Shown: positions 1 through 64,000 of the stretch, in pieces | Layout: each line of letters starts with the position of its first letter | Position numbering within the stretch: position 1 is the first letter of the stretch | Source: Firmicutes bacterium HGW-Firmicutes-15 | Lineage (GTDB): Bacteria > Bacillota > Syntrophomonadia > Syntrophomonadales > Syntrophomonadaceae | NCBI GenBank assembly: GCA_002840245.1 | Contig: PHAA01000003.1 | Span: forward strand, 62,001-126,000 | Reading direction: 5' to 3' | DNA length: 64,000 nucleotides | Notes under the pieces: model-generated | Databases searched by the model: none | What the model was told of the DNA's origin: nothing | Seen by the model: the letters and a program-made list of their open reading frames with translations, nothing else | Translations under genes and position numbers: made by a program

Positions 1-866
1 GCAATGCAGATGGTGGAGTAGCAGCCAGAAACCGTCCCAAACATCATAGGCAGAGCAAATGACCTTATGGATTCAATATTATAGATCTGAGCAAAGATAT
101 ATACAATGGTGATACTTACAAAAACAGCGACATTGGTATTGATGGAGCGCATAATTGACTGATTGATACTCTTGTCAACCAGTTCCTCGGTGGATATTTT
201 TGCTCCGTATAGGTGTTTGTTTTCCCTTATACGGTCATATATGACAATGGTATCATTGATGGAAAAGCCGATGATAGTCAGTACTGCCGCAATAAACGAG
301 TCGTTTATGGGTATCTTAAAGACAATAAAGGCAGCAGTTACGATGAGTGCATCGTGAATCAGTGCTATAATGGCCATCGTGCCCGCTGAAAGTCCTCCCA
401 TATTCTTAAACCGGAACCCTACATACACCAACACCAACAAGAACGAAAGACCGATGGCAATCATTCCGTTTTTAAAAAAGCGTGCTCCCAGGAATGGTTC
501 GATGGTCAGCGATTCTGACAAAGCCAGATTGGCATTGGGAAATGCTTGGTTGAGTGCGGCTGATACAGCCTCTTGCTCCTGTGAGGTTATGGCTTCATTG
601 TCTGCCAGGCTTAAAATAAGCATCTGTTCCTTTGTCCCTATATTGGATTGCAGCTGCCCATTAGTTGTTCTTCCCACCGCCAGTTCAACCACATTTTGGG
701 CTTTTTCTTCATCAATTGTTCCTGTATAAGTGTACTTGAATATGGTGCCGCCTTTAAACTGAATATCCAACTGAATACCATTCACAAAAGCGGCCACAAC
801 TCCTGCTAAAATCAGAAATATTGAAATTGTAAAATATTTATATCTATGCTTATAAAATTTTATCAT
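1..866 (-). CDS. secF: Protein translocase subunit SecF (3' end outside window)
   Basis: SecF works with SecD in the cytoplasmic membrane, using the proton gradient to help complete protein export through SecYEG. Translating the reverse strand from ATG at 866 gives about 288 codons without a stop to the window edge. There is an N-terminal membrane segment, then the typical family block IQFKGGT, a periplasmic region, and the C-terminal membrane part with GFSINDTIVIYDRIRE, a SecD/SecF family signature. The ATG overlaps the secD stop as ATGA, so the two are translationally coupled. Usual SecF length is about 290-320 residues, so only the last few residues are missing. Confidence 0.9.
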   Translation of the reverse strand, partial: MIKFYKHRYKYFTISIFLILAGVVAAFVNGIQLDIQFKGGTIFKYTYTGTIDEEKAQNVVELAVGRTTNGQLQSNIGTKEQMLILSLADNEAITSQEQEAVSAALNQAFPNANLALSESLTIEPFLGARFFKNGMIAIGLSFLLVLVYVGFRFKNMGGLSAGTMAIIALIHDALIVTAAFIVFKIPINDSFIAAVLTIIGFSINDTIVIYDRIRENKHLYGAKISTEELVDKSINQSIMRSINTNVAVFVSITIVYIFAQIYNIESIRSFALPMMFGTVSGCYSTICI

Positions 867-2125
867 GACTTAATTATCCTCCTTGCTCCGAAAAATTGCG
901 GCTGGCGCAATGAATCAAACGTGCTAAGTGACCGTATCATAAGCCGGGATGCGGTAACTCCGGCAATAAAGTTCATGATGACGCCGGTCACCAGCGTGTA
1001 ACCAAAGGACAGTAAGGAACCGGAACCAAACTTAATCAAAATAAGGGCCACAATTATAACCGTTATATTACCATCGAAAACAGAGGAAAAGGCTTTGTTA
1101 AAGCCTGCGTCGATTGCTGCCCGCAGACTTTTGCCCGAGTTGATCTCTTCCTTGATTCTCTCCGATATTATCACGTTAGCATCAACGCCCATGCCAATGG
1201 ACAATATTAGGCCGGCAATTCCGGCCAGGGTGAGCGTGAACTGTGGTACGGATAGGGCCAGCAACTGACCGCTTACTTGTAAAAGCAGAGCTATGCAGGC
1301 TACCAGGCCAGGCAGGCGATAATAGGCCAGCATGAAAAGGCACACCAACGCAAATGCCACCTTGCCAGCCAGCACCATAACCGCAAGGGCGTTACTACCC
1401 AGCGTGGGACTTATTATATTACAGTTTTTAGCGACCAGGGAAAACGGCAGGGAGCCAGAATTAATTCTATTAGCCAGAAGAGAGGCTGCCTCCATGCTCT
1501 GGATTTTGGTAATACTCGCTTCCCCGCCGATAATCTGTGACTCTACGATTGGCCAAGAAATCATGGTATCATCCATATAAATGTAGATCGTTTGTCCGAT
1601 CAATCGGCCGGTAGCGTCTGCAAATTTTTTAGCCCCTTCAGCTGATAGCTGCAGCACGACCACTGGTTTTTGATCTATCTGACTTATTAGTGCATAGCTC
1701 TTTTTCACATCGTTTCCCTCTAAGATAACCCTGCCATCCGGATCTCTAAAGGTAAGATGGGCGGTTTCGCCTAGTTCGGACACTGCCTTTTGGGGATTGA
1801 AATCAGCTTCATTAGATTTCCAGGGAAACCTAACCAGTATTTTGCCGTTGGTCTTGTCTATGCTAACATCGCGATCAGTAATATTAATGGCATCCATACG
1901 AGTTTCAATAATAGCTCTGATCGCCTCCAGTTCCTCTCCTGTAGGTGCTCGCCCCAAATCCTTTGGTTCAAAGGTGGCATCCACTCCGCCGCGAATATCT
2001 ATGCCGAATCGCATCTGGTCTGCCCCTTTAATTTCTGCCCCCCCGATTTTCAGGCCGAACACAGAAATAAAAAGCAGCACAACTGTCAATATGGAAATAA
2101 TAAAAAATGAATATTTAGAATTCAA
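863..2125 (-). CDS. secD: Protein translocase subunit SecD
   Basis: Partner of SecF in the Sec accessory complex. The protein has an N-terminal membrane segment (SFFIISILTVVLLFISVF), the conserved FGIDIRGGVDATF block, a periplasmic P1 region, and a C-terminal membrane domain with GMGVDANVIISERIKEE. I place the start at TTG 2125, giving 420 residues. A GGAGGAG site lies five bases upstream, whereas the longer open frame to 2182 has no such site and adds 19 residues unlike SecD N-termini. It is followed by secF with an ATGA overlap. No yajC is seen upstream; the preceding gene is an unrelated small membrane protein. Confidence 0.93.
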   Translation of the reverse strand: MNSKYSFFIISILTVVLLFISVFGLKIGGAEIKGADQMRFGIDIRGGVDATFEPKDLGRAPTGEELEAIRAIIETRMDAINITDRDVSIDKTNGKILVRFPWKSNEADFNPQKAVSELGETAHLTFRDPDGRVILEGNDVKKSYALISQIDQKPVVVLQLSAEGAKKFADATGRLIGQTIYIYMDDTMISWPIVESQIIGGEASITKIQSMEAASLLANRINSGSLPFSLVAKNCNIISPTLGSNALAVMVLAGKVAFALVCLFMLAYYRLPGLVACIALLLQVSGQLLALSVPQFTLTLAGIAGLILSIGMGVDANVIISERIKEEINSGKSLRAAIDAGFNKAFSSVFDGNITVIIVALILIKFGSGSLLSFGYTLVTGVIMNFIAGVTASRLMIRSLSTFDSLRQPQFFGARRIIKS

Positions 2126-2280
2126 AAAAACTCCTCCAATTATAACCCGCCGTATACGCTCATCTTTGGGACGGCTGCGCATTCGGTCGGATGAAATGTC
2201 ACGAATGGGTCTGTTTTAGGACGCACTGAACCAATATAGGCTATTTTGCAGACCTATATTTTCAATGGACCCTGATCATT

Positions 2281-2688
2281 TCATTTCATGCCGTCTTTTT
2301 TATGGAGGAAGGTTGTTATTTGGATGGAATCGAATTGATTATATATTTCTTTCGATAGCCTTAAATAGTTAATTAAACCGGCTACATGATAGGCAGATAG
2401 TACAGCTAAAGAAGCGTAATTGTTTTTATAGCTCGGCCCCCGCGATTTTCCAGCTGAAGCAATGTTAAATCTCGTACCATCATTGATGGCTACCAGAAAA
2501 TCTAACCCAGCATAGACACTATCGCTCATTGACGAATGCTTGCTGGATGAGGCCATACCAAATTCACTCATCCCAGAAGATATAAACTGGGCTGAGGAGA
2601 AAATACCGAAATTAAAATACTCCAAAAGCAACAAGGAGCATAATAGCAAACCTATCTGTAGACGTTTGCCTTTTACTATTATCTGCAT
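2281..2688 (-). CDS. Hypothetical membrane-anchored small protein
   Basis: A 135-residue protein of unknown function. Residues 10-26 are hydrophobic (IGLLLCSLLLLEYFNFG) after a basic N-terminus, which suggests a signal anchor or signal peptide. The rest is soluble, Ser/Ala-rich in the middle and basic at the C-terminus. An AGAGAGG site sits ten bases before the ATG. It lies just upstream of secD on the same strand, about 155 bases away. I recognise no family. The 220 bases upstream hold no gene that I can support. Confidence 0.5.
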   Translation of the reverse strand: MQIIVKGKRLQIGLLLCSLLLLEYFNFGIFSSAQFISSGMSEFGMASSSKHSSMSDSVYAGLDFLVAINDGTRFNIASAGKSRGPSYKNNYASLAVLSAYHVAGLINYLRLSKEIYNQFDSIQITTFLHKKDGMK

Positions 2689-2910
2689 GCGTTATAAACC
2701 TCTCTGTTTTTCAGGCTGCGCCTGGTCTTACAATCATTCTATCCTTTTCATAAGGCTGGGCAAGTTCCGTCTCTTTCAAAAAAACGCTTCCGTTCGCTCC
2801 AGCTATGATTCTCTAATTATAAAGCATTTGTCACTATTTATTCCAATGGAAAGGAGCCCCTATGATTGGAAATTTAGAGTCTTCTGCTCTTAGTTGATAA
2901 AGTTTCGTGC

Positions 2911-3708
2911 TTATATGTTTTTCGTAAAATCAGACAATCCTTTGCGCTCCTGCTTCACATGGTTTGCAAGAGACATTGCTTTTTCCCATGTCTTTTCGAC
3001 TTGGTATTTGAAAAATTCATACAAGGCAGATAGTTCCTCGTCTTCGTCGTACTTTTGCAATGACTCATAATAGAGTCGTTTATCCTCGTCATAGACGATG
3101 AGGGGCGGGTGGTTATTGATCATTAAATAATAGTTAAGCAATGTTCTTCCAACCCTGCCGTTACCATCGGCAAATGGATGGATAAACTCAAACTTTGCGT
3201 GAAGGTAAGTGCCTGCTGTCAAAACATCATGGCCACCGTACCCGTTAACCTCAGTAATCAGCTCTGTCACATCGCTTTCAACATCCTCTGCGGATGAACC
3301 GACCTCGTGGAGTCCAGTAACATAATCGTGCTTTTTAAATTCGCCCGGACGTTCCTCGTTTTTAATATACCGCTGCTCATCGTAGGTTCCGCTGGTGAGG
3401 ACTTGGTGGATTTCCTGAATTAATTCCACGCTGAGAGGTTCTTTATTAATAATCTTATCTTTCAAAACCTCATAGCATAGTTTTTGGTTTTGCTGTTCAA
3501 ACAAGGCTCGCGGATTCCCTGTATAGTTTACGACCAAACCGTTCTCAAAGATTTCCCTTGTGTCATGGTAGGTGATATCCTCATTTTCGATTTTACCCGA
3601 GTGAAACGCAAAAAGAATACGGAAGCTGTCGAGGTATTTATCTAAATCGGCGTCGGTCGCTATATGGTAGGACTGCCATAACTCTAATGCTCCTGCGTAA
3701 TTATCCAA
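2911..3708 (-). CDS. Fic family protein, class II-like (autoinhibited AMP transferase)
   Basis: Fic proteins usually transfer AMP from ATP to a hydroxyl of a target protein. The catalytic motif HPFADGNGRVGR is complete, with His about residue 177 of 265. An N-terminal SGKIEN at about residues 37-42 fits the inhibitory-helix motif (S/T)xxxE(G/N), so autoinhibition by an internal helix is expected. The start is TTG at 3708 with AGGAGGT seven bases upstream; the longer frame to 3813 carries no site and has an odd Gly/Cys-rich N-terminus. The gene stands alone with no separate antitoxin, consistent with class II. A nearly identical 100-base piece of this gene recurs about 1.2 kb away. Confidence 0.85.
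   Translation of the reverse strand: MDNYAGALELWQSYHIATDADLDKYLDSFRILFAFHSGKIENEDITYHDTREIFENGLVVNYTGNPRALFEQQNQKLCYEVLKDKIINKEPLSVELIQEIHQVLTSGTYDEQRYIKNEERPGEFKKHDYVTGLHEVGSSAEDVESDVTELITEVNGYGGHDVLTAGTYLHAKFEFIHPFADGNGRVGRTLLNYYLMINNHPPLIVYDEDKRLYYESLQKYDEDEELSALYEFFKYQVEKTWEKAMSLANHVKQERKGLSDFTKNI
3515..3615. repeat. Fic gene segment duplicated at 4758-4858 (copy 1)
   Basis: About 100 bases inside the intact Fic gene match 4758-4858 with only a handful of differences. The shared part codes for the inhibitory-helix region (FAFHSGKIEN onward to VVNYTGN). The few changes point to a fairly recent duplication. Confidence 0.85.
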
Positions 3709-4019
3709 ATGAGTACCTCCTATTTTCCTTTTTATACTATCATAATAACCTTTTTTAAGGTAGATAGTATAAGTGCAACCACGACTTCCGCTGTCGCCAA
3801 AGGCTCGGCGCAAGCCGGGTTTTCTTTATTATATTATCACAACTGAAATCAAAGCAGGAACTGTCGTCCATTTCCAAACGAACTAACATTCCTTTCGTCA
3901 GTTAATCTCTAGCCAAAGTTTATCTCTAATTCACCCTTACCCATCGATATTATAGATTCCATAATTTCTTATGCTTCAAGCTGCTAAATAGCATAAGAAA
4001 AGCCATCCCATTCCGTTCA
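3709..4019. other. Intergenic region with no supported gene
   Basis: About 310 bases between the Fic gene and the HEPN remnant. I see no supported open reading frame. The only structure is the imperfect hairpin at its far end, listed separately. Confidence 0.5.
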
Positions 4020-4036
4020 TTACGGTTGGTATGGCT
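3991..4036 (-). terminator. Putative terminator after nucleotidyltransferase/HEPN remnant
   Basis: AGCCAT at 4001-4006 and ATGGCT at 4031-4036 bound an imperfect stem with inner CCGT/ACGG pairs. Read on the minus strand it is followed by a T-rich stretch (TTTTCTTAT). It overlaps the end of the truncated HEPN frame. Confidence 0.4.
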
Positions 4037-4112
4037 GGCTTCTTAGTTTTAGTTCTTCATAGTAAGTGTAAAGCTTATCTAATTTTGCGCAAATTCTATC
4101 TTTGTCAGACAT
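4020..4112 (-). pseudogene. Truncated HEPN-type toxin partner (30 codons)
   Basis: A 30-codon frame starting MSDKDRICAKLDKLYTYYEE whose ATG overlaps the last codons of the nucleotidyltransferase gene. GGAGG lies inside the end of that gene at the right distance, so it is placed for coupled translation. Its charged, helical start resembles the first helix of DUF86/HEPN proteins, the RNase-type partners of MNT nucleotidyltransferases. The frame then stops at TAA and runs into a hairpin, so the catalytic R-x4-6-H part is gone. The assignment rests on position and a short stretch of similarity only. Confidence 0.45.
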
Positions 4113-4524
4113 TGCTTAATTCCTCCGATAATTTTTTTTGGAAGAGTTCGTGTTGAATCTGCCTGAATTTCTTTGTTTCGTAGTAACATTTATAGAGATA
4201 AGGACAGAGACCTTCAAAATAGCCTTTTTTATCTTCATAAAGTAACTCCCCATCCTTTGCAATGGCTTCTTTTAGCAGGCCGGATGCGGTCTGCAGGTTT
4301 ACCAGATGGAGATCACTTTTTCTATGTAAAAGAATTAGATCAGTCATCAAATCGTATATTTGCTGAGGACTCAATGGGCATCGAGCAATAAAAGCGATGT
4401 CAATATCACTGCGTTCTGGTTGATAATCTTCCTGCCGAGCATAACTACCATAGTATACTAAAAGGCGCAACTTATACTGCTGTACAATTTGCTTAAGTTT
4501 CTCATGATCAATCTCAATTCGCAT
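4105..4524 (-). CDS. MNT-type nucleotidyltransferase domain protein (antitoxin-like)
   Basis: A 139-residue minimal nucleotidyltransferase. The family signature is clear: GSYARQE at residues 26-32 and SDIDIAF at 39-45, with D40 and D42 as the expected metal ligands. In MNT-HEPN toxin-antitoxin pairs this enzyme adds nucleotides to and silences the HEPN RNase. Here the coupled downstream frame is cut to 30 codons, so the antitoxin appears to be an orphan. The C-terminal 45 residues are helical and charged and may be the partner-binding part. I cannot exclude an independent role. Confidence 0.75.
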   Translation of the reverse strand: MRIEIDHEKLKQIVQQYKLRLLVYYGSYARQEDYQPERSDIDIAFIARCPLSPQQIYDLMTDLILLHRKSDLHLVNLQTASGLLKEAIAKDGELLYEDKKGYFEGLCPYLYKCYYETKKFRQIQHELFQKKLSEELSNV

Positions 4525-4684
4525 CTCTAATCCTCCCCTCGGAGTCTTCTGCTATCACTTATATCATTTGCTTTTAATCTCTTCCATTATATGTCATTTG
4601 CTTGATGTTATACAAGTAAGTGCCTTTCACAGACCTTGCCATTAGTTTATGTTGTTTTGTTCAATATTTCAATCTAGGCAGTTA

Positions 4685-4870
4685 TCAAGAACCCAAAATA
4701 GAGGTACATCCGGATAGGTCAAAAAAGGCTTCATCTATGGAACATGATCGTGCTTTATTTCCTGTATAGTTTACGACCAAACCATTCTCAAATATTTCCC
4801 TTGTATCATGGTAGGTGATCTCCTCATTTTCAATTTTGCCCGAGTGAAACGCAAAAAAGAAACGCCGCAA
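4685..4870 (-). pseudogene. Chimeric remnant: Fic fragment joined to a Y-family polymerase fragment
   Basis: This reverse-strand frame starts with about 33 residues nearly identical to the intact Fic gene (FAFHSGKIENEEITYHD to VVNYTGN), then switches to CSIDEAFFDLSGC. The second part matches the SIDEAF(L/F)D motif around a catalytic acidic pair of DinB/UmuC polymerases. Neither part is complete, so this is debris. The Fic part ends where the terminator of the next gene begins. The junction suggests an illegitimate recombination event between two cargo genes. Confidence 0.7.
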
Positions 4871-4883
4871 TTATTTACGGCGC
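4853..4883 (-). terminator. Rho-independent terminator of the 3D-domain gene
   Basis: On the minus strand a stem AGCGCCG/CGGCGT with an AT-rich loop is followed by TTTCTTTTTT. It lies 24 bases after the stop of the 3D-domain gene. Confidence 0.75.
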
Positions 4884-4906
4884 TTCTTGCACTACTTACA
4901 GACTAC

Positions 4907-5548
4907 TTACAGAATCGTGACTTTTACTGTTCTCATTCCCCAATTCATTGCCTCTTGGCGACTGTCAAAGTAGAGATCAATCCTATTACCTTTGATTGCC
5001 CCACCCTGATCAGCGGCTATTGCATCTCCATAACCTTCAACATAGAGTCTGGTGCCCATAGGAATAACCTTCGGATCTACGGCCACGATTCCCCTCTCCA
5101 AAGGAAGGCCAATGTAAGATGGTTGTCCATAGAATGGGTAGTTGGATTCCCATGAGGAATCATACCCGGTTGCTACCATGTTTATAACCTCACCGCCTCG
5201 GGAATCTGCAGCACCTCTGGAAACGGCTGAGCCCGTCGTTGAAGCTGTGTTGCTTAATAACCCCAGAGCTTGTCTGGTATTTTGTCCAACTATACCATCA
5301 ACAACCAGAGATGCATCTTTTTGAAACCTGGTTACACCTTGGTAGGTTTGGAGACCAAAGATTCCATCGGCTGCTCCACACCAGTACCCTTTGGTATTCA
5401 AGCTTTCCTGTAATTGTACTACCTCAGCTCCGCTGGAACCCATGGAAAGGTTGGAGGCTGCCATAGCAGCATCACTTCTAGATAATAACAAACCCGTAAA
5501 GAATAATGATAGTATGAAAACTGAAACAATAATCTTTTTACCTAACAT
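4907..5548 (-). CDS. Exported peptidoglycan-binding and 3D-domain protein (cell-wall lytic enzyme)
   Basis: A 213-residue exported cell-wall protein. Residues 1-31 form a signal peptide (KK, hydrophobic core, AMAA). Residues about 35-95 are a PG_binding_1 domain (GAEVVQLQESL, DGIFG, VVDGIVG). The C-terminal 90 residues are a 3D domain, with Asp at D158, D180 and D191 in VDPKVIPMG, AADQGGAIKG and NRIDLYF. Such domains occur in muralytic proteins and are similar to MltA-type lytic transglycosylases. It fits spore-cortex or growth-related wall turnover. It has its own terminator and is divergent from the next gene, with about 275 bases between them. Confidence 0.88.
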   Translation of the reverse strand: MLGKKIIVSVFILSLFFTGLLLSRSDAAMAASNLSMGSSGAEVVQLQESLNTKGYWCGAADGIFGLQTYQGVTRFQKDASLVVDGIVGQNTRQALGLLSNTASTTGSAVSRGAADSRGGEVINMVATGYDSSWESNYPFYGQPSYIGLPLERGIVAVDPKVIPMGTRLYVEGYGDAIAADQGGAIKGNRIDLYFDSRQEAMNWGMRTVKVTIL

Positions 5549-5844
5549 TTATAAACTCCTCTCTAAACTGTTGTTGTCAAAGAACGGTCAATCGCTTCGA
5601 TCGTCTGATGAAGCAGTTTAGTAGGTAGTACTGTTATAGTCTACGGTAAAGACCATTATTGTTCAAACCGGCTATAAGCTATCTGAAATGGACTATTCCA
5701 ACTATGATTAGAAGTCCTCTGGGATTTTGTCCAATTCTGAGATCTCTTAAGACATCCTATGTGATGGGATATCATGTCAGATGGACTCGTCATTGTTAAA
5801 ATCCACTGAAATAGCAAATAATAGTGCTCAGGAGGTGGCTTAAT

Positions 5845-8487
5845 ATCAATAAATATGTGCTCTATTTTGATGAAATTAATAAAACGCATTTGCCTTTTGT
5901 CGGCGGTAAAGGTGCTAACTTAGGAGAACTGGCCAAAGCCGGTTTCCCAGTTCCTTCAGGATTTTGTATTACAACAGAAGCCTACCGTACTTTTCTTAAA
6001 GCCAGCAGCGAAATGGAAGAACTGCTTACGCAGCTTGACCGGTTAAAGCCTGATCATTTAAATGAAATCAGTAAGCTGGGTAAAATTATACGGCACCACT
6101 TAGAATCTATTACCATGCCGGAAGACATTAAAACAGCAATCATTGACAGCTGGAAAAATTCAGGGGAAGAGTGGGCCTATGCAGTCCGTTCCAGTGCCAC
6201 CGCCGAGGATCTGCCGACGGCTTCTTTTGCCGGACAGCAGGATACCTATTTGAATGTGAAAGGCTCAGATCAAATACTCCAAAGAGTGCAGGAATGCTGG
6301 GCTTCTCTATTCACCGATCGGGCCATTGTCTACCGCGCTCAGAACGGATTTGACCACCGTTCGGTGTTTTTATCGGTAGTGGTGCAGCACATGGTTTTTC
6401 CCGAAGTATCAGGAATCATGTTTACAGCCGATCCGGTGACCGGTAATCGGAAGATCGTATCCATTGATGCCAGCTATGGCATAGGAGAAGCGCTGGTATC
6501 AGGTATTGTTTCAGCGGATTTATACCAGGTAAGAGCAGATAAGCTATATGAAAAACAAATCGCCAGGAAAGATATTGCTATCTACGCCCGGCCTGAGGGT
6601 GGCACAGAAAAAGTTGAGATTACCGGAGATAGACAGACAACCCCGGCTTTGTCGGACGAACAGGCGATTAGGCTGGCCGGAATCGGACGAAGCATCGAAG
6701 AGCACTTTAAAAGTCCGCAGGATATTGAGTGGTGTCTGGTTGACGATCAAATATTTATTGTGCAAAGCCGGCCGATTACTACCCTCTATCCCATTCCTGC
6801 CGTAAATGATGATAAGCTGCATCTTTTTATATCCTTTGGTCATGTGCAGATGATGACTGAAGCCATGAAGCCTCTGGGAATATCAGTACTTAGGACTCTA
6901 ATTCCTATCGGCAAAGCTTCGCCACTGGCAGAAAGCGATCTTCTGCTGGAAGCCGGCGGAAGATTGTATTTGGATTTGACTAAAGTGCTGGAGTATCCGC
7001 AATTGAGGAAACGGATACCTGAAATATTACTAAATATCGATGAAATGATGGCCCGAACTGTGCAGAGCTTTGTGGGCAGGGAGGATTATCTGGCCAGTAT
7101 CGAGCCGGGTAAGAAACTAAACCTATCGCTGGTTAACAAGTTCTTACCTACCGCTTTTGCAGTTCTTAGAAATATTTTGTACCGTGATAATGACCAGGCT
7201 ATTGAGGAAATGAACAACTATATAGCTGATCAGTTTCAGGCCAGCAAGAAGAGGATGATGGGCTCAGTTGGCACAGATAGAATACTGCATAGTCAGGAAA
7301 TACTGTCCACTTTCATGCCCACCGTATTGTCGAAGGTGGCACCATTATTTGGGCCTGCCATCCTTACTTACAAACTTATTGAGAGTTTATCTATAAAATG
7401 GCTGGGAGACGCAGCCGAGTTGGCAAACATCAGTAAATCCCCACCGGGTAATGTGACGACAGAAATGGGTTTAGCGTTAGGTGATGCAGCCGATGTGGTG
7501 CGGAAATATCCGGCAGTAATCGAATACCTGAAGCATGCCAAGAATACAGCGTTCATTGAAGGACTGAGAGCAGTATCCGGCGGAGAAAATGTTTTACCGG
7601 TATTATTAAGTTTCCTAGAACGATATGGTATGCGGGGAACGGGTGAAATCGATGTAACCAGACCGCGTTGGCGTGAGGTTCCAACCCAGTTGGTCCCCGC
7701 CATTTTAGGTCACATTGAAAGTGTCAAACCAGGCCAGCACCGCCTTGATTTTATGGCAGGCAAAGTGGAGGCTGAGCAGGCAGCTGAAAGGCTTTTAGCC
7801 CGTCTCCGGAACACACCGGGAGGATTATTCAGGGTCAAACGGATGAAACGTCTGATAAAGGTTCACCGCTCATTAATTGGGCTCAGGGAACATCCGAAAT
7901 ACTTAATTGCACAGAATCTAGACCTTATTAAACATGCAATTTTAGAGGAGGCCGATAACCTGGTCGCAAATGGTATCTTAGAGCATCGTGAGGATGTTTA
8001 TTGGTTTTCTCTGCAAGAGATCAAAGAAATGATCCAAACTCAAAGGGTAGATCGGAATATTATTACATCCCGAAAAGAAAAATTTCAACGTGATGAGAAA
8101 CTAACCCCTCCCCGTGCCTTTAACAGCGAGGGTGAACTCATTTTAATCAAGCCAGGGGCTAATGTGCCGCCAGGCGCGCTGGCCGGGAGTCCGGTGTCAT
8201 CTGGAACGGTGGAAGGCCGAGCCCGGGTCATCCTAAAGCTGGAAGATGCTAAGATGGAGAAGGGAGATATCCTTGTGGCACGATATACGGACCCGGCTTG
8301 GACAATGTTATTCCCGCTAGCGGCCGGTCTGGTGACAGAAGTCGGTGGTCTAATGACCCACGGAGCCGTAGTCGCCAGAGAATATGGCATCCCCGCAGTT
8401 GTAGGAGTGGATAACGCCACTAGCAAAATTGTGGACGGGCAGAAAATACGTGTGGATGGCAACCACGGATTTGTAGAGATTTTATAG
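5845..8487 (+). CDS. rph: Rifampin phosphotransferase-like PEP-synthase-family enzyme
   Basis: Rph-type enzymes transfer the beta phosphate of ATP to rifamycin. Order fits: an N-terminal PEP/pyruvate-binding ATP-grasp domain (FVGGKGANLGELAKAG, AVRSSATAEDLPTASFAGQQ), a central domain ending in MRGTGEIDVTRPRW, and a C-terminal swivelling His domain with LMTHGAVVAREYGIPAV (His near residue 846 of the longest frame). Length about 880 matches Rph better than a pyruvate-water dikinase. The start is uncertain: AGGAGGT at 5830-5836 points to ATC at 5845, where homologues begin MNKYVL; GTG 5824 and GTG 5857 are the in-frame conventional options. A general phosphotransferase role remains possible. Confidence 0.8.
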   Translation: MNKYVLYFDEINKTHLPFVGGKGANLGELAKAGFPVPSGFCITTEAYRTFLKASSEMEELLTQLDRLKPDHLNEISKLGKIIRHHLESITMPEDIKTAIIDSWKNSGEEWAYAVRSSATAEDLPTASFAGQQDTYLNVKGSDQILQRVQECWASLFTDRAIVYRAQNGFDHRSVFLSVVVQHMVFPEVSGIMFTADPVTGNRKIVSIDASYGIGEALVSGIVSADLYQVRADKLYEKQIARKDIAIYARPEGGTEKVEITGDRQTTPALSDEQAIRLAGIGRSIEEHFKSPQDIEWCLVDDQIFIVQSRPITTLYPIPAVNDDKLHLFISFGHVQMMTEAMKPLGISVLRTLIPIGKASPLAESDLLLEAGGRLYLDLTKVLEYPQLRKRIPEILLNIDEMMARTVQSFVGREDYLASIEPGKKLNLSLVNKFLPTAFAVLRNILYRDNDQAIEEMNNYIADQFQASKKRMMGSVGTDRILHSQEILSTFMPTVLSKVAPLFGPAILTYKLIESLSIKWLGDAAELANISKSPPGNVTTEMGLALGDAADVVRKYPAVIEYLKHAKNTAFIEGLRAVSGGENVLPVLLSFLERYGMRGTGEIDVTRPRWREVPTQLVPAILGHIESVKPGQHRLDFMAGKVEAEQAAERLLARLRNTPGGLFRVKRMKRLIKVHRSLIGLREHPKYLIAQNLDLIKHAILEEADNLVANGILEHREDVYWFSLQEIKEMIQTQRVDRNIITSRKEKFQRDEKLTPPRAFNSEGELILIKPGANVPPGALAGSPVSSGTVEGRARVILKLEDAKMEKGDILVARYTDPAWTMLFPLAAGLVTEVGGLMTHGAVVAREYGIPAVVGVDNATSKIVDGQKIRVDGNHGFVEIL

Positions 8488-8534
8488 CAATAATTTCGAA
8501 CCCTGGGTTATTGACTTAAGTATCTGCAGTTTTC

Positions 8535-8740
8535 TCACAGCCATTGAGCCAACTGACTCTTGTCAATCTGGCCATTCGCCAAGGCTAGCATTAAAGAATA
8601 GATCGCTCTGTCTTCCGCTGTTATTTCCCATCCATTGACCCTTAAGAAGGTATCCATAACGACTAATCCGATCCTTTTGTTACTATCAACAAAGGGATGA
8701 TTTTGATAAAGGTGATAGCCATATGCGTCAATGATTATTT
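8535..8740 (-). pseudogene. N-terminally truncated Doc-type (Fic fold) toxin
   Basis: The reverse strand reads YGYHLYQNHPFVDSNKRIGL and on to a stop at 8535, with no start codon before an in-frame stop. The HPFVDSNKRIG block is the catalytic motif of death-on-curing proteins (usual HPFxDGNKR), with Ser in place of Gly. Doc phosphorylates EF-Tu. Roughly the first half of the protein is missing, cut off near the 3' end of the hydrolase gene. No Phd antitoxin is visible. Confidence 0.75.
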
Positions 8741-8745
8741 AAAGC

Positions 8746-10083
8746 TTATTTCCCTTTCAACTGCCGGGCATCATCAAAACAATTTTGAGTTTCCGGTGAG
8801 TATAAGCCATTGATAAAAAATGCTTTGCGAAAATCACGGTAATAATCGGGGTATTTCTTGCGTTCATGGGCATCACTGAAAACTGCCTGCTGCGCATGTG
8901 GATATGAGTCGCTAATCCACTGGCCCATTTGGCTGCTAAAGTCCTGGTCACCTGTGCCTGACCAAACCATGATTTCTCCGCTATAACTGGAGCGATTAAT
9001 ATCAAAATGCGGTGTTGCGATAAGGCCTTCCGTATTAGCCTGCAGAAAATCTGCCAGAACCACCCTGGTCCATTCATACATCAACACAACTTCCTGGGGA
9101 GAAGTCGGATGATAGTTCTGCAGATCTGCTCCCAGCAGCTCATAGATACGCACTTTAACTTCCACTTCGGATGGAATCCCAATTATGAAGTTCACCAAGG
9201 GAAAGTTGTTAGGTAGTTTTATCCAATTTTTAAAATAGAAATATTTATTTTGAAAGGCAGTGTTACTGGTTTGGCCTTCAACTATCTTTGTTTGGGCATC
9301 TTTGTCACCTTGCAGGCCCAGTTTAAAGAGGGTATAAGCCAAAGAGGACGGAGGCCCTTTTGGATACAAGGTAAATAGGGTAGTTGCTGCTTCTGGATTT
9401 GATTCATAAAAGTTCGTGGCAAAAGTGCTGTGATTTTGCTGCGCAAGATCCGGAGCTCCGCTGGATTCAATGAGGGCGCGAATAACATGGGAACCGTACT
9501 TATTGAGAAATTGCTGTACTAGAAACCCTCCACCTGAGCCGCCATAAAGCATTATTTTACCGTCCGGGGGCAAGAGGCCTTGGCTTTGCATATCCTGCCG
9601 GACCGCTTCGATATCGTCTATCTGTTGGTCTGAACCGTACAATTTCGTGGCCAGATTATAATTCACTGAGCCGTCATTATTATAGATTTCGGGAAACAAT
9701 GTAGGGCTTGTGCCACGGTTGCCAATCAGAACGTACGAAAGTCCACCCAGACTATTTTCAAAGTAATCAAAATGGGCAGAGGTACTAATGAGCCCCACCA
9801 TTTCCTGCTGAAGGTCACACAGCCAGAAAACCACAGGATCACCTGGCTTGAAATTGGGACTTAAAATGTAAAAATCCGTGAATGTTCCTTGGGAGGGATC
9901 GTTATGATCAACAGGCAATTGCAAATAGTGATGCTGCGCGTCAGGAGGCATTTCCGGATAGTAATTCCCGGCAGCAAGCCTTGTTGTAGGTGCCGCGGTA
10001 AATACCCGATATTCATACCCTCCATATATCAGACCGGCTATAAAGATAAGCATTATTACAATTTTGATCTTCTTTTTATACAT
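8746..10083 (-). CDS. Membrane-anchored alpha/beta hydrolase (S33/S28 peptidase-like)
   Basis: A 445-residue protein with an N-terminal anchor (KIKIVIMLIFIAGLIYGG) that places the catalytic part outside the cytoplasm. The nucleophile elbow is YGGSGGGF with S183, preceded by IGNRGTSPT, which resembles the D-x-R-G loop of prolyl aminopeptidase-type enzymes. Candidate acid and base residues are in GTGDQDF and SDAHERKK near the C-terminus. Substrate is unknown; tripeptidyl or prolyl peptidase activity is a family-based guess. GGGGGAGG precedes the ATG. The 3' end abuts the truncated Doc gene. Confidence 0.75.
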   Translation of the reverse strand: MYKKKIKIVIMLIFIAGLIYGGYEYRVFTAAPTTRLAAGNYYPEMPPDAQHHYLQLPVDHNDPSQGTFTDFYILSPNFKPGDPVVFWLCDLQQEMVGLISTSAHFDYFENSLGGLSYVLIGNRGTSPTLFPEIYNNDGSVNYNLATKLYGSDQQIDDIEAVRQDMQSQGLLPPDGKIMLYGGSGGGFLVQQFLNKYGSHVIRALIESSGAPDLAQQNHSTFATNFYESNPEAATTLFTLYPKGPPSSLAYTLFKLGLQGDKDAQTKIVEGQTSNTAFQNKYFYFKNWIKLPNNFPLVNFIIGIPSEVEVKVRIYELLGADLQNYHPTSPQEVVLMYEWTRVVLADFLQANTEGLIATPHFDINRSSYSGEIMVWSGTGDQDFSSQMGQWISDSYPHAQQAVFSDAHERKKYPDYYRDFRKAFFINGLYSPETQNCFDDARQLKGK

Positions 10084-10304
10084 ATAGGGCTATCCTCCCC
10101 CGCCTTCATTAATCACCACTTTAATCCTACCATGATTTTAAGTATCTGAGGGTCTAATCTTTGACCCTATCACCATCGGTAATATATCTATGAAGAACCG
10201 GATAATCAGAGATGCCCTATATCATTTTCATGTGGAACGGGTCAATTTCTTGTTGTTGCATATCGTTGCCCTAGGATATAAAAGTTAAAGATCAGCACTC
10301 CTTG

Positions 10305-10496
10305 TTAATGATCTTCAACTTTACAGGTTGAAACCCCCAAAATGTCGCTTGCTGGGCAATAGCGGATGGAGCCTGTGATGATTGGTATTAGACCGATTAT
10401 CCCCCACCAGCTGCCCAAATACCAACCTATTGCAATAATTACTATTCCAATCCCAATCCTTATCTTCTGTTCGGTTCTTCCAACATTGCATTTCAT
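10305..10496 (-). CDS. DUF2892-type small inner-membrane protein
   Basis: A 63-residue protein starting MKCNVGRTEQKIRIGIG, with two hydrophobic segments separated by SWWGIIGLIPI and ending YCPASDILGVSTCKV. This arrangement, including the two C-terminal Cys, is characteristic of DUF2892, a domain often fused to rhodaneses in sulfur handling. A GTGAGGTG site precedes the ATG. No neighbour points to its specific role. Confidence 0.75.
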   Translation of the reverse strand: MKCNVGRTEQKIRIGIGIVIIAIGWYLGSWWGIIGLIPIITGSIRYCPASDILGVSTCKVEDH

Positions 10497-10718
10497 TATT
10501 CTTCACCTCACCGATATTTTTCACCATGACGGCGAAAAAATACCATGGATATAAATGTCATGGGGACAGTATTGGCTCCAATACTTTACAGAAAAATATG
10601 TTTCCTGTTAATATATGGATAGCATCACAGCTTGTAAATTGGGTTGTGTTTACCATAAGATGCTGATTAGAGATGTTGTTGGATGACATAGGAAATGAGT
10701 TCAGATGGGGGGAATGAA

Positions 10719-11561
10719 ATGAACAAGCAAGATATTATTAAAACGGCAGCTTACTTCGTTGAAAACTCCGAAGATAACTATATTAAAAAACTAAATGCCA
10801 TTTCTGAAAATGTTGCGGGAATGAAGATTTATGAAAGACCAATTTTTGCATTTGGTTCTCCAGATGATGAGTATTTCACATCATTTAAAGAACCTTCTAT
10901 AATCGGAAAGCACTTTATGCTTCCCCAAGATTGGCTGCCTGGGTCGAAAACTGTTATCTCCTTCTTTTTACCGTTTAGCAAAGCAGTAAAGAAGGGAAAT
11001 CGCAGGAATAGGTCATGGCCTTCTGAAGAATGGCTGCATGGACGCATTGAAGGTCAAGCTTTTTTGAACAAGTTGTGTATGCATTTGCAGAAGGAATTGA
11101 TCAATGCAGGATATAACAGTGTAGTGCCGTCTTTAGATGCAAGGTTCTGGGCCAAAACTGAAGGTAATAATGATTCATCCCATTCTGAAGTATCATTTAC
11201 AAGTACCTGGTCAGAAAGACATGTGGCCTTTGTGTGTGGGCTCGGAACATTCGGGCTTTCTAAAGGCCTTATAACCTCAAAAGGTATAGCTGGAAGATTT
11301 GGCAGTATTCTCACCGAATTATATTTGTCACCTGACCAAAGAAAGTACGAAGACATTACTGAATATTGTTCAATGTGTGGTTCATGTGTAATAAAATGCC
11401 CAGTCAATGCAATATCCATAGAAATGGGCAAAAATCATCCAATATGCTCTGCATTTTTAGACAAAACTGCAGAAAAATATAAGCCTAGATATGGATGTGG
11501 GAAATGTCAGGTAGGTGTGCCATGTGAAAGCAGGGTCCCTAAACAATCCAACATTAAATGA
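10719..11561 (+). CDS. 4Fe-4S double-cluster protein related to epoxyqueuosine reductase
   Basis: A 280-residue protein. The C-terminal third holds CSMCGSCVIKCP, then Cys residues in ICSAF, GCGKCQ and VPCES, giving two 4Fe-4S clusters as in QueG. The N-terminal 200 residues match the cobalamin-binding reductase fold only loosely. It could reduce epoxyqueuosine or, as in many clostridial paralogues, serve another corrinoid-linked reduction. I chose ATG 10719 because GGGGGG lies seven bases upstream; the longer frame starts at 10695. A strong terminator follows at about 11672. Confidence 0.7.
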   Translation: MNKQDIIKTAAYFVENSEDNYIKKLNAISENVAGMKIYERPIFAFGSPDDEYFTSFKEPSIIGKHFMLPQDWLPGSKTVISFFLPFSKAVKKGNRRNRSWPSEEWLHGRIEGQAFLNKLCMHLQKELINAGYNSVVPSLDARFWAKTEGNNDSSHSEVSFTSTWSERHVAFVCGLGTFGLSKGLITSKGIAGRFGSILTELYLSPDQRKYEDITEYCSMCGSCVIKCPVNAISIEMGKNHPICSAFLDKTAEKYKPRYGCGKCQVGVPCESRVPKQSNIK

Positions 11562-11671
11562 ATAATTGCAGTACGTCTTAGACATTTATTAACATTCTGT
11601 TTGGTAATGCTCCGGTAAGTACATGCAGAGGTCAATGTAACCTGACCAGTATGGGTCGTGAGTAATCAACA

Positions 11672-11705
11672 AAAGACTGGGAGGAAAACTCCCGGTCTTT
11701 GCTAT
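11672..11705 (+). terminator. Rho-independent terminator after the QueG-like gene
   Basis: AAAGACTGGGAG at 11672-11683 pairs with CTCCCGGTCTTT at 11689-11700 around an A-rich loop, then GCTATCTTTT follows. Confidence 0.75.
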
Positions 11706-11727
11706 CTTTTCTCAACACATAGTCTAT

Positions 11728-11935
11728 TTACCCGTCAAGACCCGCCATTCCCGCTTCCGGATAACGCTCCCCTTTTACCGCACCACTCGGAAAAGCAGCC
11801 TCGATTTCTTCTATGTCTTGGCTGGTAAGCTCTATTTCAGTTGCCTGGATATTGTCGAGCAGATGGCTTATGCGTGTGGTTCCAGGGATAGGAATAATAT
11901 CATTTTCATCACTGCAAAGAGTAAATTTAGTTGAT
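11728..11935 (-). pseudogene. Aldo/keto reductase, C-terminal remnant
   Basis: The reverse strand encodes DIIPIPGTTRISHLLDN and IEAAFPSGAVKGERYPEAGM then a stop at 11728. This is the cofactor-binding C-terminus of aldo/keto reductases (IPIPGT and the K/R residues that hold NADPH phosphate). About 250 N-terminal residues are missing; an in-frame stop lies just upstream of about 11935. It is a decayed gene, cut off before the HTH-Uma2 gene. Confidence 0.8.
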
Positions 11936-12007
11936 TACTGACTACTTTTATTGATATTTGTTGATTATAGTTTTTGGTTTTATTATAATCAATATAGAGG
12001 TGATATT

Positions 12008-12778
12008 ATGGCCGCAAATAAGGAATTAATAACTGCCCAGGCGCTGGCTGAGGCTCTGGATCTTTCTGTGGAAACGATCTGGAGATTTACCAGAGAGAAC
12101 AAAATACCCTGCGTTGAACTGGGCACCAGGCAATACCGTTACAAGTTGGATGATGTAATCAAATCACTTAGCAGTACTACCGTTAAGGAAAATGCAGCCC
12201 AGTATGAAATTAAACCTGCTAAGAAGCTCACTTACCAGGACTATCTTGAAATTCCAGACGAACCAGGCTATCGTTTTGAGATTCTTGATGGCATGCTGAT
12301 TAAAGAACCATCGCCCAATTATATACACCAGCGGGTCTCCCGCAGGCTGCAAAGAATTCTGGAAGATTATTTTTGGATGGTTGATCCGGAAGGAGAGATT
12401 TTTGATGCCCCCTTGGATGTCACACTGCTCGACTTCAACGTAGTCCAGCCAGACTTATTTTATATATCTGGCGAACAGAATATTTTGACAGATACTCGTA
12501 TTGATGGGCCGCCTGCACTGGTAGTTGAAGTGCTGTCTCCTTCTAACGGTCGAAAAGATCGGCTGCAAAAAATGCGGGTTTACCAGGAGGCACAGGTTCA
12601 ACATTATTGGCTTATCGATCCGCAGGAAAAAACTCTCGAATGCTTGGCCTGGCGTGATGGCGTATACGCACTGGTTGCATCCGGAATGGAGGATGATGTT
12701 GTGGAACATCCAAATTTTGCAGGGTTGTCAATTGCATTAAAAGCCTTGTGGTATGGTAACCAAAAACTTGAATCTTAA
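12008..12778 (+). CDS. HTH-Uma2 fusion: DNA-binding domain plus PD-(D/E)XK nuclease-like domain
   Basis: A 256-residue protein. Residues 1-55 are an excisionase/MerR-type helix-turn-helix (LITAQALAEALDLSVETIWR, then RQYRYKLDDV). Residues about 75-245 are a Uma2/DUF820 domain with VQPDLFYI and ALVVEVLSPSN, the conserved acidic positions of this restriction-fold family, and HYWLIDP. Uma2 genes are numerous in cyanobacteria and some Firmicutes and their function is not settled. The start is ATG 12008 after GAGGTGAT. The flanks are decayed genes, suggesting a mobile neighbourhood. Confidence 0.85.
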   Translation: MAANKELITAQALAEALDLSVETIWRFTRENKIPCVELGTRQYRYKLDDVIKSLSSTTVKENAAQYEIKPAKKLTYQDYLEIPDEPGYRFEILDGMLIKEPSPNYIHQRVSRRLQRILEDYFWMVDPEGEIFDAPLDVTLLDFNVVQPDLFYISGEQNILTDTRIDGPPALVVEVLSPSNGRKDRLQKMRVYQEAQVQHYWLIDPQEKTLECLAWRDGVYALVASGMEDDVVEHPNFAGLSIALKALWYGNQKLES

Positions 12779-12804
12779 ATAATGGGCTGGAAAGGATCTA
12801 CTTT

Positions 12805-12952
12805 ATGAAATATTTCCACGTTGATGTTTTATCTTCTAAACCTCTAAGCGGTAACGGGTTAATAGTTGTTTTCCCTGACAAGAGAATTAAGTGCTCAAAT
12901 TCAATTGGAAATAGCCCATGAATTCAAACAGATGGAAACTATTTTCATATGA
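12805..12952 (+). pseudogene. PhzF family N-terminal remnant with frameshift
   Basis: From ATG 12805 the frame reads MKYFHVDVLSSKPLSGNGL, the start of PhzF-type isomerases, then shifts by one base near 12885. The next frame reads ELSAQIQLEIAHEFKQMETIF, the expected continuation, and stops at 12950-12952. The remaining 200 or so residues are not visible. Both frameshift and truncation mark it as dead. Confidence 0.75.
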
Positions 12953-13118
12953 TGTCTCATTTTTTGGATTCGGACAGAATGCCATTAGTTTGATAACGTG
13001 GACAAAGGCCACAATTAAGTCCACATAATGAGAATAAAGGATATTCTCTCGTATATTCTTTCAAATTCATTACTCCTTATGTGAAATTGCAGACACGCAG
13101 TGGGCATTCTTGCCACAT

Positions 13119-13982
13119 TTACTTTTCAACATTATATTCTATGACTACATCTTTACCATCAAAATACACAAGGTCGCCTGTTTCAAAGTGCCATACAGCT
13201 TGTAGAGTGGTTGGATACTTTATCCCGTTAACTTCTTTATAATCTCCACAAATTGCTGACCACTTTACCTTTTGCCTGTTGCCATTTGTATCAATATTTT
13301 CTCTATCGTCTGTGGTGAAACTTTTCATCGTACCGTTATCATCAAAGGTGAAAATTCCACTTGCTGATATTCCGTAATATGTTATAGTCGCCTTGGCATG
13401 AGTATCATCAATTTCTTCCCAACTAATATAGTCTTGTAAAGCAAGGTTAGGTAATAATAAACTTTCAGCCAGGCAGGTAACGAGACTTGCTTTATCCATC
13501 GCTTCGCCCTTTTGGTTAAACAACGTAAAATTTTTGGCAATAACACCTTTCATTGAACCTGCACCATTTTGGTATGCATCAATACCTTCAAAAGGGATAC
13601 CATACATTCTGGTATCAATTAAGGCAATCCTTTCTGGTTCATCAACAAAGTTGTATTGGATGTATTTAATTTTCAGCTTTGGTTTATCTGGTGATAATAC
13701 AAAATCAACATCATTGTAACTGACTTTCATGTTCAACATTTTAGGCGTACCAAGGTATCCGCAATATTGAAAATATCTTTGTACTGGCAAGGGCAATCCT
13801 GAAATATCCTCTGTGTTAATAATCCCATTTTGGGTTGTCATTTTTTTTGTTTGATATGCTGTTAATTTTGTGAATTCTGATTTGGTAGGCGAATACGGAA
13901 GAATAAACCATATAACTATCCCTGAAATTAATAAGGCAATACCTGCTAAAATCCAAAGCATAATCCTTTTACCTCTTTTCAT
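13119..13982 (-). CDS. Membrane-anchored protein of the DUF6544/DUF6920 type
   Basis: A 287-residue protein with an N-terminal anchor (IMLWILAGIALLISGIVIWF) and an extracytoplasmic domain. SGLPLPVQRYFQYCGYLGTP, MYGIPFEGIDAYQNG and a late YPTTLQAVW look like a family of uncharacterised Firmicute proteins (DUF6544/6920); I recall the pattern but cannot confirm the number. I chose ATG 13982, nine bases after AAGGAGT, over the upstream in-frame start at 14003. It is monocistronic and divergent from the sugar cluster. Confidence 0.6.
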   Translation of the reverse strand: MKRGKRIMLWILAGIALLISGIVIWFILPYSPTKSEFTKLTAYQTKKMTTQNGIINTEDISGLPLPVQRYFQYCGYLGTPKMLNMKVSYNDVDFVLSPDKPKLKIKYIQYNFVDEPERIALIDTRMYGIPFEGIDAYQNGAGSMKGVIAKNFTLFNQKGEAMDKASLVTCLAESLLLPNLALQDYISWEEIDDTHAKATITYYGISASGIFTFDDNGTMKSFTTDDRENIDTNGNRQKVKWSAICGDYKEVNGIKYPTTLQAVWHFETGDLVYFDGKDVVIEYNVEK

Positions 13983-14057
13983 TATTTGCAACTCCTTCAA
14001 CAAGTAGTCCTTCTCAAAATTGTCCAGGCCCTATGGTGCGGTTTGGCTTCCACAACA

Positions 14058-14088
14058 TGGACAATAATTGTCTTAGTATATATTATAA
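14058..14088 (+). promoter_or_regulatory. Putative promoter with overlapping palindrome for the sugar cluster
   Basis: TGGACA at 14058-14063, a 17-base spacer, and TATTAT then AATGG make a plausible sigma-A promoter ahead of the GT39 gene. A 13-base palindrome, GACAATAATTGTC at 14060-14072, overlaps the -35 region and could be an operator. Confidence 0.4.
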
Positions 14089-14154
14089 TGGTAGAAGATT
14101 TGTAATTGGGAACCGATTTGGGATTACGATATGTAAAAGGTTGAAGTTAATTAT

Positions 14155-15699
14155 ATGATTAAGAATCTAAATAAAGCCAGTACATTTTTTATGGTGATTG
14201 CATTTCTGTGGGCAGGAATTTATATGCTATGTGCACAGCTGGTTCAATGGCATATTGCTACGCTCTTTAAACTGCCAGCCCTTCTTGCCAGCAAAAGTGA
14301 AATTGTGTATTTTCCAGGGAATATTATAATCATAATTTTAATCTTCATAGTTTTGTACGCTTTTAAGAAAATCAAAACCAATATATCTTTAACCATGGCA
14401 TTAATAACCCTAGTCTTATTTACTGTGGTTCCCAGATATTATTTGTTACATAATGTATCTATTGATCAAACCAGCGATTACGTAACTTATTATGTTAATA
14501 GCTTATCTATCCTTGAGAATTTCAATGTGGCGCCGGCCTGGCAGCAATATTTTGCTGCAGCTGCTGCCAATGTTCCGATTATTTGCGGAATTTTCGCGCT
14601 TGGTTTCAAACTATTTGGTGTCTCGCCTTCGGTTGCCCTTTATATGAACGTATTTTTTTATTCTGGTGCAGTAGTTGCTATTTATTTCATTGCTCTACGG
14701 TTTATGTCACAAAACACTGCATTTATGGCTGCGGCTATTTATGCCCTGTGGCCTAATAATATTAGTTACTCTGTCTCAATGTCATCCGAACCTATGTATA
14801 TTTTCTTTTTATTTAGCGGATTGGCACTATTTATATACGGATTACAAACCCGCGGTATTATGCTTTTTATCAGTATGTTTTTGTCGGGCATCGTATTAGG
14901 CCTTTCACAGGCAGTAAGACCTGTTACGGTTATCTTTATATTCTCAATTGCACTAGTATTTCTGTTCTATCATAATAATAAAACCACCTCAGACAACAGC
15001 TACACTTTAAAACATAAGTTAGTTATTCTTAGCACATTGATAGTTGCATATATGATAACCTTATGGGGATTGGGTCTTTATACAAGTAGGATTTTGCCAA
15101 CAATCTCAAAACCTAGCTATGGTTGGTCATTATTTGAAGGAGTAAATATCAATACATATGGTCAATGGGATCCAGTGTCAAGCGCAATTCAAGATAGCGT
15201 AATAGCTGAGTATCCCATTGAACAGGTTCAGACCATATTCCTTCAAATGGGAATTGATCGTATTAAATCCTATAATTCCACCCAACTTGCAAATCTGCTT
15301 GCAATTAAGACTAGAAATATTTTCGGCAATGGTGATTATTTTAACCGGGATCTTAACATTTACATAACTTCGCAGCCTACAATGATACAATCAGGAAGTG
15401 TTCCCAGGTCAATTCTTGCATGGGGCGATTTATCCTTCTGGCTGTATAGAATCCTGGCTTTTTATTTTATTTATATCTGCTTCAAGTGTCTGTATTTAAT
15501 TCTAACAAAAAAGGAAAGAAAGAAAGTTAACCGATTGTTTTTCATGATTCTGCCTGTATGCGGAATTATGGCGATTCACATTCTACTGACTTCGATCGAA
15601 AGATATAATTATCCGGTGATACCGATTATGATATTGATATGTATGATGTTCTCTGAAAAATATCCATATCATTCAATACAAAAAAGGATGGATCGTTAA
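14155..15699 (+). CDS. GT39/ArnT-type polytopic membrane glycosyltransferase
   Basis: A 514-residue protein with about eleven membrane segments. An early luminal loop carries IDQTSDYVTYY, the place where GT39/GT83 (PMT/ArnT-like) enzymes have their acidic catalytic residues. These enzymes move a sugar from a polyprenyl-phosphate carrier onto a lipid, protein or polymer outside the membrane. Downstream come GT2, DUF2304 and an SMR-type flippase with almost no gaps, so the four genes form one operon: charge the carrier, flip it, transfer the sugar. Acceptor unknown. Confidence 0.75.
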   Translation: MIKNLNKASTFFMVIAFLWAGIYMLCAQLVQWHIATLFKLPALLASKSEIVYFPGNIIIIILIFIVLYAFKKIKTNISLTMALITLVLFTVVPRYYLLHNVSIDQTSDYVTYYVNSLSILENFNVAPAWQQYFAAAAANVPIICGIFALGFKLFGVSPSVALYMNVFFYSGAVVAIYFIALRFMSQNTAFMAAAIYALWPNNISYSVSMSSEPMYIFFLFSGLALFIYGLQTRGIMLFISMFLSGIVLGLSQAVRPVTVIFIFSIALVFLFYHNNKTTSDNSYTLKHKLVILSTLIVAYMITLWGLGLYTSRILPTISKPSYGWSLFEGVNINTYGQWDPVSSAIQDSVIAEYPIEQVQTIFLQMGIDRIKSYNSTQLANLLAIKTRNIFGNGDYFNRDLNIYITSQPTMIQSGSVPRSILAWGDLSFWLYRILAFYFIYICFKCLYLILTKKERKKVNRLFFMILPVCGIMAIHILLTSIERYNYPVIPIMILICMMFSEKYPYHSIQKRMDR

Positions 15700-15700
15700 G

Positions 15701-16429
15701 ATGAATGCAGTTATTACTCAACATTCTAAAATTCTAGTTATTATTCCGGCATGCAATGAGGAACTTAATATAAAAAGGGTAATTGATAATTTGCGGAAAG
15801 AAGCCCCAGAGGCAGATTATATTATTATCAACGATTGTTCCAAGGATAAGACCCGTGAGGTTTGCCGTAATAATGGCCTCAACTACATAGATTTGCCGGT
15901 TAATCTGGGTATTGGCGGAGGAGTGCAGGCAGGATATCAGTATGCCCTGGAAAAAGGCTATTCTATTGCAATACAACACGACGGCGATGGTCAGCATGAC
16001 CCAGCCTACATAAAAGATGTGGTTTCCCCTATAATAGATGGTAAGGCAGACATTGTCATAGGTTCACGATTTGTGAACGGAGAGGGATTTCAATCTTCTT
16101 ATTTCAGACGCTTGGGAATAAACCTTCTAAGCAGCTTAATAGAGCTTTGTTGTGGTGTAAGGGTTAAGGACGTCACCAGCGGATACCGTGGGGTAAACCG
16201 TAAGTTCATTGAGATATATGCCGCCGAATATGCACAGGATTATCCGGAGCCAGAGGCAATTATTTCTGGTGCTATGTATGGGGCTAAAATCATGGAAGTA
16301 CCTGTTGTGATGCATGAAAGAACAGGGGGCACCAGCTCAATCAGCGCATGGAAGTCTATTTATTATATGATAAAGGTATCACTTGCAATTATCATATACC
16401 GGCCTACCTTAAGGCGGAGGTATCAATAA
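15701..16429 (+). CDS. GT2 glycosyltransferase, dolichyl-phosphate mannose synthase-like
   Basis: A 242-residue GT-A fold enzyme that should load a sugar from a nucleotide sugar onto polyprenyl phosphate. Motifs: ILVIIPACNEELNI at the N-terminus, IIINDCSKDKT, and the DXD-type QHDGDGQHDP. It starts one base after the GT39 stop region and its own stop TAA shares a base with the next ATG, so the cluster is tightly coupled. Confidence 0.88.
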   Translation: MNAVITQHSKILVIIPACNEELNIKRVIDNLRKEAPEADYIIINDCSKDKTREVCRNNGLNYIDLPVNLGIGGGVQAGYQYALEKGYSIAIQHDGDGQHDPAYIKDVVSPIIDGKADIVIGSRFVNGEGFQSSYFRRLGINLLSSLIELCCGVRVKDVTSGYRGVNRKFIEIYAAEYAQDYPEPEAIISGAMYGAKIMEVPVVMHERTGGTSSISAWKSIYYMIKVSLAIIIYRPTLRRRYQ

Positions 16430-16785
16430 TGGTGTCGTTTTCGCTGCAAATATTTTTTCTGATTGGAATTCTATTCTATTTCGCAGCAATATTTTATCTT
16501 TTAAAAAGTAAAGTTCTGAACTTGAAATATGCCCTTATGTGGCTATTTTCAGGCGCAATTATGGCTGTTATAGTAGTTTTCCCTATTATACTCAAAAAGT
16601 TTTCGGTGCTGGTCGGCATTTCTACGCCTTCAAACGCACTTTTTGCGGCGATTATATTTTTTATTCTGCTGATATTAATGTCCCTTACCTCGATTATATC
16701 TGGTTTAAACGAAAAGAATAATAAGTTGACACAGTCGTTAGGGCTGCTGGAGAAACGAGTAAGAGAACTTGAAAAAGAACTTTAA
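16429..16785 (+). CDS. DUF2304 small membrane protein
   Basis: A 118-residue protein with three membrane segments, a KYALMWLFSG block and a charged C-terminal coiled coil (EKNNKLTQSLGLLEKRVREL). This matches DUF2304, which regularly follows dolichyl-phosphate-mannose-synthase-like GT2 genes. The start is ATG 16429, overlapping the GT2 stop by one base; an open frame begins further upstream but lies inside GT2. It may anchor or regulate the GT2 enzyme. Confidence 0.8.
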   Translation: MVSFSLQIFFLIGILFYFAAIFYLLKSKVLNLKYALMWLFSGAIMAVIVVFPIILKKFSVLVGISTPSNALFAAIIFFILLILMSLTSIISGLNEKNNKLTQSLGLLEKRVRELEKEL

Positions 16786-16805
16786 GAATTATGTAGGTGG
16801 TAAAT

Positions 16806-17153
16806 ATGTTTTACTTGCTGATTGGTTTTCAAGTGATCCTGCTGATTGCAGGACAAATACTATGGAAAACTGAGCTTTCGAAGTTCGGGAGCATTTCTAC
16901 TGATAATATAATAAAAATACTACTTTCACCAAATATTTTGTTAGGTATATTTATTTATATCATCGCTACTTTTGTATGGTTTTATATACTATCCAAAGAA
17001 GCATTTAATCTAGTTTATCCCCTTCAATTAAGCCTGGCTGCAATTTTCGGGGTGGCTGTCTCAATATTCTTCCTACACGAAAGCATTACACTCCCCAGAC
17101 TGGGTGGAATAATATTCCTGATTATTGGAGCATTTTTAATAGTGAAACAATAA
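16806..17153 (+). CDS. SMR/EamA-type small flippase (ArnE/ArnF-like)
   Basis: A 115-residue protein with four membrane helices and the EamA/SMR pattern LVYPLQLSLAAIFGVAVS and GGIIFLIIGAFLIV. In this setting it most likely flips the sugar-phosphate-polyprenyl lipid, as ArnE/F do for aminoarabinose. ATG 16806 is preceded by AGGTGG. It closes the four-gene sugar cluster. Confidence 0.75.
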   Translation: MFYLLIGFQVILLIAGQILWKTELSKFGSISTDNIIKILLSPNILLGIFIYIIATFVWFYILSKEAFNLVYPLQLSLAAIFGVAVSIFFLHESITLPRLGGIIFLIIGAFLIVKQ

Positions 17154-17164
17154 GTCGGGATATG

Positions 17165-17236
17165 TATAGTTGTATAGTTGTATAGTTGTATAGTTGTATA
17201 GTTGTATAGTTGTATAGTTGTATAGTTGTATAGTTG
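17165..17236 (+). repeat. Nine perfect tandem copies of an 8-bp unit (TATAGTTG)
   Basis: The octamer TATAGTTG is repeated nine times without a change from 17165 to 17236, in the gap between the flippase gene and the YjdF gene. It ends about five bases before the AGGAGGA site of the next gene. Such pure tracts change length by slippage. Confidence 0.98.
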
Positions 17237-17252
17237 GTATTAGGAGGAGAAT

Positions 17253-17867
17253 ATGAACCGCTATTTTCACTTAGCTTTACTGTTTATCGTCCTGCTGGTG
17301 CTGCTCTGGTCGGGAATTCATCCGCATGACCAGTTCACATGGCTTTTAGAAGTATTTCCGGCTATTATTGGAATATTTGTTTTATTGCTTACCTATAGAA
17401 GGTTCCGCTTCAGTAATCTGGTGTATTTTTTGATTGCCATCCATATGATGATTCTTATGGTGGGTGGTCACTATACTTATGCTCAGGTTCCCCTTTTCAA
17501 CTGGATTAGAGATACCTTTGACTTGAGTCGTAACCATTATGACCGGCTAGGTCACCTGGCCCAGGGGTTTATTCCAGCTATAATTTCCAGGGAAATACTG
17601 TTGCGTTTATCTCCTTTAAGAAAAGGAAAGCTGCTTAGCTTCATCATAGTCTGCATTTGTCTCGCAATTAGTGCATCTTATGAATTAATAGAGTTCTTGG
17701 TTTCAGTTTTAACCGGAACTGCCGCTGAAGCCTTTTTGGGAACTCAGGGCGATATATGGGATACCCAGTGGGATATGCTAATGGCATTAATCGGGTCAGT
17801 TATAGCATTGTTATCATTATCATCTGTGCACGACAAGGCCATAGCCAAACAAAATCCCGGCAGATAG
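17253..17867 (+). CDS. YjdF-type (DUF2238) membrane protein
   Basis: A 204-residue protein with about six membrane helices. Diagnostic stretches are GGHYTYAQVPLFNW, NHYDRLGHLAQGF, SYELIEF and a late GDIWDTQWDMLMA, all typical of DUF2238. Function is unknown. The ribosome site AGGAGGA is at 17241-17247, right after the octamer repeat. The two-component genes follow, possibly in the same transcript. Confidence 0.85.
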   Translation: MNRYFHLALLFIVLLVLLWSGIHPHDQFTWLLEVFPAIIGIFVLLLTYRRFRFSNLVYFLIAIHMMILMVGGHYTYAQVPLFNWIRDTFDLSRNHYDRLGHLAQGFIPAIISREILLRLSPLRKGKLLSFIIVCICLAISASYELIEFLVSVLTGTAAEAFLGTQGDIWDTQWDMLMALIGSVIALLSLSSVHDKAIAKQNPGR

Positions 17868-17901
17868 GAAGCATAGCTGGTGTAATTAGAGGAGTATAGA
17901 G

Positions 17902-19065
17902 ATGCTTGATGGTGGATTTATGTTTAAGATGCTATCTGGGGTTAAAGTCGTTCTGTATGCCCTGGTTTTTATAAGGATCTTTCGGGAAACCCCTTCAAGT
18001 TTCCCGCTGGTATTACTGGCGCTTGCTCTGATAGCCAGTAGTCTATGGAGAGGTTTCTACCAGTATGATCGACCCAAAGTAAACATGTTCACTCTACATT
18101 TGGATCTAATCCTAGCCTTCCTTTTCTCTCTATTTGCTCATAATGGCAGTTTTGATAAACTGTTTTTGGTTTGTTTGATCGAAGGAATAGCTGTATTACC
18201 AAAACCTTATTGGATTGCCTATACAATAATGACCTTGGCTGCCAATGCCGGATCGGTTGCACTATATGATATCAGGGATAGCGGACTGGTGCTGCCACCC
18301 GAATTTGCCCAAATCCTTCTCATAGGTTTTATTATCATGCTGGTTATAAGTGAAAGAATGCAGCGAGAACAAAGGCTAGCCTATGAAAAACTAAGCGAAG
18401 AACTAAGATATCTTAACCTTCAGTTGCAGGAAAGTATCGCCTGGAGTGAGAGTCTGGCATCCGAAGCAGAGCGGCAGCGAATTGCCGGAGAAATCCATGA
18501 TAGTCTTGGTCATGACCTTACTGGTTTGATTTTAACCCTGGAAGCGGGGAAAAGGCTGATGAGTCGCGATGTTGAAGCCGGGAATACTTACCTGGATAAA
18601 GCCCTGCAGGTTTCCCGAAAAGCCATTTATTCGGTGAGGGAACTGGTTTCGGAAATAAAGCAATCAGATCCCGAGTTTGAATTAATTGTCCGTTTAAAGG
18701 AAATGATTCAGGGGGTTCAGGATTTAAGCGGGTTAAAAATTGTCCTTGACTTTACCAATGATAATCCGGGGCTTTCCGTAAAGGAACAGTTCAATATCTA
18801 TCGGGTTTTCCAAGAGGCTCTTACCAACACCTTAAGGCATGCCAATGCCGATCTGGCACAAATATCTATTGGCGGTGACAGGAACTTGTGTTTATTTTCA
18901 TATGAGGACAACGGTTCTGGCACAAATCAGATAAAAGAAGGAAACGGCTTAAAGGGTATGATAGAGAGAATCACTGATATTGGAGGTACAATCAAGTTTG
19001 AGTCCGAAGCCGGCATTGGTTTTAGAATTGCAGGATGTATAGATAGACGAGGTAAAGAGTTATGA
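17902..19065 (+). CDS. NarL-group sensor histidine kinase
   Basis: A 387-residue membrane kinase. Residues 1-150 form about five or six membrane helices with no large external domain, so it may sense something in or at the membrane. A coiled coil follows, then the HisKA_3 domain with EIHDSLGH (H199 phosphorylated), then an ATPase domain with EALTNTLRHA (N box) and YEDNGSG plus GNGLKGM (G boxes). The start has GAGGAG upstream. Its stop overlaps the regulator ATG as ATGA, marking a cognate pair. Confidence 0.92.
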   Translation: MLDGGFMFKMLSGVKVVLYALVFIRIFRETPSSFPLVLLALALIASSLWRGFYQYDRPKVNMFTLHLDLILAFLFSLFAHNGSFDKLFLVCLIEGIAVLPKPYWIAYTIMTLAANAGSVALYDIRDSGLVLPPEFAQILLIGFIIMLVISERMQREQRLAYEKLSEELRYLNLQLQESIAWSESLASEAERQRIAGEIHDSLGHDLTGLILTLEAGKRLMSRDVEAGNTYLDKALQVSRKAIYSVRELVSEIKQSDPEFELIVRLKEMIQGVQDLSGLKIVLDFTNDNPGLSVKEQFNIYRVFQEALTNTLRHANADLAQISIGGDRNLCLFSYEDNGSGTNQIKEGNGLKGMIERITDIGGTIKFESEAGIGFRIAGCIDRRGKEL

Positions 19066-19718
19066 ACAAAATTAAGATTATGATTGTAGATGACCAAGTG
19101 ATTATATGCGAAGGATTAAAGACCATCCTTCAACTGGAAGAGGATTTTGAAGTGGTAGGCATTGGTCACAATGGGCAAGAGGCTTTAGACCTTTGCGAGA
19201 ACAATAAGCCAGATATCGTGCTAATGGATGCGCGGATGCCGGTAATCAATGGTATTGCAGCAACTAAAGAATTAAGCAGGCTTTTCCCCAATACTAAAGT
19301 CCTTGTTTTAACCACTTTTAATGAAGAGAGACTAATTTTTGATAGTATACATAGCGGAGCCAAAGGCTTTTTGCTAAAAGACATGCAGCCTGACGATTTA
19401 TGCAAGTGCATCAGGGAAGTTCATGCCGGGGGTGCTTATCTGCATCCCGATGTAACCCTCAAGGTTTTGGAAAGGATTTCGAACCAAGGAGCGGAAATGG
19501 TCTCATACGATATGTCCGGCAGCAGTATTGATCAGCTTACCAATCGGGAAAAAGAAGTATTAAGGCTGATTGGCATGGGTTTATCCAATGCGGAGATAGC
19601 ATCTTCATTATTTATTGTCGAGGGGACCGTGAAAAACCATGTGAGTAATCTGCTTTCCAAACTTGGGGTAAGAGATAGAACCCAACTGGCGATCCTTGCC
19701 CAGAAAATCATGACTTAG
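19062..19718 (+). CDS. NarL/LuxR-family response regulator
   Basis: A 218-residue regulator. The receiver domain has the acidic pair DD (10-11), phosphoacceptor D56 in DIVLMDARMP, and the conserved Lys in FLLKD. The C-terminal LuxR helix-turn-helix reads LTNREKEVLRLIGMGLSNAE and GTVKNHVSNLLSKLGV. It is coupled to the kinase by ATGA. The terminator at 19752 separates it from the next gene. Confidence 0.93.
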   Translation: MNKIKIMIVDDQVIICEGLKTILQLEEDFEVVGIGHNGQEALDLCENNKPDIVLMDARMPVINGIAATKELSRLFPNTKVLVLTTFNEERLIFDSIHSGAKGFLLKDMQPDDLCKCIREVHAGGAYLHPDVTLKVLERISNQGAEMVSYDMSGSSIDQLTNREKEVLRLIGMGLSNAEIASSLFIVEGTVKNHVSNLLSKLGVRDRTQLAILAQKIMT

Positions 19719-19751
19719 GATAGAGAAAACTATATCTATAGTAGGATGCGC

Positions 19752-19797
19752 ATAACCTCCCCCATCTTTAGTATAAAGGTGAGGGGGGTTGTTTTTT
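19752..19797 (+). terminator. Terminator after the response regulator, overlapping next ribosome site
   Basis: AACCTCCCCCATC pairs with GGTGAGGGGGGTT (12 of 13 positions including wobble), followed by GTTTTTT. The G-rich right arm is also the only ribosome-site-like sequence for the gene that starts at 19800. Confidence 0.75.
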
Positions 19798-19799
19798 AT

Positions 19800-21401
19800 A
19801 TGAAGATAGCAAAAAAGCAGTTAATCACCATAGTATCGACCATAGTGCTGGTATTCTTTATTGGCTCAGGTATTTATGTCTATAACACTATAAGGTCAGT
19901 ACCGCAAATGTTTAAACTGAATGAAGAGTTAAAATCTGAAGGTTACTATATGGCTGAATTTGAATTTAAGATGCTCGGGTGTATCTACTATCTGGACAAA
20001 GGTCAATATATCACCGCACTTACTTCGTTAAACAGAATACATGATCAATTAAAAACTAGAGACGGCTTGATCAAGGTACCTAATTTCAATAATAAAAAAG
20101 AAAAACTGGAATTTTATTTAAACCTGCAAAATCCTAAAACAGGAGCTTTCATAGATGACTCTTATCCTCTTTTCACCTATATTGGTTGTACTTTGAACGT
20201 AGCATCCTATATTAATGTCCTGTCTTATGAGGCTAACGAGCCTTTTCAACTTAAGTATCCTTTGAAGTTCTTAGACCAGATCAACACACCGGAAAAACTT
20301 ACAGCATTTTTGGATAATCTATCTACAGTCGGCTGGATAGGTGCCAAATTCAGAACTCCATATATTGAGGTGGCTGAATTAGCCGAAGCAATTCCCGGTG
20401 ATATAGAACGCCTTGATTTATACACTTTTTCTCCTGAATGGAAGGAAGCTATGCTCAACTGGTTCTACGATAACCAGGACAGCAAGACTGGCTATTGGGG
20501 TCCTAAATTAAGGGGCAGCACAGAGTTGCTGGATTCTGGCGACTTAGAGGCTACCGAAAAAATCTTGAAGCTTTTTGTAGATAACCAAGGTTATAACCTA
20601 CATTCAGAATTCCCTTTGCGGTATAAAGATGAAATATTCAAATCAACGCTGCAAAAGCTAGCTGAACCAATGCCTCAAGATTTGGCATCAGTGCACAAAT
20701 GGACCCTGGTAATGAATCGGGGAACCAGGCTGTTAACCAGATATTTGTGGAGCAGCGCTTCTAATGATAATAAAGATAGTGCCAGGAGACTCATGGAGGA
20801 TATTGTAAGAAGTAAATTCGAGGAAACCTATATCGAGAATGAGGGGGCTTTCAGTTTATATCCAGGAGCAGAACATGCCGATTTGGACGGTATGGGCGAA
20901 ACAATAGCTTACCTGGATATGATAGGAGCAATTTCAAGTGATAAGCAAAAGTTATTATGGGGACCTCCGGAACAAAAAATCACGGATCTGGGAGTTTATG
21001 ATATTTCCAAGTTACAAGAGAAGGATTTTGCTTTGATTAAAAACTCCCCCGGCATAAACTCACTTCGTTTATACCGAACCAATCCCAGCACCGACTATAC
21101 ATCTGACGTCGTGGGTATTATCTATCCCCAGCCAACGCCGGTCCTCGATATGGTTGATTTACTGCCCCAAGTAACCCAGTGGTTAAGTACAACCCCACAG
21201 AATATGGGGAACTGGGTTTCAAAAGAATCTATCATAGCAGAGCTGGCCGGTATTAAGATACAGCCGGCGCGGGTTTACAGGCAAGACATTCCCCTCGATG
21301 TCGCGAATGAGGTATTTCAGAATAAACGGGAACTAACTGTGATCGGCTATGATGTGCTCCAAGTGCCCATATGCAAAATGACCCTGAGAATGAGCAACTG
21401 A
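19800..21401 (+). CDS. Membrane-anchored protein, possibly alpha-toroid fold, function unknown
   Basis: A 533-residue protein with an N-terminal anchor (LITIVSTIVLVFFIGSGIYVY) and a long extracytoplasmic part. Stretches such as LQNPKTGAFIDDSYPLFTYIG and YDNQDSKTGYWGPKLRG resemble prenyltransferase/terpene-cyclase-like toroid repeats, where QNP.TGAF-type turns recur. That resemblance is only by eye and no catalytic DxDD is seen. ATG 19800 is preferred because the protein before it has no anchor. Downstream is the GAF-CPBP gene. Confidence 0.55.
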   Translation: MKIAKKQLITIVSTIVLVFFIGSGIYVYNTIRSVPQMFKLNEELKSEGYYMAEFEFKMLGCIYYLDKGQYITALTSLNRIHDQLKTRDGLIKVPNFNNKKEKLEFYLNLQNPKTGAFIDDSYPLFTYIGCTLNVASYINVLSYEANEPFQLKYPLKFLDQINTPEKLTAFLDNLSTVGWIGAKFRTPYIEVAELAEAIPGDIERLDLYTFSPEWKEAMLNWFYDNQDSKTGYWGPKLRGSTELLDSGDLEATEKILKLFVDNQGYNLHSEFPLRYKDEIFKSTLQKLAEPMPQDLASVHKWTLVMNRGTRLLTRYLWSSASNDNKDSARRLMEDIVRSKFEETYIENEGAFSLYPGAEHADLDGMGETIAYLDMIGAISSDKQKLLWGPPEQKITDLGVYDISKLQEKDFALIKNSPGINSLRLYRTNPSTDYTSDVVGIIYPQPTPVLDMVDLLPQVTQWLSTTPQNMGNWVSKESIIAELAGIKIQPARVYRQDIPLDVANEVFQNKRELTVIGYDVLQVPICKMTLRMSN

Positions 21402-21548
21402 AAAAGTTGCTTCGCTGCCATAGTATACTAAGAACGCAACTCATAACTATGCAATATAAAACATTCTGCTCTATTCGAAAGGATTCTCTGGGCCAGTGGC
21501 GAAATAATTAGAAGCTATTAGTTCTAGCAGCAGCTACTAAGGAAGGAA

Positions 21549-22781
21549 GTGGGATCAGGATTGGAATACAAAAATATTACCTTCTCATTGACTAAAATAG
21601 GAACTGCTCTGAGCTCAGAAAATAGGCTGGATAGGCTTTTCGATCTGATTGTTGACGAGATTATAGACTTTGCGAGCTGTGATGCCTGTTCTCTGTTCAT
21701 TCGGCAAGATGAACCGGCACAACTGGTTTTTCAGGCATCCAGAACGCTTTCACTGGAAGACTCGGGTACACGCAAAGAGTTTAATGCTGTTCCGGTAGAA
21801 TTGAGTCGGAGTTCGATAGTCGGTCATACCGCCTTAACCGGTGAAATAATCAACATTCCCGACTGCTACCATATCTCGGAAACACTTAGTTACAGTCATA
21901 ATAGGAACTACGATACTGAATCGGGTTATCGTACCATTTCTCTTCTTTCCGTTCCGATTAGGTATCAGGATGGCTCTATCGTAGGGGTGATCCAGTTAAT
22001 AAACAAACTGGATGATGAAGGGAAGGTCATTGCCTTCCCCGAGGAGCTGCAGCAACTGATAAGCTCTATAGCCAGCCAGGCCGCGGTGGCTATTAGAAAT
22101 GCTCAGTTGCAGAACATTCAGACCGAGTCCAGCTTTGTTTTCAACTCCCTCTTACTGGCGCTATGTGCCTACTCGTTTTTTTTAGCAATCCTACAGAAGT
22201 CACAGGGAAATTCGATGATGCCCACCCTTATTACAGCAGGTTTTTCCGGACTATTTCTGGTGATTTCCATCCTAGTAATCTGGAAGACCAATCTGCCCCT
22301 AAGTTTTTTTGGAATTACCCTGAATAATATGAAAAAGTCTCTGCTGGAATCCGGTTTGGCAACCATATTTGTAGTTGCCATTCTGACCCTGGTAAAAATA
22401 TGGGCTGTAAAGCATTGGGTTGTATTCCAGGGGGCACCCATTATTGACTGGAGCCTGTGGGGAGTATCTTATTACACCTATGTTTTAATTGCTCCCATTC
22501 AGGAATTTATCAGTCGTGGTGTTCTTCAAAGTTCGCTGGAAAGAAGCATGAGTGACAGTAGATTTCGATCCTTCACGGCCATTGTTATATCTTCCTGTGT
22601 ATTTGGCTCATTTCATATTTTTTACTCCCTGGGCTTGGCCTTATTAACGGTTGTAAGCGGCTTTCTGTGGGGTTATCTGTTTTCGAGACATAAAAACATA
22701 GTTGGCATAAGCCTATCTCATTTCATTATTGGCGATTATATTTCCCTGCTTGGCTTCTGGAACCTGTTATTAACTATATAA
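21549..22781 (+). CDS. GAF sensor domain fused to a CPBP intramembrane protease
   Basis: A 410-residue fusion. Residues about 10-190 are a GAF domain (RLDRLFDLIVDEI, VGHTALTGEIINIPD, LSVPIRY, GVIQLINK, AAVAIRNAQL). Residues 195-410 have about seven membrane helices with the CPBP/Rce1 motifs: QEFISR at 318-323, FGSFH with H356, and SHFIIGD with H391. The first motif is normally EExxxR, so the first Glu is replaced by Gln. CPBP proteins cleave prenylated or other membrane substrates. Start is GTG 21549 or TTG 21561. A ligand-controlled protease, or a protease-dead sensor, are both possible. Confidence 0.8.
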   Translation: MGSGLEYKNITFSLTKIGTALSSENRLDRLFDLIVDEIIDFASCDACSLFIRQDEPAQLVFQASRTLSLEDSGTRKEFNAVPVELSRSSIVGHTALTGEIINIPDCYHISETLSYSHNRNYDTESGYRTISLLSVPIRYQDGSIVGVIQLINKLDDEGKVIAFPEELQQLISSIASQAAVAIRNAQLQNIQTESSFVFNSLLLALCAYSFFLAILQKSQGNSMMPTLITAGFSGLFLVISILVIWKTNLPLSFFGITLNNMKKSLLESGLATIFVVAILTLVKIWAVKHWVVFQGAPIIDWSLWGVSYYTYVLIAPIQEFISRGVLQSSLERSMSDSRFRSFTAIVISSCVFGSFHIFYSLGLALLTVVSGFLWGYLFSRHKNIVGISLSHFIIGDYISLLGFWNLLLTI

Positions 22782-22834
22782 TCCTGGATTCTATGATTAT
22801 AGCCTTTTCCCGAACAATGCTTGACTATTTTTCA

Positions 22835-23401
22835 TCAACGATAAAAGGTTGCAACACCCGGTTCCCTGTCTTCGACTGGCTTAATGATCCACTTGGGGCA
22901 TTCATAATAATCGATCTGGTTTTGAGTAGCGGGATATCTGCCACAATTAAAGTAGCGCCAGTAAAATGAATCATAGCCCATACAGATTCCGCTTTTCTGG
23001 TCAAATAACGCGCACTCCATCTTCAGACAACAAAGCGAACAGCCACGACACTCATCATCCTCTGAATCCCAGGTTGCTGCTAGCTCAATCATGACTTTGT
23101 CAGGTTGTTTCATGGGAGGAGCGATTAAAGGGATAGAAAACATTGCTCGGTAGCGCTTATTCGTAATTATCAAAGCTAATTGGCGATAGAAGGTCATCAT
23201 GCCACGGAAAAAGTAACGAGTGTATTTCCAAAAACGTAAATCGCTGAAAAACAAATAAGTGGTCAAAGGGGCAAAAACAAACATGATTATGCCTCCAGAC
23301 AAAAGCATTAACAGGTAGAAAACTATAAAAAGAAGCCTTTTAGCAGCCCATTTCGATTGTTGGAGTATTTTTTGCATAATAGAATATAAATCCTCTTTCA
23401 C
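22835..23401 (-). CDS. Membrane protein with C-terminal cysteine cluster
   Basis: A 188-residue protein. Two hydrophobic stretches lie at about residues 22-55, then a basic, aromatic linker. The C-terminal 80 residues carry ECRGCSLCCLKMEC, GICMGYD, FNCGRYP and YYECPKW. This Cys-rich pattern recalls YkgJ-type metal-binding clusters. Function unknown. It is divergent from the lipid kinase, with an AT-rich gap. Confidence 0.65.
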   Translation of the reverse strand: MKEDLYSIMQKILQQSKWAAKRLLFIVFYLLMLLSGGIIMFVFAPLTTYLFFSDLRFWKYTRYFFRGMMTFYRQLALIITNKRYRAMFSIPLIAPPMKQPDKVMIELAATWDSEDDECRGCSLCCLKMECALFDQKSGICMGYDSFYWRYFNCGRYPATQNQIDYYECPKWIIKPVEDREPGVATFYR

Positions 23402-23538
23402 AATATATTTCCTTTTATTATAACATGCTTGTTATAAGTGAAAAGATATACACCTTGTATATAAAAGTTATAATCATTTTATTAATAATAATTATTATAA
23501 TGGCCAGCATTGAACCATCATTTTTGCTGAGGAGAATT

Positions 23539-24465
23539 ATGGAAATGAATAAAGTAATGTTTATTGTCAATCCTGCCTCTGGAAATGGCAAGACAAAAAG
23601 GGCTTGGGTAGATATTGAACGTGGACTGCACAACAAGGGGTTAGAATATGAAGTTCAATACACCAGCGAACCTTTAGATGCCGTTAAATTAACTCAAAGC
23701 GCCATATTAGACGGCTTTGACTGCATCGCAGCAGTGGGTGGGGATGGTACTATTAATGAAGTGCTTAATGGATTCTACATAAACAAGCAAAAAATTAACG
23801 AAACCACACTGTTAACCGCAATACCCATGGGTACAGGCAGTGATCTATCCAGGGTTATTGGATTTCGCAAAGGCATTGAAGCCATCAGAGGCATATGGAA
23901 AGCTTCTTCCATCATTTCCTGTGATGTTGTTGAAGCATCGTTTAAAGGTTGGAATGGTAAGGAAGAAAGCAGGTATTTCATCAATATTGCCGACATTGGT
24001 TTAGGAAGCGAGACTATCATGCGAGTGAACAAAAACAGTAAATCGCTCGGAGTATTTATGTCATTCCTGGCAGGAACAGTGAGTGCCCTCATTAGATACA
24101 AAAATCGTGATATCAAAGTGACTGTAGATGGTCTCGAGGTTTATGAAGGGTCTTCAAGTATGGTCGCAGTGGCGAATGGTAAGTATTTTGGCGGAGGAAT
24201 GATGATTGCTCCTAATGCAGAGATTGCTGATGGTCTCCTTGACGTGGTAATCTTGAAGGACTTTAATAAAAAGGAGTTAATCTGCTCCCTGCCGCTAGTT
24301 TATAAAGGGAATCATGTCGGCCACTCCAAGGTAAGTATTTGCCGTGGCCGTGAAATATTAATACAATCCAATGATCAACTCTTTCTTGAAATGGATGGAG
24401 AAACGCCTGGCAGTGCCGATGTATATTTTAGGGTAATTCCGGCAGATATACGCGTATTGGTTTAG
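23539..24465 (+). CDS. Diacylglycerol kinase-family lipid kinase (DagK/YegS type)
   Basis: A 308-residue soluble lipid kinase of the DgkB/YegS group, which phosphorylates diacylglycerol or related lipids. Motifs: FIVNPASGNGKT at the N-terminus, the nucleotide loop GGDGTINEVLNG, and PMGTGSDLSR. The C-terminal domain has NGKYFGGGMMIAPNAE, typical of the family. The start is ATG 23539 after GAGGAG; the longer frame adds an Ile-rich stretch unlike family members. Confidence 0.9.
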   Translation: MEMNKVMFIVNPASGNGKTKRAWVDIERGLHNKGLEYEVQYTSEPLDAVKLTQSAILDGFDCIAAVGGDGTINEVLNGFYINKQKINETTLLTAIPMGTGSDLSRVIGFRKGIEAIRGIWKASSIISCDVVEASFKGWNGKEESRYFINIADIGLGSETIMRVNKNSKSLGVFMSFLAGTVSALIRYKNRDIKVTVDGLEVYEGSSSMVAVANGKYFGGGMMIAPNAEIADGLLDVVILKDFNKKELICSLPLVYKGNHVGHSKVSICRGREILIQSNDQLFLEMDGETPGSADVYFRVIPADIRVLV

Positions 24466-24523
24466 GAATCAGGCAGCAATGGCAGTAAATACTCTTAAGT
24501 ACAATATGAAAGGACCTAAGATA

Positions 24524-25444
24524 TTGAAAAACAAATTCATCTCGCTGCCAATTATCACCACCTTGATCCTGTGCTTGCTGGTAGGCGGCTGCGCCTCTCC
24601 CAACCCGAGCCAGCAGGTTAATTCTACCCATACCCAAGCATCTGGACAGCCTAACCCTATTCAAACGCCACCAACATACCCAACCAAGCTGCTAAAAGTT
24701 CACTTCATCGATGTTGGCCAGGGTGATGCGATACTTATTCAAACCCCTGACGGGCAAAATATGCTGGTGGACGCGGGAGAAAATGATTATGGTGATGTGG
24801 TTGTAAACTACCTGATCTCTCAGGGGGTCAAAGACCTGGATATAGTGTTGGGAACCCATCCCCATTCCGACCATATTGGTGGTTTGGATACGGTAATCAA
24901 ATACTTTCCGATAAAATATATTTACATGCCGAAAGCAACCAATAATACCGATAGTTTTCGGGATGTATTAAACGCTGTAAAGAATAAGGGATTAAAAATA
25001 TCCACAGCCAAAGCAGGAGTTGTTTTGCCGCTGGATGGAGTTAACTGTCGCTTTGTAGCCCCGGTTAAGGATTCTTATGAAGAATTGAACAATTACAGCG
25101 GTGTTATAAGGCTGGATTATGGTTCCCAGTCATTTTTACTTACTGGAGATGCCGGAACTGAATCAGAAGCTCAGATGCTAAGCTCAGGAGTAAACATAAA
25201 ATCCACGGTGCTAAAAGTAGGTCATCATGGCAGCTATAGTTCCAGCAGCAGCAGATTTCTTAAGGCAGCAGCACCTCAATATGCTGTTATAATGGCGGGT
25301 AAGGACAACCAGTATGAACATCCCCATGCCCAGACTTTAACCAGGCTAACTAATGCCGGGATTAATATTTATAGATCTGACCAGGATGGTACTATTTTGT
25401 TTGCGACTGATGGGAAAGATATGCAGGTTAGCCAGAGCAGGTAA
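24524..25444 (+). CDS. Lipoprotein with ComEC-type metallo-beta-lactamase domain
   Basis: A 306-residue lipoprotein. The signal peptide ends in the lipobox LLVGGC, so it is anchored outside the cell. The rest is a metallo-beta-lactamase fold of the ComEC/Rec2 C-terminal group: HFIDVGQGDAILI, GTHPHSDHIGGLD (metal site), LLTGDAG, VGHHGS. Related proteins are thought to be nucleases or hydrolases. TTG 24524 is preferred because AAAGGA lies upstream and the lipoprotein signal starts there. Confidence 0.87.
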   Translation: MKNKFISLPIITTLILCLLVGGCASPNPSQQVNSTHTQASGQPNPIQTPPTYPTKLLKVHFIDVGQGDAILIQTPDGQNMLVDAGENDYGDVVVNYLISQGVKDLDIVLGTHPHSDHIGGLDTVIKYFPIKYIYMPKATNNTDSFRDVLNAVKNKGLKISTAKAGVVLPLDGVNCRFVAPVKDSYEELNNYSGVIRLDYGSQSFLLTGDAGTESEAQMLSSGVNIKSTVLKVGHHGSYSSSSSRFLKAAAPQYAVIMAGKDNQYEHPHAQTLTRLTNAGINIYRSDQDGTILFATDGKDMQVSQSR

Positions 25445-25471
25445 TGAGGATGACGAAAGGGATTATAGCTT

Positions 25472-25921
25472 TCACGACTTCAGTTCTTGGGTAGTATCAT
25501 TTAAAAATATGTACAGCATCACCAAAGTCCCGCCGGATACAATAGCCATATCGGCTACATTGAAAACCGGCCACCAGCCAATACTCAAAAAATCTCGCAC
25601 CGATCCATAAAACCAGCGGTCTATCACGTTGCCAAGTGAACCGGCCACGATGAGTCCCGTCGCATATTGCAGCCATGGCACGGGAGAATACTTTAAGTTA
25701 TAAATAGTCAGGACTAGAACTACTGCCAAGGCCATGATTATGAAGAACCAGTATTGGCCCTGCAAAATACTGAAAGCCGCCCCCCGGTTACGAACATACG
25801 TTAAATCCAAAATGCCTTCAATTATCGGTCTGCTTTCACCCAGTACCATACTGCTAACAACCCAAAACTTGCTAAGCTGGTCTATAACCAGTATTAACAA
25901 AATACTTGCCCAAAATCTCAA
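25472..25921 (-). CDS. lspA: Lipoprotein signal peptidase (signal peptidase II)
   Basis: A 149-residue membrane protease that cleaves signal peptides of lipoproteins before the lipidated Cys. Four membrane helices are visible. Family blocks are present: VIDQLSKFW, YVRNRGAAFSIL, SLGNVIDRWFYGSVRDF and FNVADMAI, with the catalytic pair D101 and D124. It converges with the upstream lipoprotein gene. Confidence 0.96.
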   Translation of the reverse strand: MRFWASILLILVIDQLSKFWVVSSMVLGESRPIIEGILDLTYVRNRGAAFSILQGQYWFFIIMALAVVLVLTIYNLKYSPVPWLQYATGLIVAGSLGNVIDRWFYGSVRDFLSIGWWPVFNVADMAIVSGGTLVMLYIFLNDTTQELKS

Positions 25922-26130
25922 TCCATACCCTCCCCGACATTGCCAATGGCCTAAGTCTCTGGCCTATATTATTGCATGACCCTTATATTGTATGCCATAC
26001 GAATAAGCAAAACAACCGAATAGTCACCTTTACCACCTTTGCTTCTTAGTTTATAATATTTAGGGATTAACAAAAATTATTTTTTATAACCCCTTATTGA
26101 GAATAGCAGATTATATTGGGAGGAATTGTA

Positions 26131-27414
26131 ATGAACCAGCCTGTCGGCACTACCAGTTCACGTGTCTCTATTATAAAAGACCTTGCCCTCGCTCCATCGG
26201 GACATAATAAACTGGAATGGGTTAAAAACCACATGCCAGTTTTAAACCTGTTAAAAGAAGAATTCGAAAAAAATCAACCTCTGAAAGGAAAAACTATCGT
26301 TTGCTGCCTGCACCTGGAAGCCAAAACCGGCTATCTATTGCAAACTTTGAAGGCAGCCGGTGCAGAAGTAATAGCCTGTGCCAGCAACCCCCTTTCCACC
26401 CAGGATGATGTAGTGGCTGCCCTGGTTGACTCTGGAATTACCGTATTCGCCATTCACGGGGAAAGTGCTGAGCAATATCATGATTTCTTGGAAAAAGCTC
26501 TGGACTTCCTCCCTGATGCTATTATAGACGATGGCGCGGATATGGTGACTTCGCTCTTAAAGAATAGAAAAGAGCAAGCAGTAAAAATCATTGGCGGTTG
26601 TGAAGAAACGACCACCGGAATCGTAAGACTCCGTTCTATGGATAATGATAACGCCCTATTATTCCCAATGATAGCAGTCAATGATGCCTATATGAAGTAT
26701 CTCTTTGATAATCGTTATGGAACCGGGCAATCCGTATGGGATGGCATAAACCGGACTACCAACCTGGTAGTTGCCGGCAAGAATGTGGTAGTAGTTGGAT
26801 ATGGCTGGTGCGGTAAAGGGGTATCCCTGCGCGCTAAAGGTATGGGAGCCAAAGTCATTATTACTGAGATCGACCCCATTAAAGCAAACGAAGCTATAAT
26901 GGACGGTTTCCGGGTAATGTCCATGAAAGAAGCTGCTAAATACGGAGAAGTTTTTATTACTGTAACTGGCAACATCAACGTAATCAGGAAAGAACACATG
27001 CAAGTTATGGGTGATAACGCGATCATGGCGAATGCCGGTCATTTTGATGTTGAAATATCCAAACCAGATTTAAACGCCCTAGCCGTTAGTACCCGGACTC
27101 TTAAGAATAATATCGAAGAATTTGTAATGGAGGATGGACGCAGATTATATTTGCTGGCCGAGGGACGTTTGGTCAACCTGGCGGCTGGGGATGGACACCC
27201 TGCCGAAGTAATGGATTTGAGTTTTTCACTACAAGCGCTGTCGCTGTTGTATGTAATACAGAACCGTGATAAATTAGAAAACCATGTCTATAATGTCCCT
27301 GAAGAAATCGATAGAAAAGTAGCTTATATGAAATTGCAGGCTGACGGTATCGAAATTGATGAATTGACATCTGAACAGCTTAAATACCTGGAAAGCTGGG
27401 ATACCAACCTGTAG
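26131..27414 (+). CDS. ahcY: Adenosylhomocysteinase (SAH hydrolase)
   Basis: A 427-residue enzyme that splits S-adenosylhomocysteine into adenosine and homocysteine, relieving product inhibition of methyltransferases. It uses bound NAD, held by [12 protein letters not shown]. Other family blocks are [38 protein letters not shown] and NAGHFDVEI. The start is ATG 26131, after GGGAGGAATTGTA. I saw no SAH riboswitch in the 155 bases upstream. It has a strong terminator at 27449. Confidence 0.96.
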
Positions 27415-27448
27415 ATTTAAAATTTAAAACTTGTTTTTCAAGTATAAT

Positions 27449-27507
27449 TAATCCGCCTTTTTCGCAGAATATTTAATGATAATAAGGAAAGGCGGATTTT
27501 TTTTATG
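27449..27507 (+). terminator. Terminator of ahcY, overlapping the spoIIP ribosome site
   Basis: AATCCGCCTTT and AAAGGCGGATT form a perfect 11-bp stem with a 29-base AT-rich loop, then TTTTTTT. The right arm contains AAGGAAAGG, the apparent ribosome site of spoIIP, whose ATG at 27505 follows the T tract directly. Confidence 0.88.
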
Positions 27508-28464
27508 GATACTATCAACCGGCGATATATCTGGTTGTTTTTTTCAATCCTCATTACAATTATGGTGGGCGCCTATATTTTCAATATAATAAAGGCACCT
27601 TCCCTCTCCAAACCTTATATTCTGCGTTCTGATGCAGGCGAACAGACCAATTCTTATTATGTGGTAAAGGATACCTTGGGGGTCACCATACTAGAGACAG
27701 GCTTGCCCGTACAGGTCGATGACCAGTACATTGATGAACATAATGTCCAATATATTGTATTAAAAGTAGACGGTAAGAATGCAGTTGCCGATATTGTGAC
27801 CAAGAAAGAAGACTCCACCAATAATAGCTCGGGTGTCAGCGCTATGAATCTTCCCTATTATAAAAAGAGTATTCCGGCACAGGCTGCCCCTGGTACACAT
27901 GTGGTTATCTACCACACTCATACTGATGAATCGTATGTCCCCACTTCTGCTAAGGCGAGCCAACCAGGCGCTGGTGATATATATCAAGTAGGTAATATTC
28001 TAACCGATTCCCTGCAAAAATCTGGAGTTAGTGTAACCCATAGTACTAATGCCCATGATCCACATGATATAAATGCCTATCACCGTTCCCGTAAGACAGT
28101 TACTCAGTTATTAACAGAAGGGCCTGACGCCGCCTTCGATATTCACCGGGACTCTGCCCCTGCAAGTGCCTACATTACATCCATCAATGGGGTCGATACC
28201 TCAAGGGTTATGATCGTTATGGGGCGTTCCAACCCCAATATGAAGACTAATTTACAATATGCTAAGAAGATTAAAGCTGAGGCTGATAATTTATATCCAG
28301 GACTCGTCCGGGGAATATTTATGGGGAAAGGATCTTATAACCAGGATCTCTATCCTACCGCCCTTTTATTTGAAGTCGGGACGGAAACGATATCCCTGGA
28401 TTTGGCCGAAAATGGAGTCCGATTCCTAAGTGACGTAATTACCCACGTCCTGGCTAGTTCATAA
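27505..28464 (+). CDS. spoIIP: Stage II sporulation protein P
   Basis: SpoIIP is a peptidoglycan amidase and endopeptidase that works with SpoIID and SpoIIM in engulfment. The 319-residue protein has an N-terminal anchor (YIWLFFSILITIMVGAYIF) and the catalytic domain with VVIYHTHTDESY, FDIHRDSAP, VMGRSNPN, YPGLVRGIF and LLFEVGTE, all diagnostic. It shows that the host, or its ancestor, makes endospores. The ribosome site lies in the terminator stem upstream. Confidence 0.94.
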   Translation: MDTINRRYIWLFFSILITIMVGAYIFNIIKAPSLSKPYILRSDAGEQTNSYYVVKDTLGVTILETGLPVQVDDQYIDEHNVQYIVLKVDGKNAVADIVTKKEDSTNNSSGVSAMNLPYYKKSIPAQAAPGTHVVIYHTHTDESYVPTSAKASQPGAGDIYQVGNILTDSLQKSGVSVTHSTNAHDPHDINAYHRSRKTVTQLLTEGPDAAFDIHRDSAPASAYITSINGVDTSRVMIVMGRSNPNMKTNLQYAKKIKAEADNLYPGLVRGIFMGKGSYNQDLYPTALLFEVGTETISLDLAENGVRFLSDVITHVLASS

Positions 28465-28531
28465 AATTATAATTCCCATATACTTTTTAATTTTAAGTCA
28501 TCCTGGATGATTACAACAGGATGGATATAGG

Positions 28532-28584
28532 GGCTATCAAGGAATAAACCAGGCGTATTCTCCCTTGTTTATTCCTCGATAGCC
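28532..28584 (+). terminator. Long hairpin after spoIIP
   Basis: Eighteen bases starting GGCTATCAAGG pair with the mirrored run GTTTATTCCTCGATAGCC with one mismatch around a 17-base loop. The following TTATAATTT is only moderately T-rich, so termination could be bidirectional or weak. Confidence 0.65.
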
Positions 28585-28696
28585 TTATAATTTGCCTGCA
28601 TATAAATATAATTAAATACTGATTTAAACAGGCACTTTAAATTATAATGTAGAGTATATAAACACTTATAGGTCTAGTCGGGGGAGGATAACCTTT

Positions 28697-30079
28697 TTGA
28701 AAATGGATTTAAAGTGGCAGGCATTCTGTATTGTCTCCATTGGTATTTTTATTTCCACTCTGGATGGCAGCATATTGAACATTGCCAATCCCAGTATAGC
28801 CCATGATATCCAGGTTAATATGGAAGAAGTTCAGTGGGTGGTAACCGCCTATCTGTTGGTCATTACATCCTCATTAATATTCTTTGGCAGGCTGGGAGAT
28901 AAGGTAGGCAGCAACAAAGTTTATACATATGGTTTTCTTGTTTTTACACTAGGCTCTTTGGGTTGCAGCCTATCCAGGTCATTGCTTATTCTGATTGCCG
29001 CCCGCATATTTCAGGGGCTGGGAGCCAGTATGATGATGGCTACCGGCATCGGCATTATATCCAATATATTTCCTTCTGGTGAACGAGGAAAAGCTCTGGG
29101 ATTAACTGGTACAGTAGTGGCTATGGGTAATATGATGGGGCCGAGTTTAGGAGGAATACTCCTGGCAAAATTCCAGTGGCCGGTGATTTTCATGATAAAT
29201 GTTCCCATTGGCTTGTTAGGGTTCTATTTGGGCTATAAATACCTACCCAGCCAGGATCTAAATCATAAAATTAACAACTATGACATCCGCGGAATTGTTC
29301 TGATGGCCTTGGCGGTTACCACCCTGATAATCTCTCTTTCAAACGGCCAAGGTATAAATATAGGACTACTCCTAGCATCAGTTACACTCATGATTCTCTT
29401 CTACGTATGGGAGAAAAAAGCGGTTTATCCTTTGCTGGATTTTGATCTTTTTAAAGTTAAAACTTTTATATACGGTAACTTTATGGCCGTAGCAGTCTAT
29501 TTTACCCAAACCTCTGTTTTTTTTCTCCTGCCCTTCTATATGGAAACCATACTTCAGATTTCACCGGCTCATTCAGGTTTATTAATGACCATTACTCCTG
29601 TCAGCATGGCACTGGTTGCTCCACTCTCGGGTTATCTTTCAGATAAAGTGGGCTCTGAACGGATTATTTGCCTGTCTTTTTTATTTCTTACGGCTTCCTT
29701 CCTGGTGTTAGCAAGTCTGAACACCAATATGCCTATTATAAAAATGTGTGGAGGCCTTTTTTTGCTGGGTATAGGCATGGGCATGTTCGGTTCCCCTAAT
29801 ACCAGTTCGATCCTAGGAGCCATACCCAGAGATAAAGCTGGTTATGGAGGCGGATTTATTTCAACCAACCGCAATCTTTCCTATTCCCTGGGGATTGCAT
29901 CTTCAGTGGGTATTTTCACTTGGTTACTGCATAAAAAGCAAACAACTCTCATTTACTCATTAGCCTATATTGAGGCCAGCCAAACTGTTTACTTGGCAGC
30001 AGCAAGCATCAGCCTTGGGGCTCTTCTTTTATGCCTTCTCGCTTTATTACGCAAAAAACCTGCAGCTAACGCCGAGTAA
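28697..30079 (+). CDS. MFS drug-efflux transporter (DHA2/EmrB-QacA type)
   Basis: A 460-residue transporter with about 14 membrane helices. The N-terminus has STLDGSILNIANPSI and FGRLGDKVGSNKVY (motif A), and FQGLGASMMMATG follows, all typical of the DHA2 family of proton-driven drug exporters. Start is TTG 28697 after GGGGGAGGA, or ATG 28703. It is the last host gene before the tRNA-Arg gene. Substrate unknown. Confidence 0.88.
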   Translation: MKMDLKWQAFCIVSIGIFISTLDGSILNIANPSIAHDIQVNMEEVQWVVTAYLLVITSSLIFFGRLGDKVGSNKVYTYGFLVFTLGSLGCSLSRSLLILIAARIFQGLGASMMMATGIGIISNIFPSGERGKALGLTGTVVAMGNMMGPSLGGILLAKFQWPVIFMINVPIGLLGFYLGYKYLPSQDLNHKINNYDIRGIVLMALAVTTLIISLSNGQGINIGLLLASVTLMILFYVWEKKAVYPLLDFDLFKVKTFIYGNFMAVAVYFTQTSVFFLLPFYMETILQISPAHSGLLMTITPVSMALVAPLSGYLSDKVGSERIICLSFLFLTASFLVLASLNTNMPIIKMCGGLFLLGIGMGMFGSPNTSSILGAIPRDKAGYGGGFISTNRNLSYSLGIASSVGIFTWLLHKKQTTLIYSLAYIEASQTVYLAAASISLGALLLCLLALLRKKPAANAE

Positions 30080-30125
30080 TCCTTTGACCTGCAATACATA
30101 TTCTGCTATAATCATAAAGCGGTAT

Positions 30126-30200
30126 GCGCCCGTAGCTCAGTGGATAGAGCACCGGCCTCCGGAGCCGGGTGCGGAGGTTCGATTCCTCTCGGGCGTACCA
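30126..30200 (+). tRNA. tRNA-Arg (anticodon CCG), prophage integration target
   Basis: A full cloverleaf: acceptor GCGCCCG/CGGGCGT, D arm GCTCAGTGGATAGAGC, anticodon stem CCGGC/GCCGG with loop CTCCGGA (anticodon CCG), four-base variable loop, T arm GGAGG-TTCGATT-CCTCT, and an encoded CCA. It reads CGG. The 3' 46 bases are also the left end of the prophage repeat, so integration rebuilds the gene. Confidence 0.97.
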
Positions 30201-30201
30201 T
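30155..30201 (+). repeat. attL core: 47-bp direct repeat in tRNA-Arg 3' end
   Basis: The sequence from GCCTCCGGAGCCGGGTGCGG to ACCAT is identical to 58006-58052. The flanks differ at once on both sides, as expected for attL and attR of a tyrosine-recombinase element. Confidence 0.95.
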
Positions 30202-30203
30202 AA

Positions 30204-30263
30204 TCCTGTAAGTTGGGATTCTTAGAATGTTAGGGCCATTGCTCTATCCCCTGAACTACAGGC
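30204..30263 (-). pseudogene. Antisense tRNA-like remnant beside the integrase gene
   Basis: The reverse strand reads GCCTGTA, then GTTCAGGGGATAGAGC (a normal D arm), a shortened middle, GAATCCC and TACAGGA. The two ends can pair as an acceptor stem. At 60 bases it is about 12 short, with no proper anticodon or T arm. It looks like a decayed phage tRNA. Confidence 0.5.
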
Positions 30264-30317
30264 TCAGTATCCGGCCTACCCTGCTTAGCTAAAAAAGTTA
30301 AGGGAGGGTATTTTTTT

Positions 30318-31274
30318 ATGACCGCAGTTAGAAGACTCAAGATTAGCCCCACCATGCAGAAAAACCTACCAGAAGTGGTGAATCGTTTCCTAGGGTACAA
30401 GCAGGCCCAAGGCCTGGCTCCACGTAGCTTAATGGACTATCAGCACACCTTCAATAAGTTCATGCAGTACACGACCTCCGACGAGCTGGCAGTGGCTCCA
30501 CTCCAGGATGCTCTGCTCCTTTTCTTCCAACGCTTCAAGGACCAATCCCCAACTAGTTATAATATTCCGTATAAGAATTTGAATTGCTTCTTTGCCTGGT
30601 GCATAGAGCAGGAATATCTGTCTCAAAATCCATTAAAGCGAATAGGACTTAAGATTAAGAAGGATACACCTAAGGTTAAACACCATGATGCTGATACAAT
30701 TTCCAAGCTGATTAAGGCACCCGGCCTAGGTACTTTAACTGGTCTGAGGGACTATTCTTTGATGCTTTTGACCTTGGATTGTGGCATCCGACCGAGTGAA
30801 GCTTTCGGGTTAAGAATTCCAGATATTGACTTTGTTCATAAGAGAGTAACTATCTCTGCAGCCATAAGTAAAACCAGAGTAGCGAGGGAGTTACCCTTAT
30901 CAGCTCCTGTTCTACAAACCCTAGAGAAGCTAATCTCAGTCAGACTTACTCAGTTTGAGGATTATGTATTTATGGGGTTAGATGGAAATCCTTTGAATAG
31001 AAACTCCTGGAATCGAAGACTAGCACTGTATTGTGAGAAAGCTGGCATAGAGAAGGTACGCCCATATGACTTGCGGCATTGTTTTGCCATTATGTTTATC
31101 AGAAATGGTGGTGACCCCTTCGCTCTACAGATTCTCATGGGACACGCTGATCTACAAATGACTAAACTATATGTGAAGCTGGCTAATTCAGATGTTGTTA
31201 AGCAGCATACCCAATCCTCTCCAGTCAAGCAATTCGTAAAGCGTTCGACTCGGGTGACGAAGTTATTCCGATGA
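30318..31274 (+). CDS. int: Prophage tyrosine integrase
   Basis: A 318-residue site-specific recombinase. Residues 12-100 form a SAM-like core-binding domain (VNRFLGYKQAQGLAPRSLMD). The catalytic domain has the first Arg in GIRPSEAFGLR, the box YDLRHCFA, LMGHADLQMT and the nucleophile Tyr in TKLYVKL. GGAGGG precedes the ATG. It lies 117 bases inside attL and reads away from it, the standard arrangement. A perfect hairpin terminator follows. Confidence 0.95.
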   Translation: MTAVRRLKISPTMQKNLPEVVNRFLGYKQAQGLAPRSLMDYQHTFNKFMQYTTSDELAVAPLQDALLLFFQRFKDQSPTSYNIPYKNLNCFFAWCIEQEYLSQNPLKRIGLKIKKDTPKVKHHDADTISKLIKAPGLGTLTGLRDYSLMLLTLDCGIRPSEAFGLRIPDIDFVHKRVTISAAISKTRVARELPLSAPVLQTLEKLISVRLTQFEDYVFMGLDGNPLNRNSWNRRLALYCEKAGIEKVRPYDLRHCFAIMFIRNGGDPFALQILMGHADLQMTKLYVKLANSDVVKQHTQSSPVKQFVKRSTRVTKLFR

Positions 31275-31293
31275 AGGTTAAGATGTGAGGTTT

Positions 31294-31325
31294 GCTGGAG
31301 TGGATTATATCCACTCCAGCTTTTT
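31294..31325 (+). terminator. Integrase terminator
   Basis: GCTGGAGTGGAT pairs perfectly with ATCCACTCCAGC across a three-base loop, then TTTTT. It isolates the integrase from the convergent cargo gene. Confidence 0.93.
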
Positions 31326-31410
31326 AGCAAGAGTCCAATCTGCCGATAGCATGATATCATACACATGACAAGATGTCCCATAAAATCTGAATTAGCACCT
31401 TATCTGAGAT

Positions 31411-32190
31411 TTACTTTTCTACAATATCTACATTCATATCAATACTTATCCCCACCTTCTCAATTAATGGCGCATCTTCATCGGATAATCTTCTGACCAA
31501 CAAATTGTATCTATCATTAGTATCTTTGAGATAAATGTCATGTAAGCATATTCTTGTTTCAAATTGGTATTTATATCTGGGATATTTACAGAACAACTCG
31601 TCTCTTTTATCTGTAGGATTTATAAAAAACTCTTCTTCCGCGAATTTGGAATAATCAACATCATGCATTGAGTATTTTATATTCTTCTTAAATAATGCTT
31701 CTGAAAGAACACAAACAAATGGACCTGGTTGAATTGTCAGAATTGAAGGAACAAAATCATGTTGTAATACGTTAATTACTTCTTTTGAATGAGCAAAGCT
31801 ACTAAATATTCTTTCATCAAAATTATATGTCACCTTTTGTTTTCCAGCTGCAGTAACATTCTTAGTAATGTCACTCGTCTTTATTCTATAAAAGCAGAAT
31901 ACCGGCACTAAATAGGAGGATTTTCTTCTTAGCTTTACATATGCTCCATCATCAATTACTTCTAAATCATCTTTAAGAGTATCGGCAACCTCCTGTATCT
32001 TTGGATTGCCTTTTTTAAGTCTTGCGAAGATGGCTTCATCTAAATCGCCTTGTTCATCATTCTTGCTGGTTCTGGCTATATCTATATATCCCCCAGGACA
32101 TCCGAAACTGAGTTCTCCGTCCTTTAGCCTTTTTATCCATCTATATTCACCAAACTTAAATAGCAATAGAGCATGGTTATCCGGAATCAT
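31411..32190 (-). CDS. Prophage cargo protein of unknown function, reverse strand
   Basis: A 259-residue soluble protein transcribed against the rest of the prophage, between integrase and regulatory region, where lysogeny-expressed cargo genes usually sit. It begins LLFKFGEYRWIKRLKDGELS and GCPGGYID, an opening that recalls DUF2971-type proteins (a YKYR-like start, then a note of what residues are formed by the region), but the match is weak. No membrane segment is seen. GGAGG lies seven bases before the ATG. Superinfection exclusion or defence is a guess from position only. Confidence 0.65.
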   Translation of the reverse strand: MIPDNHALLLFKFGEYRWIKRLKDGELSFGCPGGYIDIARTSKNDEQGDLDEAIFARLKKGNPKIQEVADTLKDDLEVIDDGAYVKLRRKSSYLVPVFCFYRIKTSDITKNVTAAGKQKVTYNFDERIFSSFAHSKEVINVLQHDFVPSILTIQPGPFVCVLSEALFKKNIKYSMHDVDYSKFAEEEFFINPTDKRDELFCKYPRYKYQFETRICLHDIYLKDTNDRYNLLVRRLSDEDAPLIEKVGISIDMNVDIVEK

Positions 32191-32256
32191 TGTTTGCCTC
32201 CGTTCGTGTTTTAAAATATCTCTTTCTAATACAAGTTTTCTTCTACATAGTATAAC

Positions 32257-32457
32257 TTGTTTGGCTTGACAATAGTTGGAAATAAAGTTAATCGGCTCGA
32301 TTTTGACGAGAAGGGTATCAGTTCAATTGATACCCTTGGTGGAGCGCAAGAAATGTTGCTCATTAATGAATTTGGTATGTATAACCTCATCTTAGGCAGC
32401 CGCAAACCAGACGCAAAGATATTTAAGTGGTGGATTACTCGAGCTTCTCTTCTCTAA
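32257..32457 (+). pseudogene. BRO-N type antirepressor fragment
   Basis: The frame contains FDEKGISSIDTLGGAQEML, then LINEFGMYNLILGSRKPDAK and IFKWWIT, the core of BRO N-terminal domains found in phage antirepressors. The upstream and downstream parts are missing and it has no ribosome site. Its end overlaps the RHH gene on the other strand. Confidence 0.75.
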
Positions 32458-32629
32458 GCTTGCCTCTAAGCTCCTCAATCATCTCATAAACTGGGTTTGT
32501 TGAACGGGTTAGATAAGTTAAGCAGGCTAATCTAACAAGCTCCTCGATGGATTCCCCTTGTTTTTCGGCTGCGGATTGTAGTCGTTCATACATTTCATCG
32601 GGCAATGTGAGGCTAAGTATTTTAGACAT
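32435..32629 (-). CDS. Ribbon-helix-helix (CopG-type) regulator
   Basis: A 64-residue protein: MSKILSLTLPDEMYERLQSA is the strand and first helix, EKQGESIEELVRLACLTYL the second helix of an RHH fold, followed by a charged tail. Such proteins bind DNA as dimers and act as phage regulators or antitoxins; no toxin gene adjoins it. AAGGAG precedes the ATG and lies inside a perfect 16-bp palindrome, which suggests self-repression. It is divergent from the early promoter at 32725, so it is the best candidate for the prophage switch protein. Confidence 0.75.
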   Translation of the reverse strand: MSKILSLTLPDEMYERLQSAAEKQGESIEELVRLACLTYLTRSTNPVYEMIEELRGKLREEKLE

Positions 32630-32638
32630 TAAATCAAC

Positions 32639-32654
32639 TCCTTAACGTTAAGGA
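32639..32654. promoter_or_regulatory. Perfect 16-bp palindrome over the RHH ribosome site
   Basis: TCCTTAACGTTAAGGA is a perfect palindrome. On the minus strand its AAGGA is the Shine-Dalgarno of the RHH gene. It is a likely operator for autoregulation. Confidence 0.6.
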
Positions 32655-32702
32655 TAATAATAACCTGGCACACATGCAACCCATTTCAGGATGGAATTTA
32701 GC

Positions 32703-32739
32703 ATTACATTCAGTTATATTATGCTTGACAAAATGTAAT
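32703..32739. promoter_or_regulatory. Inverted repeat around the early promoter -35 box
   Basis: ATTACATT at 32703-32710 and AATGTAAT at 32732-32739 are inverted copies flanking the -35 box. A third half-site (ATGTAA) occurs just after the expected start of transcription, near 32766. They look like repressor sites. Confidence 0.5.
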
Positions 32740-32754
32740 ACTTCGTGGTATAAT
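32725..32754 (+). promoter_or_regulatory. Consensus sigma-A promoter of the early operon
   Basis: TTGACA at 32725-32730, an 18-base spacer, and TATAAT at 32749-32754. It would start transcription near 32761, only about 20 bases before a terminator hairpin. Confidence 0.85.
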
Positions 32755-32779
32755 TATATATAGTGGATGTAACACATCT

Positions 32780-32813
32780 GCCAGGTTTCCGTTTTGGATG
32801 ACCTGGCTTTTTT
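32780..32813 (+). terminator. Leader terminator right after the early promoter
   Basis: GCCAGGT at 32780-32786 pairs with ACCTGGC at 32801-32807, followed by six T. A third copy, AACCTGGCA at 32662-32670, lies upstream of the promoter. The transcript would be a short RNA of about 55 bases unless the stop is bypassed. Confidence 0.75.
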
Positions 32814-32982
32814 GCATTTCTGAATCTACATCAACTTTATGTATTTTATAGCTTAATGTCATCAAATTTCACAATCGGGCCAAAATCCAGGTCTATCTTA
32901 TAGTAAGAGGTTTATTTTGGAGGGTCTTTTTGAAGGTCTTCTCGGATCTACATAGTAAATTAATTTAGAAAGAAGGATTTTA

Positions 32983-33708
32983 ATGATGGAAATGGTTTAC
33001 AACTACCAACTAGCGCGCGAATGTGCATGGAACGACCAAGAAAGAGACAACCCTTTTTACGACTACTACCGCAACGAGAAAAGGAAACTTGGCAAGGCAC
33101 CTAATTTGGAAGTTAATTTGTCAATAGCTTACTTAACCCCAAGATATGATAAAGATGGCAATATTCTTTATAGCAAGTCATCCTACCTCAAGATGGAGAA
33201 AAGTGTTGCCTCATGTCCAACTAAAATGAGCTTATTTGATTTAGTGAGCGGCATGGGAGACCCGGATGAATGGAGGTTTAATCCTTCCACCTTTACAAAT
33301 GGGAAGCGGACTCTTACATCTTGGAGCCAGCAGCAGATATTTGTCGTTGAATTCCAGGGCACCTTAACATTCAAGGAATTTGCTGCAAGATGCGATGAAG
33401 TTGGAGTTCACCCATACGTGGTACAACATATAGGCGACGAAGAGGACCGAATGAAGGAAGGAAATTGCACCTATTTCCGAGCTTGGTTTGTCAATGTTGA
33501 ACCCATCACTTTGCTTGGATTCAGAAACAGGGTCCAAGAATTTTTAAAGATTATCTTCCCCGAGAGTGATGAATCTTGCAGGGATATTAAGACTATTTAT
33601 AACCAAGGCTTGCATATTTGTTACTTGGACTGGACGGCGAGAATTGAGCCTCAGCATTTAGACTTAGCTTGTATTAGATATATTAATGAACGATATGCCG
33701 CCGCATAA
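32983..33708 (+). CDS. Early prophage protein, function unknown
   Basis: A 241-residue soluble protein, first gene after the early promoter. It starts MMEMVYNYQLARECAWND and is rich in aromatic residues. There is a central FVVEFQGTLTFKEFAARCDE and a late GLHICYLDWTARIEP. It sits two genes before the AEP primase, so a role in replication initiation is likely by position. I do not recognise the family. AGAAGGA precedes the ATG. Confidence 0.6.
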   Translation: MMEMVYNYQLARECAWNDQERDNPFYDYYRNEKRKLGKAPNLEVNLSIAYLTPRYDKDGNILYSKSSYLKMEKSVASCPTKMSLFDLVSGMGDPDEWRFNPSTFTNGKRTLTSWSQQQIFVVEFQGTLTFKEFAARCDEVGVHPYVVQHIGDEEDRMKEGNCTYFRAWFVNVEPITLLGFRNRVQEFLKIIFPESDESCRDIKTIYNQGLHICYLDWTARIEPQHLDLACIRYINERYAAA

Positions 33709-33717
33709 AGACTTACC

Positions 33718-33741
33718 GATCCCCTGCTTAAGCAGGGGATC
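33718..33741 (+). terminator. Perfect 24-bp palindrome after the first early gene
   Basis: GATCCCCTGC-TTAA-GCAGGGGATC, ten bp of stem without a T tract. It may pause or partially end transcription, or protect the mRNA end. Confidence 0.55.
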
Positions 33742-33777
33742 TTACATACATATATAAATCACAAGGAGTTGATTTCA

Positions 33778-34005
33778 ATGGAATACCGACCTCAGTTCGA
33801 TAAGTTTGTATGCACCTCGCAGCCACTAGCGGGCTTTTTGATGCAGACCGGCTTTAAACTTTACAAACTATTGCCGCCCCTACCGGGCTCCGACAAGAAT
33901 AGTTTTCTCTTCGGCAACTCACCAGAGCTCATCAATCGAATCAATGAATACCTCACCGCTAGGGGCCTATGGAAGTTTCCTGATGGCCTAACTCCAGTTA
34001 AGTAG
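33778..34005 (+). CDS. Small early prophage protein
   Basis: A 75-residue protein starting MEYRPQFDKFVCTSQPLAGF, with a C-terminal helix (SPELINRINEYLTARGLW). AAGGAGTTGATTTCA precedes ATG 33778; the frame extends nine bases further but without need. Function unknown; it lies between hairpins upstream of the primase. Confidence 0.6.
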   Translation: MEYRPQFDKFVCTSQPLAGFLMQTGFKLYKLLPPLPGSDKNSFLFGNSPELINRINEYLTARGLWKFPDGLTPVK

Positions 34006-34032
34006 CAAACGTTCAACCACGGTCATCACAAG

Positions 34033-34058
34033 AGCCTGTTAACCTCAGGCTTAGTTTT
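34033..34058 (+). terminator. Short hairpin before the primase gene
   Basis: AGCCTG at 34033-34038 and CAGGCT at 34046-34051, then TAGTTTT. A weak terminator that could reduce primase expression. Confidence 0.45.
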
Positions 34059-34087
34059 CTATACGCATTTTGAAGGAGCGAAGATTA

Positions 34088-35938
34088 ATGATTACTGATA
34101 TTTCAGAATTCCTAAACTACATTCACGGAGAGCAGCCTAGCATAATCAAATCTTATGACGGGGCATATATGACTATTATTCCTGAAGATGAGATTGCTAT
34201 AGCCAATCAGAGTAAGGATATTTACTTCATAGTTAATTCTGGTGGAGTAAATGACGATTCAATCTCAAGGTTCAATGCATTATTCATAGACCTGGATTGT
34301 GGCCGCGACGAGCAGGATAATTATTATCCTCTAGATATCACCAAAGTCTACAAGGGCGCTATGATGATGAAGTTAGAATCATTTCCGGTTCAACCTACTT
34401 TGATAATTGAAACTAGAAACGGCCTTCATGTCTACTGGTGCCTCTCAGGAGATTGCACTAGGGCAGAATGGCAACTAGCGGAAGATAATATCATACATCA
34501 CTTTCAGGCTGACCCAAAGGTATCAAATCCATCAAGATTATTAAGACTGCCATTTACGCAATGGATGAAAGATAAAGACAACCCCTTTGATGTAAGTATA
34601 GTGAAGTTCAATGATGTTAATTACACTGTAGCTGAAATCACTGAAACGCTCATCCAGTGGGGCCTCTGGGTTTCCGTGGACGCGATAAAAAAGTATATTA
34701 TATTATCGCGTCCACCAAAACCCCCTTTGGTTAATGCAACCGAAATGGTGGAGCTCATTCGGGTCAAGGATATTGCTGGGTTAAGGGCAATTCTAGCAGC
34801 AGAACCCATAGTATTTCCTTGCCAAGATGATTTCTATAAGTATCTTACAACTGAAATTGACCTAGCTGAATACCTGGGTGTTTACGGTAAGACTTTTAAT
34901 TGCATCTTTCACGATGATGAACACCCTTCAGCTGGGATAACCACTCTGGATAGTGGGCAACTATTCTACAAGTGCTTCGCCAGTAGCTGTGACTTTCGGG
35001 GGAATATCATTAGATGCACTGAACGCCTGACAGGTCTCAATCGACCACAGGCTATTAAGTTTCTTAAAGAAATATATGGTCTAAGTATCCAAGATACCCC
35101 GTGGCAACAACAGCAGCGTGAATTGCTCTTAGAAAACAAGCGAATCCTCCGTTCAACTGAATTAGACGATTCCTACCCTGAGATATATAAGCTAATCAAG
35201 GCTTATATCCCTATGCTATGTATTTTACATGATACTGCCATTGATGGTTGTAGGGACGAAACTTACTCAACCAACGAAAACGAAGTTATATTCTTTAATA
35301 GCCTCAGGCACCTAACCAAACAATTAGGTTTAAGCGTAGATAGCAACCATCGTGTTTGCGACCGAGTAGCCACACTAGTCTTTTTAAGACTCCTATGTAA
35401 ACTACCGGAAAATGCGGTTCCTGAGAAATATCTAGCTAGAGCTCGCCTGGAGAAGAAGGATAACCAAAGTATCATAAACTTCTTCTCTATTCCAAGTTAT
35501 AGCGATAGAACACTTATGGATAGCCTTGAACGGACCTTATTGTACAGGGAATCTCACATGACGCAGAGAGGCTTTTCCCGAGAGTTGTTAGCCAGAAGCT
35601 TTGGTGAAGACATCGCAACTGAATGCTATCCATACCGTAAAGGTTATCACAATACCAAAACGTCCAATGACCGAACTATAGAGATTCACCAAATAGTCTC
35701 TAATCTCTTAAAGAAACAGGGTTACGCCACAGAGGGAGAAATAGTAAATATCCTTTGCCAAGAATGTAAAATCTCCCTCACCCAGGCTCAAACCCAACTT
35801 AAGAAAAGCTTGCAGGAGATGCTTGATAGTTATGGACTTGTTAGGATTCGCACCAACAAAGATATTAAGTCCCATTTCAATATTCCCGGTAATGGCTACC
35901 CATCCATAATAATATATGAAGCCCAATCAGCCGCTTAG
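34088..35938 (+). CDS. Prophage AEP-type primase with zinc-finger region
   Basis: A 616-residue replication protein. The N-terminal 200 residues show archaeo-eukaryotic primase features: FNALFIDLDCGRDE (catalytic acidic pair), TRNGLHVYWCL, and PSRLLRLPFTQW. In the middle, FNCIFHDDEHPS and FYKCFASSCDFRGN form a CHC2-like zinc finger. The C-terminal third is helical with no obvious helicase. It should prime phage DNA synthesis at the prophage origin. GAAGGAGCG precedes ATG 34088. Codon use looks like its neighbours. Confidence 0.75.
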   Translation: MITDISEFLNYIHGEQPSIIKSYDGAYMTIIPEDEIAIANQSKDIYFIVNSGGVNDDSISRFNALFIDLDCGRDEQDNYYPLDITKVYKGAMMMKLESFPVQPTLIIETRNGLHVYWCLSGDCTRAEWQLAEDNIIHHFQADPKVSNPSRLLRLPFTQWMKDKDNPFDVSIVKFNDVNYTVAEITETLIQWGLWVSVDAIKKYIILSRPPKPPLVNATEMVELIRVKDIAGLRAILAAEPIVFPCQDDFYKYLTTEIDLAEYLGVYGKTFNCIFHDDEHPSAGITTLDSGQLFYKCFASSCDFRGNIIRCTERLTGLNRPQAIKFLKEIYGLSIQDTPWQQQQRELLLENKRILRSTELDDSYPEIYKLIKAYIPMLCILHDTAIDGCRDETYSTNENEVIFFNSLRHLTKQLGLSVDSNHRVCDRVATLVFLRLLCKLPENAVPEKYLARARLEKKDNQSIINFFSIPSYSDRTLMDSLERTLLYRESHMTQRGFSRELLARSFGEDIATECYPYRKGYHNTKTSNDRTIEIHQIVSNLLKKQGYATEGEIVNILCQECKISLTQAQTQLKKSLQEMLDSYGLVRIRTNKDIKSHFNIPGNGYPSIIIYEAQSAA

Positions 35939-35985
35939 GTTTTAACTATTGGTCGCCACCCAGTAGCTAAATACATCACTCCTTG

Positions 35986-36012
35986 GATCGGGGGTCTGGA
36001 CAACCCCCGATC
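35986..36012 (+). terminator. Hairpin ending the early operon
   Basis: GATCGGGGGT at 35986-35995 pairs with ACCCCCGATC at 36003-36012, followed by TCCTTTCC. A strong stem with a poor T tract. Confidence 0.6.
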
Positions 36013-36096
36013 TCCTTTCCTATTATTGTGTAACTCAATCCCCTGTCATGGCTGGTTTAAAAGGCCATGAACCTCCTCTCAACGAGGATGATTTTA

Positions 36097-36591
36097 ATGA
36101 CAAGCTTCGAGACCTGTAAGCAATATGGCCTTCAAGGAGAAGCTGATGTTAATGATTGGCTTCAAACCCTGCCCGGAATAGCAAACATAGAGGATGTATC
36201 TGACAATAAATTCTACCAAGATATGGACATCGACCTTTTCATTGACCTGGAAGATGGACAAGAAATAGCCATAGAAATAAAAACCGACAGCCTATATAAG
36301 ACCGGTAACTTCTTTTTGGAAACCATATCCAACGATTATTATGGTACTGCCGGTTGCATAGTGAAGACCCAAAGCGATTACGTATTTTATTATTATCCCG
36401 GCCCCGGGAAGTTATATGTTCTCCCCACCCTAGCCCTTCAACAATGGATCAGCGATAATCAGCACCGCTATACCCCCAAGAAAACCAAACTCCCCGGTAA
36501 TCTTGGACAATATTACTCTATCGGACTATGCGTACCCAGGGAAGTATTAATGAATGAGGTAGGTGGCGCTAGATGTCATGTACTACATTAA
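36097..36591 (+). CDS. PD-(D/E)XK-like nuclease of the packaging region
   Basis: A 164-residue protein. DMDIDLFID followed by EIAIEIKTDSLYKTGNFFLE gives the D...E-x-K pattern of restriction-fold nucleases, with the TGNFFLE block common in phage proteins of this type. It lies just before the terminase genes, where phages often place an HNH or similar nuclease needed for packaging. ATG 36097 is taken as the start; an in-frame ATG 30 bases upstream has no ribosome site. Confidence 0.65.
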   Translation: MTSFETCKQYGLQGEADVNDWLQTLPGIANIEDVSDNKFYQDMDIDLFIDLEDGQEIAIEIKTDSLYKTGNFFLETISNDYYGTAGCIVKTQSDYVFYYYPGPGKLYVLPTLALQQWISDNQHRYTPKKTKLPGNLGQYYSIGLCVPREVLMNEVGGARCHVLH

Positions 36592-36663
36592 TAACTGTAA
36601 TTATCCTCTGGGAAATAGTCAGACATTTCATTTTCCCACCCCTAGCATAAAGGAGCACCCCTC

Positions 36664-37134
36664 ATGGACAAAAGAATCAAGTACGATGCTAAAACCACTC
36701 CTCAACTAATAACGTGGATGTGTCGCTCTGGCCTTACAGATCAACAAATGTGTGGAGAGCTACACATATCGGTAGCAACTCTTAATAACTGGAAGAAGCA
36801 ACACCCCGAAGTATTAGAGGCCCTAAAGAGAAATAAGTACTACACAGACCATTTGGTCGAAGATAGCTTACTGAAAAGAGCCTTAGGATTTAGAGTATCT
36901 GAAATAGAAACTGTTAAAGATGCATTAGGTCGTATCGTTAAAACTAAAACCCTTGATAAAGAAATATTACCTGACCCGACTAGTTGCATCTTTTGGCTGA
37001 AGAATAGACAGAAATCTAAGTGGCGTGACCATCCTGATGAGACTCCTACTAATCCCGATAATGCTATTAAATCATTCATCAAAGCTCTGGAAGGTCAACT
37101 ATCCAGTACCTTTGAGTCAGAGACAAATGAGTAG
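36664..37134 (+). CDS. terS: Terminase small subunit
   Basis: A 156-residue DNA-recognition subunit. The N-terminus holds a helix-turn-helix (TDQQMCGELHISVATLNNWK), followed by basic helices and PTSCIFWLKNRQKSKW, a stretch shared with many small terminases. It selects the phage DNA for packaging. Its stop overlaps the TerL start (ATGAGTAG), so the two are coupled. Confidence 0.8.
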   Translation: MDKRIKYDAKTTPQLITWMCRSGLTDQQMCGELHISVATLNNWKKQHPEVLEALKRNKYYTDHLVEDSLLKRALGFRVSEIETVKDALGRIVKTKTLDKEILPDPTSCIFWLKNRQKSKWRDHPDETPTNPDNAIKSFIKALEGQLSSTFESETNE

Positions 37135-38365
37135 CACAGCTTTCCAGTATATGCCCTTCTCTCAACGGCAACGACAAGCTTTAAGTTGGTGGTTACCCAA
37201 CAGTCCTCACTATAATAAAGTAATGCTCATTTGCGAAGGTGCAGTCAGATCAGGAAAGACCATCGCCGCTCTCGACAGCTTTCTCATGTGGAGCTTATAT
37301 GCTCACCGGAATCAGAACTTTATAATCGCAGGAAAATCAATTGGAGCCCTCCGACGCAACATAGTCCAGCCCATGAAAGAAATCCTCAAAGCAAAAGGAA
37401 TCCCCTTCAATTATCAAATCTCCACTAACGTTTTTCTTATAGGAAGCAATACCTACTATCTTTTTGGAGCGCCAACCCAAGCCAGTCAGGATGTACTACA
37501 GGGCCTGACAGCTGCCGGATGTTTTTTAGATGAAGCAACCTTGCTGCCTAGAAATTTCATTGACCAGAGCTTGGCTAGATGCAGCGTTGAGAATTCCAAA
37601 TACTTCTTGACCCTTAATCCTGAAAGCCCATTGCATCACATGAAAACTGACTTTATAGACAGAGCCCATGAATTGAATGCTCTGGTTCTTCACTTCGACT
37701 TGGATGATAACCTCAGTCTTTCTCAGGAAGCCAAGAGCAGACTTAAGTCAATGTTCTCGGGTGTCTTCTTTGAAAGGTATATTTTGGGATTATGGAGCAT
37801 GGCCGACGGACTGGTCTATCCCGGCTTCGATCATGCAAGCATGATCGTCAGCGAACTGCCCAAGATGGTCAACTACTGGATTGGCGTTGATTATGGACAT
37901 AGCAATCCAACTGTTTTCATTCTAACCGGACTGGGAATAGATGGACGCTTCTACATCATCAATGAATATTATCACAGCGGAAAAGAATCCACTACCCGGT
38001 CGCCCTCCCAATACTCTCAAGACTTTATCAGATGGCAGACAGACCTAAACATCGAACCTGAGCGGATATTCATCGACCCTTCTGCAAAAGGATTCATCAC
38101 CCAACTTCACCATGACGGAATTAGGAAAATAGCCAAAGCTGGCAACTCTGTCCTCCCCGGGATTTCCAAAGTAAGCAGCTTAATATCGATGGACAAGCTC
38201 AGGGTTCATAGTAGTTGCACTCATACTTTAAAAGAATTCTCCACCTATTCCTGGGATAGTAAAGCGCAACTAACCGGCACAGACCGACCAAGTAAGCAAA
38301 ATGACCATGTTATGGATGCTATAAGATATGTCGCAACCGGTGCCAGCAAACACTTGTTTAAATGA
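37127..38365 (+). CDS. terL: Terminase large subunit
   Basis: A 412-residue packaging motor and nuclease. Walker A is CEGAVRSGKT, Walker B is GCFLDEA, and the C-terminal nuclease domain has WIGVDYGHSNP, IFIDPSA and NDHVMDAIRY with the expected Asp residues. ATG 37127 overlaps TerS; the open frame upstream of it belongs to TerS sequence. It is the anchor gene for classing the phage as a tailed dsDNA phage. Confidence 0.95.
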   Translation: MSSTAFQYMPFSQRQRQALSWWLPNSPHYNKVMLICEGAVRSGKTIAALDSFLMWSLYAHRNQNFIIAGKSIGALRRNIVQPMKEILKAKGIPFNYQISTNVFLIGSNTYYLFGAPTQASQDVLQGLTAAGCFLDEATLLPRNFIDQSLARCSVENSKYFLTLNPESPLHHMKTDFIDRAHELNALVLHFDLDDNLSLSQEAKSRLKSMFSGVFFERYILGLWSMADGLVYPGFDHASMIVSELPKMVNYWIGVDYGHSNPTVFILTGLGIDGRFYIINEYYHSGKESTTRSPSQYSQDFIRWQTDLNIEPERIFIDPSAKGFITQLHHDGIRKIAKAGNSVLPGISKVSSLISMDKLRVHSSCTHTLKEFSTYSWDSKAQLTGTDRPSKQNDHVMDAIRYVATGASKHLFK

Positions 38366-38379
38366 AAGGATGAATATTA

Positions 38380-38772
38380 ATGATAACTGACCCTTTACAA
38401 ACAACGCTACGTAAACATTGCAGTAAATGTGGTAGATACTTACCCGCCACAATCGAATATTTCCACAAAGATAACCGAGGCATATATGGTCTTTATTCTC
38501 GCTGTAAGGATTGCCGGAACTCAACCAATGTCCGAACAGCAATTGTACATGATGGGCTCAAACAATGTGTTCGCTGTAAACGCTGGCTACCTAGCAATAG
38601 TATTTACTTTTGGAATAGCCACGAAGGACGAGAAGGAACATATGGAAGCTGCAAAGAGTGCCACGGTTATAACTTTCGCAGTCAATCTACTGATCCTAAA
38701 TGTATTAAACGAAGGGAGAGGAATCTTGAACGTCTTCAACATAAACAGAAATCAACCCTCTTGGCCACCTGA
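38380..38772 (+). CDS. Double zinc-ribbon phage protein
   Basis: A 130-residue basic protein with two copies of one module: CSKCGRYLPATIEYF...CKDCRN and CVRCKRWLPSNSIYF...CKECHG. Each has CxxC-W/YLP then CxxC and should bind a zinc ion. Similar modules occur with HNH nucleases, but no HNH is present. It overlaps the start of the portal gene by 47 bases in another frame. It may bind DNA near the packaging machine. Confidence 0.75.
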   Translation: MITDPLQTTLRKHCSKCGRYLPATIEYFHKDNRGIYGLYSRCKDCRNSTNVRTAIVHDGLKQCVRCKRWLPSNSIYFWNSHEGREGTYGSCKECHGYNFRSQSTDPKCIKRRERNLERLQHKQKSTLLAT

Positions 38773-40141
38773 TGAATGGGCTGAAATCTATGACAAATAT
38801 CGTGAACACAGCAGTTGGTATTCAGGAAACCCTATTCAGTTAGCCGATTACTATGCCACCAAGGTATATAGTCCAACCAAAAAAGGAACCTTCTGGTCCC
38901 AACATGCACGAGAAGAAGTTTCCACCCGACTGCACATTCCCGTTGCCACAAATCTAGCTTCTACCTCTGCTAGTCTACTCTTTGGAAAGCCCATCATCCC
39001 TACAATTTCTAGTAATCCCGCCTCTCAAGACAGATTACTCCAACTAATTGCCTCCGGAGATATGAATAGCACCTTAAGCGAAGCAGCCGAGTATTGCTCT
39101 GCTCTAGGCGGCGTTTTCTTGAAGATAAACTGGGATTCAACTATTTCACCTAACCCGATATTAAACATCGGACAGCCGGATCAATCAATTATGGACTTCA
39201 AACATGGGATGCTCACTTCCGTCACTTTTCATAAGGAAGTCATAGTAGATGGAAGCGTTGTTTACCGATTATTAGAACGACACGACTCGGGGCTTATCAC
39301 CAACTCGCTTTACAGGGGTTCAGAGACCAAGCTAGGTAGCCCTGTGGCTCTTACTTTCCTACCTCAGACACAAGACCTTCCAGAAGTTATTGAAACCGGC
39401 CTGACTACATTGGCTTGTAGATATATTCCAAATATCCGACCTAATCGGCTCTTTCGTGGATCTAACTTAGGAGTTTCTGATTATGCAGGAATCGAAGGTC
39501 TAATGGATGCTTTGGATGAAGTATATTCCTCATGGATGAATGATTTAGGCCTATCTCGTAGCAGAATCATCGTACCGCAGGATTGGCTCCTGCCCACGAC
39601 TAACGGTAACTACTTTGACATCAATCAATCCGTGTATAGCCCATTGGATATGGACCCAGAAGCGGCTGCTGCCTTTAAACCAGAAATGTTCCAAGCTGCT
39701 ATCCGGGCTTCTGAACATCAGCAAACTGCACTGGAACTTTTGGACAGAATCGTAACTCATTCCGGATATAGCCCATCCACCTATGGTTTAAAAATCGAAG
39801 GTAGAAGTGAATCAGGAACAGCATTGAATATCCGTGAGCGCACGACCTTAGCCACCCGAGAGAAGAAAATTGGCTACTGGCGCAGCAATCTCGAAGATAT
39901 TTTCTATATCCTACAGCAGGTCGACTACCTGCAACTAGGCAACAAAGCCTACCCCGTAAGGCCGACTATTGAATTCCCTGCATATCAAGAAGACGACGAT
40001 TCTCTAATCGCCGCCGTTAAGTCTCTTGCTGAAAGCAAATCAGCCTCCCTCACTACTCGCCTGAAACTTCTGCATCCTTCTTGGTCTCAAGCCGAGATAG
40101 AAGCGGAAACCTTGCTTATCCAAGCTGAAATTACCAATTAG
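38726..40141 (+). CDS. Phage portal protein
   Basis: A 471-residue portal, the dodecameric gate for DNA entry. The position after TerL and the sequence (YYATKVYSPTKKGTFWSQ, FGKPIIPTI, LERHDSGLI, WMNDLGLSRSRIIVP, ESGTALNIRERTTL) fit SPP1/A118-like portals. I place the start at TTG 38726 after GGGAGAGGA; the upstream 99 codons of the same frame overlap the zinc-ribbon gene and do not look like a portal N-terminus. Confidence 0.85.
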   Translation: MNVFNINRNQPSWPPDEWAEIYDKYREHSSWYSGNPIQLADYYATKVYSPTKKGTFWSQHAREEVSTRLHIPVATNLASTSASLLFGKPIIPTISSNPASQDRLLQLIASGDMNSTLSEAAEYCSALGGVFLKINWDSTISPNPILNIGQPDQSIMDFKHGMLTSVTFHKEVIVDGSVVYRLLERHDSGLITNSLYRGSETKLGSPVALTFLPQTQDLPEVIETGLTTLACRYIPNIRPNRLFRGSNLGVSDYAGIEGLMDALDEVYSSWMNDLGLSRSRIIVPQDWLLPTTNGNYFDINQSVYSPLDMDPEAAAAFKPEMFQAAIRASEHQQTALELLDRIVTHSGYSPSTYGLKIEGRSESGTALNIRERTTLATREKKIGYWRSNLEDIFYILQQVDYLQLGNKAYPVRPTIEFPAYQEDDDSLIAAVKSLAESKSASLTTRLKLLHPSWSQAEIEAETLLIQAEITN

Positions 40142-40414
40142 TCTAAAATCAACTTTACCAATATAGGCCACTTAGAGAACTACTCCCTCAGGGGTAAAAC
40201 ACTTCACTTTCCCTTTTTAATATCCATCAATGGAAGTAATTGCCACTCATTTTAACCCACCAAAGGGTAAGGATGGCACCCGTACCCTTTACATCAAAAT
40301 TGAGCCGTCATGTTTCACGACCTACCTACCACGTCTCACACGTACTGCAAGACATAAAACCCCTGTACGGAATAATCAGTGCCACTCGCACTTAAAAATG
40401 GAGGTATCTCTTAA
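40142..40414. other. Gap between portal and scaffold genes
   Basis: 273 bases without a supported gene. AAAGGGTA and TACCCTTT at about 40264-40290 form a hairpin. GTCATGTTTCACGAC near 40308 is a weaker relative of the GTTTC-loop hairpins seen later. The scaffold ribosome site GGAGG ends the gap. Confidence 0.5.
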
Positions 40415-41032
40415 ATGGACGAAAGACTAACCGAACTAGAAGCTAAACCCACACTTACTCCTGAAGAGCAGGCAGAGTTACAAGCTCTAAAAGCTAAACC
40501 CCCAGTAACTGACAAGACCTTTACCCAAGCACAATTGGATGATGTTATCACCAAACGCTTAGCCCGGGAGAAGAAAGCCTGGGAGAAAACCCTCGAAGAA
40601 GAGAAAGCCAAAGCCGCTATGACTGAGACGGAACGATTTCAATCCGAGAAACTAGAGGCTCAAAAACTACTCGCTGACAGTCAGGCGAAAGCCAACCAAA
40701 AACTACTTCATGCCGAAATTAGGGTTCAGAGCATTTCGCTTGGCGTCACCGAGAATAAACTTACCTATCTATCCCGTCTGATAGACATCACCGACCCCAA
40801 TCTATTAGATGCCAATGGAGACGTTGATGATAAAGCTGTCAAAGCAGCCGTCAGTAAAATCCTGCAGGACATCCCCGAATTGGCCAGCAAGACCCCATCC
40901 AAGGGAGGTAGTGACTTCTCTGCTGGAAATCCCAAGAGCATCACCAAGGAACAATTCACATCACTTTCATATAAGGACCGGATAGCCTTAAAGGCCTCAA
41001 ACCCGGCCCTTTATAAGCAACTAACAACTTAA
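40415..41032 (+). CDS. Capsid scaffold protein (DUF4355-like)
   Basis: A 205-residue, highly charged helical protein. Residues about 20-110 form a coiled coil (QLDDVITKRLAREKKAWEK), then LGVTENKLTYLSRLIDIT and a short C-terminal helix that would bind the capsid. This layout is typical of DUF4355 scaffolds placed before the major capsid gene. GGAGGTA precedes the ATG. No separate head protease was seen. Confidence 0.8.
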   Translation: MDERLTELEAKPTLTPEEQAELQALKAKPPVTDKTFTQAQLDDVITKRLAREKKAWEKTLEEEKAKAAMTETERFQSEKLEAQKLLADSQAKANQKLLHAEIRVQSISLGVTENKLTYLSRLIDITDPNLLDANGDVDDKAVKAAVSKILQDIPELASKTPSKGGSDFSAGNPKSITKEQFTSLSYKDRIALKASNPALYKQLTT

Positions 41033-41050
41033 GAAAGAAGGAACCCAACA

Positions 41051-41899
41051 ATGGCAATTGGACAAACTTATATCACTGACTTAATCGACCCTGAGGTAAT
41101 CAGTCAATTAATCATAGAAAATCTCCCCAAGGAAATCAAATTTGCACCTTTAGCAATCATAGACAATACCCTAGTAGGACAGTCGGGCGACACTATCTCT
41201 ATCCCCACCTGGGAATATATTGGAGATGCAGAGGTTGTAGCTGCAGGCGAAGATGTTCCGATGACCGTGCTGAAAGCAACCACAACTCCTGCCATAATTG
41301 TAAAATATGGGAAGGGAGTAAAACTTAACGATGAAGCCGTACTTTCTGGATATGGAGACCCGATTGGTAACGCTGTTAAGCAGACCACTGAGGCTATCGG
41401 CGCTGGAATTGACAACGCCTGCCTGACCGCATTGAAGACCACTACCCTCACCTTTGGCGTAGCTGCTTCCACTGTAATGAACTATGACAACATAGCCCTG
41501 GCCACGGACGAGTTTGCAAAACAGGATGACGAGATTAAGGTTTTAATCGTCAATCCTCGGTATATTGCTTCTATGAGGAAGGATTATACCATGTGGATGA
41601 CTAAGGAGAAAATGACTGTAGCCCCAATTAACGCTAGTATCATCGGGGAATATGCCGGCTGCCAAGTCATGCCTTCAGATAAAATCGCAGAGGAATCTTC
41701 CGGTGTAGGTGGAGCTGATAAGTTCTTCACTAACCTAATCGTTAAGCCCGGCGCATTGGGCATCTTCATAAAGCGAGATGTAGTGGTTGAAACCGACAAA
41801 GATATAATCGCAGGAGTTACTGTAATTGTTGCCAACGAACATGCCGTGGCCGTGCTGGTTGACCCCAATAAATCAGTCAAGTTTATCACAAAGAAATAG
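41051..41899 (+). CDS. Major capsid protein (N4-gp56/HK97-fold family)
   Basis: A 282-residue protein that forms the head shell. Family-like blocks: YITDLIDPEVISQLI, GDTISIPTWEYIGDAE, VVAAGEDVPMTVLKATTTPA, KLNDEAVLSGYGDPIG, and a late VVVETDKDIIAGVTVIVANE. It follows the scaffold gene by 18 bases. A very stable hairpin comes directly after the stop, which may favour high capsid expression. Confidence 0.85.
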   Translation: MAIGQTYITDLIDPEVISQLIIENLPKEIKFAPLAIIDNTLVGQSGDTISIPTWEYIGDAEVVAAGEDVPMTVLKATTTPAIIVKYGKGVKLNDEAVLSGYGDPIGNAVKQTTEAIGAGIDNACLTALKTTTLTFGVAASTVMNYDNIALATDEFAKQDDEIKVLIVNPRYIASMRKDYTMWMTKEKMTVAPINASIIGEYAGCQVMPSDKIAEESSGVGGADKFFTNLIVKPGALGIFIKRDVVVETDKDIIAGVTVIVANEHAVAVLVDPNKSVKFITKK

Positions 41900-41903
41900 T
41901 TTA

Positions 41904-41930
41904 GAGGGGGTCGCGTTTCGCGACCCCCTC
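41904..41930 (+). terminator. GC-rich hairpin after the capsid gene
   Basis: GAGGGGGTCGCG and CGCGACCCCCTC with a TTT-centred loop, a near-perfect 12-bp stem, lie four bases after the capsid stop. There is no T tract. It may stabilise the upstream mRNA or attenuate downstream reading. Confidence 0.7.
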
Positions 41931-41950
41931 CTCATAAAGGAGAACACATT

Positions 41951-42094
41951 ATGTTAATTCATCGAGCTAAGCAACGCAGACTAGCCAAGATAGAAGCCCA
42001 GGCACCTACCGAGATTAAAACCGAACCTGTCGCTTTACCCAAGGTGGCCAAAACTATTAAGAAAACCAAGGAGGAATCCGTAAATGGCAAGTGA
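41951..42094 (+). CDS. Small basic phage protein, 47 residues
   Basis: A 47-codon frame starting MLIHRAKQRRLAKIEAQAPT, Lys/Arg-rich at both ends, with AAGGAG at the right distance. Its stop overlaps the start of the next gene (ATGGCAAGTGA), so it is translated with it. Small basic proteins of this kind often follow capsid genes. No function can be assigned. Confidence 0.6.
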   Translation: MLIHRAKQRRLAKIEAQAPTEIKTEPVALPKVAKTIKKTKEESVNGK

Positions 42095-42443
42095 AATCGT
42101 AGCTGCGGGATACCAGGATGTTAGAGATTACATCCAGGCCAATTGGAAATACATTGAACTCAGGGATGACTTAGGAGTCGCAGTATTACGCCTATCCCCT
42201 GCTGACCCCAGGGTTTCATGGACGCATACCGCTGGAGCACAAACACTGGAATTGAGCATCGTAATCACTGGCTCTGATGCCGGTCTAGTCTTGCCTCAGA
42301 AGTTTGCCTCATCTCTCGTTTACAAAGTTGCAAGCGCTGGCTCTCCTTTGACCTCAGTCCAGACTTTCACTACTTTTGAAATGGCCTCGACCTCGGATCA
42401 GCTGACCATTAAACATAGTATTTCAGTACCGGTGGTAGTGTAA
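42084..42443 (+). CDS. Small head-region protein, beta-rich
   Basis: A 119-residue protein with alternating polar and hydrophobic strands (ELRDDLGVAVLRLS, TLELSIVITGSDAG). Its position after the capsid suggests a head decoration or completion protein, but I recognise no family. The AAGGAGG site lies within the preceding small gene. Confidence 0.55.
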   Translation: MASEIVAAGYQDVRDYIQANWKYIELRDDLGVAVLRLSPADPRVSWTHTAGAQTLELSIVITGSDAGLVLPQKFASSLVYKVASAGSPLTSVQTFTTFEMASTSDQLTIKHSISVPVVV

Positions 42444-42484
42444 GCATCTACCTCTAACATCTCATAAGTGAGGAGGTAGATTAA

Positions 42485-44587
42485 ATGTCAAACATAGCTC
42501 AGATTAGTGCTACTTTTTACGGAACTATGGCAGTCAAGGCAGATGGCACTTTGTGGGGTGCTGGTCAGAATTCTAATTATGAATTAGGGTTACCCACCAC
42601 CGCTAATTATAAAGTGCTGACCCAAATAGGTAGTGATACTAATTGGATAGCTGTAGCCTGCGGTTATTATCATTCCCTTGCAATCAAGAGTGATGGTTCC
42701 TTATGGGGATGTGGCAAAAACAATTATGGCCAACTAGGCCAAGGTGATATCATTGCTCGGACAGTCTTTACCCAAATAGGAACTAGTACGGATTGGGTTA
42801 GCATAGCCTGTGGAAATAGTCATAGTCTTGCAATAAAGTCCAATCATACACTGTGGGGATGTGGCTCAAATAGTTATTGCTCACTAGGATTAGGCAACAA
42901 CACTTCCCCAATAACCAGTCTTACCCAGATAGGAATTTGTACGGATTGGAAAACTATAGCGTGTGGACCATATCACAGCCTGGCTATAAAGACTGACCAA
43001 ACCTTATGGGGTACAGGTTATAATCGCAATGGAGAATTAGGCTTAAATGACCTTACTGATAGAAATGTTTTTACCCAAATAAATAGTGTTACTACTTGGA
43101 AAGTTGTACGAGGTGGAGCCTTCCATACCCTGGCCATAAAAATGGATGGCACTTTATGGGCTACTGGCCTCAATACTAGCGGCCAGTTAGGACAAGGCGA
43201 CCTCACTCTTCGCAAGGTTTTTACCCAAATAGGTACTGATACTAATAATTTATCAATATCAGCAAACGGTGATAAAAGTTTAGTAGTTAAGAGTGATGGT
43301 AGTTTATGGGGATGCGGACATAATAGTTATGGCTCACTAGGATTAGGCAATAATACTTCCCCAATAACCAGTCTCACCCAGGAATACACGACCGCTACCA
43401 ATTGGTTATTTGTTGTGAGTGGTATGTATCATACAATGGCTCTTAAAGCAGATGGTAGCCTACTGGGTACAGGTTATAATTCTAATGGGCAACTCAGCCG
43501 TAATAATGCCACTAGTATCAATAGATTTACTCAATCAATCATACCCGTTGTTTATCGAGTAAATTCATATATTAACCCCGTATATAGTTCTAATACAACT
43601 ACCCGGAAGAAATACCTGGCGATTATATCCTATCTGAATCCTATAAACACCAGCAACTCTACGAGTAAGATTCAAACCCTTTCGGTAAGTTCATATCTTA
43701 ATCAGATTGCTTCCAATGTTTCAGTAAGCAGAACCACACAGGTAACTCTATTTTCATATCTCAATCCTCTGGAAAGCAGTGTACATATCGACCGTAAATT
43801 ACACCTCACTGTAGCTAACTTTATGCGGCCGATATTCTCTTCCGCCACTAGTGGACGCAGCAAAATGTATGAACTGGAATCATATCTACGCAGCATCAAT
43901 ACCGACCTAGCTTTAAGTAAATCTCAGCACTCCGAGGTTATCACTTATTTCAATCCTATAGTTAGTTATACGCAGACTCAAATTGGGGTTCAGTATATTC
44001 TTAACAGCTACCTCCGGCCTATTGAATCTGCCATTGATGTAAGTAAAATTAGTACCCGGGAAATATCCCATTACTTAAATCCACTCTTTTGCGCCAATAC
44101 GATTCAGAAGAAGGCTCATTACAGCTCCAACTCTTTCCTGAACCCCATATTTAGCCTAAATCACATATACATTCCGGGAGTATTCCTTGATGTATCTTAC
44201 TTTGAAACCCTTGTAAAATTGCATTACTGCGGACCCTATGTAAATCTGCAATACAATGAAACAATTGTAACTCTTAGTTATAGAAAACCACCAGGAGGTG
44301 ATGAAATGCCCCTAGCAGGAAACACAGTAACTTTAACAGGTGAGTTCCTTACTCAAAATGGAGCACACGTAAGCGTCGACAATTTAAGTGTTCAGATTTA
44401 TAACGAAAAGAAACAGCTCATACTTTCAGATACCCAAGGTATTATCCAAGAATCTACGGGAACATACACCTATGATTACCTCATCCCTCAGGGATTGGGA
44501 CCTATGTATTTTGAATTCTCTGGATATTATGGAGATAAGTTTATGACTGGTAGAGCTGTTCTGGATAGAGAGTGGGTGCCGGTATGA
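42485..44587 (+). CDS. RCC1-propeller and 21-residue-repeat structural protein
   Basis: A 700-residue three-part protein. Residues 1-350 contain seven RCC1 repeats of about 50 residues (HSLAIKSDGSLWGCG and relatives), enough for one closed seven-bladed propeller. Residues 361-570 are ten tandem repeats of exactly 21 residues with core SYLNPI. Residues 571-607 are a linker and 608-700 a beta-rich domain that also has its own ribosome site and ATG. It sits between capsid-side genes and the head-tail connector, so it is probably a virion surface or neck-fibre protein that binds something. I know of no standard phage protein with this layout. Confidence 0.85.
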   Translation: MSNIAQISATFYGTMAVKADGTLWGAGQNSNYELGLPTTANYKVLTQIGSDTNWIAVACGYYHSLAIKSDGSLWGCGKNNYGQLGQGDIIARTVFTQIGTSTDWVSIACGNSHSLAIKSNHTLWGCGSNSYCSLGLGNNTSPITSLTQIGICTDWKTIACGPYHSLAIKTDQTLWGTGYNRNGELGLNDLTDRNVFTQINSVTTWKVVRGGAFHTLAIKMDGTLWATGLNTSGQLGQGDLTLRKVFTQIGTDTNNLSISANGDKSLVVKSDGSLWGCGHNSYGSLGLGNNTSPITSLTQEYTTATNWLFVVSGMYHTMALKADGSLLGTGYNSNGQLSRNNATSINRFTQSIIPVVYRVNSYINPVYSSNTTTRKKYLAIISYLNPINTSNSTSKIQTLSVSSYLNQIASNVSVSRTTQVTLFSYLNPLESSVHIDRKLHLTVANFMRPIFSSATSGRSKMYELESYLRSINTDLALSKSQHSEVITYFNPIVSYTQTQIGVQYILNSYLRPIESAIDVSKISTREISHYLNPLFCANTIQKKAHYSSNSFLNPIFSLNHIYIPGVFLDVSYFETLVKLHYCGPYVNLQYNETIVTLSYRKPPGGDEMPLAGNTVTLTGEFLTQNGAHVSVDNLSVQIYNEKKQLILSDTQGIIQESTGTYTYDYLIPQGLGPMYFEFSGYYGDKFMTGRAVLDREWVPV
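43565..44194 (+). repeat. Ten 63-bp coding repeats (21-residue period)
   Basis: Ten units in a row, all exactly 21 codons, start with SYINPV, SYLNPI, SYLNQI, SYLNPL, NFMRPI, SYLRSI, TYFNPI, SYLRPI, HYLNPL and SFLNPI. The remaining 15 positions vary, with Ser/Thr/Asn about position 8-10. DNA identity between units is low, so the repeat is old and kept by selection on protein structure. Confidence 0.92.
44306..44587 (+). CDS. Nested in-frame start: 93-residue C-terminal domain product
   Basis: AGGAGGTGAT at 44293-44302 is a full Shine-Dalgarno, followed after three bases by ATG 44306, in frame inside the 700-residue gene. It would yield the last 93 residues alone (MPLAGNTVTLTGEFLTQNGA onward), which has the look of a free-standing phage Ig-like protein. 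Either the domain is made in excess separately, or a once separate gene was fused to the repeat protein. Confidence 0.6.
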   Translation: MPLAGNTVTLTGEFLTQNGAHVSVDNLSVQIYNEKKQLILSDTQGIIQESTGTYTYDYLIPQGLGPMYFEFSGYYGDKFMTGRAVLDREWVPV

Positions 44588-44931
44588 TTTATGCCACCAA
44601 AGAACAACTGCTCCTCTATCTAGGTCTAACCGAAGCTGACCTACCCTCCGACATTGACAGAATACTAGCCCGGGCCTCCGAGACCATCGATTATTTCACC
44701 TCCAACCATATCACCAATCTCCATTACCAAATAGCTGAATCTGCTACTTGCGCTCAGGTAGAATATTGGCTGCAGATAGATGAAAGCATGGATATCATAG
44801 GCTCAGTTAAATCATTCTCCATGGGTAAATTCTCTATGGATTATGCCACAAGTATGCCAGTACTAGCACCTCGAGCCCGTCAGTTATTACTGCGGAGTGG
44901 TTTGATGTATAGAGGAGTGCGAATCATATGA
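44584..44931 (+). CDS. Head-tail connector (gp6-like adaptor)
   Basis: A 115-residue helical protein starting MIYATKEQLLLYLGLTEAD, with ILARASETIDYFTS. It fits the gp6/YqbG adaptor group that binds the portal. ATG 44584 overlaps the preceding stop as ATGA; an earlier in-frame start would overlap more. Next genes overlap by four bases, forming a tight connector cassette. Confidence 0.75.
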   Translation: MIYATKEQLLLYLGLTEADLPSDIDRILARASETIDYFTSNHITNLHYQIAESATCAQVEYWLQIDESMDIIGSVKSFSMGKFSMDYATSMPVLAPRARQLLLRSGLMYRGVRII

Positions 44932-45233
44932 GAATACCCAGCTTCCTTTTAAATCAGACTGCGGAGATAAACCTGCACAAGGGGTCCTCAGCCTACGGCG
45001 ATGTGTATGCGTCTAACCCTAACTATACCAAGGCATACCTAGAAAGCAGCAGTCGCATGATTAAAAGCCCTTCCGGCGATGACACTGTAGCCACCGCTAT
45101 TGCACTGGTTCCTTATGGTACCCAAATCACCTTAAATAGCCATTTCACCGTAGATAATCACACTTATACCGTAATTGGCATCATCCCCAATAAAGGCTTT
45201 ACTGGTTCTCATTTGGAAGTGGTTCTGCAATGA
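44928..45233 (+). CDS. Head closure / head-tail joining protein
   Basis: A 101-residue beta-rich protein (QTAEINLHKGSSAYGDVY, TYTVIGIIPNKGFTGSHLEV). Size, position and fold pattern fit SPP1 gp16-type head-closure proteins. It overlaps both neighbours by ATGA-type junctions. Confidence 0.7.
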   Translation: MRIPSFLLNQTAEINLHKGSSAYGDVYASNPNYTKAYLESSSRMIKSPSGDDTVATAIALVPYGTQITLNSHFTVDNHTYTVIGIIPNKGFTGSHLEVVLQ

Positions 45234-45565
45234 ATGACGGACTGAAATGGAATGGCACTAAAGTACTGAAAGCTGTAGAGAAAGCTGGCATCAGAGGTCA
45301 ATTAGCAGCAGCTGAAACCATCCTGGAAGTATCCAATCAACGGGTGCCATTAGACAAAGGTGAGTTACGGGATTCTGGTCATGTTACTCAGGGTGAACAT
45401 CAAACAGTAATATCTTATGACTGCCCATATGCAGTTAAATGGCATGAGACCCCGGCTCACTTTCAACATGGACGCAGAAACAAGTACCTGCAATCAGCAG
45501 TAGAAGATGAAGCACAGAATGCACTTAAGCAACTGGCTAAAGTTATAGACAAGGAACTGAGGTGA
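45230..45565 (+). CDS. HK97 gp10-like tail completion / minor capsid protein
   Basis: A 111-residue protein. VPLDKGELRDSGHVT and YAVKWHETPAHFQHGRRNKY match the gp10/minor capsid pattern (LDKG-LR-S and YA---H). It joins head and tail. GGTTCTGCAA precedes the ATG in the end of the upstream gene. Confidence 0.8.
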   Translation: MNDGLKWNGTKVLKAVEKAGIRGQLAAAETILEVSNQRVPLDKGELRDSGHVTQGEHQTVISYDCPYAVKWHETPAHFQHGRRNKYLQSAVEDEAQNALKQLAKVIDKELR

Positions 45566-45571
45566 TTACAT

Positions 45572-45994
45572 TTGACCCTGATAGAACAGATAGCCTATTA
45601 CCTGCATGAGAATAACATCGGCATCTTTGACCCTACCGGCGTCACTGGTAACATCTTTCTCGCTACTGTTCCTGATAAACCAGATCAATGTATAGCCATA
45701 TTCCCTGCCGGCGGCACTCAGTCAAATGGTAAGTTAGCCTATGACAATCCCAACATACAAATATGGATTAGAGGCTCCAACAACCCTATTACTGGCATGG
45801 TCAAGGCTCAAGATATCTATGACCTGCTGCATGGTTTTTATCAATCCAGGTTTTATCCGGATGGCAACTATATATTGGATTGCTTGGGACAACAATCAGC
45901 ACCTATCAGTATAGGTAAAGACTCACAGGGGAGATTCGAGTTCAGTCTAAACTTTAAGATTGAACATCAAAACATAAATAGGAGGAATTCATAA
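45572..45994 (+). CDS. Tail terminator / minor capsid protein
   Basis: A 140-residue protein: IAYYLHENNIGIF, NIFLATVPDKPDQCIAIFP and IQIWIRGSNN. It fits the tail-terminator group, the last connector before the tail tube gene. TTG 45572 is used, with GAGGTGAT five bases upstream. Confidence 0.72.
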   Translation: MTLIEQIAYYLHENNIGIFDPTGVTGNIFLATVPDKPDQCIAIFPAGGTQSNGKLAYDNPNIQIWIRGSNNPITGMVKAQDIYDLLHGFYQSRFYPDGNYILDCLGQQSAPISIGKDSQGRFEFSLNFKIEHQNINRRNS

Positions 45995-46687
45995 ATGCCA
46001 GAAATCAAAGTATTAGCCCGAGACATGAACGTTTTCATTAAGGTTGCTACTGTCTGGACCGAGATTAAGGAACTGAATACCGTAACCTTTGGTTCCAGCA
46101 AGAACGACGCTGACACCACAACTTTCACTGACGGAGGCTGGAATACTCACATCGTAACTAGTCGAGGCAGAACCTGCAAACTGGAAGGCTTCTATGTAAT
46201 CGATGAAGTTACCAAAGCCAGAAACCCTGGTCAAGCCGCAGTAGATGCACTTAACAATGCTATTGGCTATGCATCCCTGGGAGAATTCAAAGTAGTTTTC
46301 CCGGATGATACCAATAAGACATTCCTGGCCTCAGTTAATCTTATCGATTTGGGTGGAGGCAATGACGACGGACTACCTTGGGGCGCAGAGCTAACTGTAT
46401 CCGGAGAAGTAACTGACGGATCAGAGTCAGACGTTGTAGTTACCGGAGTCACCTTGAATAAGACTACTTCCACTCTGGCAGTAGGAGCGAATGAAACTTT
46501 GTTAGCCACGGTTGCACCAGTCAATGCTACTAATAAGAACGTTACCTTCATCTCTAGCAATCCGGCTAAGGCCACTGTAGACGGTGTAGGCAAAGTAGTC
46601 GCTGTAGCCGCAGGAGTTGTAACCATAACTGTTACCACAGATGAAGGCCACTTTACTGCTGACTGCGTGTACACTGTCACCGCATAG
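45995..46687 (+). CDS. Major tail tube protein with C-terminal Big_2 domain
   Basis: A 230-residue protein. Residues 1-145 are the tube domain (MPEIKVLARDMNVFIKV, TTFTDGGWNTHIVTSRGRTC, WGAELTVSGEV). Residues 150-230 are a bacterial Ig-like group 2 domain (VTGVTLNKTTSTLAVG, SSNPAKATVDGVGKVV, AAGVVTITVTT). Such add-on domains decorate the tube surface and may bind carbohydrate weakly. AGGAGGAATTC precedes the ATG. Confidence 0.87.
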   Translation: MPEIKVLARDMNVFIKVATVWTEIKELNTVTFGSSKNDADTTTFTDGGWNTHIVTSRGRTCKLEGFYVIDEVTKARNPGQAAVDALNNAIGYASLGEFKVVFPDDTNKTFLASVNLIDLGGGNDDGLPWGAELTVSGEVTDGSESDVVVTGVTLNKTTSTLAVGANETLLATVAPVNATNKNVTFISSNPAKATVDGVGKVVAVAAGVVTITVTTDEGHFTADCVYTVTA

Positions 46688-46760
46688 ATAAACCTCTAGT
46701 AACTTCAAGGTAGGATCATTTCTGATCCTACCTATTTTTATACCTGACCATAAAATGCAT

Positions 46761-46830
46761 AGGGGTCCGCGTTTCGAGCACCCCTTACACCTAAACACTT
46801 GTAAGGGTACCCCGTTTCAGGGTAGCCCTA
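46761..46830 (+). promoter_or_regulatory. Pair of GTTTC-loop hairpins before the tail chaperone gene
   Basis: AGGGGTCCGCGTTTCGAGCA plus CCCCT at 46761-46785 and TAAGGGTACCCCGTTTCAGG plus GTAGCCCTA at 46802-46830 form two imperfect hairpins with GTTTC in the loop, like the one after the capsid gene. CCTTACA/TGTAAGG between them gives an alternative pairing. Confidence 0.5.
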
Positions 46831-46856
46831 CAAACACCTATAAGGAGCGATTTCAC

Positions 46857-47425
46857 ATGAGGAAATACAAAGACTTCGACGCCCTGATTAAACAAAAGCA
46901 ACAGGAGCCCATCTCCATCAAACTATATGGCAAGCTCTACCAGATACCTGCTGCCTTCCCAGCTAACGCAGCCCTTACTATTACTCGCATGACTAAAGAA
47001 GATGCTAACCAGGAATTACAGATGGATCAGCTGGAGCTGATCCTTAATCTTATCTATGGCAAGGATGTTATTGCTGAATGGATGAGCCGGGGGATTACCG
47101 TTGATATCTTAACCGACATCTTAACCTGGACGGTAGCTCAGTACGGAGCAGAAGATACTGAAGATGACATAGTAAAAAACTCCCTAGCCCCAGTCGTAAA
47201 GGACTAGACCTACTCAGCTACTGGGGTGCTATCGAAGCTGACTTTCAACGAGAATACCAGATAGACCTGGAGTTAGCCATAGATAATATGAGCTGGCGCA
47301 AGTTCCTAATCTTACTCAAAGGGTTAAGTGCTGATTCAATTCTGGTACATTCTCTACAACATGAACAAAAGAAACCCATAGAAGACCCGGCAGAAATATC
47401 CCAAGCTGTGAACCGGGTCTGGTAA
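46857..47425 (+). CDS. Tail assembly chaperones G and G-T (programmed -1 frameshift)
   Basis: The zero frame, ATG 46857 to TAG 47207, gives a 116-residue G chaperone (DFDALIKQKQQEPISIKLYG). Near its end lies the slippery heptamer A-AAA-AAC. A -1 shift continues to 47425, adding YWGAIEADFQREYQID and NMSWRKFLILLKGL, a typical T domain. The fusion would bring tube protein and tape measure together. TAAGGAG precedes the ATG, ten bases upstream. The gene lies just before the tape measure gene, the universal siphovirus order. Confidence 0.88.
47174..47180 (+). promoter_or_regulatory. Slippery heptamer AAAAAAC for -1 frameshifting
   Basis: In the zero frame the codons are GTA-AAA-AAC, giving X-XXY-YYZ. 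The -1 frame is open for 82 codons beyond it. The stop of the zero frame is 25 bases downstream. Confidence 0.85.
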
Positions 47426-47441
47426 AGGCAGGTGACAACCA

Positions 47442-49397
47442 TTGGCAATTAGAGTAGGAGAACTATTCGCCCAACTCATGATGAACTCTGAAGGTTTCAA
47501 GAAGGGCCTGGATAAAGCGGAGAAAGCCCTGGATAACCTAGGTAAGAAATCGATTGAGATAGGTAAGAAAGCTAGCGCAGCCCTTACCGCTGCTGGAGTA
47601 GCCGCCGCAGGAGTCATTATTAAAAACTCCCTGGATGCTACCTCTGCTCAAGGTAAGTTAAAAGCCCAACTGGGTTTAACCAAACAAGAAGCTGACGAAC
47701 TAGGCAAAGTAGCCAAGGATGTATGGAAATCCGGCTGGGGAGAAAGCATTGCTGATGTAGATTCCGCTATCGTCAGTGTTCGCAATAACATGGGTAAAAT
47801 GTCTCCCCAAGATTTAGAAGCGATGACTAAAGCCGCCCTTATCTTAGGTGGTACCTTTGACCAAGATGTATCTGAAACCACCCGGGTTGCCGGGGTAATG
47901 ATGAAGAACTTTGGCATCACTGGTCAGCAATCCATGGATCTACTCACGGCTGGTTTTCAGAGGGGTGCAAATTCCTCGGATGACCTGCTGGATACATTTA
48001 CAGAATACTCGCCCAAGTTCAAAGCTTTAGGTCTTGATGCGGCAGATTCAATGAACATACTGATAGCTGGCATGAGCAATGGAGCCCGCAATACTGATGT
48101 TTTAGCTGATGCAGTTAAAGAGTTCAGCATCCGGGCTATAGATGGCTCCAAAACCACTGCTGACGGATATGAACTGGTAGGACTAAATGCTGACCAGATG
48201 GCGGCTGCTATTGCACAAGGCGGCCCTACTGCTAAGAAGGCTTTTCAACAAACCATAAGTGCTCTGGCCAGTATCAAAGACCCGGTTAAACAAAGCCTGG
48301 CTGGGGTAGCACTGTTTGGTACCAAGTGGGAAGACGTTGGCCCTCAAGCAATCCTGGCTATGGGTAATGCCGGAGATGCACTAGGTGACTTTGCTGACGC
48401 TACTGCTAAGGCTGGTAAGGATATCCAAGATAATAACCCGGCTATGCAATTAACCGCAGCCATGAGAGAGATGCAAACAGCGATAGAACCCATCTTAAAA
48501 CCCATAGCAGATCTATTAACCAATGTAGTGATTCCAGCTGTTAAAGCACTGGTAGCTACTTTTGTGGCTCTCCCTGCTCCAGTACAGAACATGCTTCTAG
48601 GAATAGCCGGGTTACTGGTAATCTTAGGACCGATATGCGTAGGGATAGGAATGTTTGTGAGTGGCCTGGGTGCATTATCCGGATTGTTACCAATATTGAC
48701 TGGGTTGTTATCTGTACTAGGTGCTGCGATTGCCTTTGTATGTAGCCCCATTGGTTTAGCTGTCGCGGCTATTGCTTTATTGGCTGCAGGTGCATATTAC
48801 GTCTATAAAAACTGGAGCACCCTCGGCCCTATGCTATCTAGGAGTATGTCCGGGATAACTGATAAGATAACCGGTCCATTTACTAGAGCCAAGAATGCTA
48901 TTATGAATACCTTGAACGACATCAAAGCTTTCATCGCCAACTTCAAATGGTCGGCCATCAGTTTACCCAGTATTAAAATGCCCTGGAGCAGCGATACCCC
49001 TACCACCCCAGGGACAGCCCCTACACAACCCGGCATAATGGATACCTTGAAGAACTCAGTGGGGTGGCATGCCAAGGGTGGAGTATTCACCGGCCCATCT
49101 CTGGTGGGTATAGGCGAGCAATTAGGTGTAAACGAAGCAGTAGTGCCTCTCAGCGGACAATACATGAAACCCTTTGCTCAACAGATAGCCAGTCTTATGG
49201 GTAGCAATAACAGCAACCGCAGCACTACTATCCATCACGAAGTTAATCTTAACAATGTACCGGCCGGTATTGACCAAGCAGATCTGAAGCGTGGCATCAT
49301 GAGTGCCTTGGGTTCTCCGGAAGTACGCCGGGAGCTTGATATTGTAAATTATAAGAACCGGTCCAGTAACGTTAGGCCGAAAGGAGCATTTGCATGA
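47442..49397 (+). CDS. Tail tape measure protein
   Basis: A 651-residue protein that sets tail length and is injected on infection. The N-terminus (LFAQLMMNSEGFKKGLDKAE) and central RVAGVMMKNFGITGQQSMDL, GANSSDDLLDTFTEY are typical of TP901-type tape measures; there is a hydrophobic stretch at about 370-460. Size suggests a tail of about 100 nm. Start is TTG 47442 after GGCAGGTGAC. Its end overlaps the Dit gene by ATGA. Confidence 0.92.
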   Translation: MAIRVGELFAQLMMNSEGFKKGLDKAEKALDNLGKKSIEIGKKASAALTAAGVAAAGVIIKNSLDATSAQGKLKAQLGLTKQEADELGKVAKDVWKSGWGESIADVDSAIVSVRNNMGKMSPQDLEAMTKAALILGGTFDQDVSETTRVAGVMMKNFGITGQQSMDLLTAGFQRGANSSDDLLDTFTEYSPKFKALGLDAADSMNILIAGMSNGARNTDVLADAVKEFSIRAIDGSKTTADGYELVGLNADQMAAAIAQGGPTAKKAFQQTISALASIKDPVKQSLAGVALFGTKWEDVGPQAILAMGNAGDALGDFADATAKAGKDIQDNNPAMQLTAAMREMQTAIEPILKPIADLLTNVVIPAVKALVATFVALPAPVQNMLLGIAGLLVILGPICVGIGMFVSGLGALSGLLPILTGLLSVLGAAIAFVCSPIGLAVAAIALLAAGAYYVYKNWSTLGPMLSRSMSGITDKITGPFTRAKNAIMNTLNDIKAFIANFKWSAISLPSIKMPWSSDTPTTPGTAPTQPGIMDTLKNSVGWHAKGGVFTGPSLVGIGEQLGVNEAVVPLSGQYMKPFAQQIASLMGSNNSNRSTTIHHEVNLNNVPAGIDQADLKRGIMSALGSPEVRRELDIVNYKNRSSNVRPKGAFA

Positions 49398-49771
49398 GTT
49401 ATATGATATTTAATAATAAATCTTCTACTGATGTTGACTTGGGAATCGTCAGCATAACCCGGGTAGATATAGAACTGCTGCCTGAGACCAAGGATATGCT
49501 CTTATCCATCCCGGGCAGGAATGGTGCTTATGATTTTGGCAGTACGTATGAACCCCGGAAGATAACCGTAACATTCATGGTCAAACAGAAACTACAATCA
49601 TATGTCACTGCTATTGCTGCTTGGTTAAGCACCACCACCGTCAAGACCCTATCTTTCTCGGATAATCCCAGTAAAGTATATATGGCCAGACCTACCGGAG
49701 CCGTAATCCCAACTTCTATGGGTTCCCTGCTGATATATGATGTGACATTCATCGTGCCATCGGAGGTGTAA
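49394..49771 (+). CDS. Distal tail protein (Dit), short form
   Basis: A 125-residue protein with PGRNGAYDFGSTYEPRKITV and ITVTFMVKQ, the N-terminal belt domain of Dit hub proteins. No galectin-like C-terminal domain is present, so it is a minimal Dit. Overlaps tape measure and is followed after three bases by Tal. Confidence 0.8.
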   Translation: MSYMIFNNKSSTDVDLGIVSITRVDIELLPETKDMLLSIPGRNGAYDFGSTYEPRKITVTFMVKQKLQSYVTAIAAWLSTTTVKTLSFSDNPSKVYMARPTGAVIPTSMGSLLIYDVTFIVPSEV

Positions 49772-49774
49772 TGT

Positions 49775-51193
49775 ATGGTCATAAAAGTATATCAAGATGT
49801 CCTAACCGCAACATTGAATGCGGATCTGGTTAGCAGCTGCATTGAAACTGAAGCCCTGGAAGGAGAAAGAACACTAACCTTCACCTATCCCAGTAATGCA
49901 CCTGAATCTCCAGCCTTGCGTGATGGATATTCAGTAATGATAGACCAAGTAGCTGGAGCTGAAGATGCATGGCAGGAATATGTTATCCGCAACGTAGCAC
50001 CACGCATAAATGATAGCGGACAGTTCTACGATGTCAGCTGTGAACATGCATATTATGACCTGGCTACTGAGCCGCTGGTTACAATTCTGCCCAATACCTA
50101 TACCGTAGAAAGTGTTCTGGATGTAGTTTTGGATGGCACCGGTTGGACAACCGGTAACTTTGATAATCTTGATGTCAAAGCTACTGATATTCCCAAGAAC
50201 AACCCCCTGGCTGCCCTGAGAATAGCTAACGACAAAGACCACTGGCCCGGAGAGTATTATTTCTCTTCTATTATAAGTGGCAATTCCGTTACCAGACGGG
50301 TAGATCTATTAACCCAAAGAGGACACAACCGGGGTAGAAGAATTGAATATGCCTACAATCTGGTGGATATAAGCATCGAGATTAATAAGACTAATGTTTT
50401 TACTGCTATGTACGGAGCAGGGTCTAGTGACCCCGATATTCCCAATGACACCGAAGACTTTGCAAATGTAGTATGGTCAATTGCCAATGGAGACCCAACT
50501 GATAAACCCCTGGGGCAAACCTGGGTAGGTGATGAAGCAGCCCGTTTACTCTATGGCAAGTACCGCATGACTACCGGGGAACGCAAACATCTCTTCGGAG
50601 TCTATGATGGCGGAGAATCAGATAAGGCCGCACTTCTACTGAACACCTGGAATGCCCTACAGACGACTAATAAACCTTTGGTGAACATTAGGGCTGCCTT
50701 AGCTAATCTTGCCTTGCTACCGGGCTTCAGCGACGAGCTTTTTAGCCTGGGTGACACCGTGACCGTTGATATCCCCAATATGGACGAGTTTACTACCCGC
50801 ATTATCAGGGTGGAGTGGGACCGGGTTAATTATATGCAGACCATGGTAGAGTTGGGTGGTTTTCAACCTACTGGATCAGGTCTATTTAGTAGTAATAATG
50901 CCAACGTAACCAGTGACAGTATAATAGATGCCTTAGGCTTTACTCCAGAGAACGCAGCTAATAAAGGTCAAGATAATGGCTATGCAGGTCTAAATGCTAA
51001 CGGTAAAGTTCCAGTTGACCAACTACCAGCTGATATAGGCATGGCTAACCACGGCAATGACTATCACACCTCCACTTTTATTACTGCTGCTGATGTACTT
51101 TCCAAAACCAATACCACTGAATATAACCCCACCACTGATTATCATCCCGCTACCAAGAAATATGTGGATGACCAATACGCCAAGTTTGGCTAA
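49775..51193 (+). CDS. Tail endopeptidase/tail spike (Tal-like)
   Basis: A 472-residue hub protein of the prophage endopeptidase tail family (LVSSCIETEALEGERTLTF, WQEYVIRNVAPR, DVSCEHAYYDLA, NNPLAALRIANDKDHW). About the last 90 residues resemble tail-fibre connectors (ALGFTPENAANKGQDNGYAG, NANGKVPVDQLP, YHPATKKYVDDQYAKFG). It forms the tail tip and links to a fibre. No peptidoglycan hydrolase domain is visible. Confidence 0.82.
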   Translation: MVIKVYQDVLTATLNADLVSSCIETEALEGERTLTFTYPSNAPESPALRDGYSVMIDQVAGAEDAWQEYVIRNVAPRINDSGQFYDVSCEHAYYDLATEPLVTILPNTYTVESVLDVVLDGTGWTTGNFDNLDVKATDIPKNNPLAALRIANDKDHWPGEYYFSSIISGNSVTRRVDLLTQRGHNRGRRIEYAYNLVDISIEINKTNVFTAMYGAGSSDPDIPNDTEDFANVVWSIANGDPTDKPLGQTWVGDEAARLLYGKYRMTTGERKHLFGVYDGGESDKAALLLNTWNALQTTNKPLVNIRAALANLALLPGFSDELFSLGDTVTVDIPNMDEFTTRIIRVEWDRVNYMQTMVELGGFQPTGSGLFSSNNANVTSDSIIDALGFTPENAANKGQDNGYAGLNANGKVPVDQLPADIGMANHGNDYHTSTFITAADVLSKTNTTEYNPTTDYHPATKKYVDDQYAKFG

Positions 51194-51208
51194 GAGGTGA
51201 ACTAAATA

Positions 51209-52477
51209 ATGCAAGCTCCTACTAATATAAGTGTAGGTCAAGCCAACCAAAGCAGTACCTATCCTCATTCAGCAAATCTATATGTAAGTTTTACTCCCGA
51301 CACAGATCCGAACCGAACAGGTACTGTGGTAAGAGTAGCCACAAGTGAAGCTAACCTTGCTAATGAAAGCACCTGTGTAAAGGTAGATTATACCGGCAAC
51401 TGGTCTGATACGCCTCAGAACTCTACGGGGATGCTTATCGATGGCTACAATTCTACAGTTATACTACCTAGCCGCAACACCAATTATTACTATAAATTGG
51501 CTACCTATATAAGGACGGGAGAATATCCCTACACTTACACCTATAGTGATTGGTCGGATGCTCATACATTCTTATCCTTGCCAGCCGCACCTACTAATTT
51601 TGCGTTGGTAGAATATGTAGAAGGTGGAGCCACTTTCTCTTGGACTGGTGTAGGAGTAGATAGGTACCAGATATCGTGGCAGTATGATGATATGGATGCA
51701 GACGTAGATAATATCTCAGCCTCTCCATATAGCTGCAATCATTTATTTGTACCAGGAGCTTATGACCCTCAAGATGTATGGGTACGGGCAGTCAATTCGT
51801 CAGGATGGGTAGGTGACTGGTCGGCTCCTGTCAGTAATATATATGTCAGACCGCCTACTATAGCTATTACTGTAAGTGTAAATCCTCAAGGTAAAGCTAC
51901 TGCCTCCACAACCTATCAGCCTGGCTCGTGCCCAACTACCAATGGTGATGAGTGGATATTCTATTATCTGTATGATGCTGCTGGAAACCTAATCTCATCT
52001 GCCGCCAGTAATACCTACTACAATAATAATCATCAATTTACCGGACTAACCCCGGGTGTAACCTACAAGATAAATGCCCGAGTTAGAGATACAGCCAATG
52101 GCACCTGGATATGGAGTTTAGCTTACTCCAACACGGTGACCTTTGTAGCATCATCCCCTCCTGATGATTTTATATGGTGGACACCCAAGGTATCAGAGGG
52201 GCGCTATGGTATGGAGGCAGCTGAATGGAATGCCTTTACTACCCGCCTAAATGAATTCAGAGCATATATAAATGAAACCCCATATAGTTTTACTGCCGTA
52301 GCAACTGGTGATGATTTTACATCGGGGATATTCAAGGAATCTTACAATGCACTGCATCTAATAACTGTTCCCAACCATACTCTGGGAAATTACTCTGCTG
52401 TTAAGCGTGGAGATAGAATATATGCCAGTTACCTGAACAATATTGTTCAGTACATGAACGGCATAAGAGATATGTAA
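51209..52477 (+). CDS. Tail fibre/receptor-binding protein with Fn3-like domains
   Basis: A 422-residue beta-rich protein. Three Fn3-like segments can be picked out (SAAAPTNFALVEYVEGGATF-like turn near 125, WVRAVNSSGWVGDWS, GLTPGVTYKINARVRD). The C-terminal 90 residues are a different, helical domain (WNAFTTRLNEFRAYINE, GDRIYASYLNNIVQYMN). Most likely it binds the host surface. GAGGTG precedes the ATG. Confidence 0.7.
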   Translation: MQAPTNISVGQANQSSTYPHSANLYVSFTPDTDPNRTGTVVRVATSEANLANESTCVKVDYTGNWSDTPQNSTGMLIDGYNSTVILPSRNTNYYYKLATYIRTGEYPYTYTYSDWSDAHTFLSLPAAPTNFALVEYVEGGATFSWTGVGVDRYQISWQYDDMDADVDNISASPYSCNHLFVPGAYDPQDVWVRAVNSSGWVGDWSAPVSNIYVRPPTIAITVSVNPQGKATASTTYQPGSCPTTNGDEWIFYYLYDAAGNLISSAASNTYYNNNHQFTGLTPGVTYKINARVRDTANGTWIWSLAYSNTVTFVASSPPDDFIWWTPKVSEGRYGMEAAEWNAFTTRLNEFRAYINETPYSFTAVATGDDFTSGIFKESYNALHLITVPNHTLGNYSAVKRGDRIYASYLNNIVQYMNGIRDM

Positions 52478-52490
52478 AAGAGGTGTTCAA

Positions 52491-52721
52491 ATGGAAGATG
52501 TATGTACCCTGCACCAAGAAACTTTAAAAGAACATGATAAGAGGTTGATACTTTTGGAAATAGAGAATGGTGTAAAGACTGAAAGAATAACTGCACTATG
52601 CAGCCGGATTGATGAATTGGTCAAGCAGATAGAGCGAATGGTGAACCTCTCTATTGGAGTGCTGTTAACATCCTTGGCCACGACCAGCGGATTTATTATC
52701 TGGTACATTCAGAAGGGATAA
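52491..52721 (+). CDS. xhlA: XhlA-type hemolysin/holin-associated protein
   Basis: A 76-residue protein: an N-terminal coiled coil (LHQETLKEHDKRLILLE, RIDELVKQIERM) and one C-terminal membrane helix (IGVLLTSLATTSGFIIWYI). This is the XhlA layout; in PBSX it acts with the XhlB holin and an amidase in lysis. AGAGGTG precedes the ATG. A short CCAAC/GTTGG hairpin follows. Confidence 0.85.
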   Translation: MEDVCTLHQETLKEHDKRLILLEIENGVKTERITALCSRIDELVKQIERMVNLSIGVLLTSLATTSGFIIWYIQKG

Positions 52722-52794
52722 CTTTTAACCAACTCAACTTTTAGGTTGGGTAAATAAAAAACACGAGATAATGTATCCCGTGTATATCGTTTAA

Positions 52795-52880
52795 ATCAGG
52801 AGGAGGGATTCGAACCCTCGAGTGAGTTACCCCACCTACCGATTATAAGTCGGCTGCCTTTACCGTTCGGCCACCCCTCC
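52795..52880 (-). tRNA. Class II tRNA-like gene with UAU anticodon, antisense in the lysis region
   Basis: On the minus strand: GGAGGGG, TG, D arm GCC/GGC, anticodon stem GCCGA/TCGGT with loop CTTATAA (anticodon UAU), an 18-base variable arm with a GTG/CAC stem, T arm GAGGG-TTCGAAT-CCCTC. The body resembles tRNA-Tyr, yet UAU would read AUA (Ile). The acceptor stem pairs at five of seven positions, with the two outermost pairs lost, and no CCA is encoded. It could be a phage tRNA in decay or an unusual decoder. Confidence 0.7.
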
Positions 52881-52966
52881 ACGTCATATCAATTATATAC
52901 AAAATAATGTAAATTGTACAATTTTTATCACTATGAATGTTGAAAAGGTTAAGATAGGAGGAATAT

Positions 52967-53230
52967 ATGGACATATCATTAATTGGCGGCATAAGCGCTA
53001 TAGCTTTAATTGTTGCCACCATAGAAGTACTAAAGCTCACTATGGACTTTGATAACAAGATGGGCACTGTACTTGCCTTGGCATTGGGGATTGCTCTGGC
53101 GGTAGGATACAACTACACCTACCAGGTCTATAATGCATTTGACAGTGTAATCGTAGGGGTATCCTTAGGCCTATCTGCCTCTGGACTATACAGCGGTAGC
53201 AAGAGCGTGAAGGAATATATTAAGAGTTAG
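52967..53230 (+). CDS. Putative holin
   Basis: An 87-residue membrane protein. Three short hydrophobic segments (ISAIALIVATIEVL, VLALALGIALAVGY, DSVIVGVSLGLSASG) and a charged tail (KSVKEYIKS). Position right after xhlA and before a strong terminator indicates the holin, which makes membrane holes for lysis. AGGAGG precedes the ATG. No endolysin gene follows. Confidence 0.7.
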   Translation: MDISLIGGISAIALIVATIEVLKLTMDFDNKMGTVLALALGIALAVGYNYTYQVYNAFDSVIVGVSLGLSASGLYSGSKSVKEYIKS

Positions 53231-53244
53231 AGGTTTGACTAGTA

Positions 53245-53276
53245 GGGGCAGGATCGAAGATCCTGCCCTTTAACTT
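53245..53276 (+). terminator. Terminator of the late operon
   Basis: GGGCAGGATC and GATCCTGCCC form a perfect ten-bp stem with loop GAA, then TTTAACTTT. Confidence 0.88.
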
Positions 53277-53718
53277 TGTCTGTGATTGCCCAATATGATT
53301 CAGAAAGCCCCTTTTGGTCTTTCTGGATAGCACTGAAGCGCATTATTGCTACTTCCAGAAAGGCGCTTTCGTACATTCTGGATAACTTTGCTCGTTATGT
53401 TACCTGGAATGTATCACCCTCACCTGATATGTTACCTATCTAAGCTGTATAAAGCTATTAAGGTTAAGTAATCCCCAATTAGCCTAGCTTTGTATAAGTA
53501 ACAAAATGATGATTGTGTTACATTGAGATGTAGCCAAGTCCAATATATATGGCTCTAAAAGAGTCAAAAAGGTAAAACCCATTTATGTATTTCGCAAAAC
53601 ATAAGCCCGATATATTAGCTTTCTACATATAAATCATCACTATATACGTAAGTCCATATTAACGAATCGTAACTATCCAGGTAGATTGGGATTTTATAAC
53701 ACTCTTTATGGTATGCGT
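53277..53718. other. Non-coding region with nested dyads between late operon and cargo
   Basis: About 440 bases with no gene. It holds CAGAAAG/CTTTCTG at 53301-53325, AAGCGC/GCGCTT at 53336-53368, CCAGAA/TTCTGG at 53355-53381, and two copies each of TCTGGATA and ATGTTACCT. The dense dyads could be an origin, recombination sites or convergent terminators. Confidence 0.55.
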
Positions 53719-54795
53719 TTAATTCCATAGTGAATACTGCTTGATAAGCATTTCATCATTTTGTTTCAACCTACGTGATGGCATTGCTTTTTCTGCTTTG
53801 ATTTCTATGCTCGTAAGGTACTGCTCTAATAGTTTATTTAGCGGATTAAGTTCTAATACACTAAAGACCCCATATCTTGCATAATAAATAGCAGCTCTGT
53901 TCAGCTTCAAACCTATCTTTCTTCCCATAGCGGCATAAGCTAATAGTTGGGCATACTCCTCATGTACATAGCCTAATTTCTTATTTGTCTTAATATCAAC
54001 TATCACGTCATCAATAATTAAGTCTGCATCAGCTCCATTTAACATTGTAGTATATTCACCAAAGGATGGATTCAAAATGCAACTACTAAACGATATATTA
54101 CGTATAGTATTTTCGAACACTGCAATTAATTCTTTGACATTGTCGACCATAGCTGTTTTAGTCATTCTAGATTTATTATTAATTGTAAATCCATATATGT
54201 CATTCGAAAAGCGATTAAACAATGGTACATACGCTTCACTACTAGCAGTGCGATATATCATGTCATATTCAGCAAAAAGTATCGATGATTCTATTAAATC
54301 ATTTAAGCCATGACCAGTCTTAATGTAATAACTTCTCTTTTCAATAGCCTCTAAAAACATCTTGATACTATATTTCTTAAATCCGCTCCTGGTCTTATGA
54401 CCAAATTCAACTAAGTTCATAGATTTACTATTAATATCTAGCTCATCATATTTTACATGCTCCAGATTATCTTGATTAAATACTACATAGGAATCTATAT
54501 ATTTTTGAGTGAAAATACCACTAGTACTAAGAAAGCTATCAAAACCTCTTTCGGCCATTAAGAGCTTTTCCAAAGTTACATTATGTCCATCTAATTTCTG
54601 AGCAATCAATGCCCTAACTATATAATCAAAAGCTGTACCAATTAGGCCAGCCTCATGAGAGGCACCAATGGATGAGACTAGTTTTGGTGTTTTCCAGTTA
54701 AAGGCTTTTCCATCCCATGTGGTTATATCGCCTTTAAGGTTGGGAATTATCTTCGTTAAATCAGAATTACTTGTCAATATACTGGTTAATGACAT
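53719..54795 (-). CDS. PD-(D/E)XK nuclease-like cargo protein
   Basis: A 358-residue protein. The C-terminal half has GADADLIIDDVIVDIKTNKK followed by EEYAQLLAYAAMG, the D...D-x-K plus QLLAY pattern of RecB/Cas4-type nucleases. The N-terminal 200 residues are helical and of unknown type. Start is ATG 54795, eight bases after GGAG. It is the last gene of a reverse-strand set with two membrane proteins, next to attR, where prophages keep defence genes. The target could be invading DNA. Confidence 0.7.
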   Translation of the reverse strand: MSLTSILTSNSDLTKIIPNLKGDITTWDGKAFNWKTPKLVSSIGASHEAGLIGTAFDYIVRALIAQKLDGHNVTLEKLLMAERGFDSFLSTSGIFTQKYIDSYVVFNQDNLEHVKYDELDINSKSMNLVEFGHKTRSGFKKYSIKMFLEAIEKRSYYIKTGHGLNDLIESSILFAEYDMIYRTASSEAYVPLFNRFSNDIYGFTINNKSRMTKTAMVDNVKELIAVFENTIRNISFSSCILNPSFGEYTTMLNGADADLIIDDVIVDIKTNKKLGYVHEEYAQLLAYAAMGRKIGLKLNRAAIYYARYGVFSVLELNPLNKLLEQYLTSIEIKAEKAMPSRRLKQNDEMLIKQYSLWN

Positions 54796-54843
54796 AATCA
54801 TCACTCCAAACTAAAATTGGCTTGAATATTCACTGTGACAGTT

Positions 54844-55296
54844 TCAGTGCAAATGACTTGTGTCATAACTTATACCAGCTAGTTCTATACTAAAACTAAC
54901 ATCTTCCCTTGCAGCGGTAGCTGCCATTATCCAATTTTTACTGTACCTTTCGGTATAAAACCTATAATCAACATTACTAAATACAGTTTTCCAATTATCG
55001 CTAGTAAAAGAATCTATTTCCTTTCCAATTTCTTGTGAATATCGCATTGCTGCTCGTACCATTGGCCACATCATCCAATTTCGCTCACGGTTTTCAGCAT
55101 CTCTTTTATAGTGCATTAATGACCAAACACTTAGTATCAACCAAGCGATACTTGATATTGCGATAAGTGAGTCTGGTATATTGTCTTTCAAAATAGAATG
55201 ATATAAACCTGCAAATGAGAGCATCACGGTAGCATAAACTATAAATGCTGCAAGATAGCCAAAAAATCTAACCCCCAAACCATTTTCACTGTTCAC
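54844..55296 (-). CDS. Two-helix membrane protein of the cargo operon
   Basis: A 150-residue protein. Residues about 10-34 and 41-62 are membrane helices (FFGYLAAFIVYATVMLSF, LIAISSIAWLILSVWSL). A cytoplasmic part of 90 residues follows (WMMWPMVRAAMRYSQEIGKE). GTG start after AGGGGGA. Family unknown. The next gene, the nuclease, begins about 48 bases downstream. Confidence 0.6.
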   Translation of the reverse strand: MNSENGLGVRFFGYLAAFIVYATVMLSFAGLYHSILKDNIPDSLIAISSIAWLILSVWSLMHYKRDAENRERNWMMWPMVRAAMRYSQEIGKEIDSFTSDNWKTVFSNVDYRFYTERYSKNWIMAATAAREDVSFSIELAGISYDTSHLH

Positions 55297-55392
55297 TATT
55301 AATCGTCCCCCTATTCTTTTCTTATCGTGTACGCCATCGTGCGACTTACAATTTTATACAAAACAAGGAACTGAGGCTTGCACCATAAATTA

Positions 55393-55872
55393 TTAAAAGA
55401 TTATAAGGTAACAAAACAAAACCATCACCAGACACATAGATACAGTACTTGCCAAACAACCACTCTTTTTAGGTAAGTACTTAATGCCAACAAACTCCCT
55501 CGCTTTTGGTTCTGTTTCAAAGTTGTAGGCGAAATTAATAACGATTAACTGGAAGAAGTCAAAAAGCAAACCATCTGAAATAGGACCATCATATCCAATA
55601 GATTTCATAAAGACTTTTGCGTTTTCAATAATCTCCTCAAATACTTCTGCTGTATCCCGGTAAAAGAATTCTCTTTCGTACAATTTTATATTCCATTGAT
55701 CAATGAAATACTCTATATGTGGTTGTAAAGCTCCAGGCATGGTATCTCGTAGACCAATAAAAGCATTTGCCCGTTCCTTTGGGGGTTGTTTACTAAGATG
55801 AGCTTCAATCAATTCTTTGAACATTGTGTTTCTAAAGCCATTTTTTAGTTCAATTAAATCTATTCCTCCCAT
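55393..55872 (-). CDS. Tail-anchored cargo protein
   Basis: A 159-residue protein: a helical cytoplasmic part (MFKELIEAHLSKQPPKERAN, VFEEIIENAKVFMKSIGY) and a single C-terminal membrane helix (STVSMCLVMVLFCYLIIF). This is the layout of tail-anchored proteins. GGAGG precedes the ATG. It is the first gene of the reverse-strand set. Family unknown. Confidence 0.6.
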   Translation of the reverse strand: MGGIDLIELKNGFRNTMFKELIEAHLSKQPPKERANAFIGLRDTMPGALQPHIEYFIDQWNIKLYEREFFYRDTAEVFEEIIENAKVFMKSIGYDGPISDGLLFDFFQLIVINFAYNFETEPKAREFVGIKYLPKKSGCLASTVSMCLVMVLFCYLIIF

Positions 55873-55929
55873 ACTTTACCTCCAATCAAAACACTGCAAA
55901 TAATATAGACAAATGTTCAATAACTATAT

Positions 55930-55959
55930 TTGCCATAATAATAGTAAATCCTGCATAAT
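55930..55959 (+). promoter_or_regulatory. Putative promoter of the HEPN operon
   Basis: TTGCCA at 55930-55935, an 18-base spacer and CATAAT at 55954-55959, in the 153-base gap between the two divergent cargo operons. Confidence 0.45.
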
Positions 55960-56025
55960 AGAATAAATATTTCCTTTTAACTACATAAAGTAGTAGGTAT
56001 ATGTATCAGCTAGGATGTGTAAAAG

Positions 56026-56544
56026 ATGGATATTTATATATCTCTATTAATAGGTATCTTATCCGGAGTTGTATCAGGATTAATATCTGGCTACGCAGTT
56101 ACCATATACTTTCGGAACATAGATAGAATACGCTTGATAGTTCAATACGCTCAATACACCCTGCAGCATGCTGAGGATATATCTGACGAAGCATATGCAT
56201 GTTCCAAGGGAAAAGAGCTCGAGAACCTTAACTATCTATTAAGAAAGTCTAGTCATAGTCATCGGAATTTTGATGGAGGTATTCCTGATCAAGAACTTCA
56301 GAAGGCTATCGCATCATGTAACGAAGGGATATATCATATTTCTAACGCGGCCGAAGAACCTAATTCTCAAAGCCAACTGTTCTTTGCCCATACAGAAATG
56401 CCAAACAGGATACTCGATTTACATAACGCTCTGGTGAATTTTGAGGTTGCAGAAGAGAGGAAGACTGAGAAGCATATAAGGGTATTCCGTAACATAGCCT
56501 TAGTTGTAGTTGTTTTAACTGTTCTAGGATTAATCATTGCATAA
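56026..56544 (+). CDS. Membrane protein with two terminal helices, paired with HEPN protein
   Basis: A 172-residue protein with one membrane helix at each end (ISLLIGILSGVVSGLISGYA and RNIALVVVVLTVLGLIIA) and about 130 residues between. The middle part is helical and charged (YTLQHAEDISDEAYACSKGK). Both ends would sit in the membrane with the middle on one side, a plausible sensor or anchor. The next gene starts 22 bases later. The ribosome site is weak. Family unknown. Confidence 0.65.
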   Translation: MDIYISLLIGILSGVVSGLISGYAVTIYFRNIDRIRLIVQYAQYTLQHAEDISDEAYACSKGKELENLNYLLRKSSHSHRNFDGGIPDQELQKAIASCNEGIYHISNAAEEPNSQSQLFFAHTEMPNRILDLHNALVNFEVAEERKTEKHIRVFRNIALVVVVLTVLGLIIA

Positions 56545-56566
56545 TTAGAAATGGAGGAAGAAACAA

Positions 56567-57739
56567 ATGCTTGATAAACCAATTCTCAATCGAATTATTC
56601 TATCAAGGCATCTTTTTATGTTGGCAATCAATTCCTGTAAATCCAAGGATGATATCTACCTTTATTCAGCTGTTAATCTACTTCAGGATTCCGTTGAAGT
56701 ATTTCTAATTGCTGTTGCTAATTTTGTAAATGCAAACATCAGAGAAAACACTAAGTTTGACCAATACTTTGAAGAAATCAATAAAAAGATTTCCCCAAAG
56801 GAATTACCTTTCCGTGGCCGATTATTATTACTAAATAAACACAGAGTGAATTCCAAACATTATGGCATTCAACCCCCAAGAAGTGAATGTGAATCTTTAA
56901 TTAACGTTGTGAATGAATTCTATGACGAAGTATCAAGTAAGGTTTTTGGATATAATTATGATTCATTGTCACTTTTGGATTTGTTAGAAGAATCAGAATG
57001 TAAAGACCACCTTGCCCTTGCTAAAGAAGCCTTAGAAGAGAAGAATTACGTGCTTACTGCTTTTGAGTGCAGAAAGGCTATCTATATCGAAATTGAGTCT
57101 AAATATGACATTTCTAAATTTGCTAATGCTAATACTGAAGACCTTAAACTTATGTTTGAGAAGTCAATATGTAAAGCTCCGTACTATGCAAAAGAATCAA
57201 ATTACATTGATAAAAATGTAAACGAACCTACTAATTATATAGTATTAGACCATTCAGTATTGGAGCAGGAACTTATTAAATATGGGATTGATTTAAATAT
57301 GTTTTGGAATGTATGGAGACTGACGCCAGATGTATTTAGATTTGAAGGTGGGCGTTGGGCGATAAAGGATGAGTTTGACCTTTTAAATGAAGAGAAACTA
57401 ATGGAAGTAGCCCCATATATTTATGCTTCAACAGTCGAGATAATTTTAGCAATCCAATCTTATCGCAAAAATGCTATCCAGAAAAACATGGTATATAGTG
57501 AAATTACTCTTGCCGGTGAACAAATACCAGTTTATAAGAAAGCTGATTCAAAATCCAAAGTTCTATCTATCATACCTAAGGAAATTAAGAAAGTTATATC
57601 TACATATTGTGTTGATGGCTTATCAGACGATAACACATATTGGTACATAATCAATAATGAACCTAATATATACGGTTTTATATCAAATGATAATTTAGAC
57701 CCATTGCAAAACTTACGCTTCTTAACTGTAAAAGGTTAA
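56567..57739 (+). CDS. HEPN-like protein with C-terminal SH3-like domain
   Basis: A 390-residue protein. Residues 1-125 are helical with LNKHRVNSKHYG, matching the HEPN R-x4-H RNase motif (R93, H98). Residues 150-200 hold a second helical hairpin (HLALAKEALEEKNYVLTAFE). The last 75 residues look like a bacterial SH3 fold (EQIPVYKKADSKSKVLSIIP, TYWYIINN, IYGFISNDNL). HEPN RNases are common in toxin and defence systems. GGAGGAAG precedes the ATG. It is the last gene before attR. Confidence 0.7.
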   Translation: MLDKPILNRIILSRHLFMLAINSCKSKDDIYLYSAVNLLQDSVEVFLIAVANFVNANIRENTKFDQYFEEINKKISPKELPFRGRLLLLNKHRVNSKHYGIQPPRSECESLINVVNEFYDEVSSKVFGYNYDSLSLLDLLEESECKDHLALAKEALEEKNYVLTAFECRKAIYIEIESKYDISKFANANTEDLKLMFEKSICKAPYYAKESNYIDKNVNEPTNYIVLDHSVLEQELIKYGIDLNMFWNVWRLTPDVFRFEGGRWAIKDEFDLLNEEKLMEVAPYIYASTVEIILAIQSYRKNAIQKNMVYSEITLAGEQIPVYKKADSKSKVLSIIPKEIKKVISTYCVDGLSDDNTYWYIINNEPNIYGFISNDNLDPLQNLRFLTVKG

Positions 57740-58005
57740 TACTATTATCAGTGATATAAGTGATTATCTCCCGATGGTTTAAGAGGCCTTGGTTGTTCCC
57801 TCCCCAGGGCCGCATTACTACTGGTAGATGCTTTGAGCTCTTTACACCATGCCTATAAACCGGTATTATGTAGGTTGCAAGTAGGGTTGACCGACTACTG
57901 ACTTTAAGCTTGAATTCAGGCAACGGCTTATACTAGTTAGCGGAGAGTAGTCATGGCTTACCAATCCCATTATATAGGCATTATAGGTTAGCAAATTGCC
58001 CGCTA
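57740..58005. other. Gap between HEPN gene and attR
   Basis: 265 bases. I see no supported gene and no strong hairpin. It ends at the attR repeat. Confidence 0.5.
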
Positions 58006-58052
58006 GCCTCCGGAGCCGGGTGCGGAGGTTCGATTCCTCTCGGGCGTACCAT
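58006..58052 (+). repeat. attR core: 47-bp copy of the tRNA-Arg 3' end
   Basis: Identical to 30155-30201. Downstream follows the ancestral terminator of the tRNA gene. Confidence 0.95.
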
Positions 58053-58063
58053 TAGGTATATAG

Positions 58064-58095
58064 GCACTTTCAAGGATTTTGAGAGTGCTTTTTTT
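58064..58095 (+). terminator. Original tRNA-Arg terminator (displaced by the prophage)
   Basis: GCACTTTCA pairs with TGAGAGTGC, then TTTTTTT. A close relative follows the diverged att copy at 61080. Confidence 0.85.
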
Positions 58096-58511
58096 ATGCT
58101 ACTGTTGCAACCCAGTTAAAATCAATGAGTGCACGCATATTATTTTTCGATTTCATTCCAAGGTTTTATTTTAGCCAGTTGAACCCAGCGGTTTTCAGCA
58201 CTAAACTTTCCTTGAAACGGGAGGATAAAATCGTCTATGGTCAATTGTGGACTGGGTTTTCGATACATCTTTCGCCCCCATGTGCACGGTTTTTGGAAGG
58301 TAATTGCGTTTTACCATGCACATGATTTCGACATAAGCGGCTTAAAACCCTTGTTAATTCAGGCTTTTTATGTGGTTTTATCAAGCCCTATTTAATTAAA
58401 CTCCGAATCCAGTAGCTGATATTTATCCTAAATTCCTTACTCGCACATTTCGGTTAATGAAGGAATACTTTGTTTGATTGTTGGTTATAAACAAATACTA
58501 CCTTCATCATA
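58096..58511. other. Region with no supported gene
   Basis: About 415 bases. A 66-codon frame at 58125-58325 has no ribosome site and no recognisable features, so I do not call it. No hairpin of note. Confidence 0.5.
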
Positions 58512-59327
58512 TTATTCTGTGGGTATCTCAAATAATCTATCTGCTGCTTCTTGAATTAAAACATCCGCAGATGGATTAGCAACTTTTGTAATATTCATTA
58601 TGCGAAAAAGTGGCGTATCTAACACAACACACTTGTCTGTTTGCGGAGAATGATAAGGACAATTTACCTCAATCACTAAATTATTCTTTTGTACAACCAG
58701 ATTACAATACCCAAAAGAATCATCTAAAATAGGGTTAATCAAAGGGAAGGTTCCATGTTCAAAATTCCTGCCACCATAAATCCGCGTCAGAAAATACCTA
58801 GTATCTTCGTTGTTACAAGACTCTTGAACGTAATTTTCTGAATCGGCAGTTTCAAGCTGAGAATTATAAATGATTCTCGCAGAAGCCCTGTCTTTACATA
58901 AAGTAAAGGTTATATCGCCATAATTATTAACACTTTTGGTCGTTAAAACTTGCTTAAATTTCGCACGCGTAGGCGCCTCACTATACATACTCACAGGCCA
59001 ATTGTCTCTTAAAGAACTAAGGTCAGTAAAATCCTGATCTACGCTAGCTTCTAGAAGAGGGGTAATATTTAAGTCTGCCCTAGTAGTACCGCTGCTAAAT
59101 GATGACACAAAAGCAAACATAAGTATCGATAGATGAGCAAGTCCTATTATTAGCCTTCTACGGTAAAGAGGTTTAATCGGAATCCTATTCATCAGCTGCC
59201 TGAGCTTATCATTTTTACTTGCTTTATTATATATATAACGAAATAATTTAAAACCCAGGGTTATAATAATAATAAAACTAGGAAGACCGTATTTAAAAAA
59301 GATTAATCCATATTTAGAATAAAACAT
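58512..59327 (-). CDS. Hypothetical membrane protein with extracytoplasmic domain
   Basis: A 271-residue protein. Two membrane segments (FIIIITLGFKLFRYI near 20 and LIIGLAHLSILMFAFVSSF near 65) are followed by 200 residues outside, with several Cys (CKDRAS, ESCNNED, GYCNLVV, VNCPYH, KCVVLD) that could form disulfides. Family unknown. GGAG precedes the ATG. It lies between the two tRNA-end repeats. Confidence 0.6.
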   Translation of the reverse strand: MFYSKYGLIFFKYGLPSFIIIITLGFKLFRYIYNKASKNDKLRQLMNRIPIKPLYRRRLIIGLAHLSILMFAFVSSFSSGTTRADLNITPLLEASVDQDFTDLSSLRDNWPVSMYSEAPTRAKFKQVLTTKSVNNYGDITFTLCKDRASARIIYNSQLETADSENYVQESCNNEDTRYFLTRIYGGRNFEHGTFPLINPILDDSFGYCNLVVQKNNLVIEVNCPYHSPQTDKCVVLDTPLFRIMNITKVANPSADVLIQEAADRLFEIPTE

Positions 59328-59441
59328 CTAATATTCTACTCCTTTGCACACTTTTCAAAAAGCTTTACTAGTAATACCATCGTCATACTAACTTGACTAT
59401 GGCACAGAAGCCCTTGAATGGTCTCTGGTTCAAATCGGCTT

Positions 59442-59485
59442 ATAAAAAAACCTTGCGATATTTGTTGTCAACAAATTCGCAAGGT
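59442..59485 (-). terminator. Terminator of the acyl-CoA dehydrogenase gene
   Basis: On the minus strand ACCTTGCGAA-TTTGTTG pairs with CAACAAA-TATCGCAAGGT, then TTTTTTTA. It lies 25 bases after the stop. Confidence 0.9.
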
Positions 59486-59509
59486 CTATTATAGCGGTAA
59501 TTATAATTA

Positions 59510-60652
59510 TTAGCGCAGCAGGTCAGTTGCAGCTATGAGGCGCTGAATTTCATTTACGCCTTCATAAATCTCGGTCAGCTTGGCATCGCGGAAGATGCGC
59601 TCAATGGGGAACTCGGTTGTATAACTGTAAGCCCCCATGACCTGCATGGCTTTGCTTGCCACCCGGTGAACGGCCTCGGAAGTGAAAAGTCTGGTCCTTG
59701 CCGCATCGGCTGCCAGTTCTTTGCCTTCGGATGCCTTAAATGCGGTTGCCAGGACTATTTGATGTCCTACCATCACGTCAGTGGCCATATCCCCGATCAA
59801 CGACTGGATGGTCTGGAAATTGGAGATGGGCTTACCGCGCTGGACCCGCTCCTTGGAGTACTGGACCGCCGCCTCCAGGGCCGCCTGAGCCATACCCACA
59901 GCCTGGGCGCAGACCGATAGTTTGCCGATCTGGGTTGAACCGAGCAGTACCTGGAAGCCCTTGCCTCGCATGGCCTCACCGCCGGTGGTATTTTCATAGG
60001 GCACCCGAACGTTGTCCAACACCACATCGCATACTTCCAGTCCGTGCATACCCATTTTGTCATAAATCCTCGGGGTGGAGTATCCTTTGATGCCCTTGGG
60101 AATGAGTATGTTCGTGCACTTGCCAGGACCCATTTCGGCATCCTTGCAGAATATACCCATAAGCCCTGGCATGGATGCGTTGGTGATAAAATTCTTTTCT
60201 CCATTGATTACCCATTCATCCCCGTCGCGGACACAGGTTGTGCGCAACGCGCCCGGATCGGAACCGGTTGATGGCTCGGTAAAGGCGAAACTTCCAATTC
60301 CATCGCCATTAAGATGCTCCGGAAGGAATTTCATCTTCTGCTCTTCTGTGGCGAATTTCATAATATTTGCCCCCAGCATGCCGTTGACCGAGATGGTACA
60401 GGCAGTTGAACAATATACCCTTGACATCTCGATCTGCATAATAGCATATTCAATATAGCTGTTTCCCGAACCGCCGTATTTTTCCGGGTATTGGATACCG
60501 CACCAGCCCAAATCTTTAATCTTTTTGATTAAATCCCGGGGTGTTCTCTTTTCAGTTTCCATCCATTTGACCAGGGGAGCAATCTCTTTCTCTGAAAACT
60601 TCCTTACCGAGTCCTTCAACATTAGCTGTTCTTCAGTATAATTGAAATCCAT
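59510..60652 (-). CDS. Acyl-CoA dehydrogenase (short-chain/butyryl-CoA type)
   Basis: A 380-residue FAD enzyme that oxidises an acyl-CoA to the 2-enoyl-CoA, or runs in reverse with electron-transfer flavoprotein. Signatures: FAFTEPSTGSDPGALRTTC and INGEKNFITNA (FAD and substrate), RERVQRGKPISNFQTIQ-like Q-rich region, and IYEGVNEIQR near the end with catalytic Glu at about 364. The length and active-site Glu position fit butyryl-CoA dehydrogenase. It is monocistronic, without crotonase or ETF genes nearby. GGGAGTGG precedes the ATG. Confidence 0.9.
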   Translation of the reverse strand: MDFNYTEEQLMLKDSVRKFSEKEIAPLVKWMETEKRTPRDLIKKIKDLGWCGIQYPEKYGGSGNSYIEYAIMQIEMSRVYCSTACTISVNGMLGANIMKFATEEQKMKFLPEHLNGDGIGSFAFTEPSTGSDPGALRTTCVRDGDEWVINGEKNFITNASMPGLMGIFCKDAEMGPGKCTNILIPKGIKGYSTPRIYDKMGMHGLEVCDVVLDNVRVPYENTTGGEAMRGKGFQVLLGSTQIGKLSVCAQAVGMAQAALEAAVQYSKERVQRGKPISNFQTIQSLIGDMATDVMVGHQIVLATAFKASEGKELAADAARTRLFTSEAVHRVASKAMQVMGAYSYTTEFPIERIFRDAKLTEIYEGVNEIQRLIAATDLLR

Positions 60653-60764
60653 CTATTCCACTCCCTTTCAATAGTGATATATTTAAATTCCTCCTCATAA
60701 ATAAATATATTTAATTCATATTTCTCTATTTAATGGGCTTTATCCTTCTTTTTTTCAAAAATAA

Positions 60765-60776
60765 ATAACATGTTAT
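60765..60776. promoter_or_regulatory. 12-bp palindrome upstream of acyl-CoA dehydrogenase
   Basis: ATAACATGTTAT is a perfect palindrome about 113 bases before the start codon and may be an operator. The remaining bases from 60653 to 61020 hold no supported gene. Confidence 0.35.
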
Positions 60777-61020
60777 CTATACAATAATTCAAGGCAGTAA
60801 GAGTTTTTCGTAATCGTTACAAAAAGTAGTGTTTGTTCATTACATTCATAAAAAAGCCGGTGCAATCACAGGATTAAAAAGCAAAAGAAAAATTATAGTT
60901 TTAAGTATTAGGTATCCGTACCACCGCAAATATTTATCGAAGCGTTAGAATTTGCTGTTACATAATTTAAAGCAAAGTACCAACGAAATACGAATGAATG
61001 GTCCGGCATACTCAACATCA

Positions 61021-61068
61021 GTCTCCGGAGTCGGGTGTTAGAGGTTCGATTCCTCTCGGGCGTACCAT
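61021..61068 (+). repeat. Diverged third copy of the tRNA-Arg 3' end
   Basis: 48 bases match the att core with a few changes near the 5' end and one extra base in the variable loop; GAGGTTCGATTCCTCTCGGG and CGTACCAT are unchanged. The 5' half of a tRNA is absent. It also has a terminator directly after it, as attR does. Confidence 0.9.
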
Positions 61069-61079
61069 TTAGAAAATTA

Positions 61080-61113
61080 GCACTTTCAAGAATTCTTGGA
61101 AGTGCTTTTTTGA
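61080..61113 (+). terminator. Terminator after the third tRNA-end copy
   Basis: GCACTTTCAAG pairs with CTTGGAAGTGC with one wobble, then TTTTTTG. It is clearly related to 58064-58095. Confidence 0.85.
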
Positions 61114-61208
61114 TGCCTGTACCCCTGCTATTTACTGTAGTTAACCATATTAAATCTTAAATACGCAACTGGGGGAAATGCCATAAAAACTTGGTTTTCA
61201 TTCATTCC

Positions 61209-64000
61209 TTATCTATTATATATCTTGTACAGGAATACTGCCGCCTCTGCTCGCGTAGTATTAGCACGTGGATTTATAGCGTTACCTGTTCCTGAAATCA
61301 AGCCCGCCTTGACCAGACTTGTAAGGCTCTCCTGCGCATAACCGGCTATTTCCGTTTGATCCTTAAATTTATCCAGTTCGGTCGATGTTTTTGCAGCCTC
61401 CAGTTTTTTATATTTTGTCAAAGCGCGGGCGGTCAGTACCATCATATCCTGGCGGGATATGTTTTCTGCAGGTTTAAATTTGTTGTTCCCGAGGCCCGAA
61501 GTAATGCCCAGTTTCTTAGTGATACCTACCTCGTCATAGTAATAGCTGCCCGGTTTGATATCATCAAAGTTGTTTTCAAAATGCGCCGTCAATCCCAGGG
61601 TCTTAACCAACAATACCAGGTAATCAGCTCTGGTTATACAGGCCGCGGGAGAAAAAGTATCCCTGGAACTGCCGTTGATGATTCCCTTGGATGCCAAAAC
61701 CTCTATCTGTTTCTTTGCCCAGCTATGATTACCCAGGTCTTTAAAAGTCTTATTTACATAGGCTACCGTATATTTGCTGAAATGGGTTGTTTGAAAGGAT
61801 ACCACGCCTGCAGCAGCATCATATTTCCCGCTGGTTACGGGTACGATATTCCCTGCCCCGTTAATGTACCATACCGTAATATGCTCGGGATTTTTCATCT
61901 CTTCTGCAGTTGGTGTATACGGTATGCTTACCGTCACCGGCGTGTCTGTATTTTTCCATGAAACGGTCTTTCCTTCAGACATCAGTTTAAGTTCAATGAC
62001 TGGTTTGTCTGTTATCTGGTTCAACCATACCTGGTCAAGCCCCGATTTGTCTGCCATTCCTATCTCTAAGCTCACCCTGCCCCTAGGGTCGGCTTCATTG
62101 CCCACCAGCATGTTTCCCGGCAGGCTTATAGTTCCTATTGAGGTTTTTATCTCAATTCTGGCAGCAGTGCTTGCCGTTAATACTGCAGCGGGAAGATCGG
62201 TTACATAAGAATTAGCCCCCGGTATTTCAGGTATCTCAATATTTAAAGTGGTTATTTCCCCGGTACCGGTTTGGGCCAGCGCATTCTTTAAATTATTTTC
62301 CTGTATGACGGTTGTTACAGTTCCCGTTGTTTTATCCAGAGAGGCGTTGCTCAAAGCCATAAAGCTGCCGTTGACCTGGACCGTAACCGCAGGGGTTGTA
62401 TTGGGAACAGATTGTGTCTGAGGAGGCATGCTATCGCTGGTGCTTCCACCACCACTACCGGAATCGTTTGATGAATCTTTTATGACCTGCGGATCAGAGG
62501 GGTCCGATTCCGGCGAATTAACATAAACTCCCTTACCTCCAGCAGTCACGGTTACGGTATAGCTTCCCGGCTCAGCCATACTGGAAGAGAAGTCATGGCT
62601 CAAGGCCTCACCGTGGATGATATTTACTGCTGCGCCTGTTTTTATTCCATCTTTGTATAACTGAACCCTGTAACCATTGTTTTCATTATCTACCGCTGTC
62701 CAGCTAGCCGTGAAATTGGCCAGTAACGGCTGCCCGGGTTTGCTCAAAGTTGTGGCTCCGACCGGGTCGTTGAAATCGATACAGATGTTTTCAGTGGTCA
62801 AGTCACTATCTGCCCCATTTACCTTGCCCTGTGCAATGGTGAATCTCAAGTTGTTTGCATCATCCGCATCGGAGTGGTTTATGGCCTGGCCGGTTATGGT
62901 AATTATCAAGGTATGGCAATTAACCCTTGTTTCCTCAATCGGGTTCATCCTTTTTACCGTAAAATCAAAACCTGGCGGAAGATTCTCTGCTGTTACGTTC
63001 TCCTTACTAATGTCCGAAGATGGCTCACCGTTTTCTATGATGATATTTATCCCGGCACTAGCCAGGCTGCCGTTGTTGTCTGCTGCTTCCTGCAGCGCGG
63101 TCGGCTTGGTTTCATATATCCGGGCCGCTGTGAAAGGCTTATCGGCCTGCAATTCCGCGCCTGCCGGTCTGCCGCTTTCCGGGTCTGCCTTAACCCTTAC
63201 TCTGACTTGATCTGCGGCTATGTTGCCCTTAAATCCCGTCTGCGGATTCGTCTCACATATCATCCAAATGACTCCACCATCTTTTGAGTATTCATACTCA
63301 TCAGCATCGCAAATACCAGCTACATTGCTCCATCCAAAGGTGTTTTGACTGTCATTCACTACCGGATTAGTCGGAGCCGATGCTGCCTGGTTATTGAAAT
63401 CGATGCTGATGTTGTCGCTGATCAGATCGTTGTTTGATCCGCTTACCTTGGCCTGGGGAATAATAAATCTCAGGTTGCTGATATCATCAGAGTTGCTATG
63501 ATTTATAGCATTTTCGCTGATGCTTATCGTTAACCGGCTATCTGAGTTCCTGCTTGTGCTGTAGCTTAACCCGGCAGGCAAATTGGCTGCTGTCACATCA
63601 GACTCGGATATATCTGCAGCCAGGGTCCCATCGGCTATCTCCAGCACTATTGTCTCGGGATCAAGGCTCCCGTCGTTGGCTGCTGCCTCATGAAGAGTGG
63701 TCGGTGTGGTCGAATCTATGCTGGCTGCAGTTGGTCCCGGATCTTTAAAATCGATGCTGATATTGCCCGTGGTTAAATCGCTCTCGGCCTGGCTTACTTT
63801 ATCCTTATTGATGGTAAATTTCAGGTCGCTGATGCTGTTGGAACTTGCATGCTCGATTGCTTTTCCAGAGATGATAATGATCAGGTGCATATCATCAGTT
63901 CTGATTACATTGTAGTCAAACCCGGCGGGAAGATTAACGGCTGTTAGGTCAGCCTTGGAAATACCTGCGGCCAAAGTCCCGTTGCGTATACTTATAGTCA
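61209..64000 (-). CDS. S-layer homology protein with repeated extracellular domains (5' end outside window)
   Basis: At least 929 codons, open to the window edge. The C-terminus holds three SLH domains (FKDLGNHSWAKKQIEVLASK, then FDDIKPGSYYYDEVGITKKL, then FKDQTEIAGYAQESLTSLVK) that bind pyruvylated secondary wall polymer. Upstream are at least three copies of a unit containing LAADISESDVTAANLPAG and NISIDFN, about 100-150 residues each, plus an Ig-like part near PGQPLLANFTASWTAVDNEN. The TTG at 63974 falls inside a repeat, so the true start is further right. It is a surface protein. Confidence 0.9.
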   Translation of the reverse strand, partial: TISIRNGTLAAGISKADLTAVNLPAGFDYNVIRTDDMHLIIIISGKAIEHASSNSISDLKFTINKDKVSQAESDLTTGNISIDFKDPGPTAASIDSTTPTTLHEAAANDGSLDPETIVLEIADGTLAADISESDVTAANLPAGLSYSTSRNSDSRLTISISENAINHSNSDDISNLRFIIPQAKVSGSNNDLISDNISIDFNNQAASAPTNPVVNDSQNTFGWSNVAGICDADEYEYSKDGGVIWMICETNPQTGFKGNIAADQVRVRVKADPESGRPAGAELQADKPFTAARIYETKPTALQEAADNNGSLASAGINIIIENGEPSSDISKENVTAENLPPGFDFTVKRMNPIEETRVNCHTLIITITGQAINHSDADDANNLRFTIAQGKVNGADSDLTTENICIDFNDPVGATTLSKPGQPLLANFTASWTAVDNENNGYRVQLYKDGIKTGAAVNIIHGEALSHDFSSSMAEPGSYTVTVTAGGKGVYVNSPESDPSDPQVIKDSSNDSGSGGGSTSDSMPPQTQSVPNTTPAVTVQVNGSFMALSNASLDKTTGTVTTVIQENNLKNALAQTGTGEITTLNIEIPEIPGANSYVTDLPAAVLTASTAARIEIKTSIGTISLPGNMLVGNEADPRGRVSLEIGMADKSGLDQVWLNQITDKPVIELKLMSEGKTVSWKNTDTPVTVSIPYTPTAEEMKNPEHITVWYINGAGNIVPVTSGKYDAAAGVVSFQTTHFSKYTVAYVNKTFKDLGNHSWAKKQIEVLASKGIINGSSRDTFSPAACITRADYLVLLVKTLGLTAHFENNFDDIKPGSYYYDEVGITKKLGITSGLGNNKFKPAENISRQDMMVLTARALTKYKKLEAAKTSTELDKFKDQTEIAGYAQESLTSLVKAGLISGTGNAINPRANTTRAEAAVFLYKIYNR

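Follow-up and report, generated by a model that had tools for sequence, protein, structure and literature searches.

We found a 700-residue, fibre-like open reading frame (ORF; 42485-44587, + strand) in a prophage of Firmicutes bacterium HGW-Firmicutes-15, within the 64,000-nucleotide stretch of DNA analysed here (the window). The ORF joins an RCC1 tip, ten tandem 21-residue repeats, a short series of 9-residue repeats and an Ig-like base. The repeat protein, a 119-residue partner protein and the Ig protein form a trio that recurs in about 40 viral loci, mostly on contigs of ~13-18 kb. We favour the reading, with somewhat more belief than doubt, that the 21-residue array forms the shaft of a modular virion surface fibre, most likely on the capsid.

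Domain organization and genetic context

Residues 1-355 (42485-43549, + strand) form an RCC1 β-propeller, matched by Pfam PF25390 with E=1e-67 (229 bits against a gathering score of 150, over several repeats) and by PF13540 in seven stretches. While this part is a clear member of the RCC1 repeats (PF25390, PF00415 and PF13540), the 21-residue array falls outside them. The array follows at residues 360-569 (43562-44191, + strand; the preliminary description had set its phase at 43565-44194). After it come about four 9-residue mini-repeats of the form VxLxY..T/P (residues 568-604; 44186-44296, + strand), such as VKLHYCGPY / VNLQYNETI / VTLSYRKP, which were recognized by eye. A similar 9-residue series, of ENPS type, occupies the corresponding place in the relatives. 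The C-terminal residues 608-700 (44306-44587, + strand) adopt an Ig-like β-sandwich, as indicated by a confident AlphaFold model (pLDDT mostly above 90) that matches MG2 and other Ig-like folds in the PDB (best Z 12.1 over 109 residues). The domain corresponds to phrog_18294, which is matched by 25 of the 25 aligned Ig members.

The gene order of the prophage is terminase subunits, portal, scaffold, capsid, 119-residue ORF, 700-residue ORF, head-tail connectors, tail tube, tape measure, Dit and Tal; the element is a full tailed prophage. The major capsid protein gene lies at 41051-41899 (+ strand; phrog_544, E=5.8e-64; Pfam PF25209, 7.4e-12), followed by the gene of the 119-residue partner (42084-42443, + strand), which is conserved in the relatives and is a candidate anchor or base. 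Since the 700-residue ORF lies between the capsid and the head-tail connector genes, it is inside the head module, and its position in this structural region agrees with its earlier designation as a phage protein. The tail genes make up a separate block, at ~45.5 to 52.5 kb.

A 21-residue repeat constrained at the protein level

The ten units are each exactly 21 residues long, with zero indels. The lag-21 self-similarity of the array has a mean BLOSUM62 score of +0.97, about 11 standard deviations above 5000 residue shuffles (-0.68 +/- 0.15, maximum -0.15). Lags 42 and 63 score as high as lag 21, and the best other lag within 3-79 is negative. These scores and shuffles uphold the earlier count of ten exact units, and the shuffles rule out a chance reading frame as the source of the array. 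The DNA copies have diverged, as had also been stated: the mean pairwise identity between units is 38% for DNA and 27% for protein, and Tandem Repeats Finder reported no repeat over the array DNA. Adjacent units are no closer to each other than remote ones, thus giving no sign of recent duplication. The unit core (SYLNPI) can be written as [S/T][Y/F][aliphatic/F][N/R]P[I/L/V], with Y/F and N/R in 10/10 units and P in 8/10. Beyond the core, position 9 is S/T/C in all ten units, position 15 is K/R in eight, position 21 is aliphatic, and position 13 is also constrained. The claim that the other 15 positions drift freely was therefore too strong.

Searches of Pfam, PHROGs and PDB sequences gave no family above its threshold over the array. 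The top-scoring match there, PF25195 (DPC2), reached 23 bits where the cut-off is 70. This and similarly weak Pfam matches, including DUF3450 and Laminin_II, were dismissed as effects of composition or periodicity. The absence of a named repeat family, as first suggested, thus holds across the three collections at curated cut-offs. A search of the open-access full-text literature found no description of this 21-residue repeat either, and the shaft repeat, with no match above threshold, appears to be of an undescribed kind.

Relatives of the repeat protein and its neighbours

No convincing relative emerged from protein searches in which the repeat half alone was compared with phage records, viral contigs, genome contigs and 54 host-family genomes. 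A degenerate DNA pattern with a 63-bp period yielded one true relative, L030, which was confirmed by a three-unit HMM (E=2.7e-12 within the retrieved set). Six genome matches (L036, L064, L068, L072, L074 and L096) were rejected as unrelated short or low-complexity frames or as a different YLNPVP-type repeat. Bacteroidota frames in L036, L038, L071 and L081 fit a YLNP tandem pattern, a superficial likeness that is probably unrelated; the L036 frame encodes a short protein of secreted appearance that contains YLNPVP repeats.

In L030, the repeat gene adjoins a homologue of the 119-residue protein (58% identical to that of the window), and a homologue of the Ig domain (36% identical) is a separate gene beside the repeat gene. 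In all, scanning with the 119-residue and Ig proteins gave about 40 distinct loci, with some contigs retrieved in duplicate. Where the 119-residue protein precedes a repeat protein, it is 51-66% identical to that of the window. The order in most relatives is a holin-like gene (assigned by eye), the 119-residue homologue, the repeat protein, the Ig protein, a scaffold-like gene and the capsid, and a crude motif search detected a capsid signature in 33 of 42 loci. The short viral contigs L099-L138 and L150-L178, many of them ~13-18 kb long, carry an SU10-type capsid together with the trio and appear to represent a group of capsid-forming elements that has not been described. In L112 (genome G343) and a Natrinema plasmid, 119-residue homologues of 33-38% identity have different neighbours. 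Judged by such homologues, the 119-residue protein is common to bacterial and archaeal elements. L113 (CP031301.1) has a 38% identical homologue, at 8001-8357 within the locus, on a haloarchaeal plasmid, with a β-helix protein encoded two genes beyond it.

Nearly all relatives have 3-5 units, usually in a 21-21-25-21 array; no other array is as long or as regular as that of the window. The units were counted by chaining a core profile trained partly on these sequences, so that the following counts are descriptive: over all homologues, the unit spacings are 21 (86), 25 (34), 24 (7), 23 (6), 26 (5), 27 (5), 19 (1) and 28 (1). In longer units, the additional residues lie within the half that varies. 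A fixed 21-residue period is therefore a property of the window array but not of the relatives, where spacings range over 19-28. That the repeat is held at the protein level, in line with the preliminary description, is supported by its preservation in the ~40 related loci. The tip differs between loci. The window protein has RCC1, most relatives have a GLUG-type domain (PF07581 was checked in L120 and the other loci were assigned by similarity), and eight loci lack a tip, their entire repeat protein having 124-154 residues.

Fusion of the Ig-like domain

The Ig gene is separate in the relatives and fused to the repeat gene in the window. In most related loci, the repeat-gene stop and the Ig-gene start overlap or nearly so, and the final codons of the repeat gene (usually encoding ...VEVI) include the Shine-Dalgarno sequence of the Ig gene. 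The window has an internal Shine-Dalgarno sequence, AGGAGGTGAT, in the corresponding place (44293-44302, + strand); the end of its GGAGG is seven bases upstream of the ATG at 44306, which is in frame, and no stop codon intervenes. Because this ribosome site is retained without a stop, the window gene would produce the fused fibre and probably also a free 93-residue Ig subunit from the internal start. An assembly error as the origin of the in-frame fusion is made less likely by an independent fused repeat-Ig ORF in L173.

A small element without recognizable tail genes

One relative, L114, is an integrated element of ~17.2 kb in a complete genome (G089:C1, ~973,234-990,524). It is bounded on each side by an exact 45-bp copy of the 3' end of tRNA-Pro, with host genes beyond. 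Besides the trio, the element carries integrase, replication, scaffold, capsid, terminase large subunit and portal genes, together with a transposase gene; the capsid family was scanned in L120, another of the relatives. No tail gene was recognizable among its genes, although strongly diverged ones could escape; the fibre is therefore hardly part of a tail of its own. With an integrase, an att repeat, its own capsid and packaging genes and no recognizable tail, it has the gene content of capsid-forming phage satellites (cfPICI; PMC11389934), which likewise combine an integrase, their own capsid, terminase and portal without a recognizable tail. It is in gene content that the relatives resemble cfPICI; the window element differs in being a full tailed prophage. 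The shaft module is thus apparently common to the window prophage and to small, apparently tail-less, capsid-encoding elements, and the latter may dress their own capsids with adhesins.

Structure of the array

AlphaFold2 predicted hardly any secondary structure for the repeats, either in window residues 352-700 (46-row alignment, repeat pLDDT <50) or in the relative L125 (25-row alignment, repeat pLDDT ~40), in monomer models for which disorder and a fold formed only in an oligomer are indistinguishable. The preliminary description envisaged a solenoid or stacked-hairpin rod. As a monomer, such a rod is not supported, and a prediction with no regular fold is the outcome that the same description had taken to speak against it. 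The composition of the array (37% ILVFYWM, a charge-hydropathy position on the side of folded proteins, and β propensity exceeding helix propensity) is unlike that of a typical disordered chain and is rather that of an ordered, β-prone one. Inside/outside alternation is weak (P about 0.03, with positions picked after inspection). Hydrophobic periodicity is strongest at 120 degrees in the window and at a heptad-like 102 degrees in the relatives.

An oligomeric, β-rich shaft is the most likely interpretation, and we infer that the array might be a rigid stalk. A flexible, mostly unfolded spacer between folded domains, in which the register reflects duplication history and composition only, is possible, if unlikely: the low pLDDT and near absence of secondary structure agree with it, as does a 37% content of S/T/N/Q, but aliphatic and aromatic positions are kept despite the diverged DNA copies, the hydrophobic content is that of folded proteins, and alignment of the core motif over 24 relatives needs hardly any gaps. 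Also possible, and in our judgement improbable, is an α-helical shaft, either a coiled coil or a helix-turn-helix supercoil, resembling the stem of the phi29 head fibre, with 21 residues as three heptads. The proline inside the putative heptads in 8/10 window units, the models with essentially no helix, the dominant 120-degree harmonic of the window and the β propensity all argue against helices. On their side are the relatives, with hydrophobic residues at unit positions 4, 7, 11, 18 and 21, a dominant 3.5-residue harmonic and a usual longer unit of +4, which is stutter-like, besides the weak matches to coiled-coil families. These partly coiled-coil-like features of the relatives, with their +4 inserts, count against a β shaft, as the lack of a regular fold in AlphaFold2 counts against a regular one.

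A candidate capsid fibre

The preferred capsid location is suggested by the place of the ORF between the capsid and connector genes and by the trio-scaffold-capsid order kept in ~40 relatives; tips that change (RCC1, GLUG, none) while the repeats stay point to a modular fibre. The Ig-like domain and the 119-residue partner would hold the fibre on the head, and the 21-residue units together with the short 9-residue units would build an elongated, probably β-rich, oligomeric shaft whose length is set by the unit number. The N-terminal RCC1 propeller would be an exchangeable tip with a binding target on the host surface or in the surrounding medium, and the internal ribosome site would supply an extra free Ig subunit alongside the fused fibre. 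Alternatively, the protein might be a tail or baseplate fibre whose gene is merely beside the capsid gene. An Ig-family gene of Bacillus phage vB_BcoS-136 lies near tail-fibre, endolysin and holin genes and not near the capsid gene, and gp207, the neighbour of this Ig-family protein, shows no 21-residue repeat. A Foldseek match to a BppU-N-type phage domain also favours a tail fibre, and the archaeal plasmid homologue of the 119-residue protein follows a protein that is tail-like by eye only. With the window tail genes in a block of their own and the complete G089 relative devoid of recognizable tail genes, we consider a tail fibre improbable.

The head fibre of phi29, a trimer on the head (PMC6542822), is encoded by gene 8.5 directly 3' of the capsid gene and is a precedent for a head fibre encoded beside the capsid gene. 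Similarly, only the 119-residue gene and short gaps separate our ORF from the capsid gene. As proposed for the window protein, gp8.5 (PDB 3QC7; PMC6542822) has an elongated repeat stem and a proposed role in aiding adhesion. However, its base is in the same chain, while the candidate base in the window is split between the 119-residue gene and the Ig domain; its stem is helix-turn-helix, while the window has a different repeat motif; and the RCC1 propeller tip is particular to the window protein. The low-confidence models of the window repeats are almost without helix. Sequence searches returned no solved gp8.5 chain at E<=1. T4 Hoc, T5 pb10 and N4 gp17 (PMC7602432) share with the window protein an Ig-like domain, as head accessory proteins linked to adhesion, but they are built on Ig domains, and PMC7602432 describes no repeat shaft or propeller tip.

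A more far-reaching proposal, which we offer tentatively and with more doubt than belief, is an adhesion-fibre module on the capsid, with exchanged tips and a new shaft fold (proline-kinked, with ~21 residues per unit, and formed only in an oligomer), that passes between tailed phages and tail-less capsid-forming elements. Known phage fibre shafts draw on few folds. With no family match above threshold and no success in monomer modelling, this repeat is well worth structural study. The trio offers about 40 natural variants, with 3-5 units in most and ten in one, as well as three types of tip, and so would suit tests of length and of tip function.

We also noted other features of the window. 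The major tail protein (45995-46687) ends in a Big_2 Ig domain at its C terminus, so that the virion would have two Ig-type domains. A tRNA-Ile gene with anticodon TAT, unusual for bacteria, lies just past the prophage tail genes (52796-52881, - strand). Outside the prophage structural genes, a perfect 8-bp tandem repeat, TGTATAGT, is present in 9.2 copies at 17163-17236.

Follow-up and report, generated by a model that had tools for sequence, protein, structure and literature searches.

An RCC1 propeller protein in a siphophage head-connector module, a candidate accessory adhesion fibre

A prophage of Firmicutes bacterium HGW-Firmicutes-15 encodes a protein in which a predicted seven-bladed RCC1 propeller is followed by a series of short repeats and a small C-terminal domain. 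The DNA analysed (the window) is 64,000 nucleotides long, and the protein, of 700 aa, is the product of a single ORF running from an ATG at 42485 to a stop at 44587. Together with a preceding gene for a 119-aa protein it makes up a cassette that recurs with another tip in a related siphophage and lies beside unrelated head modules in ~16-kb capsid-encoding elements. We consider the protein to be an accessory virion adhesion fibre, most likely mounted at the head or neck, in which the RCC1 propeller would be the tip, the 21-aa repeats the stalk, and the C-terminal domain plus the 119-aa protein the anchor; we give this reading a probability of roughly 0.6.

Propeller, stalk and C-terminal domain

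Three Pfam models for RCC1 matched the 700-aa protein, each above its cut-off (150 bits for PF25390, 22 for PF13540 and 21.7 for PF00415). PF25390 scored 229 bits (1e-67), PF13540 172 bits over seven stretches (9.5e-52) and PF00415 140 bits (3.2e-41). The units start at residues 5, 55, 105, 156, 206, 256 and 308, a spacing of 50-52 aa, and are 33-62% identical to one another. AlphaFold2 modelled residues 1-340 confidently (pLDDT mostly 75-96, with dips near 35 and 285), from an alignment that excluded the stalks of the ~16-kb elements, which MAFFT had smeared across the RCC1 part. The seven units closed into a single propeller. This model superposes on UVR8 (Z 50.5, 1.9 A across 352 residues), RPGR (Z 44) and human RCC1 (Z 40.3), supporting the prediction that residues 1-357 are one complete, closed seven-bladed propeller. 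The eukaryotic proteins have the same fold (Z 40-50) at 22-28% identity. The original prediction of a complete seven-repeat RCC1 propeller, for which it had proposed structure prediction as a check, is thus borne out by Pfam, unit spacing and superposition. It had placed the domain at 42485-43535; the start is right but the end falls short, since the domain stops near residue 357, i.e. about 43555.

Units 3 and 6 share 62% protein and 65% DNA identity, which had hinted at a recent block duplication of three units. As pairs 2/5 (58%) and 4/7 (42%) are no closer than neighbouring units, we do not claim such a duplication.

Downstream of the propeller lie ten repeats, each exactly 21 aa (for example SYINPVYSS... 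and SYLNPINTS...). Self-similarity reached 0.93 at lag 21, whereas no lag exceeded -0.09 in any of 500 shuffles, and pLDDT was below 50 throughout this region. The C-terminal domain was modelled with pLDDT mostly above 90 and has a weak match to phrog_18294 (3.7e-4). In nearly all relatives it is a separate gene of ~93 aa, whilst in the window it is fused to the stalk protein. When this domain alone was used as query, no match was obtained in viral contigs or the phage collection, and profiles were required. Neither the stalk of 21-aa repeats nor the C-terminal domain nor the 119-aa partner gene figured in the original prediction. A different repeat stalk with short beta repeats (ITQQQSEALEIVQRR), reminiscent in style of the linker of the cassette fibre, was seen in a tail-region protein of a phage in another genome (G541, L187:16445-17629).

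The 119-aa partner protein was modelled as an N-terminal helix and a beta-sandwich (pLDDT 80). After VIA re-alignment its best PDB matches were A511 gp105 (Z 5.7) and an arm segment of phi812 (Z 5.2), followed by a Bas63 connector chain (Z 5.0), all of them weak (below 8). These three, each a phage arm or connector protein, stand apart from the next match at 3.9. A511 gp105 attaches RBPs (PMC11406892). Both leading matches come from contractile-tail baseplates and are 6-10% identical to the 119-aa protein, too weak for a claim of homology. Low as they are, these Z values suggest a fibre-attachment role. The structural matches listed for this protein did not include BppU, which anchors the lactococcal NPS, and sequence profiles of the 119-aa protein and of the C-terminal domain found nothing convincing in the PDB.

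The prophage and the cassette in other genomes

The prophage spans 27,851 bp from repeat to repeat (Table 1), and its structural genes follow the usual siphophage order. TerS, TerL, portal, scaffold and MCP genes lie upstream of the RCC1 gene, and the head-tail adaptor, connectors, MTP and TMP genes downstream. The location originally described, between capsid-side and connector genes, proved correct: the MCP and 119-aa genes are on one side and the adaptor gene on the other, its ATG overlapping the RCC1 gene stop in the sequence ATGA (44584-44587). A tape measure gene is present, so the phage has its own tail.

Table 1. Positions of prophage features and of the domains of the RCC1 protein in the window.
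Feature	Position	Strand	Basis
attL, 47-bp direct repeat, 3' half of tRNA-Arg(CCG) 30126-30200	30155..30201	+	
Tyrosine integrase, adjoins first att repeat	30318..31274	+	PF00589 9.4e-34
Portal protein, homologous core from near residue 103	38429..40141	+	phrog_533 6.8e-89; 53% to G601
Scaffolding protein	40415..41032	+	phrog_2303; 51% identity to G601
Major capsid protein (MCP)	41051..41899	+	phrog_544 5.8e-64, PF25209; 44-46% to G601
119-aa cassette protein, candidate fibre-attachment protein	42084..42443	+	homologs, AlphaFold2, structural matches
RCC1 seven-bladed propeller (putative tip), residues 1-357	42485..43555	+	Pfam, unit spacing, AlphaFold2, superposition
Putative stalk, ten 21-aa repeats (SYLNPI-type), residues 361-570	43565..44194	+	lag-21 self-similarity
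Linker with short beta repeats, residues ~571-607	44195..44305	+	sequence; alike position in other cassette proteins
C-terminal beta-sandwich, residues 608-700	44306..44584	+	A4 family; phrog_18294; AlphaFold2
Head-tail adaptor	44584..44931	+	phrog_541 2.3e-19; 57% to G601
Three more connector/neck genes	44928..45994	+	phrog_3881, phrog_556, phrog_2595
Major tail protein (MTP) with C-terminal Big_2 domain	45995..46687	+	Pfam, PHROGs
Tape measure protein (TMP)	47442..49397	+	phrog_1272 1.2e-73
attR, exact second copy of the 47-bp repeat	58006..58052	+	

Several other features of the prophage were recorded. A perfect 12-bp GC-rich hairpin without a clear T run lies right after the MCP gene (41904-41930) and may dampen expression of the genes that follow it, the RCC1 gene among them. 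The MTP, with its Ig-like Big_2 C-terminus, may be another decoration on the surface of this virion. The 422-aa product of 51209-52477, encoded after a tail endopeptidase-like protein, has weak fn3 and phrog_37329 matches and is a candidate tail-tip receptor-binding protein. ARAGORN placed a tRNA-Ile (TAT) inside the prophage at 52796-52881 (-), on the strand opposite the structural genes. Near attR, the 390-aa product of 56567-57739 matches HEPN weakly (E 7e-4, short of the cut-off), and its gene is possibly an accessory defence gene.

Relatives of the cassette were sought in a sample of genomes. A profile combining the 119-aa protein with its first homolog picked out 12 viral contigs; once enlarged, it recovered six named genomes, of which five are filed under Bacillaceae-type genera and one under Chryseobacterium. 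The last (L076, JAGGQZ010000015.1), titled Chryseobacterium sp. ISL-80, carries a Bacillaceae-type element, and its title may be wrong. In the close relatives read, a homolog of the 119-aa protein (51-66% identity) comes first, then a stalk-repeat protein, then the separate ~93-aa homolog of the C-terminal domain. When the host order was sampled further using the C-terminal profile, the window was the sole match, and RCC1 on this stalk was a single instance among the sampled genomes.

A homologous siphophage (G601, locus L128), the genes of which match those of the window phage one for one, carries the cassette in the same slot. Identity to the window is 57% for the 119-aa protein, 43% for the C-terminal domain, 40-50% for the neck genes after the adaptor and 57% for the MTP. 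The stalks match weakly (22%); in G601 lag 21 was the best lag, yet within the range of the shuffles. Residues 1-355 of the window protein, the RCC1 part, had no match in G601, where the tip is instead an ALK-type glycine-rich domain with an inserted DUF6273. As the end piece of the protein thus differs between two related phages while its place is unchanged, a swappable host-binding fibre is probable. The variable N-terminus and conserved C-terminus support attachment of the fibre through its C-terminal end.

How widely the cassette occurs in this phage group was gauged through the MCP. On its own the window MCP recovered no viral relative, and 49 loci were found once the G601 MCP was added. 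The survey comprised 38 distinct viral-contig MCPs homologous to those of the window and G601, with 30 loci extending at least 2.5 kb downstream. Homologs of the 119-aa protein or C-terminal domain within 6 kb of the MCP were found in none of these 30 other sampled phages. Judged by gene content, the cassette is accessory in this phage group, because all 30 lack it. The original prediction had named absence from close relatives of the prophage, coupled with expression only in the host, as a finding that would count against it. The outcome is mixed, as G601 has the cassette with another tip and the 30 others do not, and therefore fits an accessory module.

The cassette was also found in elements of ~16 kb integrated in Bacillaceae and relatives (L069, L070, L073, L123, L126, L127 and G098:C1 about 973400-990350). 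These encode an SU10-type MCP (PF17236), an SPP1-type portal (PF05133, phrog_64), TerL, connector-like genes and an integrase; the window's MCP and portal are of different families (phrog_544 and phrog_533). The cassette directly precedes scaffold and MCP, and its 119-aa proteins are 51-66% identical to that of the window. The tip is a GLUG-type region, a beta-helix (PF07581 1.1e-7 in one tested). Six loci (L088, L091, L094, L130, L131 and L133), some apparently the same element counted twice, have a tip-less middle protein of ~135-150 aa of repeats. The simplest reading of these sequences is that the cassette was passed between head modules of unrelated kinds.

None of the ORFs tested in the ~16-kb elements matched tail families, and in G098 and G827 host genes follow the element. 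A divergent short tail is possible, because several element proteins match nothing. The elements look like capsid-forming satellites. Such satellites, the cfPICI, make their own capsids (PMC11389934). The ~16-kb relatives encode a capsid of their own along with an integrase, a portal, a terminase and connector-like proteins, and no recognisable tail proteins, whereas the window phage is a full siphophage. On this evidence we tentatively propose, as a possibility falling a little short of even odds, that a mobile three-part head/neck fibre cassette moves between siphophages and tail-less capsid-encoding elements, settling beside unrelated capsid genes, with RCC1 as one of several tips.

Alternative readings of the protein

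The strongest alternative is that the protein is a tail fibre or tail-tip adhesin merely encoded near head genes. Homologs of cassette parts do occur in tail-fibre regions: a divergent homolog of the 119-aa protein follows the tape measure gene of one siphophage (G351), and in G205 the C-terminal domain is found next to baseplate-like genes, preceded by a 769-aa protein whose repeat stalk is glycine-rich; in G138 it comes after a 493-aa repeat protein. The parts thus seem to serve fibres in general, and a strict head-only reading was dropped. In the G351 siphophage a WD40-like propeller protein (L063:10303-11682) is encoded two genes past the 119-aa homolog. The 119-aa fold also resembles baseplate arm proteins. 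The original prediction had proposed a profile search for RCC1 in phage head modules. The domain proved not to be rare in phages, with three PHROGs families (phrog_7220, phrog_4219 and phrog_16766) and 53 matching phage records, and some RCC1 proteins adjoin annotated tail-fibre genes (Clostridioides phage LIBA6276). In BFVD, the proteins that match the model include some with a tail-fibre annotation (Pseudomonas phages Littlefix and PollyC). The phage RCC1 proteins examined (Clostridioides LIBA6276, Brevibacillus Jenst and Bacillus SP-15) are 27-38% identical over the propeller, but lie in other contexts and lack the stalk and C-terminal domain of the window protein.

Against a tail fibre, the gene sits between MCP and adaptor in both the window and G601, the ~16-kb elements carry the cassette beside capsid genes and have no recognisable tail genes, and the window phage already has tail-tip candidates at 49775 and 51209. 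We therefore regard the tail-fibre reading as unlikely, and favour the head or neck for this cassette because of its position in the window, in G601 and in the elements. Since relatives of its parts also lie in tail-fibre regions, this attachment is something we infer.

An intracellular role in DNA condensation, packaging or host takeover, as the eukaryotic name would suggest, is considerably less probable. PHROGs assigns RCC1 families to nucleic-acid metabolism, a category probably derived from the name, and the phAPEC6 authors speculated on DNA ordering (PMC7247149). No intracellular role would be common to all tips of a fibre combining a 21-aa repeat stalk and a beta-sandwich with propeller, glycine-rich or beta-helix ends. 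Ran-type GEF partners are not known from bacteria, and GTPase exchange or a nuclear function as a Ran exchange factor is not expected in a bacterium.

Two further readings are very improbable. Host relatives carry RCC1 proteins, one with a signal-peptide-like N-terminus, and the gene could accordingly be a lysogenic-conversion or host surface protein carried into the prophage. The 700-aa protein, however, lacks a strongly hydrophobic N-terminus, its gene is co-directional and overlapping with the adaptor gene, the RCC1 proteins of host relatives have no stalk, and it is the sole RCC1 gene found in its own genome; we judged a host-surface origin unlikely on these grounds. A virion role limited to capsid stabilisation or decoration, with no ligand bound, would suit a beta-sandwich protein encoded beside the MCP, but leaves unexplained the exchange among three unrelated tips of often ligand-binding kinds.

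Proposed mechanism and known appendages

In the accessory adhesion fibre that we favour, the C-terminal beta-sandwich and 119-aa protein would fix the fibre to the particle, and the ten 21-aa repeats would hold out the N-terminal propeller as the exposed binding tip. The propeller would bind a cell-surface ligand, probably a glycan, and so raise reversible adsorption at a stage when the tail tip has yet to engage its receptor. Few systems of ancillary adhesins on phage heads or necks are known. The original prediction was of a head or neck appendage that recognises host surface ligands. The appendage part fits the architecture, the lack of a strongly hydrophobic N-terminus, the gene's slot, the tip replacement in G601 and the cassette beside capsid genes of elements without recognisable tail genes; for ligand recognition, we infer it.

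A close parallel in design is the neck passage structure (NPS) of lactococcal 936 and P335 (TP901-1) phages, an accessory appendage of the head-tail connector. One end of it is conserved, and beyond a stalk it bears distal binding modules that can be exchanged, a beta-helix among them. It is reported to be non-essential and to be expressed with the capsid in TP901-1 (PMC6669499). The NPS is a single gene with an N-terminal BppU-like conserved part, a coiled-coil stalk and distal CBMs, whereas the window fibre has an N-terminal tip, a 21-aa-repeat stalk, a conserved C-terminal domain and a separate preceding 119-aa gene. Where the NPS has its BppU-like anchor, the 700-aa protein has the RCC1 propeller. 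An exchangeable module on the stalk is common to both, being RCC1 in the window, the glycine-rich domain with DUF6273 in G601 and GLUG in the ~16-kb elements. The likeness is one of shared design, not of membership.

The head spike of RcGTA, with an Rcc01079 base and an Rcc01080 fibre, mediates capsule binding (PMC7296036). Like the window pair it is encoded by two genes, for a small base protein and a long flexible fibre, but its base is a jellyroll and its fibre is attached through the N-terminus. A head or neck appendage is a feasible mechanism, since both the NPS (PMC6669499) and RcGTA spikes (PMC7296036) work in this way; by analogy with the same two precedents, the glycan ligand is our guess.

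Neither RCC1 domains in phages nor exchangeable neck adhesins (PMC6669499) are new. The apparent novelty lies in the setting, where an exchangeable head/neck cassette that capsid-encoding elements also carry has RCC1 as its tip; a description of the cassette was not found among the open-licence papers of the PMC literature.

If the proposal is true, particles exchange a propeller for a beta-helix or a glycine-rich end and so alter how they first touch a surface, independently of what the tail does. Phage RCC1 domains, which usually carry a chromosome-condensation annotation, gain a testable role as fibre tips, and the slot between the 119-aa gene and the C-terminal domain becomes a defined place for finding new binding domains. 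A cassette common to siphophages and apparently capsid-only elements would show that appendages travel as modules. It also poses the puzzle of why a particle apparently needing another phage's tail keeps a fibre of its own.
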